64,000 nt of DNA from contig JAFWKK010000011.1 of assembly GCA_017514235.1 (NCBI GenBank), positions 1 through 64,000 on the forward strand, written 5' to 3'. The position numbers were made by a program, and so were the translations under genes. This stretch comes from Kiritimatiellia bacterium (lineage in GTDB: Bacteria > Verrucomicrobiota > Kiritimatiellia > RFP12 > UBA1067). The notes beneath the pieces were generated by a model. That model made no database searches. It saw only the letters and a program-made list of their open reading frames with translations, and was not told the DNA's origin. Every line of letters starts with the position of its first letter. Within the stretch, counting starts at the first letter, position 1. Shown here one piece after another: positions 1-64,000 of the stretch.

Positions 1-30
1 CAGATGGAGTTCGAGCTGCTTTCGGGGTAG
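1..30 (+). CDS. possible 3' end of a CDS cut by the window edge
   Basis: Reading from base 1 in frame 1 gives nine residues (QMEFELLSG) and a TAG stop at 28-30. This could be the tail of an upstream gene, but nothing in nine residues identifies it and the frame is not independently supported. Between here and 153 I see no gene. Confidence 0.2.
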   Translation, partial: QMEFELLSG

Positions 31-153
31 ACTTAACCGCTTCCGCAACAAGCATGGCCGCAAAACCTTCGGAATTCCGCAAAAACCGCGCGGGCCTTTC
101 CGAGGGCTCGACAGCGTTTCCCAAAGGTGGGGATATTCCAGCTGACTTGGCGA

Positions 154-183
154 TTGCCAGCGTGCCGTCGGATTTGGTATAAT
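154..183 (+). promoter_or_regulatory. promoter of the PAS gene (leaderless)
   Basis: A -35-like TTGCCA at 154-159, an 18-nt spacer and an extended -10 TGG-TATAAT at 175-183. The ATG at 192 begins 8 nt after the -10, so transcription should start at or within a nucleotide or two of the start codon. Confidence 0.8.
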
Positions 184-191
184 TTGCGGCG

Positions 192-908
192 ATGCCACTA
201 TTTGTTCCAAAGGATAGACGTTCGCTCTTCCGCCAGTTTCTGGCTGGAATGTACGATGCCGTCGTCATCACCGATCCCAACGGGCACATCATCGAGATCA
301 ACCCGCGGACGGTGGAGTATTTCGGCTATGAGTTTGACGAGGTCCTCGACAGGCCTGTGTCCGTTTTCATACCCGGCCTGAAGCAGGACGTGGTACTCCG
401 CATCCGGAAGGGGCTGGAGGGCGACCGTCACGTGGTGATTGACGCCAACGGCCTGTCGAAGGACGGGCGTAAGGTCGCCTGCGAGGTGGCCGTGTCGTCG
501 ATAGACCTGATGAACCCTGGCGACCTGATCTTCACGATCCGCAACATCGAGCGGCGCCGCGCCTACATGAACGCCTTCCGCGCTAAGGCCAGCGCGTTCC
601 AGGTTGCGCAGTCGGCGCTCTTCGCCTGCGATGCCGACGGGCGCATCTGCGAGGCTAACGACGCCTTTCTTGAGATGTTCGGCCTTGAGGGTCTCGAGGA
701 CGCCAGGCGTCATGTGTTCTCAGATTTCATGGCTGACGATCCTCTGCCGGCGAACTTCCGCAAGGCGCTTGCTGGAGAGACCACGGTCACCGGCATAGTC
801 GCCGAAGGCGACGGCGACGACCGTGAGGAGGTCGACATCGTCCTGGCGCCAAACCTGCATGGCCGCAAGGTCAACGGGGTTGTCGGCAGCCTTCTGCAGA
901 AGGGCTGA
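192..908 (+). CDS. PAS-domain sensory protein without an output domain
   Basis: 238 residues. Two PAS modules are visible. The first, about residues 10-120, has the typical motif AVVITDPNGHIIEINPR. The second, about 130-235, has ALFACDADGRICEANDAFLEMFG. A short helical linker rich in Arg joins them. No kinase, GGDEF, HTH or methyl-accepting region follows, so it probably senses a ligand or redox state and passes the signal through protein contact (inference). The start is set by the promoter ending 8 nt upstream; there is no Shine-Dalgarno. The next gene begins 2 nt after the stop, suggesting co-transcription. The cytoplasmic location follows from the lack of any membrane segment. Confidence 0.8.
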   Translation: MPLFVPKDRRSLFRQFLAGMYDAVVITDPNGHIIEINPRTVEYFGYEFDEVLDRPVSVFIPGLKQDVVLRIRKGLEGDRHVVIDANGLSKDGRKVACEVAVSSIDLMNPGDLIFTIRNIERRRAYMNAFRAKASAFQVAQSALFACDADGRICEANDAFLEMFGLEGLEDARRHVFSDFMADDPLPANFRKALAGETTVTGIVAEGDGDDREEVDIVLAPNLHGRKVNGVVGSLLQKG

Positions 909-910
909 CG

Positions 911-1834
911 ATGCGCCGTGCGCCCCAGCGACTTTCGGGCATCGTCTCGCTGACGGTCGGGCGTTCCGATCCTGCCGTACTTCAGGATTTCCTGTCACGC
1001 CGTTTCTCGCTTTCGCGTCGCGCGGCAAAGGCGATGATCGACGGGCGCAGCGTTTGGGTGAACCGGTCGTGCGTATGGATCGCAGGCTACAGGCTCCGCG
1101 TCGGCGACCGGATCGAGCTGCCTGAACGCGTCGTGCGCGGCGCAAAGGAGCAGGGGAAGACGTCGCGGACCGCCCCGGAGCGGGCGGCGATTCCTGCGAA
1201 GCGCCACGTGCGCGTTCTCTGGCGCGGCGACCGCTACCTGGTCTGCGACAAGCCGGCCGGAATGCTCAGCTGCGGCTCGCCGGACTCGGTCGAGGAGATT
1301 CTCCGCGGGCAGGAGTCGCTGCCGGGGCTGGTTGCGGTGCATCGCCTGGACCGCGACACGACGGGGTGCCTTATGTTCGCCCTGGACGATGCGGCGCTCC
1401 ATGCGGCGATTGAGGTATTCAAGACGCATCGCGTGGCGAAGACATACAACGCGATAGCCGTGGGACGCTTCCAGCACTTGCATCAGACGGTCGATTCGCC
1501 GGTTGACGGGCAGCCGGCCGTCTCGCGGATCACGCGGGAGGCTGTCTCGGCGGACGCCTCGTTTCTTCGCATACGCATCGAGACGGGGCGGACCAACCAG
1601 ATAAGGCGGCATCTTGCGTCCATACGCTTTCCCATCGTCGGCGACCGCACCTTCGGGCTGAAGTCCGCACGCGACCCGCGGCTCATGCAGGTGCCGCGTC
1701 AGATGCTTCATTCTTCTTCGATCGAGATGCCGAATCCGCTTGAACCCGGCAGTTCCATCAAGGCTCATTCGCCGCTACCCGCCGACTTCCGTGCCGTGCT
1801 GCGCCTCTTCGGCATGGGCAAGCGCAGGCCTTGA
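911..1834 (+). CDS. RluA-family 23S rRNA/tRNA pseudouridine synthase
   Basis: 307 residues, the usual size for the RluA/RluC/RluD group. An N-terminal S4 RNA-binding domain (about 25-70, FLSRRFSLSRRAAKAMIDG) is followed by the catalytic domain. The family motif HRLDRDTTG is at about 144-152, with the catalytic Asp in HRLD; the later RTNQIRRHLA motif is also present. It isomerises specific uridines to pseudouridine in structured RNA; which RNA cannot be told from sequence alone. It starts 2 nt after the PAS gene stop, so it probably shares that gene's leaderless transcript. Confidence 0.92.
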   Translation: MRRAPQRLSGIVSLTVGRSDPAVLQDFLSRRFSLSRRAAKAMIDGRSVWVNRSCVWIAGYRLRVGDRIELPERVVRGAKEQGKTSRTAPERAAIPAKRHVRVLWRGDRYLVCDKPAGMLSCGSPDSVEEILRGQESLPGLVAVHRLDRDTTGCLMFALDDAALHAAIEVFKTHRVAKTYNAIAVGRFQHLHQTVDSPVDGQPAVSRITREAVSADASFLRIRIETGRTNQIRRHLASIRFPIVGDRTFGLKSARDPRLMQVPRQMLHSSSIEMPNPLEPGSSIKAHSPLPADFRAVLRLFGMGKRRP

Positions 1835-1899
1835 GCCCGCGTTCGCCGTCTCAATCCGGTTTTCTGGCTTCCGCCGCCATTGCGCCACTGGTGTCATTA

Positions 1900-1908
1900 T
1901 GCTAGAAT
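1900..1908 (+). promoter_or_regulatory. extended -10 of the zinc dehydrogenase gene
   Basis: TGC-TAGAAT at 1900-1908, one mismatch from the window's consensus. The in-frame ATG at 1916 follows after 7 nt, giving a leaderless arrangement. Confidence 0.7.
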
Positions 1909-1915
1909 ATCATGC

Positions 1916-3289
1916 ATGAAAGCAAAGGCATGGAGGCTTTATGGCGCGCGTGACGCGCGCCTTGAGGACATTGAACTTGAATCAGCCGGCGACGAGGGAA
2001 TCGTCGTCGAGCTCGTTACCAACACGATCTGCCTGAGTGACTACAAAGGCGTGACGCTGGGAACCGGACATAAGCGCGTGCCGCGCGACATCGCGACGCG
2101 TCCCACGATGTTCGGCCACGAGGTGTCGGGCATCGTCCGCGAGGTCGGCACGAAGTGGAAGGACCGGTTCCATGTCGGTCAGCACGTCGGGCTTCAGCCG
2201 TCGCTGAACATTCCTGGACACGAGCTTGAGACCGTCGGCTATGCCTGGCATACGATCGGCGGCGAGACGACTCACGTTTACCTTCCATCCATCGTGATGG
2301 AGATGGGGTGCCTTCTGCCGTATGACGGCGACGCGTTCTTCAAGTGCTCGCTGGCGGAACCGATCTCGTGCATCGTCTCCGGATTCCGCACGAACTACCA
2401 TAACGCATTCTGCTCGCACGACCTGGAGGGCGGTATCGTCGAGAAGGGTACGATGCTCTTGATGGCCGGCTGCGGCGCGATGGGCCTCGGCTGCATCGAC
2501 ATAGCGTGCCATTCTCCGGAGAAGCGTCCGAGGCGTCTCGTCGTCACAGACATCGACGATGCGCGGCTAAAGCGGGCGGCGCGCATGTTCGGCATGGCGT
2601 ATTCTGACGGACGCGCCGACGGCACGGTGAACGGCGTGGAGGTGCATTTCGTCAACGTGAAGGACATGGCCGATCCGGTGAAAGGGCTGAAGGCGTACAA
2701 CCTTGCGGACGACGCGCGCGCCGACAACCCTACGTCCACCGGCGGCGGCTACGACGACATCTTCCTCTTCGCGGCGGTGCCGGCGCTCATCACGCAGTGT
2801 TCCGACCTGCTGGGCTTCGGCGGCTGCCTCAACTTCTTCGCCGGGCCTACCGACCAGCATCTGATGGCGTCGTTCAACTTCTACAACGTCCATTACATGA
2901 TGCACCACGTCGTCGCCAACTCCGGCGGTGACGTGAAGGACATGGCCGATTCCGTTGACTGGATAGGAAAGGGCCTTCTCCACCCGGAGGTCATGATCAC
3001 GCACGTGGGCGGACTCGACTCCGCCGCGCAGGCGACGCTCGACATGCTCAAGGTGCCGGGCGGCAAACGTCTCGTCTATACGCATGTCAACATGCCGATG
3101 ACGGCTATCGAGGACTTTGCGGAGAAGGGCAGGAGCGACCCGTTCTACGCTGAGCTGGACCGCATCTGCTCCGCCAACAACGGGCTTTGGTGCAAGGAGG
3201 CCGAGGAATACCTTCTCGCAAACGCGCCGAAGGTGGAGATCGGCGCGCCGAAGGAGCTTGTAAAGGAGCGTGTCATCCGCCTGTCATGA
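1916..3289 (+). CDS. zinc-binding alcohol/polyol dehydrogenase, SorE-like
   Basis: 457 residues of the medium-chain dehydrogenase fold. A GroES-like N-terminal half carries the ICLSDYKG and FGHEVSG motifs, where family members bind catalytic zinc. A Rossmann half carries LLMAGCGAMGLGCID, about residue 180. The long sequence and the SDYKG signature resemble L-sorbose-1-phosphate reductase (SorE) rather than simple alcohol dehydrogenases, so a sugar-phosphate or polyol substrate is likely but not certain. The start at 1916 is chosen because the -10 box lies 7 nt upstream; a longer in-frame start at 1880 would lie upstream of the promoter. Monocistronic as seen. Confidence 0.8.
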   Translation: MKAKAWRLYGARDARLEDIELESAGDEGIVVELVTNTICLSDYKGVTLGTGHKRVPRDIATRPTMFGHEVSGIVREVGTKWKDRFHVGQHVGLQPSLNIPGHELETVGYAWHTIGGETTHVYLPSIVMEMGCLLPYDGDAFFKCSLAEPISCIVSGFRTNYHNAFCSHDLEGGIVEKGTMLLMAGCGAMGLGCIDIACHSPEKRPRRLVVTDIDDARLKRAARMFGMAYSDGRADGTVNGVEVHFVNVKDMADPVKGLKAYNLADDARADNPTSTGGGYDDIFLFAAVPALITQCSDLLGFGGCLNFFAGPTDQHLMASFNFYNVHYMMHHVVANSGGDVKDMADSVDWIGKGLLHPEVMITHVGGLDSAAQATLDMLKVPGGKRLVYTHVNMPMTAIEDFAEKGRSDPFYAELDRICSANNGLWCKEAEEYLLANAPKVEIGAPKELVKERVIRLS

Positions 3290-3327
3290 CGGCATAGGAA
3301 CGCCAGGCCGAGCGGACGGAACAATTA

Positions 3328-3336
3328 TGGTATAAT
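3328..3336 (+). promoter_or_regulatory. extended -10 of the LolD-type ATPase gene
   Basis: TGG-TATAAT at 3328-3336 with no recognisable -35. ATG at 3344 follows after 7 nt (leaderless). An in-frame ATG at 3335 lies inside the -10 box and cannot be the start of a transcript from this promoter. Confidence 0.8.
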
Positions 3337-3343
3337 GCGCAGC

Positions 3344-3973
3344 ATGTCGATTGTCGTGCTAGGTGCTATAGACCTGAAGAAGAGGTTCAAGGTTCCCGGA
3401 CAGCGTCCGCTCGAGGTGCTGCGCGGCGTCAACTTCTCCGTCCGGCCCGGCGAGAAGGTCGCCATCGTTGGCCGTTCCGGGGCCGGAAAGTCGACGTTGC
3501 TAAACATACTCGGCGGGCTGGAGCGCCCGACGTCGGGCACGGTGACCCGTCCGGCGAACATAGGCTTCGTGTTCCAGCGCTATCACCTCATGCCCGAGCT
3601 GACCGTGCTGGAGAACGTGCTGCTGCCGACAATGGCGGCGGCGCGCCGAGTGGACGGGCCGCGCACGCGTCGCGCGACGGACCTGCTGGAACGCGTCGGG
3701 CTGGGCGGGCGCCTGAAGCACCTGCCTTCGGAGCTTTCCGGCGGCGAGATGCAGCGTGTCGCGCTTGCGCGGGCGCTTGTGACCGAGCCAGAGCTTGTCC
3801 TGGCCGACGAGCCTACTGGTAACCTTGACGCACTTACCGGCTCCGAAATCCTCCGTGTCCTGCAGGACCTCTCGGTCGGCAGTTCGGTTGCGCTTGTGCT
3901 GGTGACGCATTCGCCGGAGGCGGCTGCGATCTGCGACCGCATACTGACGCTTGAAAACGGCGTTCTCAAGTGA
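3344..3973 (+). CDS. ABC transporter ATP-binding protein, LolD/MacB type
   Basis: 209 residues. Walker A GRSGAGKST at about 43-51, Q-loop FQRYHLMPELTV, signature LSGGEMQRVALARAL and Walker B LVLADEPTGNLDA are all intact. The last is the hallmark of the LolD/MacB/FtsE branch, which powers lipoprotein release or extrusion from the inner membrane rather than import. No LolC/E-like permease is adjacent, so the partner must be encoded elsewhere. The start follows the -10 box by 7 nt. The next gene starts 28 nt after its stop and has its own ribosome site. Confidence 0.88.
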   Translation: MSIVVLGAIDLKKRFKVPGQRPLEVLRGVNFSVRPGEKVAIVGRSGAGKSTLLNILGGLERPTSGTVTRPANIGFVFQRYHLMPELTVLENVLLPTMAAARRVDGPRTRRATDLLERVGLGGRLKHLPSELSGGEMQRVALARALVTEPELVLADEPTGNLDALTGSEILRVLQDLSVGSSVALVLVTHSPEAAAICDRILTLENGVLK

Positions 3974-4001
3974 ATGAACATAATGAAAGGCTAAGGGAAG
4001 A

Positions 4002-5351
4002 ATGAGCATTCTCAAGGCATACGACATAAGGGGCGTCTACGGGCAGGACCTCGACGAGGACCTGTTCTACTCGATTGCCCGCGCCTATGCCCGGTTCGCG
4101 GGCGTGCGCGGCGGCAAGGTCGTCGTTGCGCGCGACTGCCGCAAGTCGTCCGACTCGCTCTTCGCGGCGTTTGCGAAGGGGCTGGTTGACGAGGGCGTTG
4201 ACGTTCTCGACGTAGGTCTGGCATCGACGCCGATGAGCTATTTTGCCAACGGCAGCCTCAAGGCGGACGGCTCGGTGATGATTACGGCCTCGCACAACAC
4301 AAAGGAATGGAACGGCTGCAAGCTCTGCCGTGCCAGCGCGGTTCCGATCTCCGGCGCGACCGGCATCAAGGACATCGAGAAGCTCGTAGCCGAGGGCGTA
4401 GGCGGCGAACCGCCGTGGGGCGTCGGCGAAGTGACAAAGGTCGACATCTCGGCAGAGTATGCCGCGCACGTCCGCAAGTTCGCCCACATGAAGCGTCCGC
4501 TTCATCTTACGCTTGATTTCGCAAACGGCATGGGAATCGCCGAAAGCGCGGCGTTCGCCGAGTCGGGCATTTCCTATGACGCGCTTTACGGTGACTACGA
4601 CGGGGACTTCCCGAACCACGACGCGAATCCTCTTCATGCGGAGACGCTGAAGGACCTTCAGGCGCTTGTCCGCGACAATCCCGGCAAGTACGCATTCGGA
4701 GTGGCCTTCGACGGCGATGCGGACCGCGCCGGCTTCGTCGACGAGCGTGGCGAGATAATTCCCATGGACTTCGTGACGGCGCTGATTTCGCAGGACCTTC
4801 TGGCGACGAGTCCCGGCGCCGCATGCTTCTATGACCTGCGCTCGTCGAAGGTTGTGGAGGAGACGATAGCGGCGGCCGGCGGCAAGCCGATGATGAGCCG
4901 CGTGGGACATTCCTTCATCAAGGAGCAGATGCGAGCTAACGACGCGATCTTCGCAGGCGAGCTTTCGGGCCACTATTACTTCAAGGCGAACTTCACGGCG
5001 GAATCGTCGTCGATGGCGACCTACGCGCTCGCCAACATCGTCTCTGCGAGCGACATGCCTCTCTCGGCGCTTGTCGCCCCGCTCCGCAAGTACAGCCAGT
5101 CTGGCGAGATCAACACAAAGACCGTGACCCCCCCGGCCGAGGTGCTCTCTCGCATCCGTTCGGCGTATGCGCCGAAGTTCCGTGTTTTTGAGCTGGACGG
5201 GGTGTCCGTCGACGCCTGGGATTCAGAGGGCTGGTGGGCGAACGTCCGCATGAGCAACACCGAACCGCTGGTGCGTCTCAACCTTGAAGGGCGCACACGC
5301 GAAATCATGGAGGTCAAACGCGATGAATTCCTCGCTCAGATACGCGCTTAG
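4002..5351 (+). CDS. phosphomannomutase/phosphoglucomutase
   Basis: 449 residues, typical of bacterial alpha-D-phosphohexomutases (ManB/AlgC type). N-terminal KAYDIRG, the phosphoserine loop TASHN (Ser at about 97), the Mg-binding loop DGDADR at about 237-242, and a C-terminal phosphate-binding RMSNTEPLVRLNLE are present. It interconverts mannose or glucose 6- and 1-phosphates for nucleotide-sugar and polysaccharide synthesis. A purine-rich AAGGGAAG precedes the ATG. A second copy, also near 450 residues, lies on the - strand at 46664-48010. The following lipoprotein gene overlaps its 3' end by 29 nt. Confidence 0.93.
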   Translation: MSILKAYDIRGVYGQDLDEDLFYSIARAYARFAGVRGGKVVVARDCRKSSDSLFAAFAKGLVDEGVDVLDVGLASTPMSYFANGSLKADGSVMITASHNTKEWNGCKLCRASAVPISGATGIKDIEKLVAEGVGGEPPWGVGEVTKVDISAEYAAHVRKFAHMKRPLHLTLDFANGMGIAESAAFAESGISYDALYGDYDGDFPNHDANPLHAETLKDLQALVRDNPGKYAFGVAFDGDADRAGFVDERGEIIPMDFVTALISQDLLATSPGAACFYDLRSSKVVEETIAAAGGKPMMSRVGHSFIKEQMRANDAIFAGELSGHYYFKANFTAESSSMATYALANIVSASDMPLSALVAPLRKYSQSGEINTKTVTPPAEVLSRIRSAYAPKFRVFELDGVSVDAWDSEGWWANVRMSNTEPLVRLNLEGRTREIMEVKRDEFLAQIRA

Positions 5352-6462
5352 CGCGACGCTGGCGGCGCTGGCGCTGTCCGGATGCACTCCGAAAGACGGC
5401 GCGAAGGAGCTGGAGCAGGGACGTGCGGCCTACGACCTGCGCGACCTGAAGAGGGCCGAGAAGCTCTTTGAGAAAAGCGTCGCCTTTTCGCCAGAGAACG
5501 TGGATGCGCTCGTATGCCTGGCCCGCGTCAAGCTGGACCTCGGCGAACCGGAGGCGGCTCGGGAATGGATCGGCAAGGCCGCGGTTCTCGCGGGCGGCGA
5601 CGTCGACGTGCGTATGGTCCAGGCCCATGTCGCCTGGGTCTTGAAGGATTATGCTGTCGCGGCCAAGCTGTTCGCCGGCATTGCGGATGACGCCGCACTT
5701 TCGCCAGAGGTCCGCGCCCAGGGATGGGCGGGCCTTGGCGTCGTGGAGATGGCTCGGGAGAATCCGGACATTGCGCGGTGTGCCTTTTTCAGGGCCATCA
5801 GGCTGGACCGCCGCACCGCCGCAGCCTGGTATCATCTCGGGCTTTTGTACAGGGACGCCTTTGGATACCAGGAGGCGGCGCTCGAGCAGTTTGAGATATT
5901 CGTCCGCCTTGAGGCAGCGGCGAGTCCGCGGGTCCAGAAGGTCCAGCGCAACGTGATTCCAAAGATAAAGGAGACGATCTCTCGCGAAGCAGCCGCCCGT
6001 CCGGGCGTAGCCAAGCGCGACAGCGCAGCGTGCGCTACGGAAATTACCCGCGCAACGGCAGCGTTGAAGAAGAACGATTTCCGCACGGCTCGCCAGCGCT
6101 ATCAGGCGGCCGTCGCAGCCGATCCCCTGAGCTATCCCGCCGCGCTGGGCCTGGCCAAGGCGTGGCTCAAGACGGATGCGACGAAGGCCGGGCAGGCGAA
6201 GGCCTTGGAGAGCTATCGGCACGCCTGCACGCTGCGTCCGGGCGCGATTTCCACCTTCCTGGAGGCCGGTGTGCTCGCCTACAAGATCGGCATGTACGCG
6301 CAGGCCGTGGAGATTTATTCCCGCGCCGTGGCGGCAGACCCTGCGTCGTTCGATGCGCTCGACGGGCTGATCCGCGCGCTGCGGCGCGTCGGCGGGCGGA
6401 CTAAGGACGCGCAGGCCTACCAGCTCTACCGCGAGTCGATTACGGCAAGCCGCAAGAAGTAG
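5323..6462 (+). CDS. TPR-repeat lipoprotein
   Basis: 379 residues. The N-terminus is a lipoprotein signal with lipobox LALSGC, the Cys at about residue 20; this fixes the start at 5323, preceded by GGAGGTC. Tetratricopeptide-like repeats run from about 25 to 200 and again from about 240 to 365 (patterns such as AAWYHLGLLYRDAFGYQEAALEQF). It probably acts as a periplasmic or outer-membrane scaffold; no enzymatic residues are seen. It overlaps the upstream mutase gene by 29 nt and the downstream CvpA-like gene starts 3 nt after its stop, so translation is probably coupled. Confidence 0.85.
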   Translation: MNSSLRYALSATLAALALSGCTPKDGAKELEQGRAAYDLRDLKRAEKLFEKSVAFSPENVDALVCLARVKLDLGEPEAAREWIGKAAVLAGGDVDVRMVQAHVAWVLKDYAVAAKLFAGIADDAALSPEVRAQGWAGLGVVEMARENPDIARCAFFRAIRLDRRTAAAWYHLGLLYRDAFGYQEAALEQFEIFVRLEAAASPRVQKVQRNVIPKIKETISREAAARPGVAKRDSAACATEITRATAALKKNDFRTARQRYQAAVAADPLSYPAALGLAKAWLKTDATKAGQAKALESYRHACTLRPGAISTFLEAGVLAYKIGMYAQAVEIYSRAVAADPASFDALDGLIRALRRVGGRTKDAQAYQLYRESITASRKK

Positions 6463-6465
6463 CCG

Positions 6466-6864
6466 ATGCAGCTTCTGCCGGCAGACTACGGTATCGCGTG
6501 CCTCACGCTCGTGCTGGCGGTCACCGGGCTTTTCCGGGGATTCTCCGGAACTCTAGCCTTCCTGCTTGCCACGGCGATTGCGACGCTTGCCGCAGGCTTC
6601 GGCTGGTCATGGTCCGGCACGGTTTCCGACGTTATGTGGCTCCGCGCCGCCGGCGTGCTTGTGGCGACGCTGCTCACGTTCGGCCTCGTGCGTCTTGTCG
6701 TGAAGAAAATCGTGAAAGGGCTGCTTGCGCAGCCTGCTGACGCCGTGTTCGGGCTGTTGGTCGGTGCACTGGCCGGCGCAATGCTCGTCGTCGGCTGGGC
6801 TTGGTCGGGAATGTACCTGGAATATTCCGCCCTTGCCAGGGAGGCAGCAGCATATGTCAGATGA
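6466..6864 (+). CDS. CvpA-like small membrane protein
   Basis: 132 residues with four hydrophobic segments, about 8-28, 30-48, 60-80 and 95-118. The layout and the FGLLVGALAGAMLVVGWAW stretch resemble the CvpA/colicin V production family. The biochemical function of CvpA proteins is not firmly known; they contribute to envelope homeostasis in several Gram-negatives. The gene sits 3 nt after the TPR lipoprotein and overlaps the sigma factor gene by 11 nt, so it may belong to an envelope-stress operon (inference). Confidence 0.65.
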   Translation: MQLLPADYGIACLTLVLAVTGLFRGFSGTLAFLLATAIATLAAGFGWSWSGTVSDVMWLRAAGVLVATLLTFGLVRLVVKKIVKGLLAQPADAVFGLLVGALAGAMLVVGWAWSGMYLEYSALAREAAAYVR

Positions 6865-7342
6865 CGAGCTGATGGCGGAGGCGAGGAAGTTAGAGCAGAA
6901 TCTGCTGAACTTCTTCTGGCGCCAGGGCGTTTCACATTTTGAGGGCGAGGACCTCGTGCAGGAGACGTATGTGCGGCTGTGGAAGTACCGTCGCGAATAC
7001 GAGCCTTCGGCGAAGCTCTCGACCTTCCTCTTCCTGCTGGCGCGGCAGGTGCGCATCGATGCGCTACGCCGTCAGGCGCGCCGCGAACGCAGGGAGGAGC
7101 AGTGGGGGCGTGAGCAGCCGACCGTGCAGCCGCCGCCGGAAACCTGCGCAAAGGAGGACGTGCGCTGGGCGGTCGCGCAGCTTACCGATCCGCTTCGTGA
7201 AGTCGTGGAACTAGGGGTCTTTCAGGATTTGCCTTACGCAGAGGTGTCGGCGATTCTGGGGATTCCGGTGGGAACCGTGAAGTCGCGCATGTCGAACGCG
7301 ATCAAGAAGTTGAAGGAGGTGCTGGATGACAAGGGATCTTGA
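6854..7342 (+). CDS. ECF-type RNA polymerase sigma factor
   Basis: 162 residues with region 2 (GEDLVQETYVRLWKYRREY, about 30-50) and region 4 (LPYAEVSAILGIPVGTVKSRM, about 125-147) and no regions 1 or 3, the layout of extracytoplasmic-function sigma factors. It directs RNA polymerase to a small regulon after release by its partner. GGGAGG precedes the ATG at 6854, which lies inside the end of the CvpA-like gene. The next gene overlaps its 3' end by 17 nt and encodes a one-pass membrane protein, the usual place for an anti-sigma factor. Confidence 0.9.
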   Translation: MSDDELMAEARKLEQNLLNFFWRQGVSHFEGEDLVQETYVRLWKYRREYEPSAKLSTFLFLLARQVRIDALRRQARRERREEQWGREQPTVQPPPETCAKEDVRWAVAQLTDPLREVVELGVFQDLPYAEVSAILGIPVGTVKSRMSNAIKKLKEVLDDKGS

Positions 7343-7787
7343 CGAGACGTTGCGAGAACTCGGCGACGAATACCGTCCTGTTGTCGACCGGCTGCTGGCG
7401 GCCTACAGTCCGCCGCGCCACTTTTCCGCTCCGCCGGCTGCGCCATGCGCCGGGCGTACGGCATCCGCCGTTGCGTGGGGCGTCGCGCTTCTCGCCGCAG
7501 CGTCGCTTATGGCTTTCCTTGGCTTCGGTCTCGTGTTCCGTGACGTTGCTGCGGAGAAGGTGTACGCCGTTCGGGTCTCGGACGCGGCGCGTGAATACCA
7601 GCTTGCAGTCATTCGTGACGACAAGGCGGTGCAGGAGATGATTCGCACGCAGCGCCCCGACGGCGGCTGGGGCAGCGATTTCCTCACGCGCCGGAACGCG
7701 GAGGCGCTTCGGCTCTGCACAGGTGCGGAGGCGCAGGTCGCCTACCGCAGGGCGGCCCGTAACCTGCGACTCCGCGGCCAGCGCTGA
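7326..7787 (+). CDS. single-pass membrane protein, candidate anti-sigma factor
   Basis: 153 residues: a cytosolic N-terminal segment of about 45, one hydrophobic span at about 46-71, and an external C-terminal part of about 80 with no recognised domain. It overlaps the ECF sigma gene by 17 nt, with GGAGGTGCTGG just before the ATG, so the two are translationally coupled. Position and topology argue for an anti-sigma role, but the zinc-binding HxxxCxxC of ZAS-type anti-sigma factors is absent. Function is inferred from context only. Confidence 0.6.
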   Translation: MTRDLDETLRELGDEYRPVVDRLLAAYSPPRHFSAPPAAPCAGRTASAVAWGVALLAAASLMAFLGFGLVFRDVAAEKVYAVRVSDAAREYQLAVIRDDKAVQEMIRTQRPDGGWGSDFLTRRNAEALRLCTGAEAQVAYRRAARNLRLRGQR

Positions 7788-7837
7788 AAGCATGATGTAA
7801 TTTGCGGCAAGTGCAATCTGATTTTTTTAATTTCCGG

Positions 7838-10669
7838 ATGCGTGTTGCGGCGATAGCGACGCTTGTGCTGACGACTTGCGCCGTCGCTCGGGCTGCGGAC
7901 GCCGCAGTCTACGAGCATGCGCTCTATGACGCCGTCTCTCTGGACGGCGCGTGGGAGATGGCGTACAGTCCGTATTCGTGGGAGACGGTAGACGTGCCGA
8001 AGTTCAGCGGGGTCATGGTCGAGAATGCCGTGCCCGGCTACTGGGAGGACATGAAGGATGCGTTCCGTGCCGCTGGAATGCGCGACGAGTTCCGCATCAA
8101 TCCGCTGTATTCGCGCCAGTCGTTCCCGATTTCCGAATATGCCGATGACATGACGCTGCCGAACATACGCGGCACGTTCTTCTACAGGCGGACGGTTGAC
8201 CTCCGCGAGGCTGGTCCTGCCGTGATGGCGTTCGAGGGGGTGCGCAATCAGGTTCATGCCTGGGTTAACGGGACGTTCGCCGGCTTCCGCGCCGGTTTCT
8301 CGACGCCGTTCGAGCTGAACGTGCCTGGCGGTGCGCTACGCCCTGGCACGAACGAGATCGTGCTTGCGGTGTCGAACGACCCAAATCTCGGGTATTGCGG
8401 CGCCTACGTGTGCGGACTGACTACGCGGGCTGTGTTCGGCGCCACGGGAGGCGTGAACGGTAGGCTGGAGCTGCGTTTCCTGCGGGATGGTCTCGCGGAC
8501 GTGTACGTGACTACGGCGCCGGACCTTTCGGAGTTCACCGTGCATGTCTCCGGCGCCTCCGGCGGTTTCCGCTACGAGATACGCGGCGGAGATCGCGTCA
8601 TGGCGGAGGGGCGGGCCGACGGCGACTTCACGCTCCCGGCGAAGGGTTACGACCTTTGGTCGCCGGAAAGTCCGGTACGTTACGACCTGATGTTGACGAC
8701 CGCCAACGGTACCGTCCGCCGGAAGTTCGGCTTGCGCCGTCTTGTTGCGGACGGCGAGCGTCTCCGTCTCAACGGAAGGCCCGTCTACCTGCGTGGAGTG
8801 ACGGAGCACTGCTACTTCCCGCACACGGTGCATCTGCCGCGCGACATCGCCTACTACCGCATGATAACCGCAAGGCGTAAGGAACTGGGATTCAACTTCG
8901 TTCGTTTCCATACGTTCGTGCCGCCGGAGGAGTATCTGGAGGCCACCGACGAGCTGGGAATGCTGGTTCACGTGGAGACGCCAAACTTTGTGGCCGAGCC
9001 GGAGTTTGCGGCGATCGTAGCCTTCGCGCGGCGCCACCCGTCGGTCGTCATCTACTGCATGGGCAACGAATGGCGCATAGACCGTCTCGCCGAGTCTTAC
9101 CTGCGGGATTGTGCCGAAATCGTCCACGAGCGTACCGACGCGCTGTTCTCGCCTATGAGTGCGATGCGCGGCGTTGAATACCAGCTCGTTCGCGGAAAGG
9201 ACGATATTTCCGGCGTGCCGTTCCGGCACAACCCGAAGCGCATGGCGCGGCTTGCTGAATTCTGCGACGTGTTCACTTCCTACCAGCTCGGGCTGGTCAG
9301 CTATTCGTCGCTCAACGAGGGGACGCCCGCCGATCTTGACGCCTGGGGAGACGCCTACTGCGGTAAGCCGCGCCTTTCGCACGAGATATGCATAGACGGC
9401 AGCTACGCCGACCTTTCCACTGAGAGCCTGTACCCGCCAGACTCTCCAATACTTAAGACGGGAATGTTCTCCGGCCTGCGCCGCCAGCTGGAGGAGCGGG
9501 GACTTCTCGGCCGTGCCGACGCATACTTCAGGAACTCGTGCGAATGGATGCGCCGCATCCGCAAGTTCACGTTCGAGAAGCTCCGTGCGGCAGACCGCGT
9601 CGCTGGCTTCGATTTTCTCGGCGACATAAACACCCACTGGCACACTTTCGGCTATTCCGTAGGCATGATGGACGAATTCTACCGGCTGAAGCCCGGAGAA
9701 TCGGTCGGCAACGTACGTCGCTACAACTCCGCCGCCGTGTTGCTCAGCGACTTAGGGAGCGACTTCAACGTGCGCGCGGGGGTGCGCCGCAGGGTTGCGT
9801 TTTTGGTTTCCAACTATGACCGTGCCGTGTCCAACGCGACGCTAAAGGCGTCCCTTGTAGAGGCTGACGGCGGCGGGACCGCATGGGAGGCCTCGTCCGC
9901 GTGCGGCGAGACGGCGATCGGGCGGGTCTCTCCGCTTGCCGCCTTCGATGTTGAAGTTCCTGCGGCGAAGGAGCCAAGGAAGTACTTCCTTCGCGCTGAG
10001 GTGGGCGGCCTCGCGGAGAACGAGTGGGAGATTTACGCGTTCCCAGGGTTCGTCGGGGAAACGGGCGCGCATCCGGCGATTGTCGTGGACGACATCTCTC
10101 GTGACGGACTTCTTTCCGCGATGGCGGAAGGCAAGAGGGTTTTGCTTCTTGGCGCGGGCCCGTTCAGGTCGTTGCCTTCCACGTTCCGCATCGGCATGGC
10201 AGGTCGCTGCGCCGGCGATTTTGCGACTGTGATAAAGAGTGGACACCCTGCGCTTGCAGGAATGCCGCATGAGGGATTCTGCGGCTGGCAGTTCAGGCGC
10301 ATGATGGAGGGCGGCAGGTCCGTCCAGCTGGAGGCTGGCGTTCCGTTCGACCCTATCATAGATGTAGCGAGCGCGGTGAAGTTCGTGATACGGCAGTCGT
10401 CGCTGTTCGAGTACCGCGTCGGCGAAGGACGGCTTCTCGTCTGCTCGCTCCGGTTCGGCCACGACGACCCGGCTGCGGAGTGGTTGCGCGCGCGGCTTGA
10501 GGCGTACGCAGGGTCTGACGAGTTCGACCCGCCCGTTGCGATTTCGCCGGAGCAGCTGCGTTCGCTGATCGACGCTCCGCTCCTGAGCGGCGCTGCCAAC
10601 CAGAACCGCGCCCGCAATCCCAACGATCCGGCATCATCGGTCCGAGCCGGCAAGTTCGCCCAACCATAG
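7838..10669 (+). CDS. secreted glycoside hydrolase family 2 enzyme
   Basis: 943 residues from the ATG at 7838, chosen because a Sec signal peptide begins there (MRVAAIATLVLTTCAVARA, cleavage after about 20). A longer TTG-initiated reading from 7802 would spoil the signal. The layout is GH2: sugar-binding jelly-roll about 110-210, immunoglobulin-like domain to about 300, then a TIM barrel. The acid/base motif GNEW is at about 409-412 with Glu411. A long C-terminal part (about 640-943) has no clear match. GH2 enzymes are beta-galactosidases, glucuronidases or mannosidases; the substrate is unknown. No SusCD-like transporter is nearby. Confidence 0.85.
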   Translation: MRVAAIATLVLTTCAVARAADAAVYEHALYDAVSLDGAWEMAYSPYSWETVDVPKFSGVMVENAVPGYWEDMKDAFRAAGMRDEFRINPLYSRQSFPISEYADDMTLPNIRGTFFYRRTVDLREAGPAVMAFEGVRNQVHAWVNGTFAGFRAGFSTPFELNVPGGALRPGTNEIVLAVSNDPNLGYCGAYVCGLTTRAVFGATGGVNGRLELRFLRDGLADVYVTTAPDLSEFTVHVSGASGGFRYEIRGGDRVMAEGRADGDFTLPAKGYDLWSPESPVRYDLMLTTANGTVRRKFGLRRLVADGERLRLNGRPVYLRGVTEHCYFPHTVHLPRDIAYYRMITARRKELGFNFVRFHTFVPPEEYLEATDELGMLVHVETPNFVAEPEFAAIVAFARRHPSVVIYCMGNEWRIDRLAESYLRDCAEIVHERTDALFSPMSAMRGVEYQLVRGKDDISGVPFRHNPKRMARLAEFCDVFTSYQLGLVSYSSLNEGTPADLDAWGDAYCGKPRLSHEICIDGSYADLSTESLYPPDSPILKTGMFSGLRRQLEERGLLGRADAYFRNSCEWMRRIRKFTFEKLRAADRVAGFDFLGDINTHWHTFGYSVGMMDEFYRLKPGESVGNVRRYNSAAVLLSDLGSDFNVRAGVRRRVAFLVSNYDRAVSNATLKASLVEADGGGTAWEASSACGETAIGRVSPLAAFDVEVPAAKEPRKYFLRAEVGGLAENEWEIYAFPGFVGETGAHPAIVVDDISRDGLLSAMAEGKRVLLLGAGPFRSLPSTFRIGMAGRCAGDFATVIKSGHPALAGMPHEGFCGWQFRRMMEGGRSVQLEAGVPFDPIIDVASAVKFVIRQSSLFEYRVGEGRLLVCSLRFGHDDPAAEWLRARLEAYAGSDEFDPPVAISPEQLRSLIDAPLLSGAANQNRARNPNDPASSVRAGKFAQP

Positions 10670-10710
10670 CATGTCGAAACCGGTGGCATGACGAAAGCAG
10701 GAAAAGTTGC

Positions 10711-10971
10711 ATGCGACGAATAACGATTAAGGCCATGTGCGTGCTCCTCGTGGAGACGATGGTGTTCGTTGAGGCGTTCGCGACGGCTGCGAGGCCGAGC
10801 GTAATCGATGGCTGCAAATGGAACTGCAACTACGACGAAGAGAAAGTCGCGCCGTACGTACTTGAGGACCCTCTGCGGTTCTTGGACGGACGCAAGGTTG
10901 CTGCAAAAACCGAATGGCGAGAACGTAAAGTGGAGACGGCCTCCTCACGGTGGCGTCGCATTGTGGTATAA
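10711..10971 (+). pseudogene. truncated CE15 (glucuronoyl esterase-like) remnant
   Basis: An 86-codon reading frame starts with a signal-peptide-like segment and then reads NYDEEKVAPYVLEDPLRF and DGRKVAAKTEW. This resembles the conserved N-terminus of CE15 glucuronoyl methylesterases and related acetylxylan-esterase-like proteins, which are normally about 400 residues. The similarity ends near 10930; the rest of the frame runs into the promoter of the next gene. The alpha/beta-hydrolase core and catalytic Ser are missing, so this is a 5' fragment left by deletion. GAAAGCAGGAAAAG upstream could still serve as a ribosome site. Confidence 0.6.
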
Positions 10972-10972
10972 T
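10964..10972 (+). promoter_or_regulatory. extended -10 of the GntR-type regulator gene
   Basis: TGG-TATAAT at 10964-10972. The ATG at 11003 lies 30 nt downstream and has its own AAAGGAG at 10985-10991, so this is a leadered transcript. Confidence 0.8.
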
Positions 10973-11002
10973 ACGCCTGCATTGAAAGGAGAGCGTAGAG
11001 AC

Positions 11003-12085
11003 ATGAATCCTGCCGGCGTGCGGGTGAAGCGGACGCTGTCGAACAGGATTGCAGAGGAGCTTCGCGGAGACCTTGGCGCGGGGCGTTGGAAGGCTGGCGA
11101 CGCGCTGCCGCCAGTCGACGAACTGCGCAGACGCTTCGGTGCCGGGGAGTATGCAGTGCGCACGGCGCTTAAGCGCCTGCGCGACGAGGGGCTCGTCTCC
11201 GTCAAGCAGGGTGCCGGGGTGACTGCCACGGGTAAGGGCACGTGGCGCTGGCGCGGCCGTGTCGCCTTTGTCGCCGTAGGCGTGCCAGGTTCGTACTATT
11301 CGCAGATGCTTGCTCACCAGATGTCGACATGTCTTGCCGACGCCGGCTGGGATTTCGTTTTCATCGCCTTGCCATCGTGCCCGTCCAAGCCGCTTGACCT
11401 GACTCTTGTCCGGCGACATGTCGAAGCAGGGCTGGATTTTGCGGTATGCTACTGTTCTGAAAGGGAAATCTTTGACATGTTCGCCAGCGCGGGCGTCCCT
11501 TACATCGTCTTCGACGCAGGCGTGAAAAGCGATCCTCACGCGAAGGCGGTGGTCAGTCTGGACTTCGGAGAGTGCTTTTCCGAAGTCGCCGCAACGCTGA
11601 AGTCGCACGGAGTCAAGCGGCTGCTGGAAGTGGACTACGACAGAAGCATAGACCGAAGCTTCAAGTCGCAGCTGCTTGAGGCCGGAATATCCGTCCACAG
11701 ACTCTTCGGTGCATGGGAGAAGCCCGGAAGGTGGCGTGTCGGCGAGATGCGCGAGGCGGGGCATCGCCTTGTCGCCAAGTACTTTCGTGACTCGCACAAC
11801 CGTGCGCATCCTCCGGACGCGGTGCTGTTCGACGACGACTATTTCGCGTCAGGCGGCATAGCGGCGCTTTTCGAGGCGGGGCTGCGCATACCAGAGGACA
11901 TCGGCGTGGTCACATGGTCTAATGCCGGAAACGAACTGTCCTTCGGCTTCTCGCTTGCCCGCATAGAGAACGATCCAATTGAGCATGGCAGGGCGCTGTC
12001 GGAATACCTGCTGAATCTTCTTGACGGACGCAAGGCCGGATTGCCCCGTCTGTTCACCAGGTTCATCGCCGGCGAAAGTCTTTAG
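11003..12085 (+). CDS. GntR-HTH / periplasmic-binding-fold transcription regulator
   Basis: 360 residues. A GntR-type winged helix at about 5-72 (KAGDALPPVDELRRRFG, then RTALKRLRDEGLVSVKQGAG) is fused to a LacI-like sugar-binding domain from about 85 on (WRGRVAFVAVGVPGSYYSQ; later FDDDYFASGGIAAL and IPEDIGVVTWSNAG). This is the AraR-like plan: a sugar ligand controls DNA binding. The start at 11003 is fixed by AAAGGAG 12 nt upstream. The large secreted protein and GH42-like gene downstream are the likely targets (inference). A regulator of the same architecture is at 28105. Confidence 0.88.
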   Translation: MNPAGVRVKRTLSNRIAEELRGDLGAGRWKAGDALPPVDELRRRFGAGEYAVRTALKRLRDEGLVSVKQGAGVTATGKGTWRWRGRVAFVAVGVPGSYYSQMLAHQMSTCLADAGWDFVFIALPSCPSKPLDLTLVRRHVEAGLDFAVCYCSEREIFDMFASAGVPYIVFDAGVKSDPHAKAVVSLDFGECFSEVAATLKSHGVKRLLEVDYDRSIDRSFKSQLLEAGISVHRLFGAWEKPGRWRVGEMREAGHRLVAKYFRDSHNRAHPPDAVLFDDDYFASGGIAALFEAGLRIPEDIGVVTWSNAGNELSFGFSLARIENDPIEHGRALSEYLLNLLDGRKAGLPRLFTRFIAGESL

Positions 12086-12122
12086 CGCGGCGTTTTGCGT
12101 TTTATGCAGGGAATTCCGCATT

Positions 12123-12146
12123 ATTGAGATTGGTATTGAGATTTGG
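12123..12146 (+). repeat. two 12-bp direct repeats, possible operator
   Basis: ATTGAGATTGGT at 12123-12134 is followed at once by ATTGAGATTTGG at 12135-12146, in the 139-bp gap between the regulator gene and the PATR protein gene. One helical turn apart, they could be half-sites for the adjacent regulator. No canonical -10 of the window's type is seen here; a weak TTATCC at 12179-12184 is the best I can offer. Confidence 0.4.
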
Positions 12147-12224
12147 GAGATTCTTCTTGTCTTTTGGTAGGGCGTGTGTTATCCTTTGTTCAAAGTCAAC
12201 GCACAAAACCAAGGAGAAACCAAC

Positions 12225-14975
12225 ATGAACTCTACAAGTGCAGCCAAATGCAGGACAATGACTGCCATTTTTGTAGCCGTTGTGGCCGCTGGCATCCACT
12301 GCGTCGCTTCCGCCGCTACGGTCTACTGGAAGGACAACGCGCCGAACGACGACTGGACGGACGGATCCAACTACGTGGGCGGCGCGGCTCCGTCGGCGAA
12401 CGACACAGTGGTCGTTGGAAACGCAACGGTTCGCCTCTCTAACTCCGACATGGCGTCGTTCAACCTCGCGTCCTCGCTTGCGCGCATCCTGCCGACGAAC
12501 TCCAACGCGAGAATCGAATTCACGATTTCCGGCGCGGACGCGACATGCTCCTTCGGTGCGTCGATCCGCTATCCAGAGACTGGCGACTCCCCTAGGTACG
12601 GCAAGATCGTGAAGAAGGGCGACGGCACGCTCGAACTCGCATGTTCCTCCGTCAACAACCCATACGCGACGGATATCGCCGTAGAGGGCGGAATGCTTTC
12701 CGTCAAGGACTCGGGGATTGCAAATCAAAACGCCCTCTTCGGCAACATCGACGTGTCGGCCGGCGCATCGTTCTTCACGCGCACGAACGGACGCACCTGG
12801 ACGGGCAGTGTCACGGGCGAGGGAACGGTCACAAACAGCGCCGCCAACCAGCTGGTCGTCTGGGGAGGCAGCAACGCCAGCCCGGCGGAGCTGACGACAT
12901 GGATGAGCAAGCTCGGCTACTACAGCTCGGGACGCGTCATGATCAGGCGCGACGACAATACGTTCGGCAATTTCACTGTCTTTTCCAACTCGCCTCTGCC
13001 TTCCGACGGCCACGGCGTCACGGGTTTCCATTCCATCGGCAAGAAAGGGCAGGCTTCGTCCGTCGGAACCCATGACACCCTGAACACCGGCGAAAGAGGC
13101 GGCACCTTCCTCTATCTCGGCGACGGCAACGAGACGGAGACGGACAAGAAGATCACCGCGTCGTACGCAAGCATGGGGCCAACGGTGTTCGACGCCGGCG
13201 CATACGGAGGGCTGACGTTCAAGGGGACGTGGGGATACGGCGGTACGGCAGGATCGGGGCAGGGCATGGGACGGCTCGTGCTTTCCGGGTCCAACACGCA
13301 CGAGTGCGTGATTGCCGGCGATATCAAGAACGCGACGCTCGCGAACAGCCAGGGGAAGACGGGCTTCTCGTTCCACATCACGAAGAAGGGCACTGGCGCG
13401 TGGCGGTTTACTGATGTTGGAAGTCCGCTTCAAGATGGCCTGGGCAGCGGAACAGTGCGCGAGAACGACACTGGCATTGCAGTGGAGGAGGGCACGCTTC
13501 GCTATGATTTTATCCGCGAGGCGGGCGACAAGTGCGCTCTCGGCATGGCCACGAACCTATGCGAAGCGTACTGCGGCGCTCCAGACGAGGCGTACCGCGT
13601 GCCGTACGCCTTCCGCCTCGGTTCCGCCGCGAGATCTTATCCCGACGACGGTCTTGCGACATTCGAGTACACTGGAACTCGCGACGCCATATGCACGACA
13701 AGGCCGATTGCGCTGGGGGGCGATGCGCGGCTTCTCAACTCCAGCGGGTACCCTTTGCGTCTCGGCGGCATAAGCGCAATCTCGAACGGAGTGCAGAATC
13801 TAGTCCTTGGCGGAGCAGGCACTGACAACGAAGTAGGCAACTTGACGGACGGCGCGGCGGGATGCCGTCTCGGCGTCATCAAGGAAGGGAGCGGCACGTG
13901 GACGCTTGCGATGACGAATTCGTTCTCCGGTCCCGTAGTGGTCAAGGGCGGCACGCTCAAGGTCCGCCACGTTGGCGAGGGTGTCAAGTACACCTGGTAC
14001 AAGCTGGTGATAAAGGATCTCTGGTCGAGGTTCAGGACGTCGACAAAGTCGGATTATTTGAAGCTTGGCAGAATCGGGCTGTTTGACGGCGACGGCTATC
14101 GCCAGAACATAGGATTTGCCGCAAATACTGCCAATTCCGTCGGCTTGTCGCTTTCTGGCGGTCAGATTGGACGCGGAATGCCGATGCGTTATTATACGTG
14201 GTTTGGCAGTCGGTACGAGAAATTGACCGATACGGGGCAGATTTCCGACAGTTCCTGCCTCCAACTGCAGAGAGACAATGCCGTCATCGATCCAAGCGAT
14301 CCAAAGAAATGGCTGGAGTTTGACTTGCGGCTTACGAACGGAACGCCCGAGATCGCGTACTATGACCTTGCCGTGGTGTATGGCGATGGCACTGGCACTG
14401 GTGCTTATTCAAACTTTAATGTACGCGCATGGTCGCTGCTTGGTTCTACCGACGGCTGGAACTGGGACGAACTCCACTCCGTCGCCGACAACAGGGCGAG
14501 CGGCGAAAAGATGAAGATTCCGACTACAAGCAACTCGTGGATGGCGCAGAACAAGTCGTCAAGCGGAGAGACTGCCGCTACAAAGCACGACACGACGAAG
14601 CTTCAGGCAATACGCGGGCACAGCCTCGGCCTTGTGCCGGCTCCGCTCGCCAACGTCGAGTACGTGAGCGTAAGCGACGGCGCCGTCCTTGAGGCGGAAG
14701 GCGACGTCACGCTTTCGTCGTTCCGCGTGACGGCCGGCGCTGCTCCGGGAACGGTAAGGGGCTTCTCGCTCGCGCCGAACTGCACGGTGGACGTGAGAGG
14801 CCTGCCAAAGCATCCTCAGCCCTTTGACCTTCCGATTGCGTTCGATGGCGTTTCCGTTGCGGACGCGGACTGGTCTCTTACGGTTGACGGCGCCCCGACG
14901 CAGAAGTACAGCCTTTCGGTCGTCGGCAACCGCCTGCGCTTCATGGTGAAGGGGATTAAGCTCGTTGTCTTCTAG
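12225..14975 (+). CDS. large secreted protein with PATR-type beta-strand repeats
   Basis: 916 residues. The start at 12225 follows AAGGAG and gives a signal peptide ending near residue 29 (VASAA). Passenger-like repeats of the autotransporter-associated strand type recur: KKGDGTLELA near 145, KKGTGAWRF near 390, KEGSGTWTLAMTNSFSG near 560, each followed by a GGxL stretch. Around 590-760 is a segment that looks like a carbohydrate-binding jelly roll. No C-terminal beta-barrel is present, so it is not a classical autotransporter. It probably binds glycan at the cell surface. The GH42-like gene starts 25 nt downstream. Confidence 0.75.
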   Translation: MNSTSAAKCRTMTAIFVAVVAAGIHCVASAATVYWKDNAPNDDWTDGSNYVGGAAPSANDTVVVGNATVRLSNSDMASFNLASSLARILPTNSNARIEFTISGADATCSFGASIRYPETGDSPRYGKIVKKGDGTLELACSSVNNPYATDIAVEGGMLSVKDSGIANQNALFGNIDVSAGASFFTRTNGRTWTGSVTGEGTVTNSAANQLVVWGGSNASPAELTTWMSKLGYYSSGRVMIRRDDNTFGNFTVFSNSPLPSDGHGVTGFHSIGKKGQASSVGTHDTLNTGERGGTFLYLGDGNETETDKKITASYASMGPTVFDAGAYGGLTFKGTWGYGGTAGSGQGMGRLVLSGSNTHECVIAGDIKNATLANSQGKTGFSFHITKKGTGAWRFTDVGSPLQDGLGSGTVRENDTGIAVEEGTLRYDFIREAGDKCALGMATNLCEAYCGAPDEAYRVPYAFRLGSAARSYPDDGLATFEYTGTRDAICTTRPIALGGDARLLNSSGYPLRLGGISAISNGVQNLVLGGAGTDNEVGNLTDGAAGCRLGVIKEGSGTWTLAMTNSFSGPVVVKGGTLKVRHVGEGVKYTWYKLVIKDLWSRFRTSTKSDYLKLGRIGLFDGDGYRQNIGFAANTANSVGLSLSGGQIGRGMPMRYYTWFGSRYEKLTDTGQISDSSCLQLQRDNAVIDPSDPKKWLEFDLRLTNGTPEIAYYDLAVVYGDGTGTGAYSNFNVRAWSLLGSTDGWNWDELHSVADNRASGEKMKIPTTSNSWMAQNKSSSGETAATKHDTTKLQAIRGHSLGLVPAPLANVEYVSVSDGAVLEAEGDVTLSSFRVTAGAAPGTVRGFSLAPNCTVDVRGLPKHPQPFDLPIAFDGVSVADADWSLTVDGAPTQKYSLSVVGNRLRFMVKGIKLVVF

Positions 14976-15000
14976 GACGAGTCGTAGAGAGCCGCATGCC

Positions 15001-18000
15001 ATGCGCGGCAGGTCGCTGACAGCCGCCCTCTTCCTCTTCGCCGCATCGCGGCTGGCGGCGGAAGGGGCGGCATGCCTCGCGTTCCCCGTCAATGGACATC
15101 CCGAAGCCCGTCAGGCGATCGACCACAAAGTCTACGAACTGAACCAGAGCAAGCCTCGGCGGATCGCGTGGGGTGTGTCCGGGCGCTTCTCCGGAGTAGA
15201 CCGCACGCTGGCGCCTAACCACCACAAGTACGGTATGGAGATCCGGTTTATCTACGACGACGGCACGGACGACTGGTTCACACCTGCCCGCAAGTTCACG
15301 GCGGACAGTCCGGGCTGGCAGCGCCTTACGGGAATCTACTGCCCGCGCCGGCCGGTGAAGAAGGCGTACTTCTTCTACAGGCTTGCGACACCGGGGGAGG
15401 CGTGGTACGACGGCGTGTCGCTTTTCGAGGCGCCGGACAGGCCGGTCCGCGGCGGATGCCGCGCCACGGAGTCGAACGGCGAAGTAACGCTGGAGAACGA
15501 CTTCATCCGATGCACTGTCCTGCCGGGCGAGGGCGCGACGGTGCGTGAGCTGGTAGACCGGCGCACCGGCGTAAACTACGCCGGGGAACGAAGCGGGCTC
15601 CGTCTGCTCCAGGACGGCTTCAGGCACGGCGGCGACGTCAGCAGGCTCCAATGGAATGCGGAGGTGCGGAACGACGGGAACGACGAGGCCACTGTGGAGC
15701 TGCGGCTGTCCGGTGCGGAAGGCAGGCCGTATCTCGAAATTGTCCGGCAGATGACGCTGAAGCGCGACTCGTCCGCGCTGGAGGTGCGGTATTCGTGGCG
15801 CAACCAGCCAGCGTCGATGGCCGACATGCTTGTGGACCCCTGCGTGGCGAACGGCCTGGCGCCAAACGGCGTCCGAAAGCCCGCGCTCTGCTATCCTACG
15901 GAGAGCGGGGTCGTCTGTGCCGAACCGGACGGCGGTGGTGCGTGGTGCCAGGATGCGATTGGCGGCTGGTGTGCGGCGCTTGGTGATGGGGCGCGGACGA
16001 TGGCCTTCCAGTTCAGCTGGGAGCACTGCTACGGGACGCGAGTCCTGCAGGGCGCGGGCGGCAATCCGGTCTCGTGCGTCGCCTTCCGGCCTTTCAGGAT
16101 TCCCGCGGGGGGGACGGAGTCCACCGACGTCGCGCTTTTCCCGCTTGCGGGCGTTGCGCGTCCAGACTGGGTGGAGAACGGCATTGCAGCAAGCATTTCC
16201 ACGGACGGCGGAAAGCTTGCGGCCGTTTTCGATTCGGCCTTCGACGGCTTGCTGAACGTAGAGTTGGAGGCGCGTGCCTCCGACGGCGCGGCGACGTTCA
16301 GGCGCGGCGTCGTGTTCGTTTCGCCTGACTCCTCCTCGACCTTTGCCACCGACATTCCCTGTGCCGGCGTGAGCTGGTGCGCGGTCAGGGCGTTTGCGGA
16401 CGGCTCCCTTGCATTCGAGGCCGAGCGCGCGTTCGAGGCCGGGCGCAAGTACCGTGCGAAGCGCGCCAAGGCGAAGCCAGTCGAGGTCAAGCCGTTCCGG
16501 ATGGCGCTTGGCGGCGGCCCCGTGACTCCGCATGCTGAATTTGCACGGCCATACGCAGGCGGAAGGCCGAAAGTCCTTTTCATCACGAGCATACACCAGG
16601 CGAGGGAGATCGTGGAGCTGCTCCAGCGCATCGACATGGACGCGCGGACTGTGCGCCTTGCATATGACGAGAACACGACATCGTGGGCGATGATCGAGCA
16701 GTTCGGCACGTACAGGTACCGCGAGATGAACATTTCGCTCAAGAAGGAACTTGAAAGCCGGCTTGACGTCATATTCGTGAGCGGCAGCCTGCTGAACGCG
16801 GTGGACAAGGAAAATCGGACGGAGATTGACCGCCAGGTGGCGGCAGGCACGGGGCTTGTCCGCGTAGGTCCGAAGCTCCCTCCGCTCGATGGCGACTCTG
16901 CGGCGCGCAACTGGATCGCCGGCAACGTGTCGCCCGAGCTGCTGCCGTTCAAGGCCGGGGACCTGCGGGCCGCAGCGGTTGGATCGCACCGCGAAGTAAT
17001 GCTGGACTACGAGGGCAGGCTGGGGCTGACGCCGTTCGTGCCGTACTCCGCGGAGTTCCCGCCGTTCCGCTACCAGGACTACTCTCTTGGCGTGGTGGGG
17101 CGCGCAATACTGTGGGCTGCTAAGATGGACGTCGCGCCGCCTCCCGATGCGCAGACGGCGGAGGAGACCGTTTCCGTCGAGCCCGGGTTCTCCATACGGC
17201 ACAGGTTCATGAAAGGCCCGAAGGGCGTGTACGATTGGACCGCCGAAGCGCTGCACGTGCGCAAGCCGGCCGAGTTCAGGGAGTTCGCCGTAGATGACGG
17301 CGGGGGCGCGTACAGGATTGGCGGACGAGTGAAGGGCAAGGTCTCCTTGACCGGTGGCGCGGCCCGCGTCACGCTTTCCGACGGATTCGGCCGCCTGCTT
17401 GCGGAGGCGGACGGCGTGACGGACACGTTCGCCCTTGCCATTCCCGAGGCGAGGACGGGAATGCTGTTCGTGGACGCATATCTTGAGCTTGGCGGCAAGA
17501 CAGTGGACGTGCGACATGCCAAGGTCGTGTGCGAACGCCCTTGGCGACGCGCTGAATATCCGCTCGGCATCTCCGAGGACTGGTTGACCGACGGTTGTGA
17601 GAAGGAGTACCTGCTGGAGCACAGGGCGAGACTGTACCATGAGTTGGGGATCGACATGATACGCTTTTGGAATTCTTCGAGCGTTGCCAGCTTTCTTCAC
17701 ATGTTGCCGCATGGCTTCGATCTCGACTTCCCGATCTACGACGCCAGGATCGGCGAAACGGCGTTCCGGGAGCGGTTCCGCGACCCTTACGCTAAGACGA
17801 AAGACCGCAAATACCTTTGCCGCCGGCCATGCCTGCACGATCCCGAATACCGCAAGGCGCTTGACGAGAAGACGAGGGCGAATGTGGCGCGAATCGCAAG
17901 GTTCTCCCCTGTAACTTGCGACTGTGGCGACGAGAATACGCTTACCCTCTGGGACAGCCCGTTCGACTTCTGCTTCTCCACGCATACGCTCAATGCGTTT

Positions 18001-19494
18001 CGGGAATGGCTCAAGACGCAGTACGCGGGGCTTGATGGTCTGAACGCGGCGTGGCGGACGAACTTCCGCTCATGGGGCGAAGTCGTGCCGGACACCGCCG
18101 ACGAGGCTCGCGCCCGTGCGGAACGGATTGGCGAAAAGACCTACGCCGCATGGGCGGACCACCGCCGGTTCATGGAGCTGACGTTCTGCGGAACCATCGA
18201 TCGCGTGGCCGAGATTTTGCACGAGCGCCTGCCGGAGGTTCCGCTCGACATGTCAGGAACTCAGCCGCCGAACGGCTGGACTGGCATGGACATGTGGCTC
18301 GTCTCGAAGTCCGTAGGCGAGCCTGCCGCATACGCCGGGGGGTACCTCGGCGAACTCCTGCGGTCGTTCGGGCGGCCGTTTGTGAAGCCGTGGTGCGGCT
18401 ATGGCACCAGGCCCGATGTGCTGGAGGCGCGGATGTGGGAACATGCATTCCGCTTTCTCGACGTGGGCGCATACTTCTGGACTTGTTTCAACTTCCTTAT
18501 GCCGGACTATTCGCCTACGCCGACAGCCGTGCGGTATGGCAAGACCGGCGATGAGCTGCGGCACGGGACGGCGAGAATCCTCCGGTCGCTGGAGAGTCGG
18601 CCCGAGGCGTTGATCCACTATTCGTTTGCGTCCATACACGCGGCGCAGATCGAGCGCCGCTACGACGATTTCTTGAAGTGCGGGGACGAATGGCGACGCA
18701 TGCTTCAGAACCGTTCCATACCGTACCGCTATGTTTCATACGCCGAGATCGAGGATGGCGTTCTCGACCGGACGGCGGCGAAGTGGCTTGTATTGCCGCG
18801 TTCGGCGGCGCTGTCCGACAGGGAGGTCGAGGCGATCCACCGGTTCGCTGGGCGTGGCGGGAAGGTTGCCGGTGACGCCGAGACCGGCCGGCTGGACCAG
18901 CACTGTGCGGCGCGGCGCGCGCCAGCGCTGCGGGACGTGGCAAGGGAGGTGTCCGGCTTCGCCCCAGAGACGGTCGATGGGGTCTCGTCGTATCAGCTGT
19001 TCCCGCGAGACGGGGCGGAGGGACGATACTGGGGCTTCGTCCGCGAGTGGAACGCGGGGGAGGGCTCGGCGGAAAGGACAGTGCGGTTGGGCGCTCCGTC
19101 GTTTGTGTATGACTTGCGCACGAAGGAGTCGCTGGGCAAGGTGACGACGTTCAAGGTTTCCCTGCTTTCTGCCGAGGCGAAGCTTTTTGCGGCGCTGCCA
19201 TACGATGTCGGGCCGATCAAGGCGTCGGTCGCGGCGGGGCGTCCAGGCGAAGAGGTGAAGGTGACGGCGTTCGCGGGGATTCCGAAGTGGGCGAAGGCAT
19301 GTCATCCGGTGGCCGTTGACGTGTATTCGCCGGACGGGAAGCGCAGCCGACTTTATTCTGGTGTGTGCGATGCGAAGGGCGGACGAGGCGTGCATGTGTT
19401 CCGCACCGCGCTAAACGATGCCAGGGGCACGTGGCGCGTCATTGCCACGGACTGCATTTCAGGGAGCAAGCACTATGCTTCGTTTGAATTATAG
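15001..19494 (+). CDS. large secreted GH42-like glycoside hydrolase
   Basis: 1497 residues. ATG at 15001 gives a signal peptide (LTAALFLFAASRLAA). About residues 30-150 look like a carbohydrate-binding module. The region from about 860 to 1200 resembles GH42 and related beta-galactosidase-like TIM barrels: CDCGDENTLTLW with Glu978 as a candidate acid/base, then FREWLKTQYAGLDGLNAAW, which resembles the GH42 signature. A trimerisation-like Rossmann segment (IHYSFASIHAAQIERRY, then VLPRSAALSDREVEAIHRF) follows. The substrate is unknown. It sits 25 nt after the PATR protein gene, suggesting one operon. Confidence 0.72.
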   Translation: MRGRSLTAALFLFAASRLAAEGAACLAFPVNGHPEARQAIDHKVYELNQSKPRRIAWGVSGRFSGVDRTLAPNHHKYGMEIRFIYDDGTDDWFTPARKFTADSPGWQRLTGIYCPRRPVKKAYFFYRLATPGEAWYDGVSLFEAPDRPVRGGCRATESNGEVTLENDFIRCTVLPGEGATVRELVDRRTGVNYAGERSGLRLLQDGFRHGGDVSRLQWNAEVRNDGNDEATVELRLSGAEGRPYLEIVRQMTLKRDSSALEVRYSWRNQPASMADMLVDPCVANGLAPNGVRKPALCYPTESGVVCAEPDGGGAWCQDAIGGWCAALGDGARTMAFQFSWEHCYGTRVLQGAGGNPVSCVAFRPFRIPAGGTESTDVALFPLAGVARPDWVENGIAASISTDGGKLAAVFDSAFDGLLNVELEARASDGAATFRRGVVFVSPDSSSTFATDIPCAGVSWCAVRAFADGSLAFEAERAFEAGRKYRAKRAKAKPVEVKPFRMALGGGPVTPHAEFARPYAGGRPKVLFITSIHQAREIVELLQRIDMDARTVRLAYDENTTSWAMIEQFGTYRYREMNISLKKELESRLDVIFVSGSLLNAVDKENRTEIDRQVAAGTGLVRVGPKLPPLDGDSAARNWIAGNVSPELLPFKAGDLRAAAVGSHREVMLDYEGRLGLTPFVPYSAEFPPFRYQDYSLGVVGRAILWAAKMDVAPPPDAQTAEETVSVEPGFSIRHRFMKGPKGVYDWTAEALHVRKPAEFREFAVDDGGGAYRIGGRVKGKVSLTGGAARVTLSDGFGRLLAEADGVTDTFALAIPEARTGMLFVDAYLELGGKTVDVRHAKVVCERPWRRAEYPLGISEDWLTDGCEKEYLLEHRARLYHELGIDMIRFWNSSSVASFLHMLPHGFDLDFPIYDARIGETAFRERFRDPYAKTKDRKYLCRRPCLHDPEYRKALDEKTRANVARIARFSPVTCDCGDENTLTLWDSPFDFCFSTHTLNAFREWLKTQYAGLDGLNAAWRTNFRSWGEVVPDTADEARARAERIGEKTYAAWADHRRFMELTFCGTIDRVAEILHERLPEVPLDMSGTQPPNGWTGMDMWLVSKSVGEPAAYAGGYLGELLRSFGRPFVKPWCGYGTRPDVLEARMWEHAFRFLDVGAYFWTCFNFLMPDYSPTPTAVRYGKTGDELRHGTARILRSLESRPEALIHYSFASIHAAQIERRYDDFLKCGDEWRRMLQNRSIPYRYVSYAEIEDGVLDRTAAKWLVLPRSAALSDREVEAIHRFAGRGGKVAGDAETGRLDQHCAARRAPALRDVAREVSGFAPETVDGVSSYQLFPRDGAEGRYWGFVREWNAGEGSAERTVRLGAPSFVYDLRTKESLGKVTTFKVSLLSAEAKLFAALPYDVGPIKASVAAGRPGEEVKVTAFAGIPKWAKACHPVAVDVYSPDGKRSRLYSGVCDAKGGRGVHVFRTALNDARGTWRVIATDCISGSKHYASFEL

Positions 19495-19508
19495 GGCCTG
19501 CGGGAATA

Positions 19509-19517
19509 TGGTACAAT
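19509..19517 (+). promoter_or_regulatory. extended -10 of the first GH39-like gene
   Basis: TGG-TACAAT at 19509-19517. Possible ATGs lie at 19522, 19526, 19531 and 19558; the last has AGAGGTGA just upstream and is preferred. Confidence 0.7.
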
Positions 19518-19557
19518 GTGCATGCATGACATGAAAAAGAACCCAGAGGTGACGAAA

Positions 19558-20949
19558 ATGAGAATCCTATGCGGAACAGTTGTCGTGGCGGCGATGTCCG
19601 CCTGCCAGGCGTTCGCCGCGCATGTCGCGGTTGACTTCGACACGGCCATTGGCCAGGTCAAGCCCGTGAACGGCGTCGGGCAGCCGCCGATGGTCGGCAA
19701 GTGCGGCGACTACCCGATGATGCACTATCTCAGGGAGGCGGGCATTCCGTACTCTCGCCTTCATGACGTGGGCGGGTGGCTCGGCGGCGGGCTTTTCGTG
19801 GACATACCGAACCTCTTCCCGGATTTCGATGCCGACGAGAACGATCCGAAGAACTATCGCTTTGCATACACGGACTCCCTTATGAAGGCCCTTGACGCAA
19901 GCGGCGTGGAGCCGTTTTTCCGCCTCGGCGTGACCATAGAGAATTTCGTGGAACGGGGCTTCCCGCCTGTAAACATCCTGCCGCCCAAGGACTATGCTAA
20001 ATGGGGACGGATCTGCGAGCATGTCATCCGGCACTACACCGAGGGCTGGGCGGACGGCTTCAAGATGAAGATATCCCATTGGGAAATCTGGAACGAGCCC
20101 GACAACAACCCTGACGACGACATCAATCCGATGTTCCGCGGCCCGTTCTCGGAATACATGCGCCTCTACGGCACGGTTGCGCCTTACCTCAAGGCGAAGT
20201 TTCCGCACCTCAAGATCGGAGGCTACGGAAGCTGCGGATTCTATGCCGCTGTCGGCTCCGGACGGGTCGCTGCCGCCAACTCGTCGCCGCGCCTGGTCCA
20301 TTTCGTCGACTGCTTCACCAACTTCCTGTCCCACGCCAAGGCGGAAAACTGGCCGCTCGACTTTTTCTCGTTCCACTCTTACTCGTTGCCGGACGACGCG
20401 CGGCTCCAGATCGCATACGCACGGAGGACGCTCGATGAATTCGGATTCGGAAACACGGCCATGAGTTTCAACGAGTGGCTGCCTTATCCCGCCCTTGAGT
20501 CCCTTGGCACGGCCCGCCAGGCGGCACTGATAGCCGCGGAGCTGATAGACCTCCAGAACGGGCCTTGCGATACGGCGATGATCTACGATGCCCGCTGTGG
20601 GGTAGGCAACTATTCCCCGCTGTTCAATCCTCTCACTCAGAAGCCGCACAAGGCGTACTATGCGTTCATGGCGTTCAACGAACTCAGGAAGGCGGGAACT
20701 GCTGTCAAGGCGACGAGCGACGACTGCAAGGTGCGCGTTGCGGGGGCGAAGGGGACGTCGGGGCGGACCGTAATGGTCGTCAACTGCTCGAAGGAGCCCA
20801 AGCCGATCGCGCTGAGCCTTGGGAAGGGCGAGACGCCGCAATTGACGTGTCGCATCACGGATGGCATGCGTACATGGGAGGAGACCCCGCTTCCGGCAAG
20901 CCTGCCTGCATGGTCGTTTGCCGTAGTGGCCATTCCCGACAGGCCGTAG
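19558..20949 (+). CDS. secreted GH39-like glycoside hydrolase
   Basis: 463 residues. AGAGGTGA lies upstream of the ATG at 19558, which begins a signal peptide (MRILCGTVVVAAMSA to AFAA). Starts at 19522 or 19531 are possible and would add up to 12 residues. The clan-A TIM barrel shows EIWNEPD with acid/base Glu at about 180 and SFNEWLPYP with the likely nucleophile Glu at about 306, the GH39 arrangement (beta-xylosidase or alpha-L-iduronidase family). A small beta domain ends the protein. A paralogue with the same two motifs is at 31914-33338. Confidence 0.78.
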   Translation: MRILCGTVVVAAMSACQAFAAHVAVDFDTAIGQVKPVNGVGQPPMVGKCGDYPMMHYLREAGIPYSRLHDVGGWLGGGLFVDIPNLFPDFDADENDPKNYRFAYTDSLMKALDASGVEPFFRLGVTIENFVERGFPPVNILPPKDYAKWGRICEHVIRHYTEGWADGFKMKISHWEIWNEPDNNPDDDINPMFRGPFSEYMRLYGTVAPYLKAKFPHLKIGGYGSCGFYAAVGSGRVAAANSSPRLVHFVDCFTNFLSHAKAENWPLDFFSFHSYSLPDDARLQIAYARRTLDEFGFGNTAMSFNEWLPYPALESLGTARQAALIAAELIDLQNGPCDTAMIYDARCGVGNYSPLFNPLTQKPHKAYYAFMAFNELRKAGTAVKATSDDCKVRVAGAKGTSGRTVMVVNCSKEPKPIALSLGKGETPQLTCRITDGMRTWEETPLPASLPAWSFAVVAIPDRP

Positions 20950-21014
20950 ATTTCATCGGTGGAAAACGCAGAGGCGGCGGCCGTAACTAGCGCTTTGACT
21001 TCGGCGGAAATTTA

Positions 21015-21023
21015 TAGGATAAT
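21015..21023 (+). promoter_or_regulatory. weak -10 of the UDP-sugar pyrophosphorylase gene
   Basis: TAG-GATAAT at 21015-21023, a poorer match that lacks the TG element. The gene starts 67 nt downstream with its own purine-rich ribosome site (GGAAAGAAGGAAC). Confidence 0.5.
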
Positions 21024-21090
21024 ATGCAAATACCCTTGAGGCCGTTGGCGAAACGATGCCAATAATGGAAGAAGGAAGGAAAGAAGGAAC

Positions 21091-22431
21091 ATGAACTACT
21101 CGCAGGCAAAGGAATTGCTCCGCTCGTGCGGACAGGAACACGTCCTCGCCGGATGGAGCCGGCTTGACGCAAAGGCGCGGCGCGGTCTTCTTGCACAGGT
21201 TGGGCAGATAGACCCTGCCAGCGTGCGGCGATGCCAGGCGGCCCTTAAGACAGGGGGCTCCGTCGCCGACTCGTCGAAGGGCGTGGCCCCCAGGGTGGCA
21301 GTGCTCTCCGGCGCGGCCAGACGCAAGGCGGTCGAGGCTGGCGAGCGGGAGCTTCGCGCCGGACGCGTCGCCGCGCTGCTCGTAGCCGGCGGACAGGGTT
21401 CGCGCCTCGGCTATGACGGCCCGAAAGGCTGCTACTCCATCGGTCCGGTCACCGGTGCTCCGCTCTTCTATTTCCATGCCCGCAAGATCCTGGCGCGTTC
21501 GCGCCGCTACGGCGCGCCAATCCCGTTCTACGTCATGACGTCCGAAGCGAACAACTCCGCGACCGTGAGGTGCTTCGAGGAGAACGCCTATTTTGGTCTC
21601 AACCCGAAAGACGTGTTCTTTTTTACCCAGGGCATGTGGCCTGGCATGACGAAGGACGGCAAGATAATCCTCGATGCGCCCGGACACGTCTTCATGTCGC
21701 CGGACGGGCACGGCGGTCTTCTCGCGGCGCTCAAGAGGTCTGGCGCGCTTGACGACATGAAGAAGCGCGGCATTGCGAGCGTGTTCTTCTTTCAGGTCGA
21801 CAATCCGCTCGTGGAGGTCGCCGATCCCGCGTTCGTCGGCTACCATGTCATGCAGAAGTCTTCCTATTCCCTCAAGCTCTGCGCCAAACGAGACCCGAAG
21901 GAGAAGGTCGGCATGCCGATGCGGTTCGGCAAGACCTTCCGCATGGTTGAGTACACCGAGATGACCGATGAGCAGTGCAACCGTCGCAAGAAGGACGGGT
22001 CGCTCTACTTCCTCTACGGCTCGCCTGCGATTCATGTCTTCGATCGTGCGTTTCTTGCCCGCGAGGCTGCGAAGGCCATGCCGCTCCACCTGGCGTTCAA
22101 GAAAATCCCGGTCTTCGACGGGGCAAAGATCGTCAAGCCGTCCGAACCCAACGGCTACAAGTTCGAGAAATTCATCTTCGACATTCTGCCCAATGCGACG
22201 AGAGCGGCGTTTCTGGCGTTTGACCCTGCGGACGAGTTTTCGCCCCTCAAGAATGCGGAGGGGAGCGATTCTCCCGCCACGTGTCAGGCAGACCTTCGGG
22301 CGAAGTGGCTGCGTGCGCTCTCCGAGGCTGGCGTTTCCGTGTCGCCGGGCGTGCCGCTGGAGATCGATCCGGCTTATGCGCTCGATGCGGCCGACATTCG
22401 CGACCGCGGCCTGCTGCTTCGGCAGGTGTAA
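21091..22431 (+). CDS. UDP-sugar pyrophosphorylase (UDPGP family)
   Basis: 446 residues. The nucleotide-binding signature LVAGGQGSRLGYDGPKG is at about 97-113 and FQVDNPLVEVADP at about 235, as in eukaryotic-type UDP-N-acetylglucosamine or UTP-glucose-1-phosphate uridylyltransferases rather than bacterial GalU. The PEKFIFD-like KFEKFIFDILP near 355 favours the UDP-GlcNAc/GalNAc pyrophosphorylase branch. It makes UDP-sugars from sugar 1-phosphate and UTP in the cytosol. Strong purine-rich ribosome site; monocistronic as seen. Confidence 0.85.
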   Translation: MNYSQAKELLRSCGQEHVLAGWSRLDAKARRGLLAQVGQIDPASVRRCQAALKTGGSVADSSKGVAPRVAVLSGAARRKAVEAGERELRAGRVAALLVAGGQGSRLGYDGPKGCYSIGPVTGAPLFYFHARKILARSRRYGAPIPFYVMTSEANNSATVRCFEENAYFGLNPKDVFFFTQGMWPGMTKDGKIILDAPGHVFMSPDGHGGLLAALKRSGALDDMKKRGIASVFFFQVDNPLVEVADPAFVGYHVMQKSSYSLKLCAKRDPKEKVGMPMRFGKTFRMVEYTEMTDEQCNRRKKDGSLYFLYGSPAIHVFDRAFLAREAAKAMPLHLAFKKIPVFDGAKIVKPSEPNGYKFEKFIFDILPNATRAAFLAFDPADEFSPLKNAEGSDSPATCQADLRAKWLRALSEAGVSVSPGVPLEIDPAYALDAADIRDRGLLLRQV

Positions 22432-22565
22432 TCAAGGCGCTTCCTTCAAGTACGCTTCTGCATTGCGTTAGCTTATTACATAACATTCATAACGTATTTT
22501 AACCGCATGTTCGTTGCATAAAGAGATTTAAACATGGCATTATTGTTGTGATTGCCGTTATGGTG

Positions 22566-22574
22566 TGGTATAAT
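22566..22574 (+). promoter_or_regulatory. promoter of the second PATR-type secreted protein gene
   Basis: TGG-TATAAT at 22566-22574 with a -35-like TTGTGA at 22546-22551, spacer 17. The 181-bp gap upstream is AT-rich for this region and contains CATAAC twice (22479 and 22488), otherwise nothing recognisable. Confidence 0.75.
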
Positions 22575-22612
22575 GTGGGGCAAACTGGGAAAAGAATAAG
22601 GAGCGTTGCGCA

Positions 22613-25600
22613 ATGAAAAAGCTATTGATAATCAACGTGGTGGCGTTTGCCGCGATTTCGATGGCGGATGCCGTCAAGGTTGGTTTTCGCGAGACGGGAA
22701 ACGTCCACGTGGATTCCGGCACGGTGACGCAAAACGACCCTGTGGTTCTTGGTGACAAGGCCAAGTTCTACAAGACTGGCGCGGGAGAACTTGTGCTTCC
22801 GCTTGCGAACGTCAACCGACAGCGCGACTATTCTCTCACGGTATTGGACGGAAAGGCGACGCTTGTTGCCGGTGAAGACGCAACGGTGGACGCCTCGCAA
22901 CCACCGGCGGCACTCTCCAAGGCGGCGTTTTGGGTTAACGCCGATTCCGTCGTGACGGACGCGAACGGTCTTGTTACGAAATGGTGCGACGTGCGCGAGA
23001 CGTCCACCGAGTCGCCACGGTATTGGTATGCCGTTCCGAAGTGGGGAACGTTGGCGACGACCTATGCAAACGTGCCGCCCAAACTCGGCACGTTCCACGG
23101 TCGTCAGGGTGTCTATTTCTATGGGCGAGCGTCCAACGTCTATATGAGATACATGACAAACGGCACGGAAAGCGCCATCGGCACGGTGCGCCACATCTTC
23201 CTTGTGCATGGCGTCACGAACTGCTGGGGCGCCGCCGTCGGCTACACGACAACGCGTGAGGGCGGCATGGTGCCGGATACCGACAGCTTCATCCGCAATC
23301 TGTCGGACTGCAGGGCCTACTTTGTGCGCCGTGCCGATCTTTCGTCCGACTTCGCCGCTGGCCGGTTCTACCTCAACGGCCAGCAGTTTGATCCTTTCAC
23401 GACGGTTCCACGGCAGGGCGTTTCGCTGCTGGAATGCGATTTCCTCGCCAAGCCCTCCAACGCGAACTTGTTCTTCCGCACCGATTTCGAGACCTACAGG
23501 GATCGCGGCAATCAGGGCGGCGATTACCTCTGCGAGGTGATCATCTTTACGGGTACGCTTCTCACCGAAAAGGATCGTCTGGACATCGAGCGCTATCTGC
23601 TCAAGAAATGGAATCTGCCGTACCATGCCAATGCGGAGCTGCGACTGCCGATGCCGCTTGGCGCGGTCGGCGTGGCGTCCAACGCAACGGTCGAGGTCTC
23701 GGCGGCGAACGGCGAACAGACTACGCCGCTGACTTTCGCGGGCGAGGGAACGGTGCGTAAGACGGGTGCTGGTGCGCTGATGGTCGGCCCTTCGACCGGC
23801 ACGCCGTTCAACGGTTCATTTACGCTTGAAGAAGGGTCTGTAATCTCCGCAGGCGGACGGCCGCCGGCGGTCAAGGCCGTGTCCGGCGACATCTACGATT
23901 CATCGCGCTATCTGCACAACAATTCATCCACGCCGGACAACATCGCCAAGAGCGGCATGAAACTGACGCGCGCGACAAATGGTGCGGCGGGAGTGTTCCG
24001 CAAGACGGGCGTTGGCGAGGTGCGGCTCTCCGGCGTCGATGAGAGCGTGGAACGGCTGAACGTCGAGGGCGGCGTGGTGTCGCTTGAGACCAAGACCAAG
24101 GTTGCCGCCTTTGCGCCGTGCGGGACGGTGGTTACGGCGGCGGTTCCGAACGCCAGTTTCGAGATGCCGCTTGCTTCTACCAATTCCTCGGCGCGCTATT
24201 CATATCATGATGCTACAGTCAATGGATGGCAGGCCACCAGCTTCTGGTGCGACTACGCCACCGCAGATCATTCCGGCTGGTCTAACTGGGCGGACGAGGC
24301 GCCGCCTGATGGAAGAAATGTATTTATTCTGAGAGGAAATTCAGGAGCGCAGACGACAGTGGCATTCCCTAAGGCGGGTCGCTACGAGTTGACGCTCTGG
24401 GCCTGCGACCGCTATGGACAGCAATATGGCAGCAACCCCGACAAGTTTGGCGTGAACCAGGTTAACTTGCTGTTTGGCAAGGCCGGCGGCACGATGGAAC
24501 AGTTCGGTACGGTGCTTGCCTACGGGCGCAAGTTCACCAAGTTCCGCTTCATGCTGCCGGAGGTCGAGGCTGGAAACTACGTCTTGCGGCTGCGGTCGCC
24601 AAGCCAATCATACGATGAATCGACGTGCATCGACGACATCCGCATCACCTACGTCGGGGAGAGCGCTAAGACGGTTGCGTTCAAGGTTCCGAATGGCGAT
24701 TTCGAGAGACTGTCGCCGAGAAGTGCGCACCCTACTCGCTATGGCTTCTTCACGCCGCTTGATAAGGCAACGGGCTGGACGTTTGAAATCACTGACTCCC
24801 GGTTTGAAAACTGCCTCACGAACTTCGCCGTGGGCGTGGCTGCACCGTCGAAGCACATCTACAGCAACCGCTATGCACCGCTCTATTCGTATGGCATCGG
24901 GCAGATGGGAAGCGCCAGCCTGGCGTTCGTCTTTGGATATGGAAGGGCATCCACTACGTTCACGGTCCCTGCCGGCACGTACCGTCTGAGGTGCAACGCC
25001 GCATGGACGCCCACCAACCCCAAGTACCAGAACAGCAGCGGTTCGTGGGTCGAGGTTGATGCGAACAACGTGCCGAGGATAGCGGCGCGTCTTGTAACGG
25101 GCGGTGGCGCATCAGTCAGTCTTGGGGAGATCACCCCGAACTCGACTTTGCCGAATGCGAAGGACTGGCCGACGGCGTTCTCCTTCGCGGAGCCGACGGA
25201 AGTCACGCTCGTTCTTGAGCAGAGCAACACGGCGGCAAGCGGCACGATTGACGATCTGGTGCTTGTCGCTGAAGAGAAGTATGACGCTGGCGAATTGCTG
25301 AAGGACGGAGGCTTTGAGTCGCTGTCGTCATGGACAAGAACCGCCGACAACTCCTATTACCGGTTTTCGCAAATTGGCCAGAGGGCCTACATGTCGAATC
25401 CCGCATCGGCCTACGGCTACAATGTGTTCGAGGGCGACCAGCGCGGCGGATTCAAGGACGAATGCCTCGCCGTCCAGACCGTGACCTTCCCGACGGCTGG
25501 GCTTCACCGCTTCCGTCTCCATGCCAACACCCGCATTGACTCTGACAACGAATCGCAGAATCCGCTTCGCTTCTGGTATCACGCCGTCGGCTCGACGGAA

Positions 25601-26035
25601 ACCAATGTGATCGACGTCATGCTGGTGCCGCGTTGCTTCAACTGGTTCGAGCGCGAATACCTGTTTGACATCCCGGTTGCGGGCGACTATAAGTTCGGAA
25701 TCGAGGGCGGCTATTCGCTCCGCGAAGGCGGTTACGGTATCAAGGATACGAGCAAAGGCGCAGACCGCTACTCTTTCCTTGACGGGTGCTCGATTCGCCG
25801 TGTGCTTGATGAACTGGAAGAGGCACCAGAGATGCCATCCAATCTGCGGATCAACGTCGCCAGCGGTTCGCGTCTGGTGCTCAACTATCCGGGCACTGTT
25901 CAAGTAAGCAGAGTAAAGCTCGGCGATGCCGTCATTTCAAGTGGCGTGGTCAGCGAGAAAACGCATCCGCAGTTCGTCGGCGGCATGGGGTCATTGACCA
26001 TTGTTCCCCACGGCACGGCAATTTCGATTCGATAG
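22613..26035 (+). CDS. large secreted multi-module carbohydrate-binding protein
   Basis: 1140 residues with signal peptide MKKLLIINVVAFAAISMADA. After a PATR-like strand (FYKTGAGELVLPLANV) comes a concanavalin/LamG-like module at about 95-340, ending in EKDRLDIERYLLKKWN. Two further PATR motifs follow (VRKTGAGALMVGPSTGT near 380, FRKTGVGEVRLSG near 460). Three related modules of about 130 to 180 residues then begin PNASFEMP, PNGDFERL and KDGGFESL; they look like CBM-type jelly rolls. There is no catalytic domain and no barrel. AAGGAG precedes the ATG. It is followed by a DUF4838 hydrolase-like gene and a regulator, suggesting a glycan-use operon. Confidence 0.72.
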   Translation: MKKLLIINVVAFAAISMADAVKVGFRETGNVHVDSGTVTQNDPVVLGDKAKFYKTGAGELVLPLANVNRQRDYSLTVLDGKATLVAGEDATVDASQPPAALSKAAFWVNADSVVTDANGLVTKWCDVRETSTESPRYWYAVPKWGTLATTYANVPPKLGTFHGRQGVYFYGRASNVYMRYMTNGTESAIGTVRHIFLVHGVTNCWGAAVGYTTTREGGMVPDTDSFIRNLSDCRAYFVRRADLSSDFAAGRFYLNGQQFDPFTTVPRQGVSLLECDFLAKPSNANLFFRTDFETYRDRGNQGGDYLCEVIIFTGTLLTEKDRLDIERYLLKKWNLPYHANAELRLPMPLGAVGVASNATVEVSAANGEQTTPLTFAGEGTVRKTGAGALMVGPSTGTPFNGSFTLEEGSVISAGGRPPAVKAVSGDIYDSSRYLHNNSSTPDNIAKSGMKLTRATNGAAGVFRKTGVGEVRLSGVDESVERLNVEGGVVSLETKTKVAAFAPCGTVVTAAVPNASFEMPLASTNSSARYSYHDATVNGWQATSFWCDYATADHSGWSNWADEAPPDGRNVFILRGNSGAQTTVAFPKAGRYELTLWACDRYGQQYGSNPDKFGVNQVNLLFGKAGGTMEQFGTVLAYGRKFTKFRFMLPEVEAGNYVLRLRSPSQSYDESTCIDDIRITYVGESAKTVAFKVPNGDFERLSPRSAHPTRYGFFTPLDKATGWTFEITDSRFENCLTNFAVGVAAPSKHIYSNRYAPLYSYGIGQMGSASLAFVFGYGRASTTFTVPAGTYRLRCNAAWTPTNPKYQNSSGSWVEVDANNVPRIAARLVTGGGASVSLGEITPNSTLPNAKDWPTAFSFAEPTEVTLVLEQSNTAASGTIDDLVLVAEEKYDAGELLKDGGFESLSSWTRTADNSYYRFSQIGQRAYMSNPASAYGYNVFEGDQRGGFKDECLAVQTVTFPTAGLHRFRLHANTRIDSDNESQNPLRFWYHAVGSTETNVIDVMLVPRCFNWFEREYLFDIPVAGDYKFGIEGGYSLREGGYGIKDTSKGADRYSFLDGCSIRRVLDELEEAPEMPSNLRINVASGSRLVLNYPGTVQVSRVKLGDAVISSGVVSEKTHPQFVGGMGSLTIVPHGTAISIR

Positions 26036-26049
26036 AGGGGAGTCAAGAG

Positions 26050-28101
26050 ATGTTGATGTTTCTTTTTGTGGCGGCTGTTGCCGTTGTTTTACCTGACGCG
26101 CCGAAGCCGTATGAGGTGACGGCGGCGAAGGAATTAAGGACGTATCTTGGAAAGTGCGTGCCGTCGGGGAAGGTGACGGTTGGCGGCGCGAAGGACGTCG
26201 TGTTCCATGTCGGTGACACGGCGCTGGCGCGGGCGAAGGGGCTTGCGTCAGAGCAAATCGACGAAGACCGCTGGATCATCCGCTCGTTCGGCAAGGACGT
26301 GATGCTTGTCGGCGGCGGAACGCGCGGCACGCTCTATGCGGTGTCGCATTTCCTTGAGGACTACTGCGACGTGCGGTGGTGGAGCGACCGCGAGGAGGAC
26401 GCGCCCGTGCGCGACTCTCTCGCTCTGCCCGCGCTCGACGCGTCGGGCAAGCCTGCGTTCAGCTACCGTAGCATCCACCGGAGCCACAACCGCGCCGAGT
26501 CCGACCCGCGCCTTGCGATTCGCCGCCGCCTGAACTCGAACGGGCTTGTGCCGATTCCGGCGGAATGGGGCGGCGGCAAGGAGTACGGCCCGCCAGACCA
26601 TGCGCACACGTTCGACATGTATCTGCCATGGAGCAAGTACGGCAAGGAGCATCCGGAATGGTATTCGCTCATCGGCGGCCGGCGCATCGGTGGACAGCTC
26701 GACGGGCAGCTCTGCCTTTCCAATCCCGATCTCAAGGCGGCGTTCCTAGGCAAGCTGCGCGAGATGATTGCGAAAGGCGACGCCGATGCAAGGGCGAAGG
26801 GGCTCGTGCCGCCGCGCCTCTATGAGATTTCGATGAATGACAACGGCAAGGCATGTGAATGCGCGGCGTGCAAGGCAGAGTACGAGAAGTGGAACAAGAG
26901 CGGACAGTACGTGCGGTTCGTGAACGCGCTTGCGGCGGAGATCGGCAAGGAGCGTCCCGAAATCTTCCTCACGATGCTCGCCTACATCTACACGGAGGAG
27001 CCGCCGAAAGGCGACGTGCGCGCGGCGGACAACGTGATCGTGAAGCTGTGCGACACGAAGTCGAACGCGGCGGCATCCATACTCGAACCGGACAACGACG
27101 TGTTCAAGAAGCTGCTGGCGGGATGGCAGGGGAAGTTCTCGCACCTGTTCGTGTGGGACTACGCGATCACCTTCGACAAGCGGACGCTCGGGTTCCCGTT
27201 CGCGAGCGAGTTCCACTACGCCGACACCTACCGCCGCTATCTGGCGAACGGCGCCTCCGGCATCTTCTGGGAGCATGAGTATCCGCTCGTCTCCGACTTG
27301 TGGGAGATAAAGTTCTACATCGAGTCGCGCTTCTTTGAGGATCCGTATCTCGACGAGGCGACGCTCATACGCGATGCGTTCCAGCGGTATTTCGGGCCGG
27401 CGGTGAAGCCGGTGTTCGCGGCGAGGCGGATGCTGGAGAAGGTGCGGGTGCGCACAAAGGCCGTGATCGGGTGGGCGAACGAGTTCACGTTCATCAGCGA
27501 TGGCGACCTCGCGGAGATGTCCGCGCTCTGGGACGAGGCGGAGCGGCTCGCGAAGGGCGACGCCATGTATCTTCGCCGCGTCAAGAACGCCCGGCTCGGC
27601 ACGGACAAGCTCGCAGAGTACCGCCGTCACATGCCGGTGCGCCGCGCCGACGGCGTGTATGTGGCGGACGTTGGCCATCTCGACCTGACATACGTGAAAA
27701 GCCATCGCGGCGCCATTGTTGATGACCCGGAATCGCCGATCGGCGGCAAGGCCGTGGCGTTCGACACGGAGCCAAACGCGCACGGCTATCTTTCCCTGCC
27801 GTTTGCGTTCGGCGTCTATAACACGGGAACAAAGAAGACGACGGGAAGCCGCGAGTTCAAGGCGATCGACACGTCGCCGGGCTACCACTGGTACACGCTG
27901 GAGAGCACGACGATACCGGACAACGCGATGCTGTACTTCACGCGGGCGTGGCAGCTGCAGGCGCCGTTCGGCTATCCGCTTTTTGCCGGAAAGAAGTTTG
28001 ATATCCGCGTCGCGGCGAAATTCGAAGGTCCGGAGTACATTCCCGGCTCGACGGCTACGAACCGCATCTTCATCGCAGGGTACGAGCTTGTGCCAAGGTG
28101 A
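26050..28101 (+). CDS. secreted DUF4838-type glycoside-hydrolase-like protein
   Basis: 683 residues starting with a short signal peptide; GAGGGGAG is 7-14 nt before the ATG. The N-terminal part (VTAAKELRTYLGKCVPSG, then GGGTRGTLYAVSHFLEDY) is the alpha-glucuronidase/GH20-like N-terminal domain. The core from about 190 to 470 (EISMNDNGKACECAACKAE; FVWDYAITFDKRTLGFPFA) matches DUF4838 proteins, which have a TIM-barrel fold. The C-terminal part looks like a beta domain. A hydrolytic role on uronic- or amino-sugar glycans is likely but unproven. It sits 14 nt after the secreted binding protein and 3 nt before the regulator. Confidence 0.78.
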   Translation: MLMFLFVAAVAVVLPDAPKPYEVTAAKELRTYLGKCVPSGKVTVGGAKDVVFHVGDTALARAKGLASEQIDEDRWIIRSFGKDVMLVGGGTRGTLYAVSHFLEDYCDVRWWSDREEDAPVRDSLALPALDASGKPAFSYRSIHRSHNRAESDPRLAIRRRLNSNGLVPIPAEWGGGKEYGPPDHAHTFDMYLPWSKYGKEHPEWYSLIGGRRIGGQLDGQLCLSNPDLKAAFLGKLREMIAKGDADARAKGLVPPRLYEISMNDNGKACECAACKAEYEKWNKSGQYVRFVNALAAEIGKERPEIFLTMLAYIYTEEPPKGDVRAADNVIVKLCDTKSNAAASILEPDNDVFKKLLAGWQGKFSHLFVWDYAITFDKRTLGFPFASEFHYADTYRRYLANGASGIFWEHEYPLVSDLWEIKFYIESRFFEDPYLDEATLIRDAFQRYFGPAVKPVFAARRMLEKVRVRTKAVIGWANEFTFISDGDLAEMSALWDEAERLAKGDAMYLRRVKNARLGTDKLAEYRRHMPVRRADGVYVADVGHLDLTYVKSHRGAIVDDPESPIGGKAVAFDTEPNAHGYLSLPFAFGVYNTGTKKTTGSREFKAIDTSPGYHWYTLESTTIPDNAMLYFTRAWQLQAPFGYPLFAGKKFDIRVAAKFEGPEYIPGSTATNRIFIAGYELVPR

Positions 28102-28104
28102 ACC

Positions 28105-29217
28105 ATGCCGCATGTGCCTTTTGAAATAGACAAGGCGTCCGGCAAGGGGCTTGTAGAACTGACCGTTGCAGGGATCCGCCGGGCGATTCTCGACGGTGCG
28201 TACGCCGCAGGCGAAGCTCTGCCGACGCAGGTCGAGATGGCCGAGGCACTTGGCGTGAGCATCCGCGTGACGCGCGAGGCGCTGGCCAAGCTAGCGGAAG
28301 AGGGGCTGGTGTCGGCGCGCGGACGGCGCGGCACCGTCGTGCTGCCGCCTGGGACGAGAAAGTGGAAGGGCCGCATAGTCTATCTGCATTCTCCGTACAT
28401 CGGCTCCTACCATTTCGCGCGATTCGGCGAGACACTGGCCGGGAAGCTTACGACCGCCGGGTGGCTTTTCTCGTCTGTAACGGTGCCGTTGCCGACGGAC
28501 GTGGCGAAACTTTCCGCTACCGAAGCAATCGTCGCGGCGCATTGCCGCGACGCCGATCTCGTGCTGGTGCGCGGATGCCTCGACTATGCAGCAGATGAGA
28601 TTGACGCCTGCGGGATTCCGTGGATTGCCTTGGTGGACGGCGCGGATGGCGACTTCAAGAACTACAAGGGCGTTGCGCCGTCGATGGCGATGCAATGCGT
28701 GTCCGAGTTCGTCCTTCATTGTCGGCAGGCGGGAGTGAAGCGCATCGTCGCGATGAATCTTCGTCCGCAGCCAGATCTGGAGGAGGGGTTGGGCCGCGCC
28801 GACATTGCCTATGAGAGTTGGATTGTTGCACCATACGACCTGAACGTGTTGGAGAGCTATCCGCAGAGCGCGATGGATGCGATGTTGAAGCGGTTTGCCG
28901 CATCCGGGAGCGGAACGCGGCCGCGCCGTGTCGAGTTGCCGGATTTGTTCGTGTTCACCGACGACTATCTGGCGCGTGGCGCACTTACGGCGTTACTTGC
29001 TCTCGGCATCCGTGTGCCGCAGGATGTGCGCGTGGCAACCCTCGCCAACAAGGGCTTCGCGCCTGCTTTTCCCGTTTCGCTTACGCGGTTCGAGATCGAT
29101 CCCGTGCATTGCGGCGAAGTGGCGGCGCAATGCGCGCTGTCCTGTCTGGCGAACGGGCATTTGCCGGATGACGCATTTGTGAACTACGTCTACGTCAAGG
29201 GCGAGTCGTTTGCGTGA
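28105..29217 (+). CDS. GntR-HTH / periplasmic-binding-fold transcription regulator
   Basis: 370 residues, with AAGGTG before the ATG and only 3 nt between it and the DUF4838 gene. Winged helix at about 10-75 (AAGEALPTQVEMAEALGVS, then TREALAKLAEEGLVSARGRRG), ligand domain from about 90 on (WKGRIVYLHSPYIGSYHF; later FTDDYLARGALTALLALG). Same architecture as the regulator at 11003. As the last gene of the 22613-29217 cluster, it probably controls that cluster in response to a sugar (inference). Confidence 0.87.
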   Translation: MPHVPFEIDKASGKGLVELTVAGIRRAILDGAYAAGEALPTQVEMAEALGVSIRVTREALAKLAEEGLVSARGRRGTVVLPPGTRKWKGRIVYLHSPYIGSYHFARFGETLAGKLTTAGWLFSSVTVPLPTDVAKLSATEAIVAAHCRDADLVLVRGCLDYAADEIDACGIPWIALVDGADGDFKNYKGVAPSMAMQCVSEFVLHCRQAGVKRIVAMNLRPQPDLEEGLGRADIAYESWIVAPYDLNVLESYPQSAMDAMLKRFAASGSGTRPRRVELPDLFVFTDDYLARGALTALLALGIRVPQDVRVATLANKGFAPAFPVSLTRFEIDPVHCGEVAAQCALSCLANGHLPDDAFVNYVYVKGESFA

Positions 29218-29289
29218 CGGGGTGCCTTCCGTTGCCCGAAACTCGCAACTGGTAATTCTGGAAACCTTACTGCCTGCGATCTGTGAATG

Positions 29290-29298
29290 TGATATAAT
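29290..29298 (+). promoter_or_regulatory. extended -10 of dapA (leaderless)
   Basis: TGA-TATAAT at 29290-29298; the chosen ATG at 29305 follows after 6 nt. Another ATG at 29299 abuts the -10 box and would lie upstream of the expected transcript start. Confidence 0.82.
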
Positions 29299-29304
29299 AT
29301 GCGC

Positions 29305-30180
29305 ATGAAGATTTCAGGTACTGTCACGGCTATGGTGACCCCGTTCGCAAAGGACGGTTCGGTCGATTATGGCAAGCTCAGGGAAATCGTCGGGGAGCAG
29401 GTCGCCGCCGGCGTCGAGGGCATTTGCGCGGTGGGCACGAGCGGTGAGTCGCCGACCCTTTCGCACGAGGAGCATCACAAGGTCATCGAGAAGACGATAG
29501 AGTTCGCCGCCGGGCGTGCGCTGATTGTCGCCGGCACGGGGGCGAACTCCACGGCGGAGGCGGTTTCGCTCACGAAGGCCGCCATTGCGATGGGAGGGGC
29601 CGACGCCTGCCTGCAGGTGACGCCCTACTATAACAAGCCTAACGCAGAAGGCCTCTACCGCCATTTCATGACGGTAGCTGACCTTGGCCTGCCAGTCATC
29701 CTTTACAACGTGCCTGGCCGTGCCGGGCGTGAGATTCCGCTGGATGTGGTCGTGCGCCTTGCCGCGCATCCAAATGTCGTCGCCATCAAGGAGGCTGCGG
29801 GCTCGGTCGACCGCGTGAGCGCTATCAAGGCCGCGCTGCCGGACTTCACGGTCCTTTCCGGCGACGATTCGCTGGCGCTGCCCATGATTGCCGTCGGCGC
29901 GGAAGGCGTGATTTCCGTCGCGTCGAACGTGATTCCACGCGAAATGGGCGATATGGTGCGCCTTGCGCTTGCCGGCGATTTCGTGCGGGCGCGCGAGCTG
30001 CACGCCAAGTATTATGGTCTCTTCCGCGACCTGTTCATCGATGTCAATCCGGTGATGGCAAAGGAAGCTCTTGCGCTGATGGGCCGCATCGAGCCGGTGT
30101 TTCGCCTGCCGCTTTGCGAGACGGACGACGCGCGCCGTGCCCGTCTCAGGAGAACGCTCGAGGAGCTGGATCTCATATGA
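29305..30180 (+). CDS. dapA: 4-hydroxy-tetrahydrodipicolinate synthase
   Basis: 291 residues, the normal length. It condenses pyruvate with aspartate semialdehyde in the lysine/diaminopimelate pathway. The Schiff-base Lys is in VAIKEAAGS at about 162; the GTSGESPTL loop and the YYNKP motif with its Tyr are present. The related N-acetylneuraminate lyases share the fold, but the overall pattern fits DapA. The start at 29305 is set by the -10 box 6 nt upstream. Its stop overlaps the cysS start in ATGA, so the two are co-translated. Confidence 0.93.
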   Translation: MKISGTVTAMVTPFAKDGSVDYGKLREIVGEQVAAGVEGICAVGTSGESPTLSHEEHHKVIEKTIEFAAGRALIVAGTGANSTAEAVSLTKAAIAMGGADACLQVTPYYNKPNAEGLYRHFMTVADLGLPVILYNVPGRAGREIPLDVVVRLAAHPNVVAIKEAAGSVDRVSAIKAALPDFTVLSGDDSLALPMIAVGAEGVISVASNVIPREMGDMVRLALAGDFVRARELHAKYYGLFRDLFIDVNPVMAKEALALMGRIEPVFRLPLCETDDARRARLRRTLEELDLI

Positions 30181-31529
30181 ACGTCTACAATTCCCTGACC
30201 CGTCGGATTGAGGAACTGAAACCTCTAGCCGACAACACGATACGCCTCTATACCTGCGGACCTACCGTCTACAACTTTGCGCACATCGGGAACTTCAGGG
30301 CCTACGCCTTCGAGGACGTGCTGAGGCGCGTCATACAGTTCAACGGAATGAAGGTAAAGCAGGTGATGAACCTCACCGACGTCGACGACAAGACGATCCG
30401 CGGGGCCAATGCTGCCGGCGTCGCGCTCACAGACTATACGAAGACATACAAGGACGCCTTCTTCGCCGACCTTGGAAAGCTCAACATCCAGCCGGCGGAA
30501 GTCTATCCTGCGGCCACCGACCATATCCCGGAAATGATCGCGCTGGTGGAGAAGCTGATGGAGAAGGGCGTTGCCTACCAGAGCGAGGACGGCTCCGTGT
30601 ATTTTAAGGTCCGCGAGTTCCCCGGCTACGGCAAGCTCGCCCACATCGACTTCGACAGCCAGCGAACGGGCTTGAGGTGCGCGGCGGACGAGTACGACAA
30701 GGAGAATGTTGGCGACTTTGCACTCTGGAAGGCGTGGGAGCCGTCGGACGGCCCCGTCGGCTGGGACTCTCCGTGGGGCCGGGGCCGTCCCGGCTGGCAC
30801 ATTGAGTGTTCGGCGATGTCGATGAAGTACCTCGGGCCTACGTTTGACCTGCACACCGGAGGAATAGACAACCTCTTCCCGCACCACGAGAACGAGATCG
30901 CACAGGCGGAGGCGGCAACCGGCAAGGAGTTCGTCCGCACGTGGATGCACTGCGCGCACCTGCGCGTCAACGGCGAAAAGATGTCGAAGTCGGCCGGCAA
31001 CTTCTTTACGTTACGCGACCTGATTGAAAAGGGGTGGTCGGGGCGCGAGATACGGTACGTGCTTGTGAATGCGCACTACCGCACCGGACTCAACTTCGCA
31101 TTCGACGCGCTGGAGGACGCGCGGAAGTCTCTTGAGCGCATCGACAGGTGCGTCGAGACGGCGACGGAGGGAGACGCTCCAGAATGGGCCACCGCCCATC
31201 TGACGTCGTTTGCCGACGCAGTGAACGACGACCTCAACTTGCCGAAAGCGTTCGCGGCCCTGTTCGCGCTCGTGCGCGACACCAACGCGCACGGCGGCGG
31301 TCCGGTGCTGTCTGTGTTCCGCCGCATGGACGAGGTTCTGGGCGTGATCTTCTTCGGGAAGTCGGCCAAGGCTGAAGTCCCTGCCGCAGTCCAGGCCATG
31401 CTTGACGCGCGCGCTGAGGCGAGGCGCCAGAAGAACTGGGCCGAGTCCGACCGCATCCGCGACGCTCTTGCGGAAATGGGCTGGCTTGTGAAGGACTCCA
31501 AGGCGGGTCAGACGGTCTCTAGGAAATAA
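30177..31529 (+). CDS. cysS: cysteinyl-tRNA synthetase
   Basis: 450 residues. Class I signatures: the HIGH-like HIGNFRAY at about 37 and KMSKS at about 268. The zinc ligands include Cys in YTCGPTVYN at about 24, with GWHIECS and HHENE later. It charges tRNA-Cys. The ATG at 30177 overlaps the dapA stop (ATGA). The pairing with dapA and trxA in one run is not a functional pathway that I recognise. Confidence 0.95.
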   Translation: MNVYNSLTRRIEELKPLADNTIRLYTCGPTVYNFAHIGNFRAYAFEDVLRRVIQFNGMKVKQVMNLTDVDDKTIRGANAAGVALTDYTKTYKDAFFADLGKLNIQPAEVYPAATDHIPEMIALVEKLMEKGVAYQSEDGSVYFKVREFPGYGKLAHIDFDSQRTGLRCAADEYDKENVGDFALWKAWEPSDGPVGWDSPWGRGRPGWHIECSAMSMKYLGPTFDLHTGGIDNLFPHHENEIAQAEAATGKEFVRTWMHCAHLRVNGEKMSKSAGNFFTLRDLIEKGWSGREIRYVLVNAHYRTGLNFAFDALEDARKSLERIDRCVETATEGDAPEWATAHLTSFADAVNDDLNLPKAFAALFALVRDTNAHGGGPVLSVFRRMDEVLGVIFFGKSAKAEVPAAVQAMLDARAEARRQKNWAESDRIRDALAEMGWLVKDSKAGQTVSRK

Positions 31530-31542
31530 GGGAGACGGCAAG

Positions 31543-31851
31543 ATGACGACGCATGTTAAGACGCAGGCGGACCTTGACGCGGCAACGGCGTCAGGCAAGG
31601 CGTTGGTTGACTTCTGGGCGACATGGTGCGGCCCGTGTCAGATGATGGGGCAGCGCATCGAGGCTGAGCTTGAGCCCGTCATGCCCGACCTGACTGTCGC
31701 GAAGGTGAACGTGGACGAGGCGCCGGAACTGGCTGCGAAGTTCGGCATCATGTCCATACCCGCGCTGTTCTGCTTCCGCGACGGGCGCAAAGTCGCTGAG
31801 TTCGTCGGCGTCACCGATTGCCGCGACATTGCCGCCGCGTTCCAGCGCTGA
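31543..31851 (+). CDS. trxA: thioredoxin
   Basis: 102 residues with the active site WCGPC at about 28-32 in VDFWATWCGPC and the cis-Pro loop MSIPALFCF near 70. A cytosolic disulfide reductant; there is no signal peptide. AGGGAGACGG precedes the ATG. It lies 13 nt after cysS, so it probably shares the dapA-cysS transcript. Confidence 0.93.
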   Translation: MTTHVKTQADLDAATASGKALVDFWATWCGPCQMMGQRIEAELEPVMPDLTVAKVNVDEAPELAAKFGIMSIPALFCFRDGRKVAEFVGVTDCRDIAAAFQR

Positions 31852-31913
31852 TCCGTCTGCCGCGGGGCAGGAAGTATTCCATTGCAAGAGAAACAAGAGA
31901 AAGGTATGGACCG

Positions 31914-33338
31914 ATGAGCTTCATGCTTGCTGCCGCAACTGCTGTCGCTGTTATGGCTGACTTCAGCCATGAGATCGGGAAGATCCGTCCCGAAATCCAT
32001 TCTTCGGGCTTCGGCCCCACGATCTGTTCGCAAACGGCGCAGGACCTTGCCGACGTAAAGGCCATGGGGTTCAAGTACGCCCGTACACATGACTGGGCGC
32101 TCATAAACGCCAATGAGCGCGTGTGCGACTACTTTCAAATCTTTCCGCTGATGCATCTTGACGCCAAGGACCCAAAGAACTACTGTTTTGGCCCTACGGA
32201 CTACCTGCTGAAGCGCACGCGCGATGAGGCAGGTTTTGGAATCTTCTTCCGCCTCGGCACGTCAATTGAGCATTCGGGCCTGAAGGTGCACTTCAACACG
32301 ACCATACCTGAAGATTTCGACAAGGTCGCCGAGACGTTTGCCGCAACGGTGCGCCACTACAACCGCGGCTGGGCGGATGGGTTTGAGTGGGACATCAGGT
32401 ACTGGGAGATATGGAACGAGCCGGACGGCATACAGAACATGTGGACGCCGCCGGGAGGGCTTAGCGAAGAAGACTTCAGGAATCCGTCGGCGAAGCGCGA
32501 CGAATGCCGCGCCGCATTCGTGAAGTTCTTCGTTACGGTGCTGAAGCGCCTGAAGTCGGAATTCGGCGATACGATCAAGGTGGGCGGTCCCGCGCTGTGC
32601 AGCTACAACACGGTGTGGTTCAACGACATTCTCTCGGCCTGCCGCGATGCTGGCGTCGCGCCGGACTTCATTTCGTGGCACGGCTACTCAAACGACCCTA
32701 CGCGATACTCTGCCGATGCCGATCTCGCCCGGCGGCTCTGCGACTCCTACGGTTTCACGAATTGCGAGCTGATCTTGAACGAGTGGCACTATTTCGGCGA
32801 GAACTACAGCTGGACCGACATGCAGCGCTGCTCCGATCCTGATGTCAAGGCGCGCATATGGGAGGGGCCCGACAGCCATAACGGCATTCGCAGCTCGTGC
32901 TTTACGCTTGCCGCGCTCGCCAACTTGCAGCGGTCGAAGATGACGCAGGCCTATTTCTACGGATGCCGCCACGAGGGCGCATGGGGCTTCAAGGACAGCC
33001 TCCAGAGGAAGTACAAGGTTTTCTACGCGCTGAAGCTTTTCGGCGACATCGTGAAGAACTACTCTACGATATGCGAGAGCACGTCCGACGGCAGCGTCAC
33101 GACGTTCGCGGTCGGCAGCGAGTCAGGCAGGAAGGGGGTCCTCGTCATCGACTACGGCGGGGCGTCGCGGCAGGTCTCGGTGTGCGTCAAGGGCATTCCC
33201 GCCGACGCCAAGGCGACATGCACGCTTCTCGACAACGCCCACGACCTGACATCTCACAAGGTGTCGTTCAAGGGCGGAAAGCTGACGCTCGTGAAGCCAG
33301 ACTTCTTCTCGGCGGCCTTTTTCGTCGAGTTCGAGTGA
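31914..33338 (+). CDS. secreted GH39-like glycoside hydrolase (second copy)
   Basis: 474 residues from the ATG at 31914, about 10 nt after AAAGG. The N-terminus is a short hydrophobic segment (MSFMLAAATAVAVMA) compatible with a signal peptide. Motifs match the enzyme at 19558: YWEIWNEPDG with acid/base Glu169 and LNEWHYFGE with the likely nucleophile Glu290. The N-terminal IGKIRPEIHSSGFGP is the start of the barrel. The two are clear paralogues but not near-identical, so different substrates are possible. It ends 6 nt from the convergent chaperone gene. Confidence 0.78.
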   Translation: MSFMLAAATAVAVMADFSHEIGKIRPEIHSSGFGPTICSQTAQDLADVKAMGFKYARTHDWALINANERVCDYFQIFPLMHLDAKDPKNYCFGPTDYLLKRTRDEAGFGIFFRLGTSIEHSGLKVHFNTTIPEDFDKVAETFAATVRHYNRGWADGFEWDIRYWEIWNEPDGIQNMWTPPGGLSEEDFRNPSAKRDECRAAFVKFFVTVLKRLKSEFGDTIKVGGPALCSYNTVWFNDILSACRDAGVAPDFISWHGYSNDPTRYSADADLARRLCDSYGFTNCELILNEWHYFGENYSWTDMQRCSDPDVKARIWEGPDSHNGIRSSCFTLAALANLQRSKMTQAYFYGCRHEGAWGFKDSLQRKYKVFYALKLFGDIVKNYSTICESTSDGSVTTFAVGSESGRKGVLVIDYGGASRQVSVCVKGIPADAKATCTLLDNAHDLTSHKVSFKGGKLTLVKPDFFSAAFFVEFE

Positions 33339-33344
33339 GGCCCC

Positions 33345-33911
33345 CTAGCGGTATTCGATTTTTGCGTTTGTCCTGAGGTCTGCGACGAACGTGTCCATCG
33401 CGCGGCCCCTGGCTTCGTGGCGCAACAGCTCCTTGAGCTGGTCGTGAAGGTCGACCAGCGTCGCGTTGCCAGTTCGCCCGGCCTGGCGCTGCGATGCGTA
33501 GAACGCGGCGACCTCGTCCTCGGTCGGGTCCGGTACGCTTGCACAGGCCTGTTCCACCAGCTTGTTGACTCGTGCGCCCTTTTCCAGTTCTCTGCGGAAG
33601 TCCGCTTCTGAGAGACCCTGCGCTGCGAGTGCCCTACGGTAATTTTCCTCTCCGCCTATCTGCTGGATTACTTTCGCGACTTCTTCGTCTATGTCCGCAT
33701 TGGAGACCGGCAGGTCGAGCTGAGACGCGCGCATCAGCAGCAGTTTCGCGCCGATGGCCTGCTCAAGGGCCTTTTCCCGGAGCTCTGGGAGGCTCTTCTT
33801 CACCTCATCTTCCGAGAACCCGTGGCTCGTGTAGAACTTCACGAGTCGGCTCAGCTCGAACATGACTGCGCCTTCGCCGATCTCTTCTCCGTTTACGTAT
33901 GCTTTCTTCAT
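33345..33911 (-). CDS. SurA-N-like chaperone without a PPIase domain
   Basis: 188 residues. The helical pattern (VNGEEIGEGAVMFELSRL; QAIGAKLLLMRASQLDLPVS; DIDEEVAKVIQQIGGEENYRRALAAQGLSEADFRRELEKG) is that of the SurA/trigger-factor-like N-terminal chaperone domain. The parvulin isomerase domain that usually follows is missing, and no signal peptide is seen, so a cytosolic holdase-type role is possible. The start at 33911 lies 34 nt downstream of a clear - strand -10 box. The gene is divergent from the PspC gene. Confidence 0.7.
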   Translation of the reverse strand: MKKAYVNGEEIGEGAVMFELSRLVKFYTSHGFSEDEVKKSLPELREKALEQAIGAKLLLMRASQLDLPVSNADIDEEVAKVIQQIGGEENYRRALAAQGLSEADFRRELEKGARVNKLVEQACASVPDPTEDEVAAFYASQRQAGRTGNATLVDLHDQLKELLRHEARGRAMDTFVADLRTNAKIEYR

Positions 33912-33945
33912 GCCTTGTGTACCCTGTAGCCGCTTTTGCGGTGTT

Positions 33946-33954
33946 ATTATAGCA
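33946..33954 (-). promoter_or_regulatory. extended -10 of the SurA-N-like gene
   Basis: On the - strand TGC-TATAAT occupies 33954-33946. It lies back to back with the + strand promoter at 33977-33985, so the two divergent promoters share about 25 bp of upstream DNA. Confidence 0.78.
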
Positions 33955-33976
33955 TAATCCCCAGGCCTGTGTTTTT

Positions 33977-33985
33977 TGGTATAAT
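33977..33985 (+). promoter_or_regulatory. extended -10 of the PspC-like gene (leaderless)
   Basis: TGG-TATAAT at 33977-33985, ATG at 33993 after 7 nt. Confidence 0.82.
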
Positions 33986-33992
33986 GTCCGTC

Positions 33993-34199
33993 ATGAGCAA
34001 CATCTACAGAAGCAGCGACGAGAAGGTGATAGCTGGCGTGTGCGCGGGGCTTGCCCATCGTTTCGACCTGAACGCAACGGGATTGCGCTGGGTCGTGGCA
34101 TTGGTGACGCTATTCCTGTCAGGCATTCCTCTGATTGTCTATCTTGTCCTTTGGGCGACGCTCAAGGAACGGCCTACGGCTGGCGTGACTGACGTCTGA
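33993..34199 (+). CDS. PspC-domain membrane protein
   Basis: 68 residues. The PspC signature IYRSSDEKVIAGVCAGLAHRF opens the protein (split here as IYRSSDEKVIAG and VCAGLAHRF at about 3-23), followed by one hydrophobic span at about 35-58. PspC proteins sense envelope stress in proteobacteria; small stand-alone copies are common elsewhere and their partner here is unknown. The start is 7 nt after the -10 box; a start upstream of the promoter at 33936 is rejected. Confidence 0.85.
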   Translation: MSNIYRSSDEKVIAGVCAGLAHRFDLNATGLRWVVALVTLFLSGIPLIVYLVLWATLKERPTAGVTDV

Positions 34200-34228
34200 T
34201 CGGTCGTGCGGCCTTCCGGCACATCGGG

Positions 34229-35362
34229 ATGAAGAAGCTGACAGTCGTGGCGGCGGGGCTCGGATACGGGCTTTTGGAACGTACGGGCATGACGCGTATT
34301 GCGGGGCTGGACTTTTCGCCGAAGCCGAGCGTTTTCCCTGCAGTCACCTGCGTGGCCCAGGCGACTCTGCGCACCGGACTTTCCCCGGAGGGGCATGGCA
34401 TAGTCTCCAACGGCCATTGGTCGGAGGAGTTGCAGAAGCCCGTCTTCTGGGAGCAGAGCTGCCGCATCGTCAAGGGGTCGCGTACGTGGGAAGCCGGTCG
34501 TGCGGCTGGCGGTACGGTCGGCTTGTTCTTCTTCCAGCAGTCTCTTGGCGAGAGCGTGGACCTGGTTGTTTCGCCCGCGCCGATCCACAAGCATGGCGGC
34601 GGAATGATCATGAGCTGCTACACCAAGCCGACCGGCATGGCGGACGTCCTGCGTAAGCTATGCGGCAAGTTTCCGCTCTGGCGCTATTGGGGTCCGCTTG
34701 CGTCGCCAAAGGTCGGGCGCAAATGCATATCGTATTTCGAGGCGATGACTGACGCGCACGATGTCGACGAGGCTTATCTCTACCTGCCTACGCTCGACTA
34801 CGCCGCCCAGCGCAGCGGACCCGGTTCGTCCGCCGCGCGCGCTGCGCTGAAGGAGTTCCGCCGCCAGCTGGAACGCCTGGCCGACATCGCCATGCGCCGC
34901 GCCTGCGCGCTGTCGGTGGAGGGTGACTACGAAATCTCCGAGGCGACGGCGGAGCCGGTGCTGCCCAACGTAGAACTTCGTCGTGCCGGGCTTTTCCGTA
35001 CGCGAACGGCAGGCGGGCGAAGTTATCCCGACTTCTACCAGTCGGAGGCGTTTGCCATGTGCGACCATGAGGTCTGCGTGGTCATGGGTCCTTCTCGCGC
35101 TGCAGCCGTCGAGCGGCTGCTTGCGACGGGAGACTACGACGCGGATGCGACGGCGGAGATCGGCGACAGGACTGTTCTTGTTGCGCGGGCAGGTTCGTGG
35201 TGCGGCTACGAATGGTGGACGGATTCGCGAGAGGCCCCCGACTTCGCTTCGCACGTCGACATTCACAACAAGCCGGGTTTCGACCCTAAGGAGCTTTTCT
35301 TCTTCAACCGTGGTGTCGTGCGCGGAACGCACGGACGGAGGTGCGAGGTTGCGTATGCGTGA
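34229..35362 (+). CDS. type I phosphodiesterase/nucleotide pyrophosphatase family protein
   Basis: 377 residues of the alkaline-phosphatase superfamily. FPAVTCVAQATLRTGLSP then EGHGIVSNGHW, about 35-65, matches the NPP signature, in which a Thr acts as nucleophile. There is no signal peptide, so it appears cytosolic. The substrate is unknown; it could be a phosphodiester, nucleotide or phosphonate. It starts 29 nt after PspC with no clear ribosome site. Its last codons overlap the methyltransferase start by 8 nt, so the pair is probably functionally linked. Confidence 0.78.
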   Translation: MKKLTVVAAGLGYGLLERTGMTRIAGLDFSPKPSVFPAVTCVAQATLRTGLSPEGHGIVSNGHWSEELQKPVFWEQSCRIVKGSRTWEAGRAAGGTVGLFFFQQSLGESVDLVVSPAPIHKHGGGMIMSCYTKPTGMADVLRKLCGKFPLWRYWGPLASPKVGRKCISYFEAMTDAHDVDEAYLYLPTLDYAAQRSGPGSSAARAALKEFRRQLERLADIAMRRACALSVEGDYEISEATAEPVLPNVELRRAGLFRTRTAGGRSYPDFYQSEAFAMCDHEVCVVMGPSRAAAVERLLATGDYDADATAEIGDRTVLVARAGSWCGYEWWTDSREAPDFASHVDIHNKPGFDPKELFFFNRGVVRGTHGRRCEVAYA

Positions 35363-36392
35363 TGCGAAAGAAGCGGCTGGCGCGAAGGGCGTGGCCGAAA
35401 TCGTGGATCTTGCGAGCGCGTTCTATGGCAGCGCGACGCTGTTTGCGGCGCTAGAGCATGGCGTCTTCGCCGCTGTGGAAAGGTCCGGGACGCTTTCGGA
35501 TGTCGCGAAGTCGACCGGATGCGACGAACGCGGCATGAGGTTGCTGCTCGACGCATGCGTCGCAGAGGGACTGCTTGCAAAGGCCGATGGCGCATATGCG
35601 AACACGCCGGCAGGGCGGACGGCGCTCGTGCCGGGCGGCGCGGCGGACCTCACGAAGGCGATACGCTACAACCGCGACGTCTATCCGGCGTGGGGTCGGC
35701 TTGCGGAATTCGTGAGAACGGGCCGTCCGGTTGAAAGACCCGAGATTCACCTGGGCGCTGACGCATCACGGACCAAGGCGTTTGCGGCGGCGATGTTCGG
35801 GCGTGCGATGGGCATCGGGCGCACCGTCGTGCCTATGCTCGGCTTGCCGCGCGAGGGCCGCTTGCTGGACCTGGCCGGCGGGCCGGCGGCATATGCGATA
35901 CTTATGTGCCAGGCGAACCCGGGGCTGTCGTGCGTTACCGTAGATTTGCCCGCAATTCGCGACGAGGCGGCGGCCTACGTGGAACAGTTCGGTCTCTCCG
36001 GCCGTATCGAGTGCCGCGCCGGCGACTATCATTCTGACGAATATGAAGCCGGGGCTTACGATGCAGCGACGATCTTCGGCGCCTTGCACCAGGAGTCGGC
36101 GGAAGCCATCGTCGGCATCCTCGGGCGCGTTCGCCGTGCGCTGAAGCCGGGCGGACGCCTTTTTGTGCTGGACATGATGACGGATTTCACTCACGCGGCA
36201 CCTAGATTCTCCGCGCTATTTGCTCTTAACATGGCGCTTACGACCGAGAACGGCTGGGTGTTTTCCGACAACGAGCTGAAGGGATGGATGTGCGACGCGG
36301 GCTTTGTCCCGGGCGAGACGGTTCGCATCCCGCCGCCGATGCCGCATTGGCTCGTATCGGCGACTGTGTCGGGCGGGACGGATGAGGCGTGA
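35355..36392 (+). CDS. SAM-dependent methyltransferase with N-terminal winged-helix dimerisation domain
   Basis: 345 residues. About 1-95 is a winged-helix dimerisation domain (LAALEHGVFAAVERSGTLSD is typical; I quote its core only), as in plant-type and acetylserotonin O-methyltransferases. The SAM site is LLDLAGGPAAYAI at about 172-184, and VRRALKPGGRLFVLDM lies near 265. Such enzymes methylate hydroxyl groups of small aromatic or polyketide-like molecules. The start at 35355 overlaps the end of the phosphodiesterase gene; a longer in-frame reading from 34983 lies inside that gene and is rejected. Confidence 0.82.
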   Translation: MRDAKEAAGAKGVAEIVDLASAFYGSATLFAALEHGVFAAVERSGTLSDVAKSTGCDERGMRLLLDACVAEGLLAKADGAYANTPAGRTALVPGGAADLTKAIRYNRDVYPAWGRLAEFVRTGRPVERPEIHLGADASRTKAFAAAMFGRAMGIGRTVVPMLGLPREGRLLDLAGGPAAYAILMCQANPGLSCVTVDLPAIRDEAAAYVEQFGLSGRIECRAGDYHSDEYEAGAYDAATIFGALHQESAEAIVGILGRVRRALKPGGRLFVLDMMTDFTHAAPRFSALFALNMALTTENGWVFSDNELKGWMCDAGFVPGETVRIPPPMPHWLVSATVSGGTDEA

Positions 36393-36400
36393 GACAACCC

Positions 36401-37057
36401 ATGAAACGAAAGGATCGCACTCAATCGAGCGGCGAGGAGGTCGCAAATGCGGTGACTCATGCCGTAGGCTCTCATCTCGGCGCGGCAATGCTGGCGCTTT
36501 TGGTCTGGCAGGGGGTGAGAAGCGGGACGGACGTCGCTTGGAAGGTGACTAGCGCGTCGATTTTCGGCGCATCCACCATATTTCTATACGCAATCTCCTC
36601 GGCCTATCACGCCGTCGCCTATCCGCCTGCAAGAAGGGTGCTGCATGTGATGGATCATATGGCGATATTCGTTCTTATCGCTGGCAGTTACACGCCGTTC
36701 TGCTTGGTCACGTTGCGTCCAGGCAGTCCAGGGCTTGCGTGGACGGTTTTCGGCGTCGAATGGGGTGTCGCCGTTCTGGGGATGCTTTTCAAGTTGCGTA
36801 CGACCGGCAGGTTCAGGTATGTTTCGACGAGTGCCTATGTGGTGATGGGATGGGGCGCTCTTGCCGCGATCGTGCCGCTGGTTCGCTCGTTGCAAGGGCT
36901 GGGCACGATGTGGCTGGTCCTCGGCGGCGGGCTCTACACGTTAGGCTGCATGTTTTACCTGTGGAAGTCGTTGCCGTACGCCCATATGGTCTGGCATCTC
37001 TTCGTCCTTTCCGGGACAATCTGTCATTTCTTCTGCATGCTATGGTATGTGATGTGA
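36401..37057 (+). CDS. hemolysin III / PAQR-family membrane protein
   Basis: 218 residues with seven hydrophobic segments. Conserved features of the YqfA/Hly-III group are present: EEVANAVTHAVG at the start, SSAYHAVAYPPARRVLHVMDH at about 65-85 (split as SSAYHAV and HVMDH), and a C-terminal HMVWHLFVL with the metal-binding His residues. The family is related to PAQR receptors; a cytolytic role is doubtful. The start is either the ATG at 36401 or a GTG at 36389 that overlaps the preceding stop. Confidence 0.88.
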   Translation: MKRKDRTQSSGEEVANAVTHAVGSHLGAAMLALLVWQGVRSGTDVAWKVTSASIFGASTIFLYAISSAYHAVAYPPARRVLHVMDHMAIFVLIAGSYTPFCLVTLRPGSPGLAWTVFGVEWGVAVLGMLFKLRTTGRFRYVSTSAYVVMGWGALAAIVPLVRSLQGLGTMWLVLGGGLYTLGCMFYLWKSLPYAHMVWHLFVLSGTICHFFCMLWYVM

Positions 37058-37064
37058 CGAAATG

Positions 37065-37073
37065 TGGTATAAT
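37065..37073 (+). promoter_or_regulatory. extended -10 of the Gld-like exporter operon
   Basis: TGG-TATAAT at 37065-37073. Transcription should begin near 37080, just before the ATG of a 14-codon reading frame at 37083. Confidence 0.82.
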
Positions 37074-37082
37074 AATATAACT

Positions 37083-37127
37083 ATGTCGGCTGAAAGCGAA
37101 GAAACGAGGGCGCAGTGTTTGAGGTAA
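37083..37127 (+). CDS. possible 14-residue leader peptide overlapping the ABC ATPase start
   Basis: ATG at 37083 opens MSAESEETRAQCLR and stops with TAA at 37125-37127, 13 nt inside the next gene (GTG at 37115, different frame). The ATG lies 9 nt after the -10 box, so it would be the first codon of an almost leaderless mRNA. It could couple translation to the ABC gene. It may also be chance: 14 codons is short. Confidence 0.4.
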   Translation: MSAESEETRAQCLR

Positions 37128-37822
37128 GGAACCTTGCCTTCTCCTATAGGCGGTCGGTGCTGCGTGACGTTTCGTTTGTCGTGTCGCCCGGAGAGACCGT
37201 AAGCGTCGTCGGTGCAAACGGGGTCGGCAAGACGACGCTCCTTCGCGTGCTGGCGACGCTGGCCGTGCCGGATTCCGGAACTGTGATGATTGACGGACAG
37301 GACGCCCTGTCCCGTCCGTTGCGCTACCGTCGTCAGCTCGGCTATCTGCCTGAGCGAGTGGCGCTTTACGAGGATATGAAGGTGCGCGATTACCTGCAAT
37401 ACCGTGCGACGCTCAAGGGCGAGCCGGCGAAACGCGTGCGTCGCCGGATATCCGAGGCGGTAGAGATGTGCAGGATAGGCGACCTTATGCGCACGTCCAT
37501 CCACTGGCTTTCCGCAGGGCTGCGCAAGCGCGTTGCCTTGGCCGACGCGCTTCTGTTGCGTCCACGCGTCCTTCTGCTGGACGATTTTCTGGCCGGACTT
37601 GACCATGACATGCGCATGGCGGCCGGGGAGATTCTGTCCAATGCTGCATCGTTCTCCAGTGTGATCGTCACCGGGCACGAGCTATGGGACTTCGCGAAGT
37701 GGACGAGTCGGTTCCTGGTGCTGCGTGACGGCGTTATCGCCGCCAAGGTCGAGACTGCCGGACTTGAGCCGTCGGTGCTGCGGGAGAGGGTCGAAGATGC
37801 CATGGCAGGAGGGGCCCGGTGA
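37115..37822 (+). CDS. ABC-2 type transporter ATP-binding protein (GldA-like)
   Basis: 235 residues. Walker A VGANGVGKTTLLRVL at about 34-48 and LRYRRQLGYLPERVALYEDM typical of ABC-2 exporters. The signature is a divergent LSAGLRKRVALADALL, and Walker B is LLLDDFLAGLDHD, where the usual catalytic Glu position reads Asp-Phe, a notable change. The GTG start at 37115 has GAGGG just upstream. It energises the permease encoded next, with which it overlaps in GTGA. Confidence 0.85.
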   Translation: MFEVRNLAFSYRRSVLRDVSFVVSPGETVSVVGANGVGKTTLLRVLATLAVPDSGTVMIDGQDALSRPLRYRRQLGYLPERVALYEDMKVRDYLQYRATLKGEPAKRVRRRISEAVEMCRIGDLMRTSIHWLSAGLRKRVALADALLLRPRVLLLDDFLAGLDHDMRMAAGEILSNAASFSSVIVTGHELWDFAKWTSRFLVLRDGVIAAKVETAGLEPSVLRERVEDAMAGGAR

Positions 37823-39888
37823 GCGCGGTCCTGGTGACATGGCGGAGAACGCTTGGCCGGGCTCGGAACCTTTATTCCACGGCGCTCGCGGTGGGTGGCT
37901 TCCTTGCCGTGGCCGGCGCAATATTCGCGTTCAACTTCGCAGATGCGGATGGCGGGCGGATGCCGCTGTTTGCAATCTGGGCGCTGAGCGTCTCGCAGCC
38001 GCTTCCGGCGCTCGCGGCGTTCTTGGCCATGGACGTTTGGAGCGCAGAGCGGCAGAGCGGACGCATCGACATGCTTCTCACGGTGGCCGTGCGTGAGCGC
38101 GACTACGTGCTTGGCAAGTTTCTCGGAGTGTGGACGATGGCAATGGCTGCGGTTCTCCTTTTCGCCGTGTCATCGGTCGCCTTCCTGTTGGCCTTTGCGC
38201 CGTCCGCGCTCTCCGGAGCCGGTCCTGCGGGGCTTCTGCAGGCACTGTTCGTGCTGGCGGTTCAGGGCGCTCTTTGGTGTGCGGTCTCCGTTGCGCTGAG
38301 CGCAATGTGCCGTCATGCTGCCGCGGCCGCGTTCGCGTCTGTCGTGCTGACTGTCGCGCTGCCGCGAGGAATCTGGGCCGGACTGATGGCCTGGTCGCCC
38401 GAAGGTCGCCCCGCGTTCGGCGAAATGCCTCTTGATGCGTTCGCCGTCGACGTCGCCTCGGGATTCGTCCCGGTCGGCGTTTGTGCCGTTTACCTGTTGC
38501 TTGTAGTCGTCGTTCTCTTCATCGGCGCGAAGTGCGTTGCGTCGCTGAGGCTTGTCGGACGAGGTGCATTGCCGCTGAGGCTTTCGGTCGGCTTCACGAT
38601 CCTGCTTTCGCTGGCGTTCGCCGTGCTGGCGTCGCGTCTTGCGCTGAGGCTTGATACGACGCTTGACCTGTCTGCGGAGGGGGCATCCTCGGCGTTCTCG
38701 GCTCGGACCAGGAGCATTCTCGCCGAATCGTCCGGCAACATAACTGCGACATGCTTCCTGTCCCGGAACGACGCCCGCTTCCGCGAGGTGGGACGGCTGC
38801 TGCGCTCTCTGAAAAGGGCGTCGGAAGAGACGGGCGGGGCTCGCTTCGAGATTCGGTTCGTTGATCCCCGCTGGGACGTCGGTGCGGCCGAACGTCTTGT
38901 CCGCCGCGGCGTAGCCACGGAAAGCCTGGTGTTCGAGAAAGGGCACAGGATGGCTGCGCTACCGCTTGCGGACGGCATTGGCGAGCGGGCGTGCGCGGCA
39001 ACGGTACGGCGCCTCACGACTCACCCGCCTCGTCGCATGATCTACTGGACCGTCGGCCACGGAGAGAGCGGGTTTGGCGTGTACGACGCATTCGGCATGA
39101 GCGACATTGCACGTGACCTTGCGAGAGAGGGCTATTCGCATGCTCCGATTGACCTGACCGCCGTCGGGCAGGTTCCCGACGACTGCGCGTTGATACTTGT
39201 GGCTGGCGCGCGCGACAACCTTTCCCGCGCCGAGCTTGGCCTGCTTGACTCGTACCTTCGCGGCGGCGGACGCCTGCTCGTGTTGACCAGTGCGGCGCAT
39301 GAAGGCGGGCTTGCCTCCCTGCTCTCCGCCTGGGGGATACGTCCGCTAGCGGCGCAGCCCGTCGTCGGCGCAAAGACAATTTCCGGCTCGGACGTGATTG
39401 TATCCGGCTTCGCCGACCACGCCATCTCGTCGTCGCTCAGGGGTTCGCGCATCGTACTCGAGCGCCCGGTCTCCTTCGCTCCTTCGGTTGCGGCGGCCGG
39501 AGCCGATGGTGCAGACCGGATAGATTTCACTCCTGTAGCGCGTGTCGGCGCTTCTGTGCTGGCTGTAGCCGTCGAGCGCGGTACGGGCGCTGGGACCGAC
39601 CTGGCCATACGCCCGACCCGCATCGTCGCAGTCGGCGATGCAGGCTTTGTCCTCAACGGGCAACTTACAGCCCGTGCCAACGCCAACCGTGACTTCTTCC
39701 TTAACTGCGTGGCGTATCTGGCTGGAACCGACGCGCCTGGCTCCGGTGGTGCCGAGGCGGGCGTGCTGTCGTCTGGCATGGACCGCTCGGCCAGGGTGCG
39801 GCACGCACTCGTCTCGGCGGCCGTGCTGCCGGGCGTGGTGTTCCTTCTTATGGTTGCTGTGACGATGAGAAGGAGGCATAGGGCATGA
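37819..39888 (+). CDS. ABC-2 permease fused to a GldG-like auxiliary domain
   Basis: 689 residues. About 1-270 is a six-span ABC-2 permease (SVSQPLPALAAFLAMDVWS, then RDYVLGKFLGVWTMAMAA). About 290-660 is a periplasmic GldG-like auxiliary domain (ITATCFLSRNDARFREVGR; MIYWTVGHGESGFGVYDAF; GGGRLLVLTSAAHEGG), closed by a last hydrophobic span. In gliding Bacteroidota the permease (GldF) and GldG are separate or fused in the same way. The GTG start overlaps the ATPase stop and its own stop overlaps the DUF4340 start, so the three form one operon. Confidence 0.85.
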   Translation: MSAVLVTWRRTLGRARNLYSTALAVGGFLAVAGAIFAFNFADADGGRMPLFAIWALSVSQPLPALAAFLAMDVWSAERQSGRIDMLLTVAVRERDYVLGKFLGVWTMAMAAVLLFAVSSVAFLLAFAPSALSGAGPAGLLQALFVLAVQGALWCAVSVALSAMCRHAAAAAFASVVLTVALPRGIWAGLMAWSPEGRPAFGEMPLDAFAVDVASGFVPVGVCAVYLLLVVVVLFIGAKCVASLRLVGRGALPLRLSVGFTILLSLAFAVLASRLALRLDTTLDLSAEGASSAFSARTRSILAESSGNITATCFLSRNDARFREVGRLLRSLKRASEETGGARFEIRFVDPRWDVGAAERLVRRGVATESLVFEKGHRMAALPLADGIGERACAATVRRLTTHPPRRMIYWTVGHGESGFGVYDAFGMSDIARDLAREGYSHAPIDLTAVGQVPDDCALILVAGARDNLSRAELGLLDSYLRGGGRLLVLTSAAHEGGLASLLSAWGIRPLAAQPVVGAKTISGSDVIVSGFADHAISSSLRGSRIVLERPVSFAPSVAAAGADGADRIDFTPVARVGASVLAVAVERGTGAGTDLAIRPTRIVAVGDAGFVLNGQLTARANANRDFFLNCVAYLAGTDAPGSGGAEAGVLSSGMDRSARVRHALVSAAVLPGVVFLLMVAVTMRRRHRA

Positions 39889-41579
39889 GCAACCGCAGGG
39901 CGATACTTCTGCTGGTCCTTGCGCTTGTGGCACTGGTCGCGACGGACGTCCTGCTTGACCGCGATGCAGGCACGGTTGTTCGCACCGGCGGGCGCGTTAC
40001 GCTCGTCAATCCGGCGTGGGAGGTGACTGGCATACGAATCGTGCACAATGATGGTCCGGAAGCGGTCCTGGCGAAGACTGACGAGTGGCGGCTGACCGAG
40101 CCGTACGCCGCGAGCGTTGACGAGTCAGTCGTGCTGCGTCTCCTGGACGCGCTGGCCTTTCAGCCGGTGACGGAGGCCGTTTCCGATGCAGAACTTTTGC
40201 GTCTCGGACGCACTAGGGCCGACTTTGTGCTTGAGGATCCAGTTGTGCGCGTCACCGTCTCCGGAGACTTCGGCGAGACAACCGTTTCCATCGGCGGGCC
40301 GACGCCGGCGGACGACGGGGTGTACGCTGCGGTCGACGGCGAGACTTCGGTGTTGGTCGTCCCCGCCGGAGTGCTGCCGGCCGTTGACGTTCCTGCGGAC
40401 GGATTCCGCCGCCGCTCGCTGTTCCTCATCGGTCCGGAGTCGGTCTCCGCCTTCGACATCAAGCATGGCGCCGGTTCCATGCTGGTCTTTTCTCGCAGCA
40501 GCGACGGCTGGCGCATGGGCGAAGTGGCGGCCGCGTCGCAGAAGGTACAGAATTTCCTTTCCGACCTGACGGCGGCTTCCGCCGTCGACTTCGTATGGCC
40601 GGTCGGGGCGACCAACGAGAGCGACAGGGCGTCCGTCTCGTTCCTGTCCGGCTACGGACTTGACCCGGACAGCGCGGTCACTGTCACGCTCAAGGGAATT
40701 GACGGGGTGGTGTGGCAGATATCGTTCGGCAAGGCGGCTGACGAGAGCCGGGTGTATGCGCTTGCGCAGAACGGCAGCGCAGTCGTAACGGTGCCGGCTG
40801 CGCTCAAGGACGCCGCTGCGCAGGACGCGGTCATGTTCACCGATTCGCGCCTCTTCCCCGTCGATCCGCAGGTGGTCGCGTTCTTCTCGGTCACGGACGG
40901 CGATGTCGTCTATGCGCTTGCTCGCGACGACAAGGGAGGGTGGCGCATAGAGTCGCCGATTGCAGCCGAAGCCGACGGTTCCGCTGCAGAGGCTATGCTG
41001 GCGCGAATACTCTCCCTCTCTCCCTCCGACGCCGACGCCGACGGGCTTGGCATCTCGCTCGCCACCAACGTCGCGCCTGTAAGAGTGGCGCGCAGCAGCG
41101 TCCTTGACGGAGGCTTCGAGCGGCTTCGCTCGTGCGAAATGCTTAGGATTGACCCGAAGGCCGTTCGGCGCATCGTGCGCACGTCTGGAGGGACGGATGG
41201 AAGCTCTGAAGCGGTTGTTTACGACCGGGAGCGCCGCGCTTGGAATGCGGAGACGGCGGGGGAGTCCGGAGGAACTGTCGTGGAGTCCGGCGTGGAGTCC
41301 GTGCTGGCGGCGATCAATCCGCTGACTGCAGAACGTGTCGTGAACCTCAAGGTCGCGGCCGCCGACCTAGGCCGCTACGGGCTGGACTCGCCCGTTCTTG
41401 TGATAGCCATCGACCAGGATCGCGCTGACGCGGTCCGCCGCAACATACTTATCGGAGGCGAGGCAGGGGACGGGCGCTTCGCCACCGTCGGCTCAGCGGA
41501 CGCGGTGTTCGTCTTGTCCGACAGCGTCGTGAAAGCCCTTTCCGCGCCGCTCGTACAAGTCGGCGTAGCTGACGAATAG
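39885..41579 (+). CDS. DUF4340 envelope protein
   Basis: 564 residues. One N-terminal hydrophobic span (LLLVLALVALVATDVLL) anchors a large extracytoplasmic part with repeated beta-rich DUF4340 units (WRLTEPYAASVDESVVLRL near 67; WRIESPIAAEADGSAAEAM near 350). DUF4340 proteins regularly accompany GldA/GldFG-like ABC exporters, as here; their job is unknown, perhaps substrate handling in the periplasm. The ATG overlaps the permease stop (ATGA). Confidence 0.82.
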   Translation: MSNRRAILLLVLALVALVATDVLLDRDAGTVVRTGGRVTLVNPAWEVTGIRIVHNDGPEAVLAKTDEWRLTEPYAASVDESVVLRLLDALAFQPVTEAVSDAELLRLGRTRADFVLEDPVVRVTVSGDFGETTVSIGGPTPADDGVYAAVDGETSVLVVPAGVLPAVDVPADGFRRRSLFLIGPESVSAFDIKHGAGSMLVFSRSSDGWRMGEVAAASQKVQNFLSDLTAASAVDFVWPVGATNESDRASVSFLSGYGLDPDSAVTVTLKGIDGVVWQISFGKAADESRVYALAQNGSAVVTVPAALKDAAAQDAVMFTDSRLFPVDPQVVAFFSVTDGDVVYALARDDKGGWRIESPIAAEADGSAAEAMLARILSLSPSDADADGLGISLATNVAPVRVARSSVLDGGFERLRSCEMLRIDPKAVRRIVRTSGGTDGSSEAVVYDRERRAWNAETAGESGGTVVESGVESVLAAINPLTAERVVNLKVAAADLGRYGLDSPVLVIAIDQDRADAVRRNILIGGEAGDGRFATVGSADAVFVLSDSVVKALSAPLVQVGVADE

Positions 41580-41620
41580 ACTGCTGAACAAGGCAGTGCG
41601 TTGCGGCTGACGGTGCGATA

Positions 41621-41629
41621 TGGTATCAT
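41621..41629 (+). promoter_or_regulatory. extended -10 of the exported HAD phosphatase gene
   Basis: TGG-TATCAT at 41621-41629; the gene has AAAAGGAG and starts at 41655. Confidence 0.72.
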
Positions 41630-41654
41630 TTACGGAAAAGGAGTAAATCGAAAA

Positions 41655-42566
41655 ATGAGAATCAGACAGCTGTGTCTTGCCGTTGCAGTGGCGACGGGTT
41701 GTGTCGTGGCGTGCGCCGGGGCCGAGGAGCATACGGACGGAATAGTCGCCCGCATACTTGAAAACGCCTCTAAGATCAAGGCGGCGGACCCGCAGGCCGT
41801 GCCGATGGCGTTCTGGGACTTCGATGGAACGATCATCAAGGGCGACATCACCGGCGGGTGGGACGACGACTGGAACATACTCTACAAGGGTCTGGTCCAC
41901 AGGACCATCGAGGCCGGGCTGAACAGCGTCTATTCCGGAGAAGAGGGAATCAGGCAGTTCTTCGACGCCGACTACCCGCGCCTTAGGCGCGGCATCGGCA
42001 AGTGGCTCGCCTGGCCGTTCCTCGCCCAGATGTATTTCGGGCAGTCCGAGGCCGAGGTCGATGCGTTCTGCCGCGCCGAATGCGAGAGGGTCTACAGGAA
42101 GTGGTACTTCTCGTCGTCCGTGAAGATGATGAACGCCCTAGAGAAGGCGGGCGTCGAGAACTACATCATATCTGCAAGCCCGGAAATTTTTGTGCGCGGC
42201 GCCGCCCTTACGCTCGGCCTTCCGGCGTGTCGCTTCCGCGGCATCCGCGTCCACGTCGCCTGCGGCCGCCTCACGTCGCAGATCTTGTATCCGCTGCCAG
42301 ACGGGGAAGGCAAGGTCGAGAACCTGCGCGACATCGTCCTTGCGCGGCCGCACGGCGTGGCCGTGGCTGCGTTCGGCAACAGCTATTCCACTGACGGCGC
42401 GTTCCTGCGCTATGTGGCGACGCAGCCGTCTCTGCCGGGCGGAGCGAGGGGCACGGCGGTCATGATAAACGGCAGGGATCCGGTCGAAGGGTATGCCGAG
42501 CATTTCATAAAGGTCGCGCAGGACGAGACGATGGGCGATGCGGTTGATTGCATCCGTCGAAAGTGA
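41655..42566 (+). CDS. exported HAD-superfamily phosphatase
   Basis: 303 residues. AAAAGGAG precedes the ATG. A signal peptide (LCLAVAVATGCVVACAGA) is followed by the HAD motif WDFDGTI at about 54-60 (nucleophile Asp55, acid/base Asp57). Motif II Ser is in YIISASPEIF and motif III/IV in FGNSYSTDGAF. The arrangement resembles SerB/PSPase-like subfamily IB phosphatases. Export to the periplasm suggests scavenging phosphate from sugar phosphates or similar. Its TGA stop is also the TGA element of the argG promoter. Confidence 0.8.
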   Translation: MRIRQLCLAVAVATGCVVACAGAEEHTDGIVARILENASKIKAADPQAVPMAFWDFDGTIIKGDITGGWDDDWNILYKGLVHRTIEAGLNSVYSGEEGIRQFFDADYPRLRRGIGKWLAWPFLAQMYFGQSEAEVDAFCRAECERVYRKWYFSSSVKMMNALEKAGVENYIISASPEIFVRGAALTLGLPACRFRGIRVHVACGRLTSQILYPLPDGEGKVENLRDIVLARPHGVAVAAFGNSYSTDGAFLRYVATQPSLPGGARGTAVMINGRDPVEGYAEHFIKVAQDETMGDAVDCIRRK

Positions 42567-42572
42567 TACAAT
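42564..42572 (+). promoter_or_regulatory. extended -10 of argG, overlapping a stop codon
   Basis: TGA-TACAAT at 42564-42572, where TGA is the stop codon of the upstream gene. A short hairpin CCTCC/GGAGG follows in the 5' leader (42583-42598). Confidence 0.7.
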
Positions 42573-42626
42573 ACGCATTCAACCTCCATGAACGGAGGCC
42601 GGCTCACAGGGAAGGACAGACTAAAT

Positions 42627-43859
42627 ATGAAACTCGAAGAACTCAGGGGCAAGACCGTCGGCGTATGCGTTTCGGGCGGGCTCGACTCCAAGACGATCTG
42701 CTGCGTGCTCAAGGACGCCGGCGTCAATGTCAAGGCGTTCAGCGCCAACGTGGGGCAGCCCGACGAGAAGGACATCAACGACATCAAGAGGAAGATGGCT
42801 CCGACCGGCGTGGAGACGACGATCGTGGACGTCACCAAGGAGATGGCCGACATCTGCTTCGAGACCGTCAAGTGCCAGGCGATGTACGACGGCGGCTACT
42901 GGAACTCCACCGGCATCGCCCGCGCGGTTACGGTGCAGAAGCTGCTGCCCGCCATGAAGAAGGCAGGCTGCACGGTGCTCGTGCACGGCGCGACGGGCCG
43001 CGGCAACGACCAGATGCGCTTCGAGCGGTACACGAACGTGATGGACCCGAAGTTCGGCGTGTACGCCCCCTGGCGCGACGCGGAGCTGCTCAAGAAGTTC
43101 CCCGGCCGCACGCAGATGGTCGCGTTCCTCGCGAAGCGTGGCATCACGGCGTTCGTGGGCACGAAGAAGAAGTATTCTACCGACGCGAACCTCGCCGGGC
43201 TTTCGCATGAGGCGGAGGACCTTGAGTCGATGGAGACGTCGATGCGCATCGTGAAGCCCACTATGGGCGTGTGGCCCGAAAAAGCGCCCAACAGGGTAGA
43301 GAAGGTGACGCTCTCGTTCGTCAAGGGGCGTTGCACGGCGGTCAACGGCAAGAAGATGTCGCCTTACGAGGTCATGCTCGAGATGAACAAGATCGGCGGC
43401 CGCAACGGCATCGGCATGAAGCATGCGCTGGAGAACCGCATAATCGGCACGAAGAGCCGCGGAGTGTACGAGGCGCCCGGCATGGAGGTGCTCTCTTGGG
43501 GCCTCAGGTATGTCTACGAGGGCATTATGGACCGCCGTTCGACGCTGCTTTTCCAGCAGCTCTCGAAGCTCGTTGCGGACCAGATCTACGACGGCCGGTG
43601 GTTCGACCCCGCGACAAGGGCGGCGCGCGCCGCGATACAGGTCTGGGCCGACAAGGCCACGGCCGACGTTACGCTCGGCCTTTACAAGGGCAACATCTTC
43701 TTCGAGTCTCTCAAGGGGCTCAAGGCCACCATTTACAACGAGGCCGACAGCTCCATGGAGGCGTCGAACGGACTGAATCCGCACAGCTCGCAGGGCTTTG
43801 CCGAGATACAGAGCGTCGAGGCGAAGATGCTTTCCAAGGCGGGGCAGATCAGGGTGTAA
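42627..43859 (+). CDS. argG: argininosuccinate synthase
   Basis: 410 residues, usual length. The PP-loop SGGLDS at about 16-21 activates citrulline with ATP; GATGRGNDQMRFE and GYWNSTGIARA match the citrulline- and aspartate-binding segments. It makes argininosuccinate in arginine synthesis. The start at 42627 fits the family's short N-terminus; an in-frame ATG at 42588 would add 13 residues. No other arg gene is near. Confidence 0.92.
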   Translation: MKLEELRGKTVGVCVSGGLDSKTICCVLKDAGVNVKAFSANVGQPDEKDINDIKRKMAPTGVETTIVDVTKEMADICFETVKCQAMYDGGYWNSTGIARAVTVQKLLPAMKKAGCTVLVHGATGRGNDQMRFERYTNVMDPKFGVYAPWRDAELLKKFPGRTQMVAFLAKRGITAFVGTKKKYSTDANLAGLSHEAEDLESMETSMRIVKPTMGVWPEKAPNRVEKVTLSFVKGRCTAVNGKKMSPYEVMLEMNKIGGRNGIGMKHALENRIIGTKSRGVYEAPGMEVLSWGLRYVYEGIMDRRSTLLFQQLSKLVADQIYDGRWFDPATRAARAAIQVWADKATADVTLGLYKGNIFFESLKGLKATIYNEADSSMEASNGLNPHSSQGFAEIQSVEAKMLSKAGQIRV

Positions 43860-43907
43860 GGACGGAAGTGGGAAAGTCGAAAGCTCAAAGTCGAGAGGTT
43901 TAGAAGG

Positions 43908-44483
43908 TTGAGCAAGAAAGAAGAGAACAGCGAGGAAGCAAAGGTTGAGGCTGATACGGAGCAGCAGGCCGAGGCTGGCGAAGAGCGACAGCCCGAGAAG
44001 CCCGCTGAAGCCGAAAAGAAGCCTGCCGAGCCGGATGATAAGCCTGCCGAGCCGGACTGGAAAGACAGCTATGCGCGGCTTCTGGCCGACTTCGACAACT
44101 ACAAGAAGCGCGAAGCGCGTGCGCGCGAAGACACCTACCGTTACGCTGAGGCCGACATTCTGGCGGACGTGCTGCCGGTCGTGGACAATCTTGCGCTGGC
44201 CCTTGCGAATGCGAAGAACAAGGACGACGAGTTCGTCAAGGGCGTGCAGCTCGTCTACGACTCCTTCCTGAAGCAGCTCAAGGACCATGGCGCCGAGCCG
44301 TTCGATTCCGTCGGGCAGAAGCTCGACACGGAGCGAATGGAGGCGATAGCCCATCTGCCGTCACCTGACGTGGAAGAGGGCCTGGTGTCCATCGAGTCGA
44401 AGCGCGGCTGGATGCTGAAGGGCAAGGTGCTGCGCGCGGCGCAGGTCGTCGTCTCGTCCGGCAAGGGCGGCGACGCGGCTTGA
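43908..44483 (+). CDS. grpE: GrpE nucleotide-exchange factor
   Basis: 191 residues. An acidic, Glu/Pro/Lys-rich N-terminal tail (about 1-50) precedes the GrpE coiled coil and beta domain: YARLLADFDNYKKREAR at about 57-73 and a C-terminal GWMLKGKVLRAAQVVVS. It exchanges nucleotide on DnaK. The start is a TTG at 43908 after GAGAGG; no ATG fits. dnaJ follows 9 nt later; dnaK is not in the window. Confidence 0.9.
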   Translation: MSKKEENSEEAKVEADTEQQAEAGEERQPEKPAEAEKKPAEPDDKPAEPDWKDSYARLLADFDNYKKREARAREDTYRYAEADILADVLPVVDNLALALANAKNKDDEFVKGVQLVYDSFLKQLKDHGAEPFDSVGQKLDTERMEAIAHLPSPDVEEGLVSIESKRGWMLKGKVLRAAQVVVSSGKGGDAA

Positions 44484-44492
44484 GGTCTGGCC

Positions 44493-45680
44493 ATGGCTGA
44501 GAAGAGAGACTACTACGAGGTTCTTGGCGTCGCGAAGACTGCGACGGCCGACGAGATAAAGTCGGCCTACCGCAAGCTCGCGATGAAGTACCACCCCGAC
44601 CGCAATCCGAACAACCCGGAGGCCAAGGAGAAGTTCACCGAGATATCCGAGGCCTACGAGGTGCTGTCCAATCCCGAGAAGCGCCAGCGCTACGACCAGT
44701 TCGGGCACCAGGGAGTGAACTTCGGTCCCGGCGGATTCGACTTCGGGCGCGACTTCTCGCATTTCCAGGACGTCGACCTGACCGACATACTCGGCTCCGT
44801 GTTTGGTGGCATGGGCGGCGGATTTTCGGGCTTCGGCGACTTCTTCGGCGGCGGGAGGCGTTCGCGTCAGGTCGATCCCAACGCGCCCCAGCGCGGCAAC
44901 GACATTACGTTCCGCCTTGACATCGACTTCGACGAGGCCATCTTCGGCAGCGAGCGCACGCTTGAGCTGGCGCTTCCGGCGCAGTGTCCGGACTGCGGAG
45001 GCTCGGGCTCCGCCGATTCGCGCCGGCGGACGTGCCCGACCTGCGGCGGCGCGGGCGTCGTCATTGGCGGCAACGGATTCTTCCAGGTGCGTCAGACGTG
45101 CCAGACCTGCGGAGGTTCGGGCTCGGTGATCGACAAGCCGTGCCGCAAGTGCCGGGGAACCGGCCACATCAAGACGCCGCAGCACATTTCCGTCAAGATT
45201 CCGGCCGGCGTCGACTCCGGGTCGCGCCTGCGGCTTGCCGGCAAGGGCGGCGGCGGAGTGCGCGGCGGCGAGAATGGCGACCTGTACGTGCTGCTGGACG
45301 TGCGTGAGAGCAACATCTTCGTGCGCGACGGGCTGGACCTCGGCGTGAGCGTGCCGGTGTCGCCGGCCCTGGCTGCGCTCGGCGGCACGGTGTCGGTTCC
45401 TACGCCAGAGGGCGAGGCCCGTCTCAAGATACCCGCCGGAACGCCGAACGGCAAGGTCTTCAGGCTGCGCGGCAAGGGCGTGCCTTCCCTGCGCGGCGGC
45501 TCTCCCGGCGACCTGGACGCGCGGATCGTCATCGAGGTGCCTGCTAACCTCGACCGCAAGCAGAAGGCCGCGCTAGAGGAATTCCAGAAGCTTTCTACCG
45601 AGGCGACATTCCCGGAGGCCCAGACGTTCGCGAACCGCGTGAAAGTGTTCTTCTCGCATCGCGACAAGCTTCGCAAGTGA
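44493..45680 (+). CDS. dnaJ: chaperone DnaJ
   Basis: 395 residues with the full type I layout: J domain with HPD at about 34-36 (KYHPDRNPN), a Gly/Phe-rich stretch at about 72-125, four CxxCxGxG-type zinc repeats ([32 protein letters not shown]) and the C-terminal substrate-binding domains. It delivers unfolded clients to DnaK. Co-transcribed with grpE as judged by the 9-nt gap. Confidence 0.95.
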
Positions 45681-45703
45681 CGGCTCCCCGAGCGTCGGGC
45701 GAC

Positions 45704-45787
45704 GCACCTGTGGTGGAACGGCAGACACGCTGGATTTAGGTTCCAGTGCCGCAAGGCGTGTGGGTTCAAGTCCCACCAGGTGCACCA
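45704..45787 (+). tRNA. tRNA-Leu(TAG)
   Basis: Acceptor GCACCTG pairs with CAGGTGC (45777-45783); discriminator A and encoded CCA at 45785-45787. The anticodon stem CTGGA/TCCAG encloses TTTAGGT, anticodon TAG reading CTA/CUN Leu. The T arm has GTTCAAG. A long variable arm is present, as expected of class II tRNA. It lies 23 nt after dnaJ. Confidence 0.93.
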
Positions 45788-45788
45788 T

Positions 45789-45822
45789 CCGACGCGCGGC
45801 TCGGCTAAGCGCCGAGAGTCGG
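45789..45822. terminator. GC-rich hairpin between convergent tRNA-Leu and PHP genes
   Basis: Outer stem CCGAC/GTCGG (45789-45793 with 45818-45822) and inner stem CTCGGC/GCCGAG (45800-45805 with 45811-45816). The inner stem includes the last base of the - strand gene's stop codon. There is no U-tract, so a terminator role is tentative. Confidence 0.35.
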
Positions 45823-46674
45823 CGCTAGACGGTCCAGAAGGGGACGAATGAAGCTTTCGCCGACTTCCATGCCGATGGTCACCGCTGGCTTGTTGGAGCC
45901 GTGGAAGTCGCTCCCGGCGGACTTCAGCAGCCCGAGCCTGTCGGCTATCTGCGTGAAGACGTCGTTCTCGCCTGGACTGTTCGCCTGGTAGACGGCCTCC
46001 AGTCCGTCCAGGCCCATCTCCCGGAGCACGGCCAGGTTCCTTTCCGCCATAGCGAAGTCGCAGCCCGAAACCTTCCATTCGTTCTTCCAGAACTTCGGGT
46101 GCGCCATGACGCACAGGCCGCCTGCGGCGTGCACGACCGCGAACGCCTCCTCCTGCGGAGGGTGCCAGCCCTCTTCATAGCAAGAGGTTTCTGCAGGGGA
46201 ATCCGGCAGCAGGTACTTTGCGAACGCTTCTCGTACCGACGCGGCGTAGCCATGGCGAACGAGCCATTTAGCGAAATGCGGCCTTGCGAGTATCATTCCT
46301 CGCCTTGCTTCCCTGACGTCATTGCCAAGGTCGATCCCGAGCTTTGCGAAGTTTTCGATGATGTGGCCGTTGCGTTCGTCGCGCGCGGCGAGGATGCGAT
46401 GCCTGAAGTCGCCTAGCCCGGCGTCTTTTGGGTCTATGCCGAGGCCGAGCAGGTGGAACATGTCGAACCCTTCGCCTGGGTCGATCGAAAGCTCGATGCC
46501 TGCGATGCGGCGGCATTCGCCGGTCGGCGGTTCGCTGAGGAAGTCGGCGATGCCGTCGCACGTGTCGTGGTCGGTTAGGGCGGCGTACGAGAACGGTCCC
46601 GTCATCCTGGCGATTGCCGCCGGGGAGTAGCTGCCGTCGCTTGCCTTGGAGTGTACGTGGAAGTCAACGGTCAT
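45805..46674 (-). CDS. PHP-domain phosphoesterase (YciV/RNase AM-like)
   Basis: 289 residues. PHP metal ligands: FHVHSKASDG at the start (His6, His8), LTDHDTCDG near 34-42, GIELSID near 58-64, HPKFW near 195 and GSDFHG near 258. Relatives are 3',5'-nucleoside bisphosphate phosphatases and the 5'-3' exoribonuclease RNase AM. The start at 46674 overlaps the end of the upstream phosphohexomutase gene by 11 nt, so both are read from the - strand promoter near 48020. Confidence 0.85.
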   Translation of the reverse strand: MTVDFHVHSKASDGSYSPAAIARMTGPFSYAALTDHDTCDGIADFLSEPPTGECRRIAGIELSIDPGEGFDMFHLLGLGIDPKDAGLGDFRHRILAARDERNGHIIENFAKLGIDLGNDVREARRGMILARPHFAKWLVRHGYAASVREAFAKYLLPDSPAETSCYEEGWHPPQEEAFAVVHAAGGLCVMAHPKFWKNEWKVSGCDFAMAERNLAVLREMGLDGLEAVYQANSPGENDVFTQIADRLGLLKSAGSDFHGSNKPAVTIGMEVGESFIRPLLDRLAPTLGA

Positions 46675-48010
46675 CTATGGCCTCTGAAAGACGCTTTGTC
46701 CAGCTTGCGAGCCGTTCGGCTCCGGCGCATTCCGCCACGAGGCGAAGATACGGCTCCGTGTTCGACTTGCGTATGCTTACCCATCCGTCTGGAAACTCGA
46801 CGCGCACCCCGTCCATCTCGCTGCGGTCTGTTTCCGCAGGCCATTCCGCCGCCAGCGCGGCTAGGACGCGCCCGATCGCGGCGTCCTTGTCCTCGACCTT
46901 GAAGTTCAGTTCGCCCGAGTTCGCATAGGCGCTTGAGATTGGTTTCATCATCTCCGAGAACTTCAGTCCTTTGCGCTTCGCGCCTGTCACCTCGCCTAGC
47001 ACCTTGAGCGCGGCGAGGGCGCCGGAATCGCAGCAGTGGAAGTCGCGGAAGTAGTAGTGCCCGGCCAGCTCGCCGCCGCAGACGGCGCCGCTTTCGCGCA
47101 ACGCAGGCTTCGCGAAAGCATGGCCCACCGGCACCATGATCGGTTCCGCGCCAAGGCGGCGTATCGCGTCGATGGCCCCGCGCGACGTGCGCACGTCGTG
47201 TATGACGCGGTCGCCGCGTCCGGCGCCGCATGCCGCCGCGACGACGGGAATCAGGTAGTCGGGTTGGACGAATGCACCCGTCTCGTCCACGAACATGCAG
47301 CGGTCGGCGTCGCCGTCGAATACGATTCCCGCGTCCAGGCCCTTTTCGCGGACGAGCGCGGCGATCTGCTCGCGGGCTTCGGCCTTGAGCGGATTCGGGC
47401 TGTGCGCAGGGAAGCGCCCGTCGGGCGTGTCGTTTATGATTTCCGCATCAGGAAAGAGGTCCTTTGCAAGAAGGGACGCCATTCCGCAGGAACAGTCGAC
47501 TGCATAGTGCAGTCCGGAGAGGTCGGGTGTTCTTCCGCGCATCCAGTCGAGATAGCGGGAAAGCGCGTCGGCGGCAGGCTTCGCCGGTGCGCGGCCGCCC
47601 GCGGCGCGTTCCGTTCCGTCGCCAGTCGCCACGAGCCGTTCGACGCGGTCCAGTCCGTTCGCGTAGCCCACGGGACGAGCCCCGCGCGACGAGACCTTGA
47701 GGCCGTTGTCGGAAGGCGGGTTATGCGAGGCCGTCACCATGACGGAGCCGTCGTAGTCGTCCTCCGCCGTAAAGAAATATGTCATCGGCGTGGTGCACGG
47801 GCCGAGGTCGGTGACGTCGGCGCCGGCGGACGTCAGACCGTCGATGAGCGCGGCGCTGATGTCGGGCGATGTCGTGCGGCAGTCGCGTCCGACGAGCCAG
47901 CGTGGCCCCGGCACCACTTGCGGGAGGGCCCGTCCCACGCGGAAGACGGTGCCTATGTCGAAGTCGGCGCCGAACGTGCCGCGCATGTCATATGCCTTGA
48001 AGAATGCCAT
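46664..48010 (-). CDS. phosphomannomutase/phosphoglucomutase (second copy)
   Basis: 448 residues. KAYDMRGTFG at the start, phosphoserine loop VTASHNPPSDNG, Mg loop FDGDADRCMF, and C-terminal IRKSNTEPYLRLVAE, all intact. It is paralogous to the enzyme at 4002-5351 but clearly divergent, so the two may prefer different hexose phosphates. The start at 48010 lies 6 nt after a - strand -10 box (leaderless); an upstream in-frame extension reaching 49405 is antisense to the purine gene and is rejected. Confidence 0.92.
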   Translation of the reverse strand: MAFFKAYDMRGTFGADFDIGTVFRVGRALPQVVPGPRWLVGRDCRTTSPDISAALIDGLTSAGADVTDLGPCTTPMTYFFTAEDDYDGSVMVTASHNPPSDNGLKVSSRGARPVGYANGLDRVERLVATGDGTERAAGGRAPAKPAADALSRYLDWMRGRTPDLSGLHYAVDCSCGMASLLAKDLFPDAEIINDTPDGRFPAHSPNPLKAEAREQIAALVREKGLDAGIVFDGDADRCMFVDETGAFVQPDYLIPVVAAACGAGRGDRVIHDVRTSRGAIDAIRRLGAEPIMVPVGHAFAKPALRESGAVCGGELAGHYYFRDFHCCDSGALAALKVLGEVTGAKRKGLKFSEMMKPISSAYANSGELNFKVEDKDAAIGRVLAALAAEWPAETDRSEMDGVRVEFPDGWVSIRKSNTEPYLRLVAECAGAERLASWTKRLSEAIDDR

Positions 48011-48016
48011 GCCGTG

Positions 48017-48025
48017 ATTATAGCA
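48017..48025 (-). promoter_or_regulatory. extended -10 of the second phosphohexomutase gene (leaderless)
   Basis: On the - strand TGC-TATAAT occupies 48025-48017; ATG starts at 48010 after 6 nt. Confidence 0.82.
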
Positions 48026-48071
48026 TAAAAACGGCCGTTCCGGCGAATGTCCGCGCCGACGGGGGGAATTT

Positions 48072-48080
48072 TGGTATAAT
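48072..48080 (+). promoter_or_regulatory. extended -10 of the AICAR transformylase gene
   Basis: TGG-TATAAT at 48072-48080, divergent from the - strand promoter 47 bp away. The gene starts at 48110. Confidence 0.8.
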
Positions 48081-48109
48081 ACGGGAAAGGAAATGGAGCG
48101 CAAACGAAA

Positions 48110-49408
48110 ATGAAAGACCTGAAGGAAGCTTACAAGACCATCGAGGCTGATCACTTCGCGCCCGCGATGGAGATTTCGTTCATAGACGGCGACAAGAGAT
48201 CGACGCTGCGGTACGAGAAGGTGACGTGGCGCATCGGCGACGAGGAGAAGGGCCTTCGCTACGGCGAGAACCCTGGGCAGGAGGCCGCGCTCTACCGGCT
48301 TGTAAACGGAAACATCGTCCTCGGCGACGTCGAGATGCTGCAGGCGGGGCAGTACCTGGCGTCCGTCCCGGAACTGCTTCAGAGCGGCAAGCACCCCGGC
48401 AAGACGAACGTCACCGACACGGACAACGCGCTTAACATACTCCGCTACCTGATGGATAAGCCGACGGCTGTCATCGTGAAGCACAACAACCCCTGCGGCG
48501 TAGCGACCGGCTCCACGCTTGCCGAGGCGTACTTCCGCGCGAACAAGGCCGACCGTCTCGCGGCGTTCGGCGGCGCAATCGCCCTCAACCGAGACTGCGA
48601 CATGGAGACCGCCAGGCTCATCGTCGAGAACTACGCCGAGGTCGTGGTCGCGCCCGACTTCGCGCCCGGCGTCATGGATCTCTTCTCCGCGAAGAAGAAC
48701 CTGCGCGTCTTCCGCGTGCGCAACATGGCTCGGCTTGCGGATTTCGTCGCCAAGCACGTGATCGACTTCAAGAGTCTCATCGACGGAGGCATCGTGGCGC
48801 AGACTTCGTTCAGTGCGAACGCCAGGAAGCCCGAGGACTTCATGCCGGCCTACTGCAACCGCAAGATCACCGACAAGGCGACAGGAGAGGTCAGGTACGA
48901 GGAGCACAAGATCGCGCGGCTTCCGACCGCCCGGGAGTACGAAGACCTCGTGTTCGGCTGGCTCGTCGAGGCGGGCGTCACGTCTAACAGCGTCCTCTAC
49001 GTGAAGGACGGCGCGACGGTCGGCATCGGCACCGGCGAGCAGGATCGCGTCGGCGTCGCCGAGATCGCCCGCGACAAGGCGTACACGAAGCACGCCGACT
49101 GGATCGCGTGGGAAAAGTACCAGAAGCCGTTCAACGACCTCCGCCTGGCTTTCGGCGAGGCGGATGGCGCGAAGCGTCAGGCCGAGATCATGGAGCAGAC
49201 GAAGGCCGAGAAGGGCGGGCTCCCCGGTTGCGCGATGGTGTCGGACGCGTTCTTCCCGTTCCGTGACGGCGCAGAGGTCGGCATACGCGAGGGCATAACC
49301 TCGATCGTCCAGCCCGGCGGCGCCATACGCGACTGGGACGTGATAGACTGCTGCAACGACGCTGGCGTCGCGATGGTCTTCACCGGACAGCGGTCCTTCC
49401 GCCACTGA
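48110..49408 (+). CDS. purH: AICAR transformylase, stand-alone (PurH C-terminal domain)
   Basis: 432 residues. RYGENPGQEAALY at about 53-65 and KHNNPCGVATGS at about 124-135 with the catalytic Lys-His pair are AICAR transformylase signatures; FFPFRDGAEVG and QPGGAIRD end the domain. In normal PurH (about 520 residues) the RYGxNPHQ motif is near 200 and follows an IMP cyclohydrolase domain. Here only about 50 unrelated residues precede it, so the cyclohydrolase half is missing. The last step to IMP must be done by a separate protein. Promoter 30 nt upstream with GGAAATGGAG. Confidence 0.85.
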   Translation: MKDLKEAYKTIEADHFAPAMEISFIDGDKRSTLRYEKVTWRIGDEEKGLRYGENPGQEAALYRLVNGNIVLGDVEMLQAGQYLASVPELLQSGKHPGKTNVTDTDNALNILRYLMDKPTAVIVKHNNPCGVATGSTLAEAYFRANKADRLAAFGGAIALNRDCDMETARLIVENYAEVVVAPDFAPGVMDLFSAKKNLRVFRVRNMARLADFVAKHVIDFKSLIDGGIVAQTSFSANARKPEDFMPAYCNRKITDKATGEVRYEEHKIARLPTAREYEDLVFGWLVEAGVTSNSVLYVKDGATVGIGTGEQDRVGVAEIARDKAYTKHADWIAWEKYQKPFNDLRLAFGEADGAKRQAEIMEQTKAEKGGLPGCAMVSDAFFPFRDGAEVGIREGITSIVQPGGAIRDWDVIDCCNDAGVAMVFTGQRSFRH

Positions 49409-49446
49409 CTGGCGCGGGAATGACTCGCCACCTATGCATGATTTTT

Positions 49447-49455
49447 TGATATAAT
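49447..49455 (+). promoter_or_regulatory. extended -10 of the his operon (leaderless)
   Basis: TGA-TATAAT at 49447-49455; the hisB ATG at 49463 follows after 7 nt. Confidence 0.82.
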
Positions 49456-49462
49456 TCTACGC

Positions 49463-50047
49463 ATGAGAAAAGCGAGTATCGTCCGCAACACGAAGGAGAC
49501 GCAGATCGAGCTCGAGCTGAACCTCGACGGTTCCGGCGAAGGAACGGTTGAGACAGGCATAGGCTTTTTCGATCACATGCTCGAGCTGCTGAAGAAGCAC
49601 GCGCTGATAGACCTCTCGGTCAAGGCGTCCGGCGACACGCACGTGGACTACCACCACACGGTCGAGGACGTCGGCCTGGTGCTTGGCAAGGCGCTGGACC
49701 AGGCCCTAGGCGACCGCAAGGGCATAGTGCGCTACGGATTCGCGTCCATTCCGATGGACGAAGCGCTTTGCGAGACCTCGCTTGACCTCGGAGGGCGCCC
49801 GTTCCTCGTGATGCAGTGCGCGATGAAGCACATGATGGTGCGCGACTTCGAGGTGAAGCTTGTCGAGGAGTTCTTCCGCGCGGTTTCGGTGGAGGCTCGC
49901 GCGAACATACATCTCCGCCAGGTTTACGGCGATGAGGCGCACCACGTGTGCGAAGGCCTTTTCAAGAGCTTTGCACGGGCCTTGCGGGCTGCGGTCAAGA
50001 CCGATCCTGCCGAGAAGGGCGTGCCAAGCAGCAAGGGAGTCATATGA
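49463..50047 (+). CDS. hisB: imidazoleglycerol-phosphate dehydratase
   Basis: 194 residues, the monofunctional form without the phosphatase domain. Metal-binding motifs FFDHMLELLKKH near 30-41 and DYHHTVEDVG near 61-70 are present, and DEAHHVCEGLFKSFA near 157 matches the second conserved block. It dehydrates IGP in histidine synthesis. The ATG is 7 nt after the -10, and its stop overlaps the next gene in ATGA. Confidence 0.93.
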   Translation: MRKASIVRNTKETQIELELNLDGSGEGTVETGIGFFDHMLELLKKHALIDLSVKASGDTHVDYHHTVEDVGLVLGKALDQALGDRKGIVRYGFASIPMDEALCETSLDLGGRPFLVMQCAMKHMMVRDFEVKLVEEFFRAVSVEARANIHLRQVYGDEAHHVCEGLFKSFARALRAAVKTDPAEKGVPSSKGVI

Positions 50048-50973
50048 ACAGGAGAGAGTTTCTCATGACGGGCGCGGCGGCGGCCCTGACGGCCGGCAAC
50101 GCGGCGGAATGCCCGGCGAAGTGCGGAGAGGCGAAATGCGGCGGACGGATCCTCTTCGGAGCGTGCCGCCCGCTTTCGGACACGGCGCTCATGAAGTCCG
50201 TCGGCTACGATTTCGTGGAGAACTCCTTCGGCGCGATGTTCGTTCCTGACAAGGGCGAGGAGGAGTGGAAGCGCCAGAAGGAAGCCATCATGTCCGCCGC
50301 CCTGCCGCTCCGTAGCTGCAACGGGTTCCTTCCCGGCAGGTTCAGGGTCACTGGGAAGGACGCCGACTGGGAGCCGATCCTCAAGTACGCCGAGACAGGC
50401 TGCCGCCGGGCGGACGAGGTCGGCCTCAAGACCGTTGTGTTCGGTTCCGGCGGAGCCAGGAACGTGCCTGTCACGTACCACGCCGGCGGCAAGATCGAGT
50501 ATCCCGAAGGTTTCGACGTCGAGCACGGGCGCGACCAGTATGCGGAGTTCTGCGCCGTTTTGGCCAAGCGCATAGCGGACTGCAAGGTGACCGTCGTCAT
50601 CGAGCCGCTTCGGCCGAACGAGACGGACATAATACACTACGTCTGGCAGGGCCTGCAGATCGTGGAGGAGGTCGGCTCCCCGCGCATTCGTCAGCTTGCC
50701 GACATCTTCCACATGATGATGGGGCGCGAGCCCGCCGAGTCCATCGTGAAGGCCGGCGACCGCCTCATGCACTGTCACATCGCCGACTGGAAGACGCGCA
50801 AGTTCCCCGGCTGCGATCCTGGGCAGACTTACCGCCTGAAGCCCTACTTCGACGCGCTGAAGGTGATCGGCTATGCTGGCGGCGTCAGCTGCGAATGCGG
50901 CTGGGGCGAAAAGGGCGACTTGACCAAGAATCTCGAAACAGCACTCAAGACAATGAAAGGACTCGCATCATGA
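50044..50973 (+). CDS. Tat-signal sugar phosphate isomerase/epimerase-like TIM barrel
   Basis: 309 residues. The N-terminus MNRREFLMTGAAAAL is a twin-arginine signal. The rest is an AP-endonuclease-2-like TIM barrel (xylose isomerase family): VVIEPLRPNETDIIH near 180, ADIFHMMMGRE near 220 and HCHIADWK near 240 supply the metal ligands. Such proteins isomerise or epimerise sugars or inositols, often together with Gfo/Idh oxidoreductases as here. It overlaps hisB and the oxidoreductase gene, each by ATGA. Confidence 0.82.
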   Translation: MNRREFLMTGAAAALTAGNAAECPAKCGEAKCGGRILFGACRPLSDTALMKSVGYDFVENSFGAMFVPDKGEEEWKRQKEAIMSAALPLRSCNGFLPGRFRVTGKDADWEPILKYAETGCRRADEVGLKTVVFGSGGARNVPVTYHAGGKIEYPEGFDVEHGRDQYAEFCAVLAKRIADCKVTVVIEPLRPNETDIIHYVWQGLQIVEEVGSPRIRQLADIFHMMMGREPAESIVKAGDRLMHCHIADWKTRKFPGCDPGQTYRLKPYFDALKVIGYAGGVSCECGWGEKGDLTKNLETALKTMKGLAS

Positions 50974-52391
50974 ATGACACTAGCGTCACGCGCCGCGACT
51001 TCTGCAAGACAGGCGCCGCAGGAATCGCCGGGATCGTCGCCGCCGGCGCCGCGCCCTCGCTTTACGCCGCAGGCGCCAACGACCGCGTTCGCGTCGCGTG
51101 CGTCGGCTACTCCGACCGTTTCCGCGGCTCGCTTCTGCCGTGCTTCCTGCACCACAGCAAGGAGCTCAACTTCGAAATGGTGGCCGTGGCGGACCTCTGG
51201 CGCAAGCGTCTCCACGAGAAGGCGAAACCCGAGATGGAGGCGAAGCTCGGCAGGAAGGTAGAGACGTTCTCCAGCGACGAGGACCTTTACGCCAACGCGA
51301 AGGACATCGACGCCGTGATCATATCCACGGCCGACTTCCAGCACGCCCAGCACGCCGTCCACGCGGCCGACGCCGGGAAGGACGCCTACTGCGAGAAGCC
51401 GATCGCGGAAGACATGTACTCCGCCAACCTGCTGCTCGACACCATAAACGCCAAGCGGTCGGCCGGCTATGCGCCCGGCGCCATTCTCCAGATCGGCACT
51501 CAGAGGCGTTCCGGCCCGGCGTACATGGCGGCGAAGGATTTCATCAACTCCGGCAAGTTCGGCGACATCGCCTACGTCAACCTCACCTGGAACGTGAACC
51601 AGCCTACCCGATGGAGGCGCCCCGACGAGTTGATCAAGTCGCTGCGCGAGCAGGACGTCGACTGGAAGATGTGGCTTCTCGACCGCGATCCCGATGAATA
51701 CAAGTTCGATCCGCGCAAGTACCTCGAGTTCCGCCTGTTCTGGCCGTTCTCGTCCGGCGTGACGGGCCAGTGGATGTGCCACCAGATCGACACGATCGGG
51801 TGGTTCACCGGCTACAAGTATCCGACGAGCGCGGTGTCGTCGGGCGGGCTTTACCAGTGGCTTGACGGACGCCAGAGCTTCGACACGTTCACGACGGTCA
51901 TGGAATACGGAGAGTCCGGCGTGAAGGGCAAGGGCTTCCAGGTCATGTTCCAGTCGCATCAGACGAACTGCCTGCCCGGCGGCAAGCTTAACCACGAGTG
52001 CGGACAGGAGCAGTACTTCTCCACGACGGGCATGATCGATCTCGTGAAGGGCACTGTCTCAAACGGCGGCGTGGAGGGCGCGGCGTTCCGCGAGGAGAAC
52101 CTGCCTGCGCCGAAGACGGAGATCGTGACCTCGGCCAACACGGGCGGCGACAAGCTGACCTCGCTGCACATGCGCAACTGGATGGAGTGCGTGCGCTCCC
52201 GCAAGGATCCGAACGCCTCCGTCGACGCCGGCTACAGCCATGCGATCGCGCTCATCATGTCGAATGCGGCCGCGCGCTCCGGGGCCAAGGCGACTTTCGA
52301 CCCCGTCAAGCGTCAGGTCATGGTCGGCGGCAAGGTGTTCACCGGCTACAAGTCGACGCAGTCCGGCTTCCTGAAGGGCATGTTCTCGTAA
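50970..52391 (+). CDS. Tat-signal Gfo/Idh/MocA-family oxidoreductase
   Basis: 473 residues. A twin-arginine signal (TRRDFCKTGAAGIAGIVAAG) precedes a Rossmann domain (VRVACVGYSDRFRGS; AVIISTADFQHAQHAVHA; GKDAYCEKPIAED with the conserved EKP Lys). The C-terminal half is the Gfo/Idh beta-sheet domain. Exported members oxidise or epimerise glycosides using a tightly bound NAD(P). It overlaps the isomerase-like gene and lies 3 nt before hisA. Confidence 0.87.
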   Translation: MNDTSVTRRDFCKTGAAGIAGIVAAGAAPSLYAAGANDRVRVACVGYSDRFRGSLLPCFLHHSKELNFEMVAVADLWRKRLHEKAKPEMEAKLGRKVETFSSDEDLYANAKDIDAVIISTADFQHAQHAVHAADAGKDAYCEKPIAEDMYSANLLLDTINAKRSAGYAPGAILQIGTQRRSGPAYMAAKDFINSGKFGDIAYVNLTWNVNQPTRWRRPDELIKSLREQDVDWKMWLLDRDPDEYKFDPRKYLEFRLFWPFSSGVTGQWMCHQIDTIGWFTGYKYPTSAVSSGGLYQWLDGRQSFDTFTTVMEYGESGVKGKGFQVMFQSHQTNCLPGGKLNHECGQEQYFSTTGMIDLVKGTVSNGGVEGAAFREENLPAPKTEIVTSANTGGDKLTSLHMRNWMECVRSRKDPNASVDAGYSHAIALIMSNAAARSGAKATFDPVKRQVMVGGKVFTGYKSTQSGFLKGMFS

Positions 52392-52394
52392 GAC

Positions 52395-53120
52395 ATGGTC
52401 ATACTGCCAGCCATAGACCTGAAGGACGGCAAGTGCGTCCGTCTTCGCCAGGGGCGTGCGGAGGACGTGACCGTGTACGGCGACGACCCCGCAGCCCAGG
52501 CTAGGGACTGGGCCGGGCAGGGAGGTCGCGAGCTCCACGTCGTCGATCTCGACGGGGCGTTTGCCGGCAGCCCCAGGCATACGGAAGTCATACGTCGCAT
52601 CATCGAGGCTTTCGGCGGCCCAGTCGAAGTCGGCGGCGGCCTGCGCACCCCCGAGGCGGTGGCCGCCGTGATCGAGGCGGGCGCGGCTCGCGCGATCATC
52701 GGTTCCGCCGCGCTGGAGGACCCGGCGTTCCTTGCGTCGTGCGTGGAGCTTTACGGCGAGCGGATCGCCGTAGGCATAGACGCCCGCGACGGGTTCGTTC
52801 AGACGAAGGGCTGGGTCGAGACGACTCAGGTGAAGGCGACCGATCTCGCGTCGGCCGTGTCCAAGGTCGGCGTCAAGACCATCATCTACACCGACACTGC
52901 TACCGACGGAATGCTCGGCGGGCCCAACCTTACGCAGATGGCGGCGATTTGCGACGCCGCGCCCACTTGCCAGGTCACGGCGTCAGGCGGCGTGTCGTCG
53001 CCGTATGACGTTGCCAACCTCAAGGCGCTCGAGCGCGGCAACCTGCGCGCCGCCATCGTTGGCAAGGCGCTTTACGACGGACGCACCACGCTGTCCGCGA
53101 TGAACCTCGCCGCGCTCTGA
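52395..53120 (+). CDS. hisA: ProFAR isomerase
   Basis: 241 residues. A (beta/alpha)8 barrel with the catalytic Asp of PAIDLKDGKCVRL at about 8 and the second Asp in YTDTATDGMLGGP near 170. The phosphate-binding GGGLRT and ASGGVSS loops are in place. HisA rather than HisF is supported by the DLKDGKCVRLRQG start. It is the fourth gene of the operon beginning at hisB. Confidence 0.92.
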   Translation: MVILPAIDLKDGKCVRLRQGRAEDVTVYGDDPAAQARDWAGQGGRELHVVDLDGAFAGSPRHTEVIRRIIEAFGGPVEVGGGLRTPEAVAAVIEAGAARAIIGSAALEDPAFLASCVELYGERIAVGIDARDGFVQTKGWVETTQVKATDLASAVSKVGVKTIIYTDTATDGMLGGPNLTQMAAICDAAPTCQVTASGGVSSPYDVANLKALERGNLRAAIVGKALYDGRTTLSAMNLAAL

Positions 53121-53138
53121 CGCGGCGGGCTGAAGCCG

Positions 53139-53756
53139 TCAGCGGACTGCGACCATGCGCAGGAACGGGTTGCTGCGCTTCTCTTCGCCGATGGTCGTGT
53201 GCGGACCGTGCCCTGGGATGACGAGCGTGTCGTCCGGCAATGCGGCGAGGCGTTTCAGCGAATCAACCAGCACGGGCATGTCGCCGCCGGGCAGGTCGGT
53301 CCTGCCGACAGAGCCGGCGAAAAGCGTATCGCCCGAAAGAAGCAGCTTCTCGGCGGGAAGATGGTAGCAGACGCCTCCGGGAGTGTGACCGGGCGTCTCG
53401 ATTATGCGGATTGCGGATACCGCCAGTTCCGACACGTTGCGGAGGTCCGACGGGGCTGAGATGGCCGGATAGTCCGGCGGCATCTGGTTCATGGGGTGCG
53501 TGAGGACAGGCCTGTCGTTCGGGTGGACGTACACCGGCAGGCCGGGGCAGGCGCACTGGAGTTCCGGAACGGCGCCGATGTGGTCGAAGTGGGCGTGAGT
53601 GAGCAGGATCGCCGCGGGCTGAAGTCCCTCGCGCTTGATCAGCTTCAATATCCGCCCGGCCTCCTGCCCGGGATCCACTATCCACGCCCGGCCGTCTTCG
53701 CAGAGGATCGAGCAGTTCACCTCGTAAGGTCCAACCTGTATCGTCAGTCGTTCCAT
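53139..53756 (-). CDS. MBL-fold (glyoxalase II-like) hydrolase
   Basis: 205 residues. The metallo-beta-lactamase motif THAHFDHIG is at about 53-61; TPGHTPGGVCY near 145, LSGDTLFAGSVGRTD near 165 and IPGHGPHTTI near 195 complete the zinc ligands. Size and motifs fit the YcbL/hydroxyacylglutathione-hydrolase-like group. The start at 53756 is chosen for the GTAEVN-like VGPYEVNCSIL N-terminus and AAAGGGAGA upstream; a much longer antisense extension across nagA is rejected. Confidence 0.85.
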   Translation of the reverse strand: MERLTIQVGPYEVNCSILCEDGRAWIVDPGQEAGRILKLIKREGLQPAAILLTHAHFDHIGAVPELQCACPGLPVYVHPNDRPVLTHPMNQMPPDYPAISAPSDLRNVSELAVSAIRIIETPGHTPGGVCYHLPAEKLLLSGDTLFAGSVGRTDLPGGDMPVLVDSLKRLAALPDDTLVIPGHGPHTTIGEEKRSNPFLRMVAVR

Positions 53757-53778
53757 ATCCGTTCTCCCTTTGGCGGAA

Positions 53779-53787
53779 AGTATAGCA
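53779..53787 (-). promoter_or_regulatory. extended -10 of the MBL hydrolase gene
   Basis: On the - strand TGC-TATACT occupies 53787-53779; the ATG is 22 nt downstream with AAAGGGAGA between. Confidence 0.65.
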
Positions 53788-53806
53788 AAAAACCGGAGCG
53801 CAAATG

Positions 53807-53815
53807 TGGTATAAT
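53807..53815 (+). promoter_or_regulatory. extended -10 of nagA
   Basis: TGG-TATAAT at 53807-53815, divergent from the MBL promoter 19 bp away. The ATG at 53841 has a strong AAGGAGGG. Confidence 0.8.
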
Positions 53816-53840
53816 TTCCGTATCCGAAAAGGAGGGAACA

Positions 53841-55004
53841 ATGCAGAAGACCATAATCGTAAACGCGCACGTGATTTCGCCAGACGTGGACATGAAGGAT
53901 GCCACGATCGCAATCGAGGGCAACCGCATCAGGAAGGTCTCGGTCGGCAAGGCCGCGGCGAAAGCTAGCGCCAACGTCACCGTCGTCGATGTGAAGGGGC
54001 AGTACGTAATGCCCGGCTTCATCGACGTGCATACGCACGGTGCGCTCACTTACGACTTCTGCGACGCCGACCCTAAGGCGATCTTCGAGATTGCGAAGGC
54101 AAAACTGCAGGAGGGTGTGACGACGTTCCTGCCGACAACGCTTACGGTCTCGCACGAGGAGCTGATTGCCGCAGCGAAGAACGCGAAGGGTTACGACGAG
54201 GCGGGGCAGCCATACGCTAAGGTTCCCGGCATTCACCTGGAGGGGCCGTTCATCAACGTGAAGTGCTGCGGTGCGCAGAACCCGAAGTACGTGCGCAAGC
54301 CGTCCGTGAAGGAACTGAAGGCGATCGCGAAAGTCTATCCGGTCCGCCAGATTTCCTACGCTGTCGAGGCCGAGGGCGGCGCGAAGTTCGCAAAGGCGTG
54401 CTTCAGTCTCGGCATCGTGCCGAGCTGCGGACACACTGGCGCGAAGTTCCGGGACCTGATGGCGGCCTACCGTAACGGGCTCAGGCACATGACGCACTTC
54501 TGCAACCAGATGACGCCTCTTCACCACCGCGAGATCGGCATGGTCGGCGCGGGCTTCCTCGTCGAGGACCTCAACACCGAGGTCATCTGCGATCGCATAC
54601 ACCTCTGCGACGACATGCTTCGCCTCATCTTCACGCGCCGGAACCTTGCGCACGTGCAGATGATCACGGATTCGCTCCGGTGCTCGCACTGCAAGGACGG
54701 GTACGCCTTCGAGATGGGCGGACTCAAGGTGCTGCTGAAGAACGGGGAGGCCAGGCTTGTAGAGGGCAACAACCTTGCGGGCTCCACGCTTTGGATGGGC
54801 AACGGACTGAAGAACGTGCACGACGTGACCGGCATTCCGCTCAAGGATCTCGTGCGCTGCACGTCGTGGAACCAGGCTATCGAGCAGGGCTGGGGGCGGC
54901 GTCTCGGCAAGGTCGAGAGCGGCTACGTCGCAGACCTCGTGGTCATAAATCCTCGCACCTGGAAGCCCTCTGCCGTCTTCGTTGACGGTCAGCAGCGCAT
55001 TTGA
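53841..55004 (+). CDS. nagA: N-acetylglucosamine-6-phosphate deacetylase
   Basis: 387 residues of the amidohydrolase superfamily. The IDVHTHGALTYDF motif near 58-70, the LEGPF motif near 133-137, GHTGAKFRDL near 197 and MTHFCNQMTPLHHRE near 217-231 match NagA; the catalytic Asp is in MITDSLRCS near 275. It deacetylates GlcNAc-6-P in aminosugar recycling. Strong AAGGAGGG before the ATG. Its TGA stop forms the TGA of the tRNA-Ser promoter. Confidence 0.9.
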   Translation: MQKTIIVNAHVISPDVDMKDATIAIEGNRIRKVSVGKAAAKASANVTVVDVKGQYVMPGFIDVHTHGALTYDFCDADPKAIFEIAKAKLQEGVTTFLPTTLTVSHEELIAAAKNAKGYDEAGQPYAKVPGIHLEGPFINVKCCGAQNPKYVRKPSVKELKAIAKVYPVRQISYAVEAEGGAKFAKACFSLGIVPSCGHTGAKFRDLMAAYRNGLRHMTHFCNQMTPLHHREIGMVGAGFLVEDLNTEVICDRIHLCDDMLRLIFTRRNLAHVQMITDSLRCSHCKDGYAFEMGGLKVLLKNGEARLVEGNNLAGSTLWMGNGLKNVHDVTGIPLKDLVRCTSWNQAIEQGWGRRLGKVESGYVADLVVINPRTWKPSAVFVDGQQRI

Positions 55005-55010
55005 TATAAT
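54982..55010 (+). promoter_or_regulatory. tRNA-Ser promoter overlapping the end of nagA
   Basis: -35 TTGACG at 54982-54987, 17-nt spacer, and TGA-TATAAT at 55002-55010. TGA is the nagA stop codon. The tRNA begins 15 nt after the -10. Confidence 0.85.
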
Positions 55011-55025
55011 ACGCGCCAACGATTT

Positions 55026-55119
55026 GGAGAGATGGCCGAGTGGCTGAAGGCAACGGTTTGCTAAATCGTCGTACGGGTTAATTTCCGTACCGAGGGTTCG
55101 AATCCCTCTCTCTCCGCCA
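55026..55119 (+). tRNA. tRNA-Ser(GCT)
   Basis: Acceptor GGAGAGA pairs with TCTCTCC (55109-55115); discriminator G and encoded CCA at 55117-55119. The anticodon loop TTTGCTAAA gives GCT (AGC/AGU Ser). A long variable arm (CGTACGGGTT...CCGTACCG) and the T-loop GGTTCGAATCC are present. Its 3' end is the boundary between GC-rich chromosome and the AT-richer island, so it is a candidate integration site. Confidence 0.95.
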
Positions 55120-55135
55120 TTTACGAAAAGAGACT

Positions 55136-55166
55136 CTCAGAATTTCTGTTCTGAGTTTTTCTTTTC
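55136..55166 (+). terminator. intrinsic terminator after tRNA-Ser
   Basis: Stem CTCAGAA (55136-55142) with TTCTGAG (55149-55155), 6-nt loop, followed by a T-rich run (TTTTTCTTTTC). Confidence 0.8.
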
Positions 55167-55460
55167 TGTTGCTCAGAATCCCTAAGGGTTTGGCACGTTT
55201 TGGCCGTTATGGGAGGTCATAATACATCGCCGCTGCATGCGCGAAAGAAGCTGATGAGTTTGTGAGAGCTGAGATGTTGCTTTCATAATTAAAAACGCTT
55301 GGGCTGGGCTGCACATTATCTCCTTATTATCGCAAAGGCGAGAATTTGTATGTTGATCAAGTCGTTATATTGATGAAAATTCAGTTAACATGAAAGAAAC
55401 ATTTATCTAACCAGCCATACGCAACAATTCGGTTTCCCCTATGCATTGTGCGATGGGATA
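55167..55460. other. non-coding start of the accessory island
   Basis: About 290 bp without a supportable gene. It is distinctly AT-richer than the preceding region. A stretch at 55223-55288 could encode a 21-residue tail ending in TAA but matches nothing I recognise. No integrase, direct repeat of the tRNA 3' end or transposon end is visible. Confidence 0.5.
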
Positions 55461-55469
55461 TGGTATAAT
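55461..55469 (+). promoter_or_regulatory. extended -10 of the island operon
   Basis: TGG-TATAAT at 55461-55469. The DUF4236 gene starts at 55499 with AAGGAAG. This is the only strong promoter seen before the whole DUF4236-vWA-PP2C-kinase-vWA run. Confidence 0.8.
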
Positions 55470-55498
55470 TTAGTCCAATTGAAACAAGGAAGTTCAGA

Positions 55499-55780
55499 AT
55501 GGGTTTTAGGTTCCAAAGGCGAATAACGATTCTTCCTGGTGTTTCAATCAACATCGGGAAGCGCGGCACCTCAGTTTCTGTGGGGCCGCGAGGGGCGCGC
55601 ACGACCATAGGGTCGCGTGGCGTCAGGCATAGCTTTGGAATTCCAGGCACAGGAATCCGTTATGAAACGCCGTATAGGAAATGGGGGCATTCTCAGCAAA
55701 ATGCACTCCCGCCTCCGCCGTCTGCCGAACGTCCGCACGTTTCCTTGTGGGAACGATTACTGAACTTGTTAGGATTTTGA
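55499..55780 (+). CDS. DUF4236 protein
   Basis: 93 residues. The first 60 residues are the DUF4236 signature: GFRFQRRITILPGVSIN, then GKRGTSVSVGPRGARTTIG and FGIPGTGIRYET, a beta-rich Gly/Arg repeat. The C-terminal 30 residues are Pro-rich and basic. Function is unknown; the domain occurs at the start of membrane-linked or phage-associated proteins in many bacteria. It precedes the vWA gene by 39 nt in the same orientation and is probably co-transcribed. Confidence 0.8.
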   Translation: MGFRFQRRITILPGVSINIGKRGTSVSVGPRGARTTIGSRGVRHSFGIPGTGIRYETPYRKWGHSQQNALPPPPSAERPHVSLWERLLNLLGF

Positions 55781-55819
55781 TTTTGTTCAACCCAAAAACC
55801 GAAAGGAAAAAAAGAAACA

Positions 55820-56458
55820 ATGAGGCGACTACCAGTATACTTGCTTGTCGATGTGTCGGGATCGATGCACGGCGAGCCTATCGAGTCCGTGAAGAACGGA
55901 CTGCAGTTGCTTGTTGCGGCCTTGCGCAAAGACCCGCAGGCACTTGAGACCGCCTATCTAAGCGTCATCACATTCGGAAGTAGCGCACAACAGATTGTAC
56001 CGTTGACGGAACTGTCGGCATTCAATATGCCGGAGATATCCGCTGGTGGATGCACGGTCCTTGGCGAAGCTCTCCAGCTCGTGTGCAAGTGCCGCGAAAA
56101 TGAGGTTACGAAGACTACGGCTGAGCAAAAGGGAGACTGGCGGCCGATGGTGTTCATTCTTACTGATGGAGTTCCAACGGACGATCCTCAGCCTGGCATT
56201 GACAAGTTCCGTTCGATGAAATGGGGCGCGTCGGTAAGTTGTGCAGCCGGCCCTGGTGCAGACAAGGCGTTGCTCGATAAGATAACGCCTGAGTGTGTCG
56301 TGGAGCTGGCCTCGGCAGACCAATCTACGCTTTCGGCGTTCTTCAAGTGGGTCACCGCTTCGATTGTGTCAACGTCTAAGAGTATCAATGAATCTGGTAC
56401 TTCCACGGGGTCTATGGATCAACTTCCGCCACCTCCGCCAGAAGTTCAGATCGTCTGA
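55820..56458 (+). CDS. vWA-domain protein, TerY-like (TerY-P triad, first copy)
   Basis: 212 residues, the usual size of TerY. One von Willebrand A domain: MIDAS DVSGS at about 11-15, the MIDAS Thr in CTVLGEAL near 78, and TDGVPTDD near 114 with the third ligand. The C-terminal tail (about 180-212) is Ser/Thr-rich and ends in a Pro run, with no zinc ribbon. In TerY-P loci this protein scaffolds a phosphatase and a kinase, which follow directly here. A purine-rich GAAAGGAAAAAAAG precedes the ATG. Its N-terminus closely matches that of the second vWA protein. Confidence 0.88.
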   Translation: MRRLPVYLLVDVSGSMHGEPIESVKNGLQLLVAALRKDPQALETAYLSVITFGSSAQQIVPLTELSAFNMPEISAGGCTVLGEALQLVCKCRENEVTKTTAEQKGDWRPMVFILTDGVPTDDPQPGIDKFRSMKWGASVSCAAGPGADKALLDKITPECVVELASADQSTLSAFFKWVTASIVSTSKSINESGTSTGSMDQLPPPPPEVQIV

Positions 56459-56483
56459 TAAAAAGTGGTCTTCTCATTCGATT

Positions 56484-56512
56484 CCAGGCGGACGGCATTG
56501 ACCGCCGCCTGG
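56484..56512 (+). other. GC-rich hairpin between vWA and PP2C genes
   Basis: CCAGGCGG at 56484-56491 pairs with CCGCCTGG at 56505-56512 around a 13-nt loop. No U-run follows. It may moderate read-through or stabilise the processed mRNA. Confidence 0.5.
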
Positions 56513-56560
56513 GATTGGTGTGCAATGATGGGGACCAGACAGATGGGATGATTGCTTGTT

Positions 56561-58351
56561 ATGGGCAGTGAAGTCACATACTCGGAAGGCAAGTTGACGC
56601 CCCTTCAGGAACTTTACCTTCGACCTAACGCAAAGCACGGTCGGCAAGAAGAACGTAATTTGGCCATGTCTAATGGAGAAAGAGTCGAAAAAATGGATAC
56701 GGAAAACGTCAGCATTCAGCATCCTGCCGTTTTGACTGATGAAAACTCAGTTAAAGACGTTATCAACGTAGGACGGCAGCCAGAAGAAGATTTCGGCAAC
56801 GAAAATCATGGCGAAACTGACACTGCAGAAGTGACAGAGACCAAAGATAATTCTTCCGACTCGCAGAATACGGCGACAGCGGAAGGTGCGGAGCAATTGC
56901 CAGAAGACGCAAAAGCGAGTAGTGCAACTGAAGATACAAAAAATGTTCCCGCCGAGAGAAAGCCCGAAGTTCAGGTGCCGCCGGTAGAAATCAAGGGTGG
57001 AGTGTATTCGGATAAAACAGACGTTGTATCTTACCCCGACAAGCCAGAAAGACTGCCAAACATCACGTTGGGGCGGGAGCCTCGTTCGGCTTCCTTCAAG
57101 TTGAGCAAGGGCATTGTTCTTAAGCTCAAATCCGCAGAGGAAAGAGAAGGCTGCTGGAAGTATGAGCAAGTGAATGAGAACGGTGAAGATAAGATATGCT
57201 TCACTCCATTCAAGGCTGGCGAGTATGAAATCCCGGTGGAGTACAACGACGGGAAAAAACTGTTGTTTCACCTGACAGTAAATCCAGATCCGTGGTCGCT
57301 TTGGACAGTTGAAGAGATAGATGAGAAACTTAAAGTGTTTTCTTCTGACCAAGAGCGTATTGATGGCAACCACAAAGATGTAATAGCGAAAGAGTATCCT
57401 GGGTTAAAAGTGGTTGGCGCAAGCCATAGAGGACGTTCGCACGAGCGTTCAGGAACATTTCGCGATGATGATATGGGGGTCTGGGCGGATGAAGAAAACG
57501 GCAATTATGTGTTTATAGTTTCTGACGGGGCGGGTAGTTGCAGGTTTTCACGCGAAGGTGCAAGAATCGCGATTTCCTTTATTAAGGAGAAACTTGAGAG
57601 TAACAAGGCGCGAATTGAAGAGGCTTGGGCAAAGTCAAAGATCACGGAGAATCGCGACTGCCCAATTGGCATGACACTAACACAGCTTGCTCGACTGGCA
57701 AAGGACAAACTGTCTGCCTATGTCGCCGAAAACAAAGAAGCGCATCCAGACTGGAAGGTCAAGGATTTCAGCGGTACATTGCTGGTTGCGGCATTGAAAC
57801 GGGAGAAAGATAGAACGTTGCAATTAGTGACACTGTCAATTGGCGATGGTGCTATTGCTTGGTACTTGGGTGGCGGTAAGCATGGGCTGATGTGTTGCCC
57901 AGATTCGGGGGAGTTTGGAGGAGGCACCCGATTTTTGACAACGCCGGAAGTGTGGAAGGCCATGTCTGAAAGTAAGACTAATGAAGACATGACAAGGGCG
58001 TACAAAGAATTCTGCAATAGGCGAGTATTCTGCAAACGATTTTCACCGGAAGAGGCAAAGTCATTCCAACTCTTTTTGATGTCAGATGGCGTTTCTGATC
58101 CTTGGTTTGAGACGGATGCTCGTCTTGAGAATGGAGATGAATGGCGGCGATTTGCCGAGGAGACTCTGTATGGCGACGGAGATAATAAAGCAAAGTTAAA
58201 ACCTTGCGATTCGGTTGATGTCATGGCAGAAAAATTGTTTGCATGGCTGGAATTCAAGATTGCGGGCAACCACGATGATCGAACAATCATCGTGGTCTAT
58301 TCTGCTGAAGATGCAAAGAACGATGTTCAGTCGGGAAAGAAGGAGGCGTAA
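56561..58351 (+). CDS. PP2C-type protein phosphatase with long N-terminal extension (TerY-P triad)
   Basis: 596 residues from the ATG at 56561. The start is uncertain: a TTG at 56552 and ATGs at 56666 and 56693 are in frame and none has a good ribosome site. About 1-135 is acidic and low in complexity. About 150-245 looks like an Ig-like beta domain (FTPFKAGEYEIPVEYNDGK). The PP2C domain runs from about 280 to 590: RDDDMGVWAD near 302, SDGAGS near 321, SIGDGAI near 426, SDGVSD near 508 and DDRTIIVVY near 571 supply the metal ligands. Expected to reverse the action of the kinase that starts 1 nt after its stop. Confidence 0.85.
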   Translation: MGSEVTYSEGKLTPLQELYLRPNAKHGRQEERNLAMSNGERVEKMDTENVSIQHPAVLTDENSVKDVINVGRQPEEDFGNENHGETDTAEVTETKDNSSDSQNTATAEGAEQLPEDAKASSATEDTKNVPAERKPEVQVPPVEIKGGVYSDKTDVVSYPDKPERLPNITLGREPRSASFKLSKGIVLKLKSAEEREGCWKYEQVNENGEDKICFTPFKAGEYEIPVEYNDGKKLLFHLTVNPDPWSLWTVEEIDEKLKVFSSDQERIDGNHKDVIAKEYPGLKVVGASHRGRSHERSGTFRDDDMGVWADEENGNYVFIVSDGAGSCRFSREGARIAISFIKEKLESNKARIEEAWAKSKITENRDCPIGMTLTQLARLAKDKLSAYVAENKEAHPDWKVKDFSGTLLVAALKREKDRTLQLVTLSIGDGAIAWYLGGGKHGLMCCPDSGEFGGGTRFLTTPEVWKAMSESKTNEDMTRAYKEFCNRRVFCKRFSPEEAKSFQLFLMSDGVSDPWFETDARLENGDEWRRFAEETLYGDGDNKAKLKPCDSVDVMAEKLFAWLEFKIAGNHDDRTIIVVYSAEDAKNDVQSGKKEA

Positions 58352-58352
58352 C

Positions 58353-59876
58353 ATGGCTAAGAATGGCGACAAGGTAACTGTGCGTTCCGTTTCCGGGAAG
58401 ACATACGAATATATCTGGAAGGACACACCTTCTTCTGGAGCCATGAAGGATGTGTATTTCTCTCCCGATAAATCTTATGTCGTAGCGTTTTTCAAAGATC
58501 CGCAGGACGCGAATGCCATTGACAGACTTCAGAACCTTGTTGGAACCTATCGACAAGGCATTTTTGGCGGGCCTGGCGGAGACTACTGGAAGAAGATTTA
58601 TTGCTGGCCAACCGATATTGTCCGTGAAGGCAATAAGGTCGCCATTATTGTTCCTGCGTATCACAAGGAGTTCTTCTTCACATACGGCAGCAAGACGCTA
58701 GATATCAAGAGCGGCGAGAAAGAGGGCAAATGGTTTACCAATCCGTGGCATCGGTATTGCAATCTGGATGCAAGGGAAGTTGGTGACTGGCACAGCTACT
58801 TTGACATCTGCCTTCTGCTGGCACGTGGAGTTCGCCGCATGCACATGGCTGGGTTGGCACATTCCGACCTTTCCTACAAAAACGTACTTGTCGATCCAGT
58901 CTCGCACTCTGCGGCCATTATTGACATTGATGGCCTTGTTGTGCCTGGAAAATATCCGCTTGATGTTACTGGCACACCAGACTTTATCGCGCCAGAGGTG
59001 TATGCAACAATGCATCTGCCGAAGAGCGACCCTAATCGTAAATTGCCTAACGGCAACACTGATTTGCATGCCTTGGCAGTTTTGATATATATGTATCTGC
59101 TTTGCCGACATCCTCTTGAGGGAAAGAAGATTTGGGATGTTGAAGACGAGCAACACGACAAGACCTTGGCCTTTGGCGAGAAAGCGGTGTTTATTGAAGA
59201 CCCGACAAATAAGATCAACAGATATAATGTTGATTGGGTGAGAAACAATCAGCCTAAGTCTCGGTTGCCGTATATGCTTCCTTGGATGGACTTGGATAAA
59301 CTGCCCTATACCATTCTTGGCCCATATTTGAAGGACTTGTTTGACAGGGCATTTATTCAAGGACTCCACAATCCGTCGATGCGTCCCAAAGCCTTTGAAT
59401 GGGAGGACGGACTGATACAGACGATGGATTTGATGATTCCATGTCAAAATCCGAATTGCAAGCAGAAATGGTTTGTGTTTGACAACTCGGCATCCAATCC
59501 CAAATGCCCATTCTGCGGCACTCCGTACAAGATCCCTTTGCCTGTGTTGAATCTTTACAACAAGGCGAATACGTCCTACAAGCCTACGGGCATGCGCGTG
59601 ATGGTGTATAACGGAACGAGGCTTTATCAGTGGCATGCTAATCCGAGGGTTGCCCGTAACGAGAAACTGACCGGCGAGCAGAAGAAGTCGCTTGCCTGCT
59701 TCCAGTTCCATCAGGGCAAATGGTATCTACGCAATGAGCGTGCCAAAGGAATGACTGATTTGCAGACCAAACAGTCTATCCCTGCCGGAAGCATCGTAGA
59801 ACTCAAGGATGGCGTCCAAATCCGCCTTGATGACGAGAATTCAAGGATGATTTATGTGCAGATGGTAAACAAGTAG
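58353..59876 (+). CDS. Ser/Thr protein kinase with zinc ribbon (TerY-P triad)
   Basis: 507 residues; AGGAGGC is 7-13 nt before the ATG and only 1 nt separates it from the PP2C gene. The kinase core shows HSDLSYKNVL at about 170-179 (Asp172 catalytic, Asn178) and DIDG at about 191-194 in place of DFG. GTPDFIAPEVYA follows as the APE motif. The Lys of VVAFFK near 50 is the likely ATP anchor. A C4 zinc ribbon (CQNPNC near 364, CPFC near 387) and a beta-rich C-terminal domain follow. The kinase belongs to the family paired with TerY and PP2C proteins. Confidence 0.88.
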   Translation: MAKNGDKVTVRSVSGKTYEYIWKDTPSSGAMKDVYFSPDKSYVVAFFKDPQDANAIDRLQNLVGTYRQGIFGGPGGDYWKKIYCWPTDIVREGNKVAIIVPAYHKEFFFTYGSKTLDIKSGEKEGKWFTNPWHRYCNLDAREVGDWHSYFDICLLLARGVRRMHMAGLAHSDLSYKNVLVDPVSHSAAIIDIDGLVVPGKYPLDVTGTPDFIAPEVYATMHLPKSDPNRKLPNGNTDLHALAVLIYMYLLCRHPLEGKKIWDVEDEQHDKTLAFGEKAVFIEDPTNKINRYNVDWVRNNQPKSRLPYMLPWMDLDKLPYTILGPYLKDLFDRAFIQGLHNPSMRPKAFEWEDGLIQTMDLMIPCQNPNCKQKWFVFDNSASNPKCPFCGTPYKIPLPVLNLYNKANTSYKPTGMRVMVYNGTRLYQWHANPRVARNEKLTGEQKKSLACFQFHQGKWYLRNERAKGMTDLQTKQSIPAGSIVELKDGVQIRLDDENSRMIYVQMVNK

Positions 59877-59893
59877 AGAAAGGGAATAGAGAA

Positions 59894-60895
59894 ATGAGAA
59901 GACTACCAGTATTTGTAGTTGTCGATGTGTCTGAGTCAATGGCAGGGAATGCCATTACTGCGATGCATGACGGGATGCAGATGCTTCTTCAGGCATTGAA
60001 GAAAGATCCGATGGTCATTGAGATAGGTGCGATGTCCGTTATTTCGTTTGGCGGCAAGGCGAAAGTCGAGGTTCCGCTTTCGTCTGTGTTGGATATCAGA
60101 ATTCCATCGCTTGATCTTTCGTCGGGGACGAGCCTTGGAAAGGCATTTGACCTGCTGACATCCGAGGTCAATTCCAAAGTGACAAAGACCACGCGGGAGA
60201 TTCGTGGCGACTACAAGCCAATCGTGTTTCTTATCACTGATGGGCAACCCACAGACGACTGGCGTGCTGGGTATGCCAAGTTCCGCAAGTGTTATCCCTC
60301 CGTGTCGATTCATGCCGTCGGATGCGGGGACGATGTTGACTTTTCCATCCTTAAGGAAATTACGCCCAACACCTATGTCATGAGGGACATGACGGCAGAG
60401 TCGTTCGGGAAGCTCTTTCAGTGCGTAACGGCATCCGTCAGGAGCGTAACGGCCTCAATGATGAACGGCGACGGAGTGAAGGACGATCTTGCGGAGTTGT
60501 CTGATGGCGAGGTGCGCAAGCCGACCGAGGTGGAGTGCCGCCCGATTGGTGAATCCCGGCAGGTTCTCATCTCCGCCATGTGTTCAAGAACAAAAAGACA
60601 TTTTCTGATTCGATACAAGAGGGGAGAGTTTGGCAAGTTTGCGTTGTCGGCTGTCCATCCGCTGGAACAAAAACTCGCTGGCGGAGGTGCGTCTGGCGGC
60701 AACATCAATGTAAACGAGCTTAATAGTAATGGCTTCAAATGTCCTCATTGCGGCAATACCGGTATGTTCTACTGCAACACTTGCCATGCAGAGGTTTGCA
60801 TGGAGCCGGGCGGAATGCATGGGCATTGTCCTGGATGCGGTTGGGATGGTGAGCTTACATACGGCAGTTTTGATCTTCATAAATCGCTTGGCTGA
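59894..60895 (+). CDS. vWA-domain protein with C-terminal zinc ribbon, TerY-like (second copy)
   Basis: 333 residues. The vWA domain (about 1-190) has MIDAS DVSES at about 11-15, GTSLGKAF near 79 and TDGQPTDD near 117. From about 215 to 270 is a beta domain, and from about 282 a zinc-ribbon tail (FKCPHCGNTG, YCNTCHAEVC, CPGCGWDG) typical of TerY-C. The N-terminal MRRLPVF/Y...VDVS and even the DNA around it resemble the first vWA gene, so they share origin. GAAAGGGAATAGAG precedes the ATG. It closes the triad after the kinase (17-nt gap). Confidence 0.88.
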   Translation: MRRLPVFVVVDVSESMAGNAITAMHDGMQMLLQALKKDPMVIEIGAMSVISFGGKAKVEVPLSSVLDIRIPSLDLSSGTSLGKAFDLLTSEVNSKVTKTTREIRGDYKPIVFLITDGQPTDDWRAGYAKFRKCYPSVSIHAVGCGDDVDFSILKEITPNTYVMRDMTAESFGKLFQCVTASVRSVTASMMNGDGVKDDLAELSDGEVRKPTEVECRPIGESRQVLISAMCSRTKRHFLIRYKRGEFGKFALSAVHPLEQKLAGGGASGGNINVNELNSNGFKCPHCGNTGMFYCNTCHAEVCMEPGGMHGHCPGCGWDGELTYGSFDLHKSLG

Positions 60896-60912
60896 CGTCC
60901 TGAAGCATGATT

Positions 60913-60921
60913 TGGTATAAT
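60913..60921 (+). promoter_or_regulatory. extended -10 of the DUF4062-ATPase gene (leaderless GTG)
   Basis: TGG-TATAAT at 60913-60921 with a -35-like CTGACG at 60892-60897. A GTG at 60928 follows after 6 nt. The in-frame ATG at 60907 lies upstream of the -10 and is rejected. Confidence 0.78.
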
Positions 60922-60927
60922 TCGGCC

Positions 60928-62403
60928 GTGAAATACAGAATCTTCATATCAAGCGTACAGCGGGAATTCGCACTGGAGCGAAGGGCGCTTGCGGACTATA
61001 TCCGCAGGGACGCGCTTTTTGGAAAGTTCTTTGAGGTATTTATATTTGAGGAAACTCCTGCCGCGAGTGTTTCTGCACAAAAGGTGTATCTTGATGAGGC
61101 GCGAAATTGTGATGTTTACCTCGGTCTCGTTGGCTTGAAATACGGTAATGAAGACAACAAAGGTGTTTCGCCTACAGAGCGCGAGTATGCAGCTGCTGCG
61201 GGTGCATCTCGGCATGTCCTTGTATTTGTTCGTGGCGGAGGCAACTCCGTCCGCGAACCTAAAGAAGAGGCGTTCCTCCGTAGGATAGAATCAGAAAGAG
61301 TGCGTAGGTCTTTCAGAACAATCCGAGACTTGCGAGCGACGCTGGCCGTGTCGCTTGTGCGGTTTCTTGAAGAGCAGGGGAAGATACAGACTGCGCCGTT
61401 TGATGCGTGCGTTGCAGTAGGGGCGAGGCTGTCAGATTTGAGTGTAAAGAAGATGCGCGACTTCGTGAAAACGGCGCGTGAAATCAGAGGATTCCGTCTG
61501 CCGGTAAATGTTTCTGCCAAGGACTTGCTTACGCATCTCAACCTGATTCGTGCAGATGGCGGGATAACGAACGCCGCGATTCTCCTATTCGGCAAGAACC
61601 CTCAGAGGTTCTTCATCAATTCTGAGGTGAAATGCGCACAGTTTTATGGTGTTCATGTCGAGAAGCCAATGGCTGACCATCAGATATATCAGGGCGATGT
61701 ATTTGAACTTGCGGATCAGGCGACTAGGTTTGTTATGACGCATGTATCCAATTGGGTTGGAACTAGAAGCGAGGGCACAAGCGTAATCGTTCCGACGAAG
61801 TACGAGCTTCCGTACGACGCTGTTAAAGAGGCCATAGTTAATGCTATATGCCATCGGGACTACACCAGTCATCAGAGTGTGCAAGTTATGCTGTTTGCCG
61901 ACAGGCTTGAGGTTTGGAATGCTGGACGGCTTCCAAAGGGCTTGACGGTTGCAGACTTGAAGCGGGCGCATTCCTCATTGCCGCCTAACGAGCTTTTGGC
62001 GCTTCCGATGTATCTCAAAGGAGCAATAGAGAAGACTGGCACGGGGACCGAAGACATGGTAAAGCAATGCCGCAACTGGGGCCTTGCTGATCCTGAATTC
62101 ACGGATGGCCCAGATTTCCGCATCGCCATTCGCCGTCGTACCAGTGTCGATGTCCCCGCAAATGTCCCCGCAAATGTCCCCGCAAATGTCCCCGCAAAAG
62201 GAGAGGCGGAGGCGTTCCTGCAATCGGTCAAAGAATCGCCTGGGTTAGGGACGGCTTTTCATGCGACTAAGCTTGGTAAGACACGGCGGACGATAAAACG
62301 TTATGCGGCTGCGTTATCTGATGTTGTTGAGTTCCGAGGAGGCACGAAGACCGGTGGGTATTTCGTGAAGGATCACAGGCAATCAAGGGAGCCTGATTCA
62401 TGA
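60928..62403 (+). CDS. DUF4062 domain fused to a RecG-like/AlbA-type ATP-binding protein
   Basis: 491 residues from GTG. About 1-95 is DUF4062 (YRIFISSVQREFALERRAL; NCDVYLGLVGLKYG), a TIR/STING-neighbouring fold often found in defence genes. About 170-410 is the ATP-binding region of the AlbA/RecG-like family (SAKDLLTHLNLIRADGGITN; KEAIVNAICHRDYTSHQSV; GAIEKTGTGTEDMVKQC). Four exact-like 12-bp repeats encode VPAN units at about 408-424, then a helical tail. It starts 12 nt after a separate promoter but lies only 32 nt from the triad. Its stop overlaps the helicase start in ATGA. Confidence 0.8.
   Translation: MKYRIFISSVQREFALERRALADYIRRDALFGKFFEVFIFEETPAASVSAQKVYLDEARNCDVYLGLVGLKYGNEDNKGVSPTEREYAAAAGASRHVLVFVRGGGNSVREPKEEAFLRRIESERVRRSFRTIRDLRATLAVSLVRFLEEQGKIQTAPFDACVAVGARLSDLSVKKMRDFVKTAREIRGFRLPVNVSAKDLLTHLNLIRADGGITNAAILLFGKNPQRFFINSEVKCAQFYGVHVEKPMADHQIYQGDVFELADQATRFVMTHVSNWVGTRSEGTSVIVPTKYELPYDAVKEAIVNAICHRDYTSHQSVQVMLFADRLEVWNAGRLPKGLTVADLKRAHSSLPPNELLALPMYLKGAIEKTGTGTEDMVKQCRNWGLADPEFTDGPDFRIAIRRRTSVDVPANVPANVPANVPAKGEAEAFLQSVKESPGLGTAFHATKLGKTRRTIKRYAAALSDVVEFRGGTKTGGYFVKDHRQSREPDS
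62149..62196 (+). repeat. four tandem 12-bp repeats encoding VPAN
   Basis: Units of the form AATGTCCCCGCA at 62149, 62161, 62173 and 62185 (the first begins GAT). They keep the frame of the ATPase gene and encode a linker; copy number is likely to vary between strains. Confidence 0.9.
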
Positions 62404-64000
62404 TTTGGTCTGGTGAGTATTTCAAGTGTCGCGACTGCGGGGAAATCTATCCCTACAGGGCGCCGCAATGCCCTTGTTGCGGAGGAGTTTGCGATAGAAT
62501 CGGATCATTCGTCAGGGAGGATTTCAGTGATTGGTCTCCGCATGATTCTGGTGCTGGTGTCGGAGATGTTGGGGGGCCATTAAAGCCTCTGGGCCGTGTG
62601 GCGCGATGGGCTCAGAAACTGCTTGATTTGTCTCTTGGCAATCGTCTTTTGAATCTTAAAGATTCAAAGAAGATAATTCCGCTGCTGTGCCCCAACATTG
62701 GTGCGCTTGAGGATAGCATAGCGGCAAACGAGGCGGTAGTCATCCAGTCGCTTTCTGGATTGCTGGGGGAGCAAAAGTACCAGGATTATCTGCGGGGGCA
62801 ATTGAGCTACAGTCCTGCGGATTTCAACACTAATCTTGAGAAGGAGCTTGGCAAGCACCATCTATGGACTAAGTTGTCGCCTCCTGAAACGCAGAAACGG
62901 CTGAAGGAATTGTACAGGCTTGCTAAGCTTGACTTGGAGGAGTCTGGCGTCAACACGCTTTTCCTTGCGCTGGGTTTCTTGGAATGGAATCTTGGGGAGA
63001 ATGACGAGCGCACTTATCGTTCGCCGATCCTGCTTGTGCCGATTAGATTTGAGCGACGTTCGATAACTGATGGCATACGGATGATGCGTCTTGACGACGA
63101 TACGGTTCTTAATGCGACCTTGGTGGAACTGTTGCGTTGTCAGTTTGGCATTACGGTTAATGGCATTGATCCACTTCCGCTTGACGCTTCGGGGGTGGAT
63201 GTTCCGCAGATCATGGATAGATTTCGCGATGTGGCGGCGCAGAAGAAAGGTTGGATGGTTTCTGAAGAGGCAATGGTCGGGCATTTCTCCTTCGGCAAGT
63301 TCGTGATGTGGAAAGACATGACATCGCGGATTGAGGCTTTCAAGGAGAACAAGCTTGTCGCACATCTTATCAGCGGTGGTGGAATGTACGATGACGGAGT
63401 CGAGGTGTTTCCCTCCGAAGAGGTCGCCAAGCACATAGATCCTGCTTTACTGTATTGTCCGATGAGTGCTGACTCATCGCAGTTAACGGCAGTCCTATAC
63501 TCCGCGATAGGCAAATCTTTTGTTTTGCACGGGCCTCCGGGAACGGGCAAATCCCAAACCATCACCAATATTATTGCGCATAATCTTGCAATAGGGCGCA
63601 AGGTCCTGTTCGTCTCTGAGAAGAAGGCTGCACTGGATGTGGTCCATAAACGGCTGTCGTCAATCGGGCTATCGCCGTTCTGCCTTGAACTGCATTCTAA
63701 CAAGACGGGTAAAGCCGAGGTGTTGGCTCAATTTGCGGCTGCCTTGAAAGTTGCCGACAGGGCGGAACCTGCGAATTGGGGCGCAACTGTCGATTCGATA
63801 AATCGGCTGAAAGGAGACCTTAACGGCTACGTCGATGCACTGCATTTTGTGTACCCTAACGGCAAATCCGCGTATGACTGCTTCTGCGTCCTCATGCACA
63901 GGGGCGCATCGCGTTTCGACGGATGCATAGATATAGATTGCAAGACGCAAACGTTGGAAGAATACAATGCACTTGAAGGTATCGTAGCCAATTATGCCAA
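62400..64000 (+). CDS. DUF4011-type superfamily 1 helicase (cut by window end)
   Basis: At least 533 residues; no stop before 64000. The ATG at 62400 overlaps the preceding stop. About 8-30 is a Cys4 zinc ribbon (CRDCG, then CPCCGG). From about 70 comes the DUF4011 region (KLLDLSLGNRLLNLKDSKK; FLALGFLEWNLGEND; PILLVPIRFE). Walker A HGPPGTGKSQTITN is at about 377-390, followed by LFVSEKKAALDVVHKRL, typical of SF1 DNA helicases. Full-length relatives often add a Vsr-like nuclease and DUF3320, which would lie beyond the window. It probably acts on DNA in anti-phage defence (inference). Confidence 0.85.
   Translation, partial: MIWSGEYFKCRDCGEIYPYRAPQCPCCGGVCDRIGSFVREDFSDWSPHDSGAGVGDVGGPLKPLGRVARWAQKLLDLSLGNRLLNLKDSKKIIPLLCPNIGALEDSIAANEAVVIQSLSGLLGEQKYQDYLRGQLSYSPADFNTNLEKELGKHHLWTKLSPPETQKRLKELYRLAKLDLEESGVNTLFLALGFLEWNLGENDERTYRSPILLVPIRFERRSITDGIRMMRLDDDTVLNATLVELLRCQFGITVNGIDPLPLDASGVDVPQIMDRFRDVAAQKKGWMVSEEAMVGHFSFGKFVMWKDMTSRIEAFKENKLVAHLISGGGMYDDGVEVFPSEEVAKHIDPALLYCPMSADSSQLTAVLYSAIGKSFVLHGPPGTGKSQTITNIIAHNLAIGRKVLFVSEKKAALDVVHKRLSSIGLSPFCLELHSNKTGKAEVLAQFAAALKVADRAEPANWGATVDSINRLKGDLNGYVDALHFVYPNGKSAYDCFCVLMHRGASRFDGCIDIDCKTQTLEEYNALEGIVANYA

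Follow-up and report, generated by a model that had tools for sequence, protein, structure and literature searches.

A TerY-P-type triad beside zinc-ribbon helicases in an accessory island of a Kiritimatiellia bacterium

A TerY-P-type accessory triad lies beside defence-type enzymes in a Kiritimatiellia bacterium, as the initial annotation of this DNA had held. The DUF4011 helicase-nuclease encoded in the same operon scores 1518.5 bits against the 1500-bit equivalog cut-off of the anti-phage ProA model (NCBIfam NF058533), and the island probably serves phage defence. The best explanation that we can offer, and we offer it tentatively, is that the island is a probably anti-phage, horizontally acquired operon whose ter-type TerY-P switch would control several effectors, among them two helicases docked through N-terminal zinc ribbons.

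The island and its genes

The window, by which we mean the whole stretch analysed, comprises positions 1-64,000 of contig JAFWKK010000011.1 (assembly GCA_017514235.1, a genome that is 92% complete). GC content is about 0.63 before tRNA-Ser(GCT) and 0.47-0.53 directly after it, where the island begins. The operon consists of 12 same-strand (+) genes in about 19 kb (contig 55499-74857), with intergenic gaps of -4 to 93 bp throughout. The window ends within the DUF4011 helicase gene, and five further operon genes lie downstream on the contig, encoding two membrane paralogues, a membrane Sel1 protein, a UvrD-like helicase and a K+-channel-like protein. The features in the window are, in order:

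55026..55119, +, tRNA-Ser(GCT) (ARAGORN), left edge of the island
55499..55780, +, DUF4236 protein, 93 aa (Pfam, 73.9 bits, 1.5e-20)
55820..56458, +, vWA1, TerY-like, MIDAS motif intact (Pfam VWA 1e-11; DxSxS, T and D motifs)
56552..58351, +, PP2C phosphatase with an N-terminal extension, true start uncertain (PP2C_2 2.7e-33)
58353..59876, +, Ser/Thr kinase with zinc ribbon and C-terminal FHA-like domain, 507 aa
59894..60895, +, vWA2 with TerY_C metal-binding domain, MIDAS intact (Pfam VWA 1.1e-12)
60907..62403, +, DUF4062 and HATPase_c_4 protein with VPAN repeats (Pfam 2.1e-18 and 4.2e-15)
62400..64000, continuing to contig 67253, +, zinc ribbon-DUF4011-SF1 helicase-MTES_1575 nuclease-DUF3320 protein (Pfam, NCBIfam ProA)
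62400..62504, +, N-terminal zinc ribbon of that helicase, C-x2-C-x-E-x-Y...C-P-x-C-x3-C, about 35 residues, proposed address tag

All of the proteins named in the initial annotation are thus present, contiguous and on the + strand, each by a Pfam match except the kinase, which is identified by a sub-threshold match together with its motifs. Catalytic or metal-site motifs are found in both vWA proteins, the PP2C protein (SDGAG, SDGV and DDRT), the kinase, both helicases and the nuclease. The VPAN repeats of the DUF4062-HATPase protein are encoded by a 12-bp repeat.

In the closest congener (G004), whose flank is 94% identical, the same tRNA is followed by a different low-GC gene, for a Fic protein, and by this difference in content the tRNA-Ser(GCT) site is an accessory hotspot. 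The contig stops at 75754, short of the right end of the island. A 51-bp stretch at contig position 75019, near the contig end, is an 84% match to a stretch of the congener's Fic site; the congener's downstream DNA has this match and four others elsewhere in the present genome. An 85-aa ORF at the tail of the island carries Cys/His repeats. Scans of the island for promoters and terminators gave the same counts as in shuffled sequence. Viral contigs held no match to the kinase pattern and none to the helicase pattern; for the membrane pair there were 33 pattern matches, with no relative among them.

The triad and its ter-operon relatives

The TerY-P triad is defined, in the available part of PMC11090510, as a TerY-like vWA protein, a PP2C phosphatase and a kinase with a C-terminal zinc ribbon, encoded contiguously, and this is the arrangement found here. 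Against Pfam Pkinase the kinase scores 29.6 bits (5.8e-07), just below the cut-off of 31.7, and its catalytic motifs are present. Asp172, singled out in the initial annotation as a residue for mutation, is the Asp of HSDLSYKN and is invariant across 45 kinases. The TerY_C domain of vWA2, at 29.2 bits against a Pfam cut-off of 28.4, is the sole TerY_C match in the genome. After the zinc ribbon, the kinase C-terminus is predicted by modelling to have an FHA fold; by eye, the Arg, Ser, His and Asn with which FHA domains canonically bind phosphothreonine are not evident in a 34-row alignment. Profile searches against defence-system models, proposed earlier as a check, divide: the helicase reaches the ProA cut-off, but vWA1, PP2C and vWA2 match no family in PADLOC-DB 2.0.0, from which TerY-P models may be absent, and the kinase has a weak PD-T4-6/MkoA match there at most.

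The triad belongs with those of ter (tellurite-resistance) operons. The kinase is about 53% identical to the kinases of ter plasmids pECO-109b (typed IncHI1A) and pPNAP04, whose ter operons also share with the island a vWA protein, a vWA-TerY_C protein and a PP2C, and Ter genes are present in 59 of the 80 relative kinase loci surveyed. In the kinase tree the window kinase groups with that of locus L060 (support 100/100). Where the island parts from these operons is in its gene order, vWA-PP2C-kinase-vWA, and in its cargo: none of its proteins has a Ter-type match, and in place of Ter genes it carries DNA helicases, a nuclease and membrane genes. Of the features of a Ter system, it has a TerY_C vWA protein and a ter-lineage kinase, and lacks TerD family proteins; TerD (PF02342) has no match anywhere in the 92%-complete genome.

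Might the island then be a module for stress from metals, xenobiotics or DNA damage, a Ter-derived switch that lacks TerD and the metabolite genes and drives DNA-repair helicases rather than a phage defence? A stress role is favoured by the company that the kinase's relatives keep, since 59 of 80 sit with Ter genes. CxxC or zinc-binding domains on the kinase, vWA2, both helicases and the K+-channel-like protein, and the Cys/His repeats of the tail ORF, point the same way, and so does the position of the other triads without nearby Ter genes, which keep constant companions and fall in a Bacteroidota clade of their own. We nevertheless consider a stress module somewhat unlikely, given the missing TerD, the ProA-level score of the helicase and the sporadic occurrence of the island in a tRNA hotspot: a kinase relative at E <= 1e-30 is found in 2 of 346 class genomes, the present one included, and 58 congeners have no kinase match better than 3.4e-5.

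Do homologous loci keep the same neighbours? The survey of 80 other loci used flanks of at most 10 kb, and in 74 of them the sequence extends 2.6 kb past the kinase, roughly the distance at which the helicase gene of the island begins. None of the 80 has a DUF4011 helicase close to the kinase, and only L063 has a relative of the DUF4062 protein there, matched in its HATPase part alone, so that no recurrence with these neighbours is seen within these flanks. The initial annotation had also found the combination of DUF4236 and DUF4062 unfamiliar. DUF4236 is no new companion of the triad: the protein has relatives close to the triads of L058 and L089, and in the pECO-109b ter locus it corresponds to a portion of a DUF4236 protein. 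Each was considered as a new triad partner and rejected, DUF4236 as an established neighbour in ter loci and DUF4062 because it adjoins the triad in L063 alone, by its HATPase part.

The survey counts against our preferred reading and favours a second alternative, that the island packs together independent defence systems that have no mechanism in common: a TerY-P triad, a ProA-like enzyme standing alone and a UvrD/membrane set. Besides the absence of the helicase from the 80 other loci, two annotated plasmid stretches of 12 kb hold ProA-like genes but no triad, and the same is true of 40 kb of contig C73 of the present genome, which has a ProA-like paralogue. The tight spacing of genes throughout the 19 kb argues against such independence, as do the ribbons described below, which are similar on both helicases and on two non-helicases elsewhere and absent from untagged homologues; we regard independent systems as somewhat unlikely.

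Helicases and their N-terminal zinc ribbons

The DUF4011 helicase is 1617 aa at full length (DUF4011 Pfam 9.3e-40) and shares with ProA and PDC-S37 helicase-nucleases the domains from DUF4011 to DUF3320; it scores 1200 bits against the PDC-S37 model. It differs in its N-terminal zinc ribbon. Positions 354-1902 of the 1903 in the ProA model are matched and 1-353 are not, and where the island protein has its short ribbon three plasmid ProA-type homologues have a region of about 350-400 aa. A second copy of the ribbon stands at the start of the UvrD-like gene (contig position 71685), outside the window. The UvrD-like helicase scores about 108 bits against NERD-UvrD and GajB models (GajB up to 107.9); Gabija was considered and rejected, as there is no PADLOC match to GajA among 10 of the 12 operon proteins, all but the two small membrane paralogues. 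No CxxC lies near the N-terminus of the three plasmid ProA-type homologues, the C73 paralogue or three UvrD homologues.

The one close relative of the triad in the 346 class genomes (locus L052 of genome G397, its vWA protein 72% identical to vWA1) has similar ribbons on two unlike proteins right after its kinase, one of 183 aa and the other an FGE-sulfatase protein. Because the G397 copies sit on these proteins, the ribbon is not a helicase feature. How closely are the two pairs related? With a model of the island's two ribbons, the G397 ribbons rank first after the pair itself among 8199 ORFs (7.5e-8 to 4.3e-7; next 4.5e-5). With the reverse model, built from the G397 pair, the island ribbons (7.5e-4 to 0.062) rank below five ORFs with ordinary ribbons (1.3e-5 to 5.7e-4) in a background that included ribbons from a phylum search, without which the island ribbons ranked first. 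We gave up the idea of a unique kinship once those ribbons were added. In hhalign the two pairs are mutual best at a score of 49, with 12 ordinary ribbons at most at 38.5 and 44.3, a small margin that puts the kinship only a little above that of ordinary ribbons. Zinc ribbons as a class are short and widespread, and N-terminal ones are also found on small unrelated proteins in L184, L187 and L194. The island's two ribbons use the same codon at 11 of 15 shared residues (7.7 expected), a weak signal. No clear copy of the ribbon is seen on the core components: over short stretches, hhalign of the ribbon against them gives 77.6% for TerY_C (19 columns) and 31.6% for the kinase ribbon, on which figure the latter was rejected as the source of the tag.

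On the pattern at these two loci, the ribbon may be an address tag for exchangeable effectors. In a more general form, for which the odds are rather poor, a TerD-less TerY-P lineage would use a dedicated N-terminal ribbon to plug an SF1 helicase-nuclease, a UvrD helicase or an FGE-fold protein, as interchangeable effectors, into a kinase-phosphatase-vWA switch. New effectors would join by exchanging their native N-terminus for the ribbon, and the result would be a phosphorylation-gated, tag-addressed immunity.

Zinc ribbons often bind nucleic acid. Could those of the helicases be plain nucleic-acid-binding additions, unconnected with the triad? Such binding has been proposed for the TerY-P kinase ribbon itself (PMC11090510, available part), and the ribbon models give ordinary ribbons almost equally good scores. 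That the G397 ribbons belong to a small protein and to one of FGE-sulfatase type, neither of them a helicase, and that the UvrD and ProA homologues compared do without a ribbon, speaks against such an addition, which we think doubtful.

A proposed switch and known systems

In the accessible text of PMC11090510, TerY-P is a hypothesised metal-sensing phosphorylation switch with many partners. The initial annotation had the phosphorylation state of the vWA scaffold gating a response and the adjacent ATPase and helicase as effectors or a second system, and our preferred reading, the ribbon-docked anti-phage operon, would develop this as follows. The kinase would phosphorylate the module, and its predicted FHA-like end would read or hold a partner; the PP2C would reset the phosphorylation state, and the vWA proteins, binding metal, would serve as scaffold of the complex. 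Through their N-terminal ribbons, the ProA-like helicase-nuclease and its UvrD-like counterpart would stay docked to the switch until infection or DNA damage changed the phosphorylation state, and would then attack foreign DNA. If the ribbon is a docking signal, direct clients of the TerY-P switch can be named, and predicted from a short motif.

CoCoNuT and stand-alone TerY-P systems (PMC11090510, PMC10889362, available parts) likewise place a vWA protein, a PP2C and a kinase-zinc ribbon protein with nucleic-acid enzymes, and type III-A CoCoNuT has a duplicated vWA, as here. The island differs from them in its DUF4011/ProA type of helicase, in the FHA-like domain after the kinase ribbon and in its zinc-ribbon neighbours; a CoCoNuT assignment was rejected, there being no McrB-like GTPase or McrC among the 12 operon proteins (Pfam, 1e-3). 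The portions available of the open-licence papers PMC11090510, PMC4978471, PMC10250203, PMC10889362, PMC13092281 and PMC7159879 describe neither a zinc-ribbon tag nor an FHA domain for TerY-P.

A parallel in logic is with the vWA-MoxR systems (PMC7159879, available part), in which effector-associated domains (EADs), small and non-enzymatic, occur on unlike proteins beside a vWA core. One partner domain there is FGS/FGE, and G397 has its FGE-sulfatase protein. The zinc ribbon is not among the EADs described in that part, and the Pfam matches of the island include no MoxR or VMAP. The ribbon would make effectors exchangeable much as EADs do, and, if it is a docking signal, would add a zinc-ribbon example to the recruitment logic of those systems.

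Under the same ribbon-docked scheme, the part of membrane sensors or of a last-resort effector would fall to the membrane proteins and the K+-channel-like protein. Pfam at E <= 10 gives nothing for the first membrane paralogue or for most of the second. By tblastn the first has relatives among plasmid proteins, many of which carry the name DUF4236 and one the name TerB N-terminal.

An accessory island beyond tRNA-Ser(GCT)

The genome under study (3.96 Mb in 82 contigs, 92% complete) changes composition directly past tRNA-Ser(GCT), where GC content, about 0.63 until then, drops to 0.47-0.53 and remains low up to about 73.5 kb in the stretch profiled. An accessory island begins here. Seven genes, all on the plus strand, fill the remainder of the window, and they encode the proteins that the initial annotation had named, with the expected Pfam domains. 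The seventh is truncated by the window edge; contig C78, of which the window is positions 1-64000, extends to 75754, and the run comprises 12 genes whose composition, order and motifs can be read directly, with gaps, in order, of 39, 93, 1, 17, 11, -4, 36, 12, 3, -4 and 21 bp.

Features of the island (L005, the island stretch) and of the same site in G004, the closest congener
55026-55119: tRNA-Ser(GCT), left of the island
Seventh island gene, plus strand, continuing past the window: helicase-nuclease, 1617 aa at full length
L005:12791-13621, plus strand, after the helicase-nuclease and outside the window: membrane protein, first of a paralogue pair, 276 aa
Outside the window, plus strand: Sel1-repeat membrane protein, 1182 aa
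Outside the window, plus strand: UvrD-like helicase, 510 aa
From L005:18715, plus strand: second membrane paralogue, 274 aa, 36% identity to the first membrane protein
Last of the 12 genes, plus strand: Ion_trans protein, 265 aa, with TVGYGD filter and C-terminal CPHC
L162 188-1405, minus strand: Fic gene of G004 (Fic, Fic-like_C, weak VbhA)

Active-site or metal-site motifs were found in both vWA proteins, the PP2C, the kinase, the nuclease and both helicases. No Pfam family at E <= 10 matches the first membrane paralogue or most of the second; both carry the motif WQYVNK.GGPD.RF, and the part of the first that lies behind its membrane segment has matches among plasmid proteins, many of them bearing the name DUF4236 and one the name TerB N-terminal. 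Within the DUF4062 gene a perfect tandem 12-bp repeat, ATGTCCCCGCAA (window 62150-62197, L005:7651-7698), encodes VPAN repeats, possibly a length-variable linker. Outside the window, an 85-aa ORF at C78:75412-75669 with three Cys/His repeats (CxxCGSxS...GC...H) may encode a small zinc-binding protein at the island's end.

Of 57 genus genomes, 56 (our own included) hold a match at E <= 0.001 to the flank ending in the tRNA-Ser, some of the matches being short or tRNA-only. The closest flank (94%) is that of G004, where a low-GC stretch (about 0.51) with the Fic gene lies past the same tRNA in place of the triad island; near the end of C78, 51 bp (75019-75069) match that stretch at 84%. The site looks like an accessory hotspot, seen in our genome from the island's left edge only, the contig stopping before the right end. 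Of 346 class genomes, two carry a kinase relative at E <= 1e-30, as do two of 115 family genomes, our own counted in each. Among the 97 nearest-relative genomes, no match outside our own was better than 1.2e-7, and these matches covered the general kinase core; the best among 58 congeners was 3.4e-5. A phylum draw gave matches at 1e-10 in 11 of 387 genomes, six of them (own genome included) at 1e-100 or better.

Relatives of the triad

On plasmids the kinase matched 2348 of 72,556 records, mostly enterobacterial, with 53% identity to the island kinase in the 40 matches listed. The gene order was read in one enterobacterial record, typed IncHI1A: ter genes, DUF4236, vWA, TerD, vWA, vWA-TerY_C, PP2C, kinase. 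Plasmid pPNAP04 is arranged similarly, with no gene named DUF4236. At least 514 relatives turned up in a scan of genome contigs, and neighbourhoods were counted by tblastn at the best 80. Ter-type genes lie at 59 of these (TerD/F/C at 58, metabolite genes at 15) and are lacking at 21, several on short contigs; PP2C is present at 78, DUF4236 at three and a relative of the DUF4062 protein at one. Neither the DUF4011 helicase nor the first membrane paralogue was found at any of the 80, within flanks of at most 10 kb. Sequence reaches 2.6 kb past the kinase in 74 loci, 7.4 kb in 57 and 12 kb in none, so that the UvrD-like helicase, the second membrane paralogue and the channel, likewise found at none of the 80, would be invisible at the island's distances. 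TerD had no match in our own genome (92% complete).

In a 52-row kinase tree the island kinase pairs (100/100) with that of G397, a class genome with a sister triad (contig L060, same locus as L052). Bacteroidota triads without nearby Ter genes (L077, L093, L104, L105, L125) form a separate group (100/100), and because they stand apart from the pair, triads without Ter neighbours appear to have arisen more than once. At these five loci and L114, likewise of Bacteroidota, vWA-PP2C-kinase, without nearby Ter genes, is followed by the same two genes, which an extra gene separates from the kinase in L114. The first encodes 331-367 aa with an N-terminal hydrophobic stretch (a weak Ppx-GppA match in L093, the one examined), the second a 247-255-aa MSFLKQLL... 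protein.

A zinc ribbon on two helicases

Judged by sequence, the helicase-nuclease joins an SF1 helicase to an MTES_1575 nuclease. It scores 1518.5 bits against NCBIfam ProA (cut-off 1500; model positions 354-1902 of 1903) and 1200 bits against PADLOC PDC-S37, but in place of ProA's N-terminal region it carries a zinc ribbon, MIWSGEYFKCRDCGEIYPYRAPQCPCCGGVC. The UvrD-like helicase, which resembles the NERD-UvrD and GajB models, begins with a similar ribbon, MTWSGDYSQCHNCKEVYPFAITECPCCHSPC. Two genes directly 3' of the G397 triad, whose kinase is 72% identical to ours, encode an FGE-sulfatase protein of 349 aa and a smaller protein of 183 aa; both start with similar ribbons, and in their N-terminal parts they are near-copies of one another. 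Among 94 stretches scanned, a regular expression built on these ribbons found the same four genes at two loci and one further hit, internal and unlike, in L051. In a control sample (3 of 450 ProA-type and 2 of 150 UvrD matching plasmid records, plus genome G350), no CxxC was seen in the first 420 residues of the three ProA-type proteins, which have a long N-terminal region, or in the three UvrD homologues. The UvrD relative of G350 adjoins what looks like DarT, and two plasmid hits bear that name.

Are the ribbons of the two loci specifically related? With the island pair as model, the G397 ribbons came first after self among 7322 ORFs (7e-8 to 4e-7), the next ORF (6e-4) being FmdB-like as read by eye; in reverse, the island ribbons were the top non-self matches (7e-4 to 0.055). 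When ribbon loci from the phylum search were added (8199 ORFs), the G397 ribbons still came first (7.5e-8 to 4.3e-7), followed at 4.5e-5 by the N-terminal ribbon of a small L184 protein, but the reverse search now placed five ORFs with ordinary ribbons (1.3e-5 to 5.7e-4) ahead of the island ribbons (7.5e-4 to 0.062). By hhalign the two pairs are each other's best match (97.1%, score 49), against up to 95.5% (38.5) and 96.5% (44.3) for 12 ordinary ribbons aligned to the island and G397 pairs, respectively. In view of these searches and alignments, specific kinship is favoured, not proven.

A model from all four ribbons, whose own scores are circular, found no further gene better than 0.018 in either genome, and matched at 0.001 in 19 of 387 phylum genomes (best outside the two loci, 1.7e-5). 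At 15 of the 17 remaining loci, sequence pieces of at most about 3 kb were inspected by eye; they include rubrerythrin-, flavodiiron-, tRNA-synthetase-like and small membrane proteins, with N-terminal ribbons in L184, L185, L187 and L194, and no triad gene was seen in these pieces. The small proteins at L194:1261-1581 and L184:784-1128 (minus strand; about 3 kb seen around each), from other genomes of the phylum, have N-terminal ribbons rather like those of the island, here proposed as a tag, e.g. MNCEYCDSPLAYEITECPHCGAPC.

A possible switch with several effectors

How might such a set of genes work? The kinase and PP2C would set a phosphorylation state, to be read through the vWA proteins and the kinase's predicted FHA-like end; the ribbon-bearing helicases would dock on this switch and be released or activated by infection, while the membrane parts might sense or depolarise. 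In P. aeruginosa, a TerY-P system is reported to give protection against phage, with survival of most cells (PMC10889362). PMC7159879 describes an effector-recruitment principle, which would predict swapped ribbon-bearing partners, as between the two sister loci; by its further rule a copy of the domain sits on a core protein, and no core protein of the island is clearly seen to bear the ribbon. A ter-type switch controlling several effectors, probably against phage, is our tentative reading, and that the ribbon is a tag plugging effectors into it, the most original point of the set and known from two loci, we consider rather unlikely. The enlarged ribbon tests and the flank-reach count lowered both estimates, the first from a somewhat stronger possibility and the second from a tentative one. 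Of the initial annotation, the observation was confirmed, and its interpretation is partly supported.

Several neighbouring observations may be recorded. Contig C73 of our genome carries a second ProA-like DUF4011 helicase-nuclease (L007:10265-13822; 51-60% identity in two long pieces), which begins directly at DUF4011, without a ribbon; the comparison covered 40 kb of C73, where no triad lies. The G397 triad is preceded by an FRG-domain protein (L052:5495-6616), which scores 149.5 bits against PADLOC PDC-S15, and by a TPR/FGE-sulfatase protein (L052:3850-5460). A Bacteroidales contig titled yak cecum (L115) bears two TerY-P kinases in tandem, at 9986 and 11487, the second with 47% identity to the island kinase.
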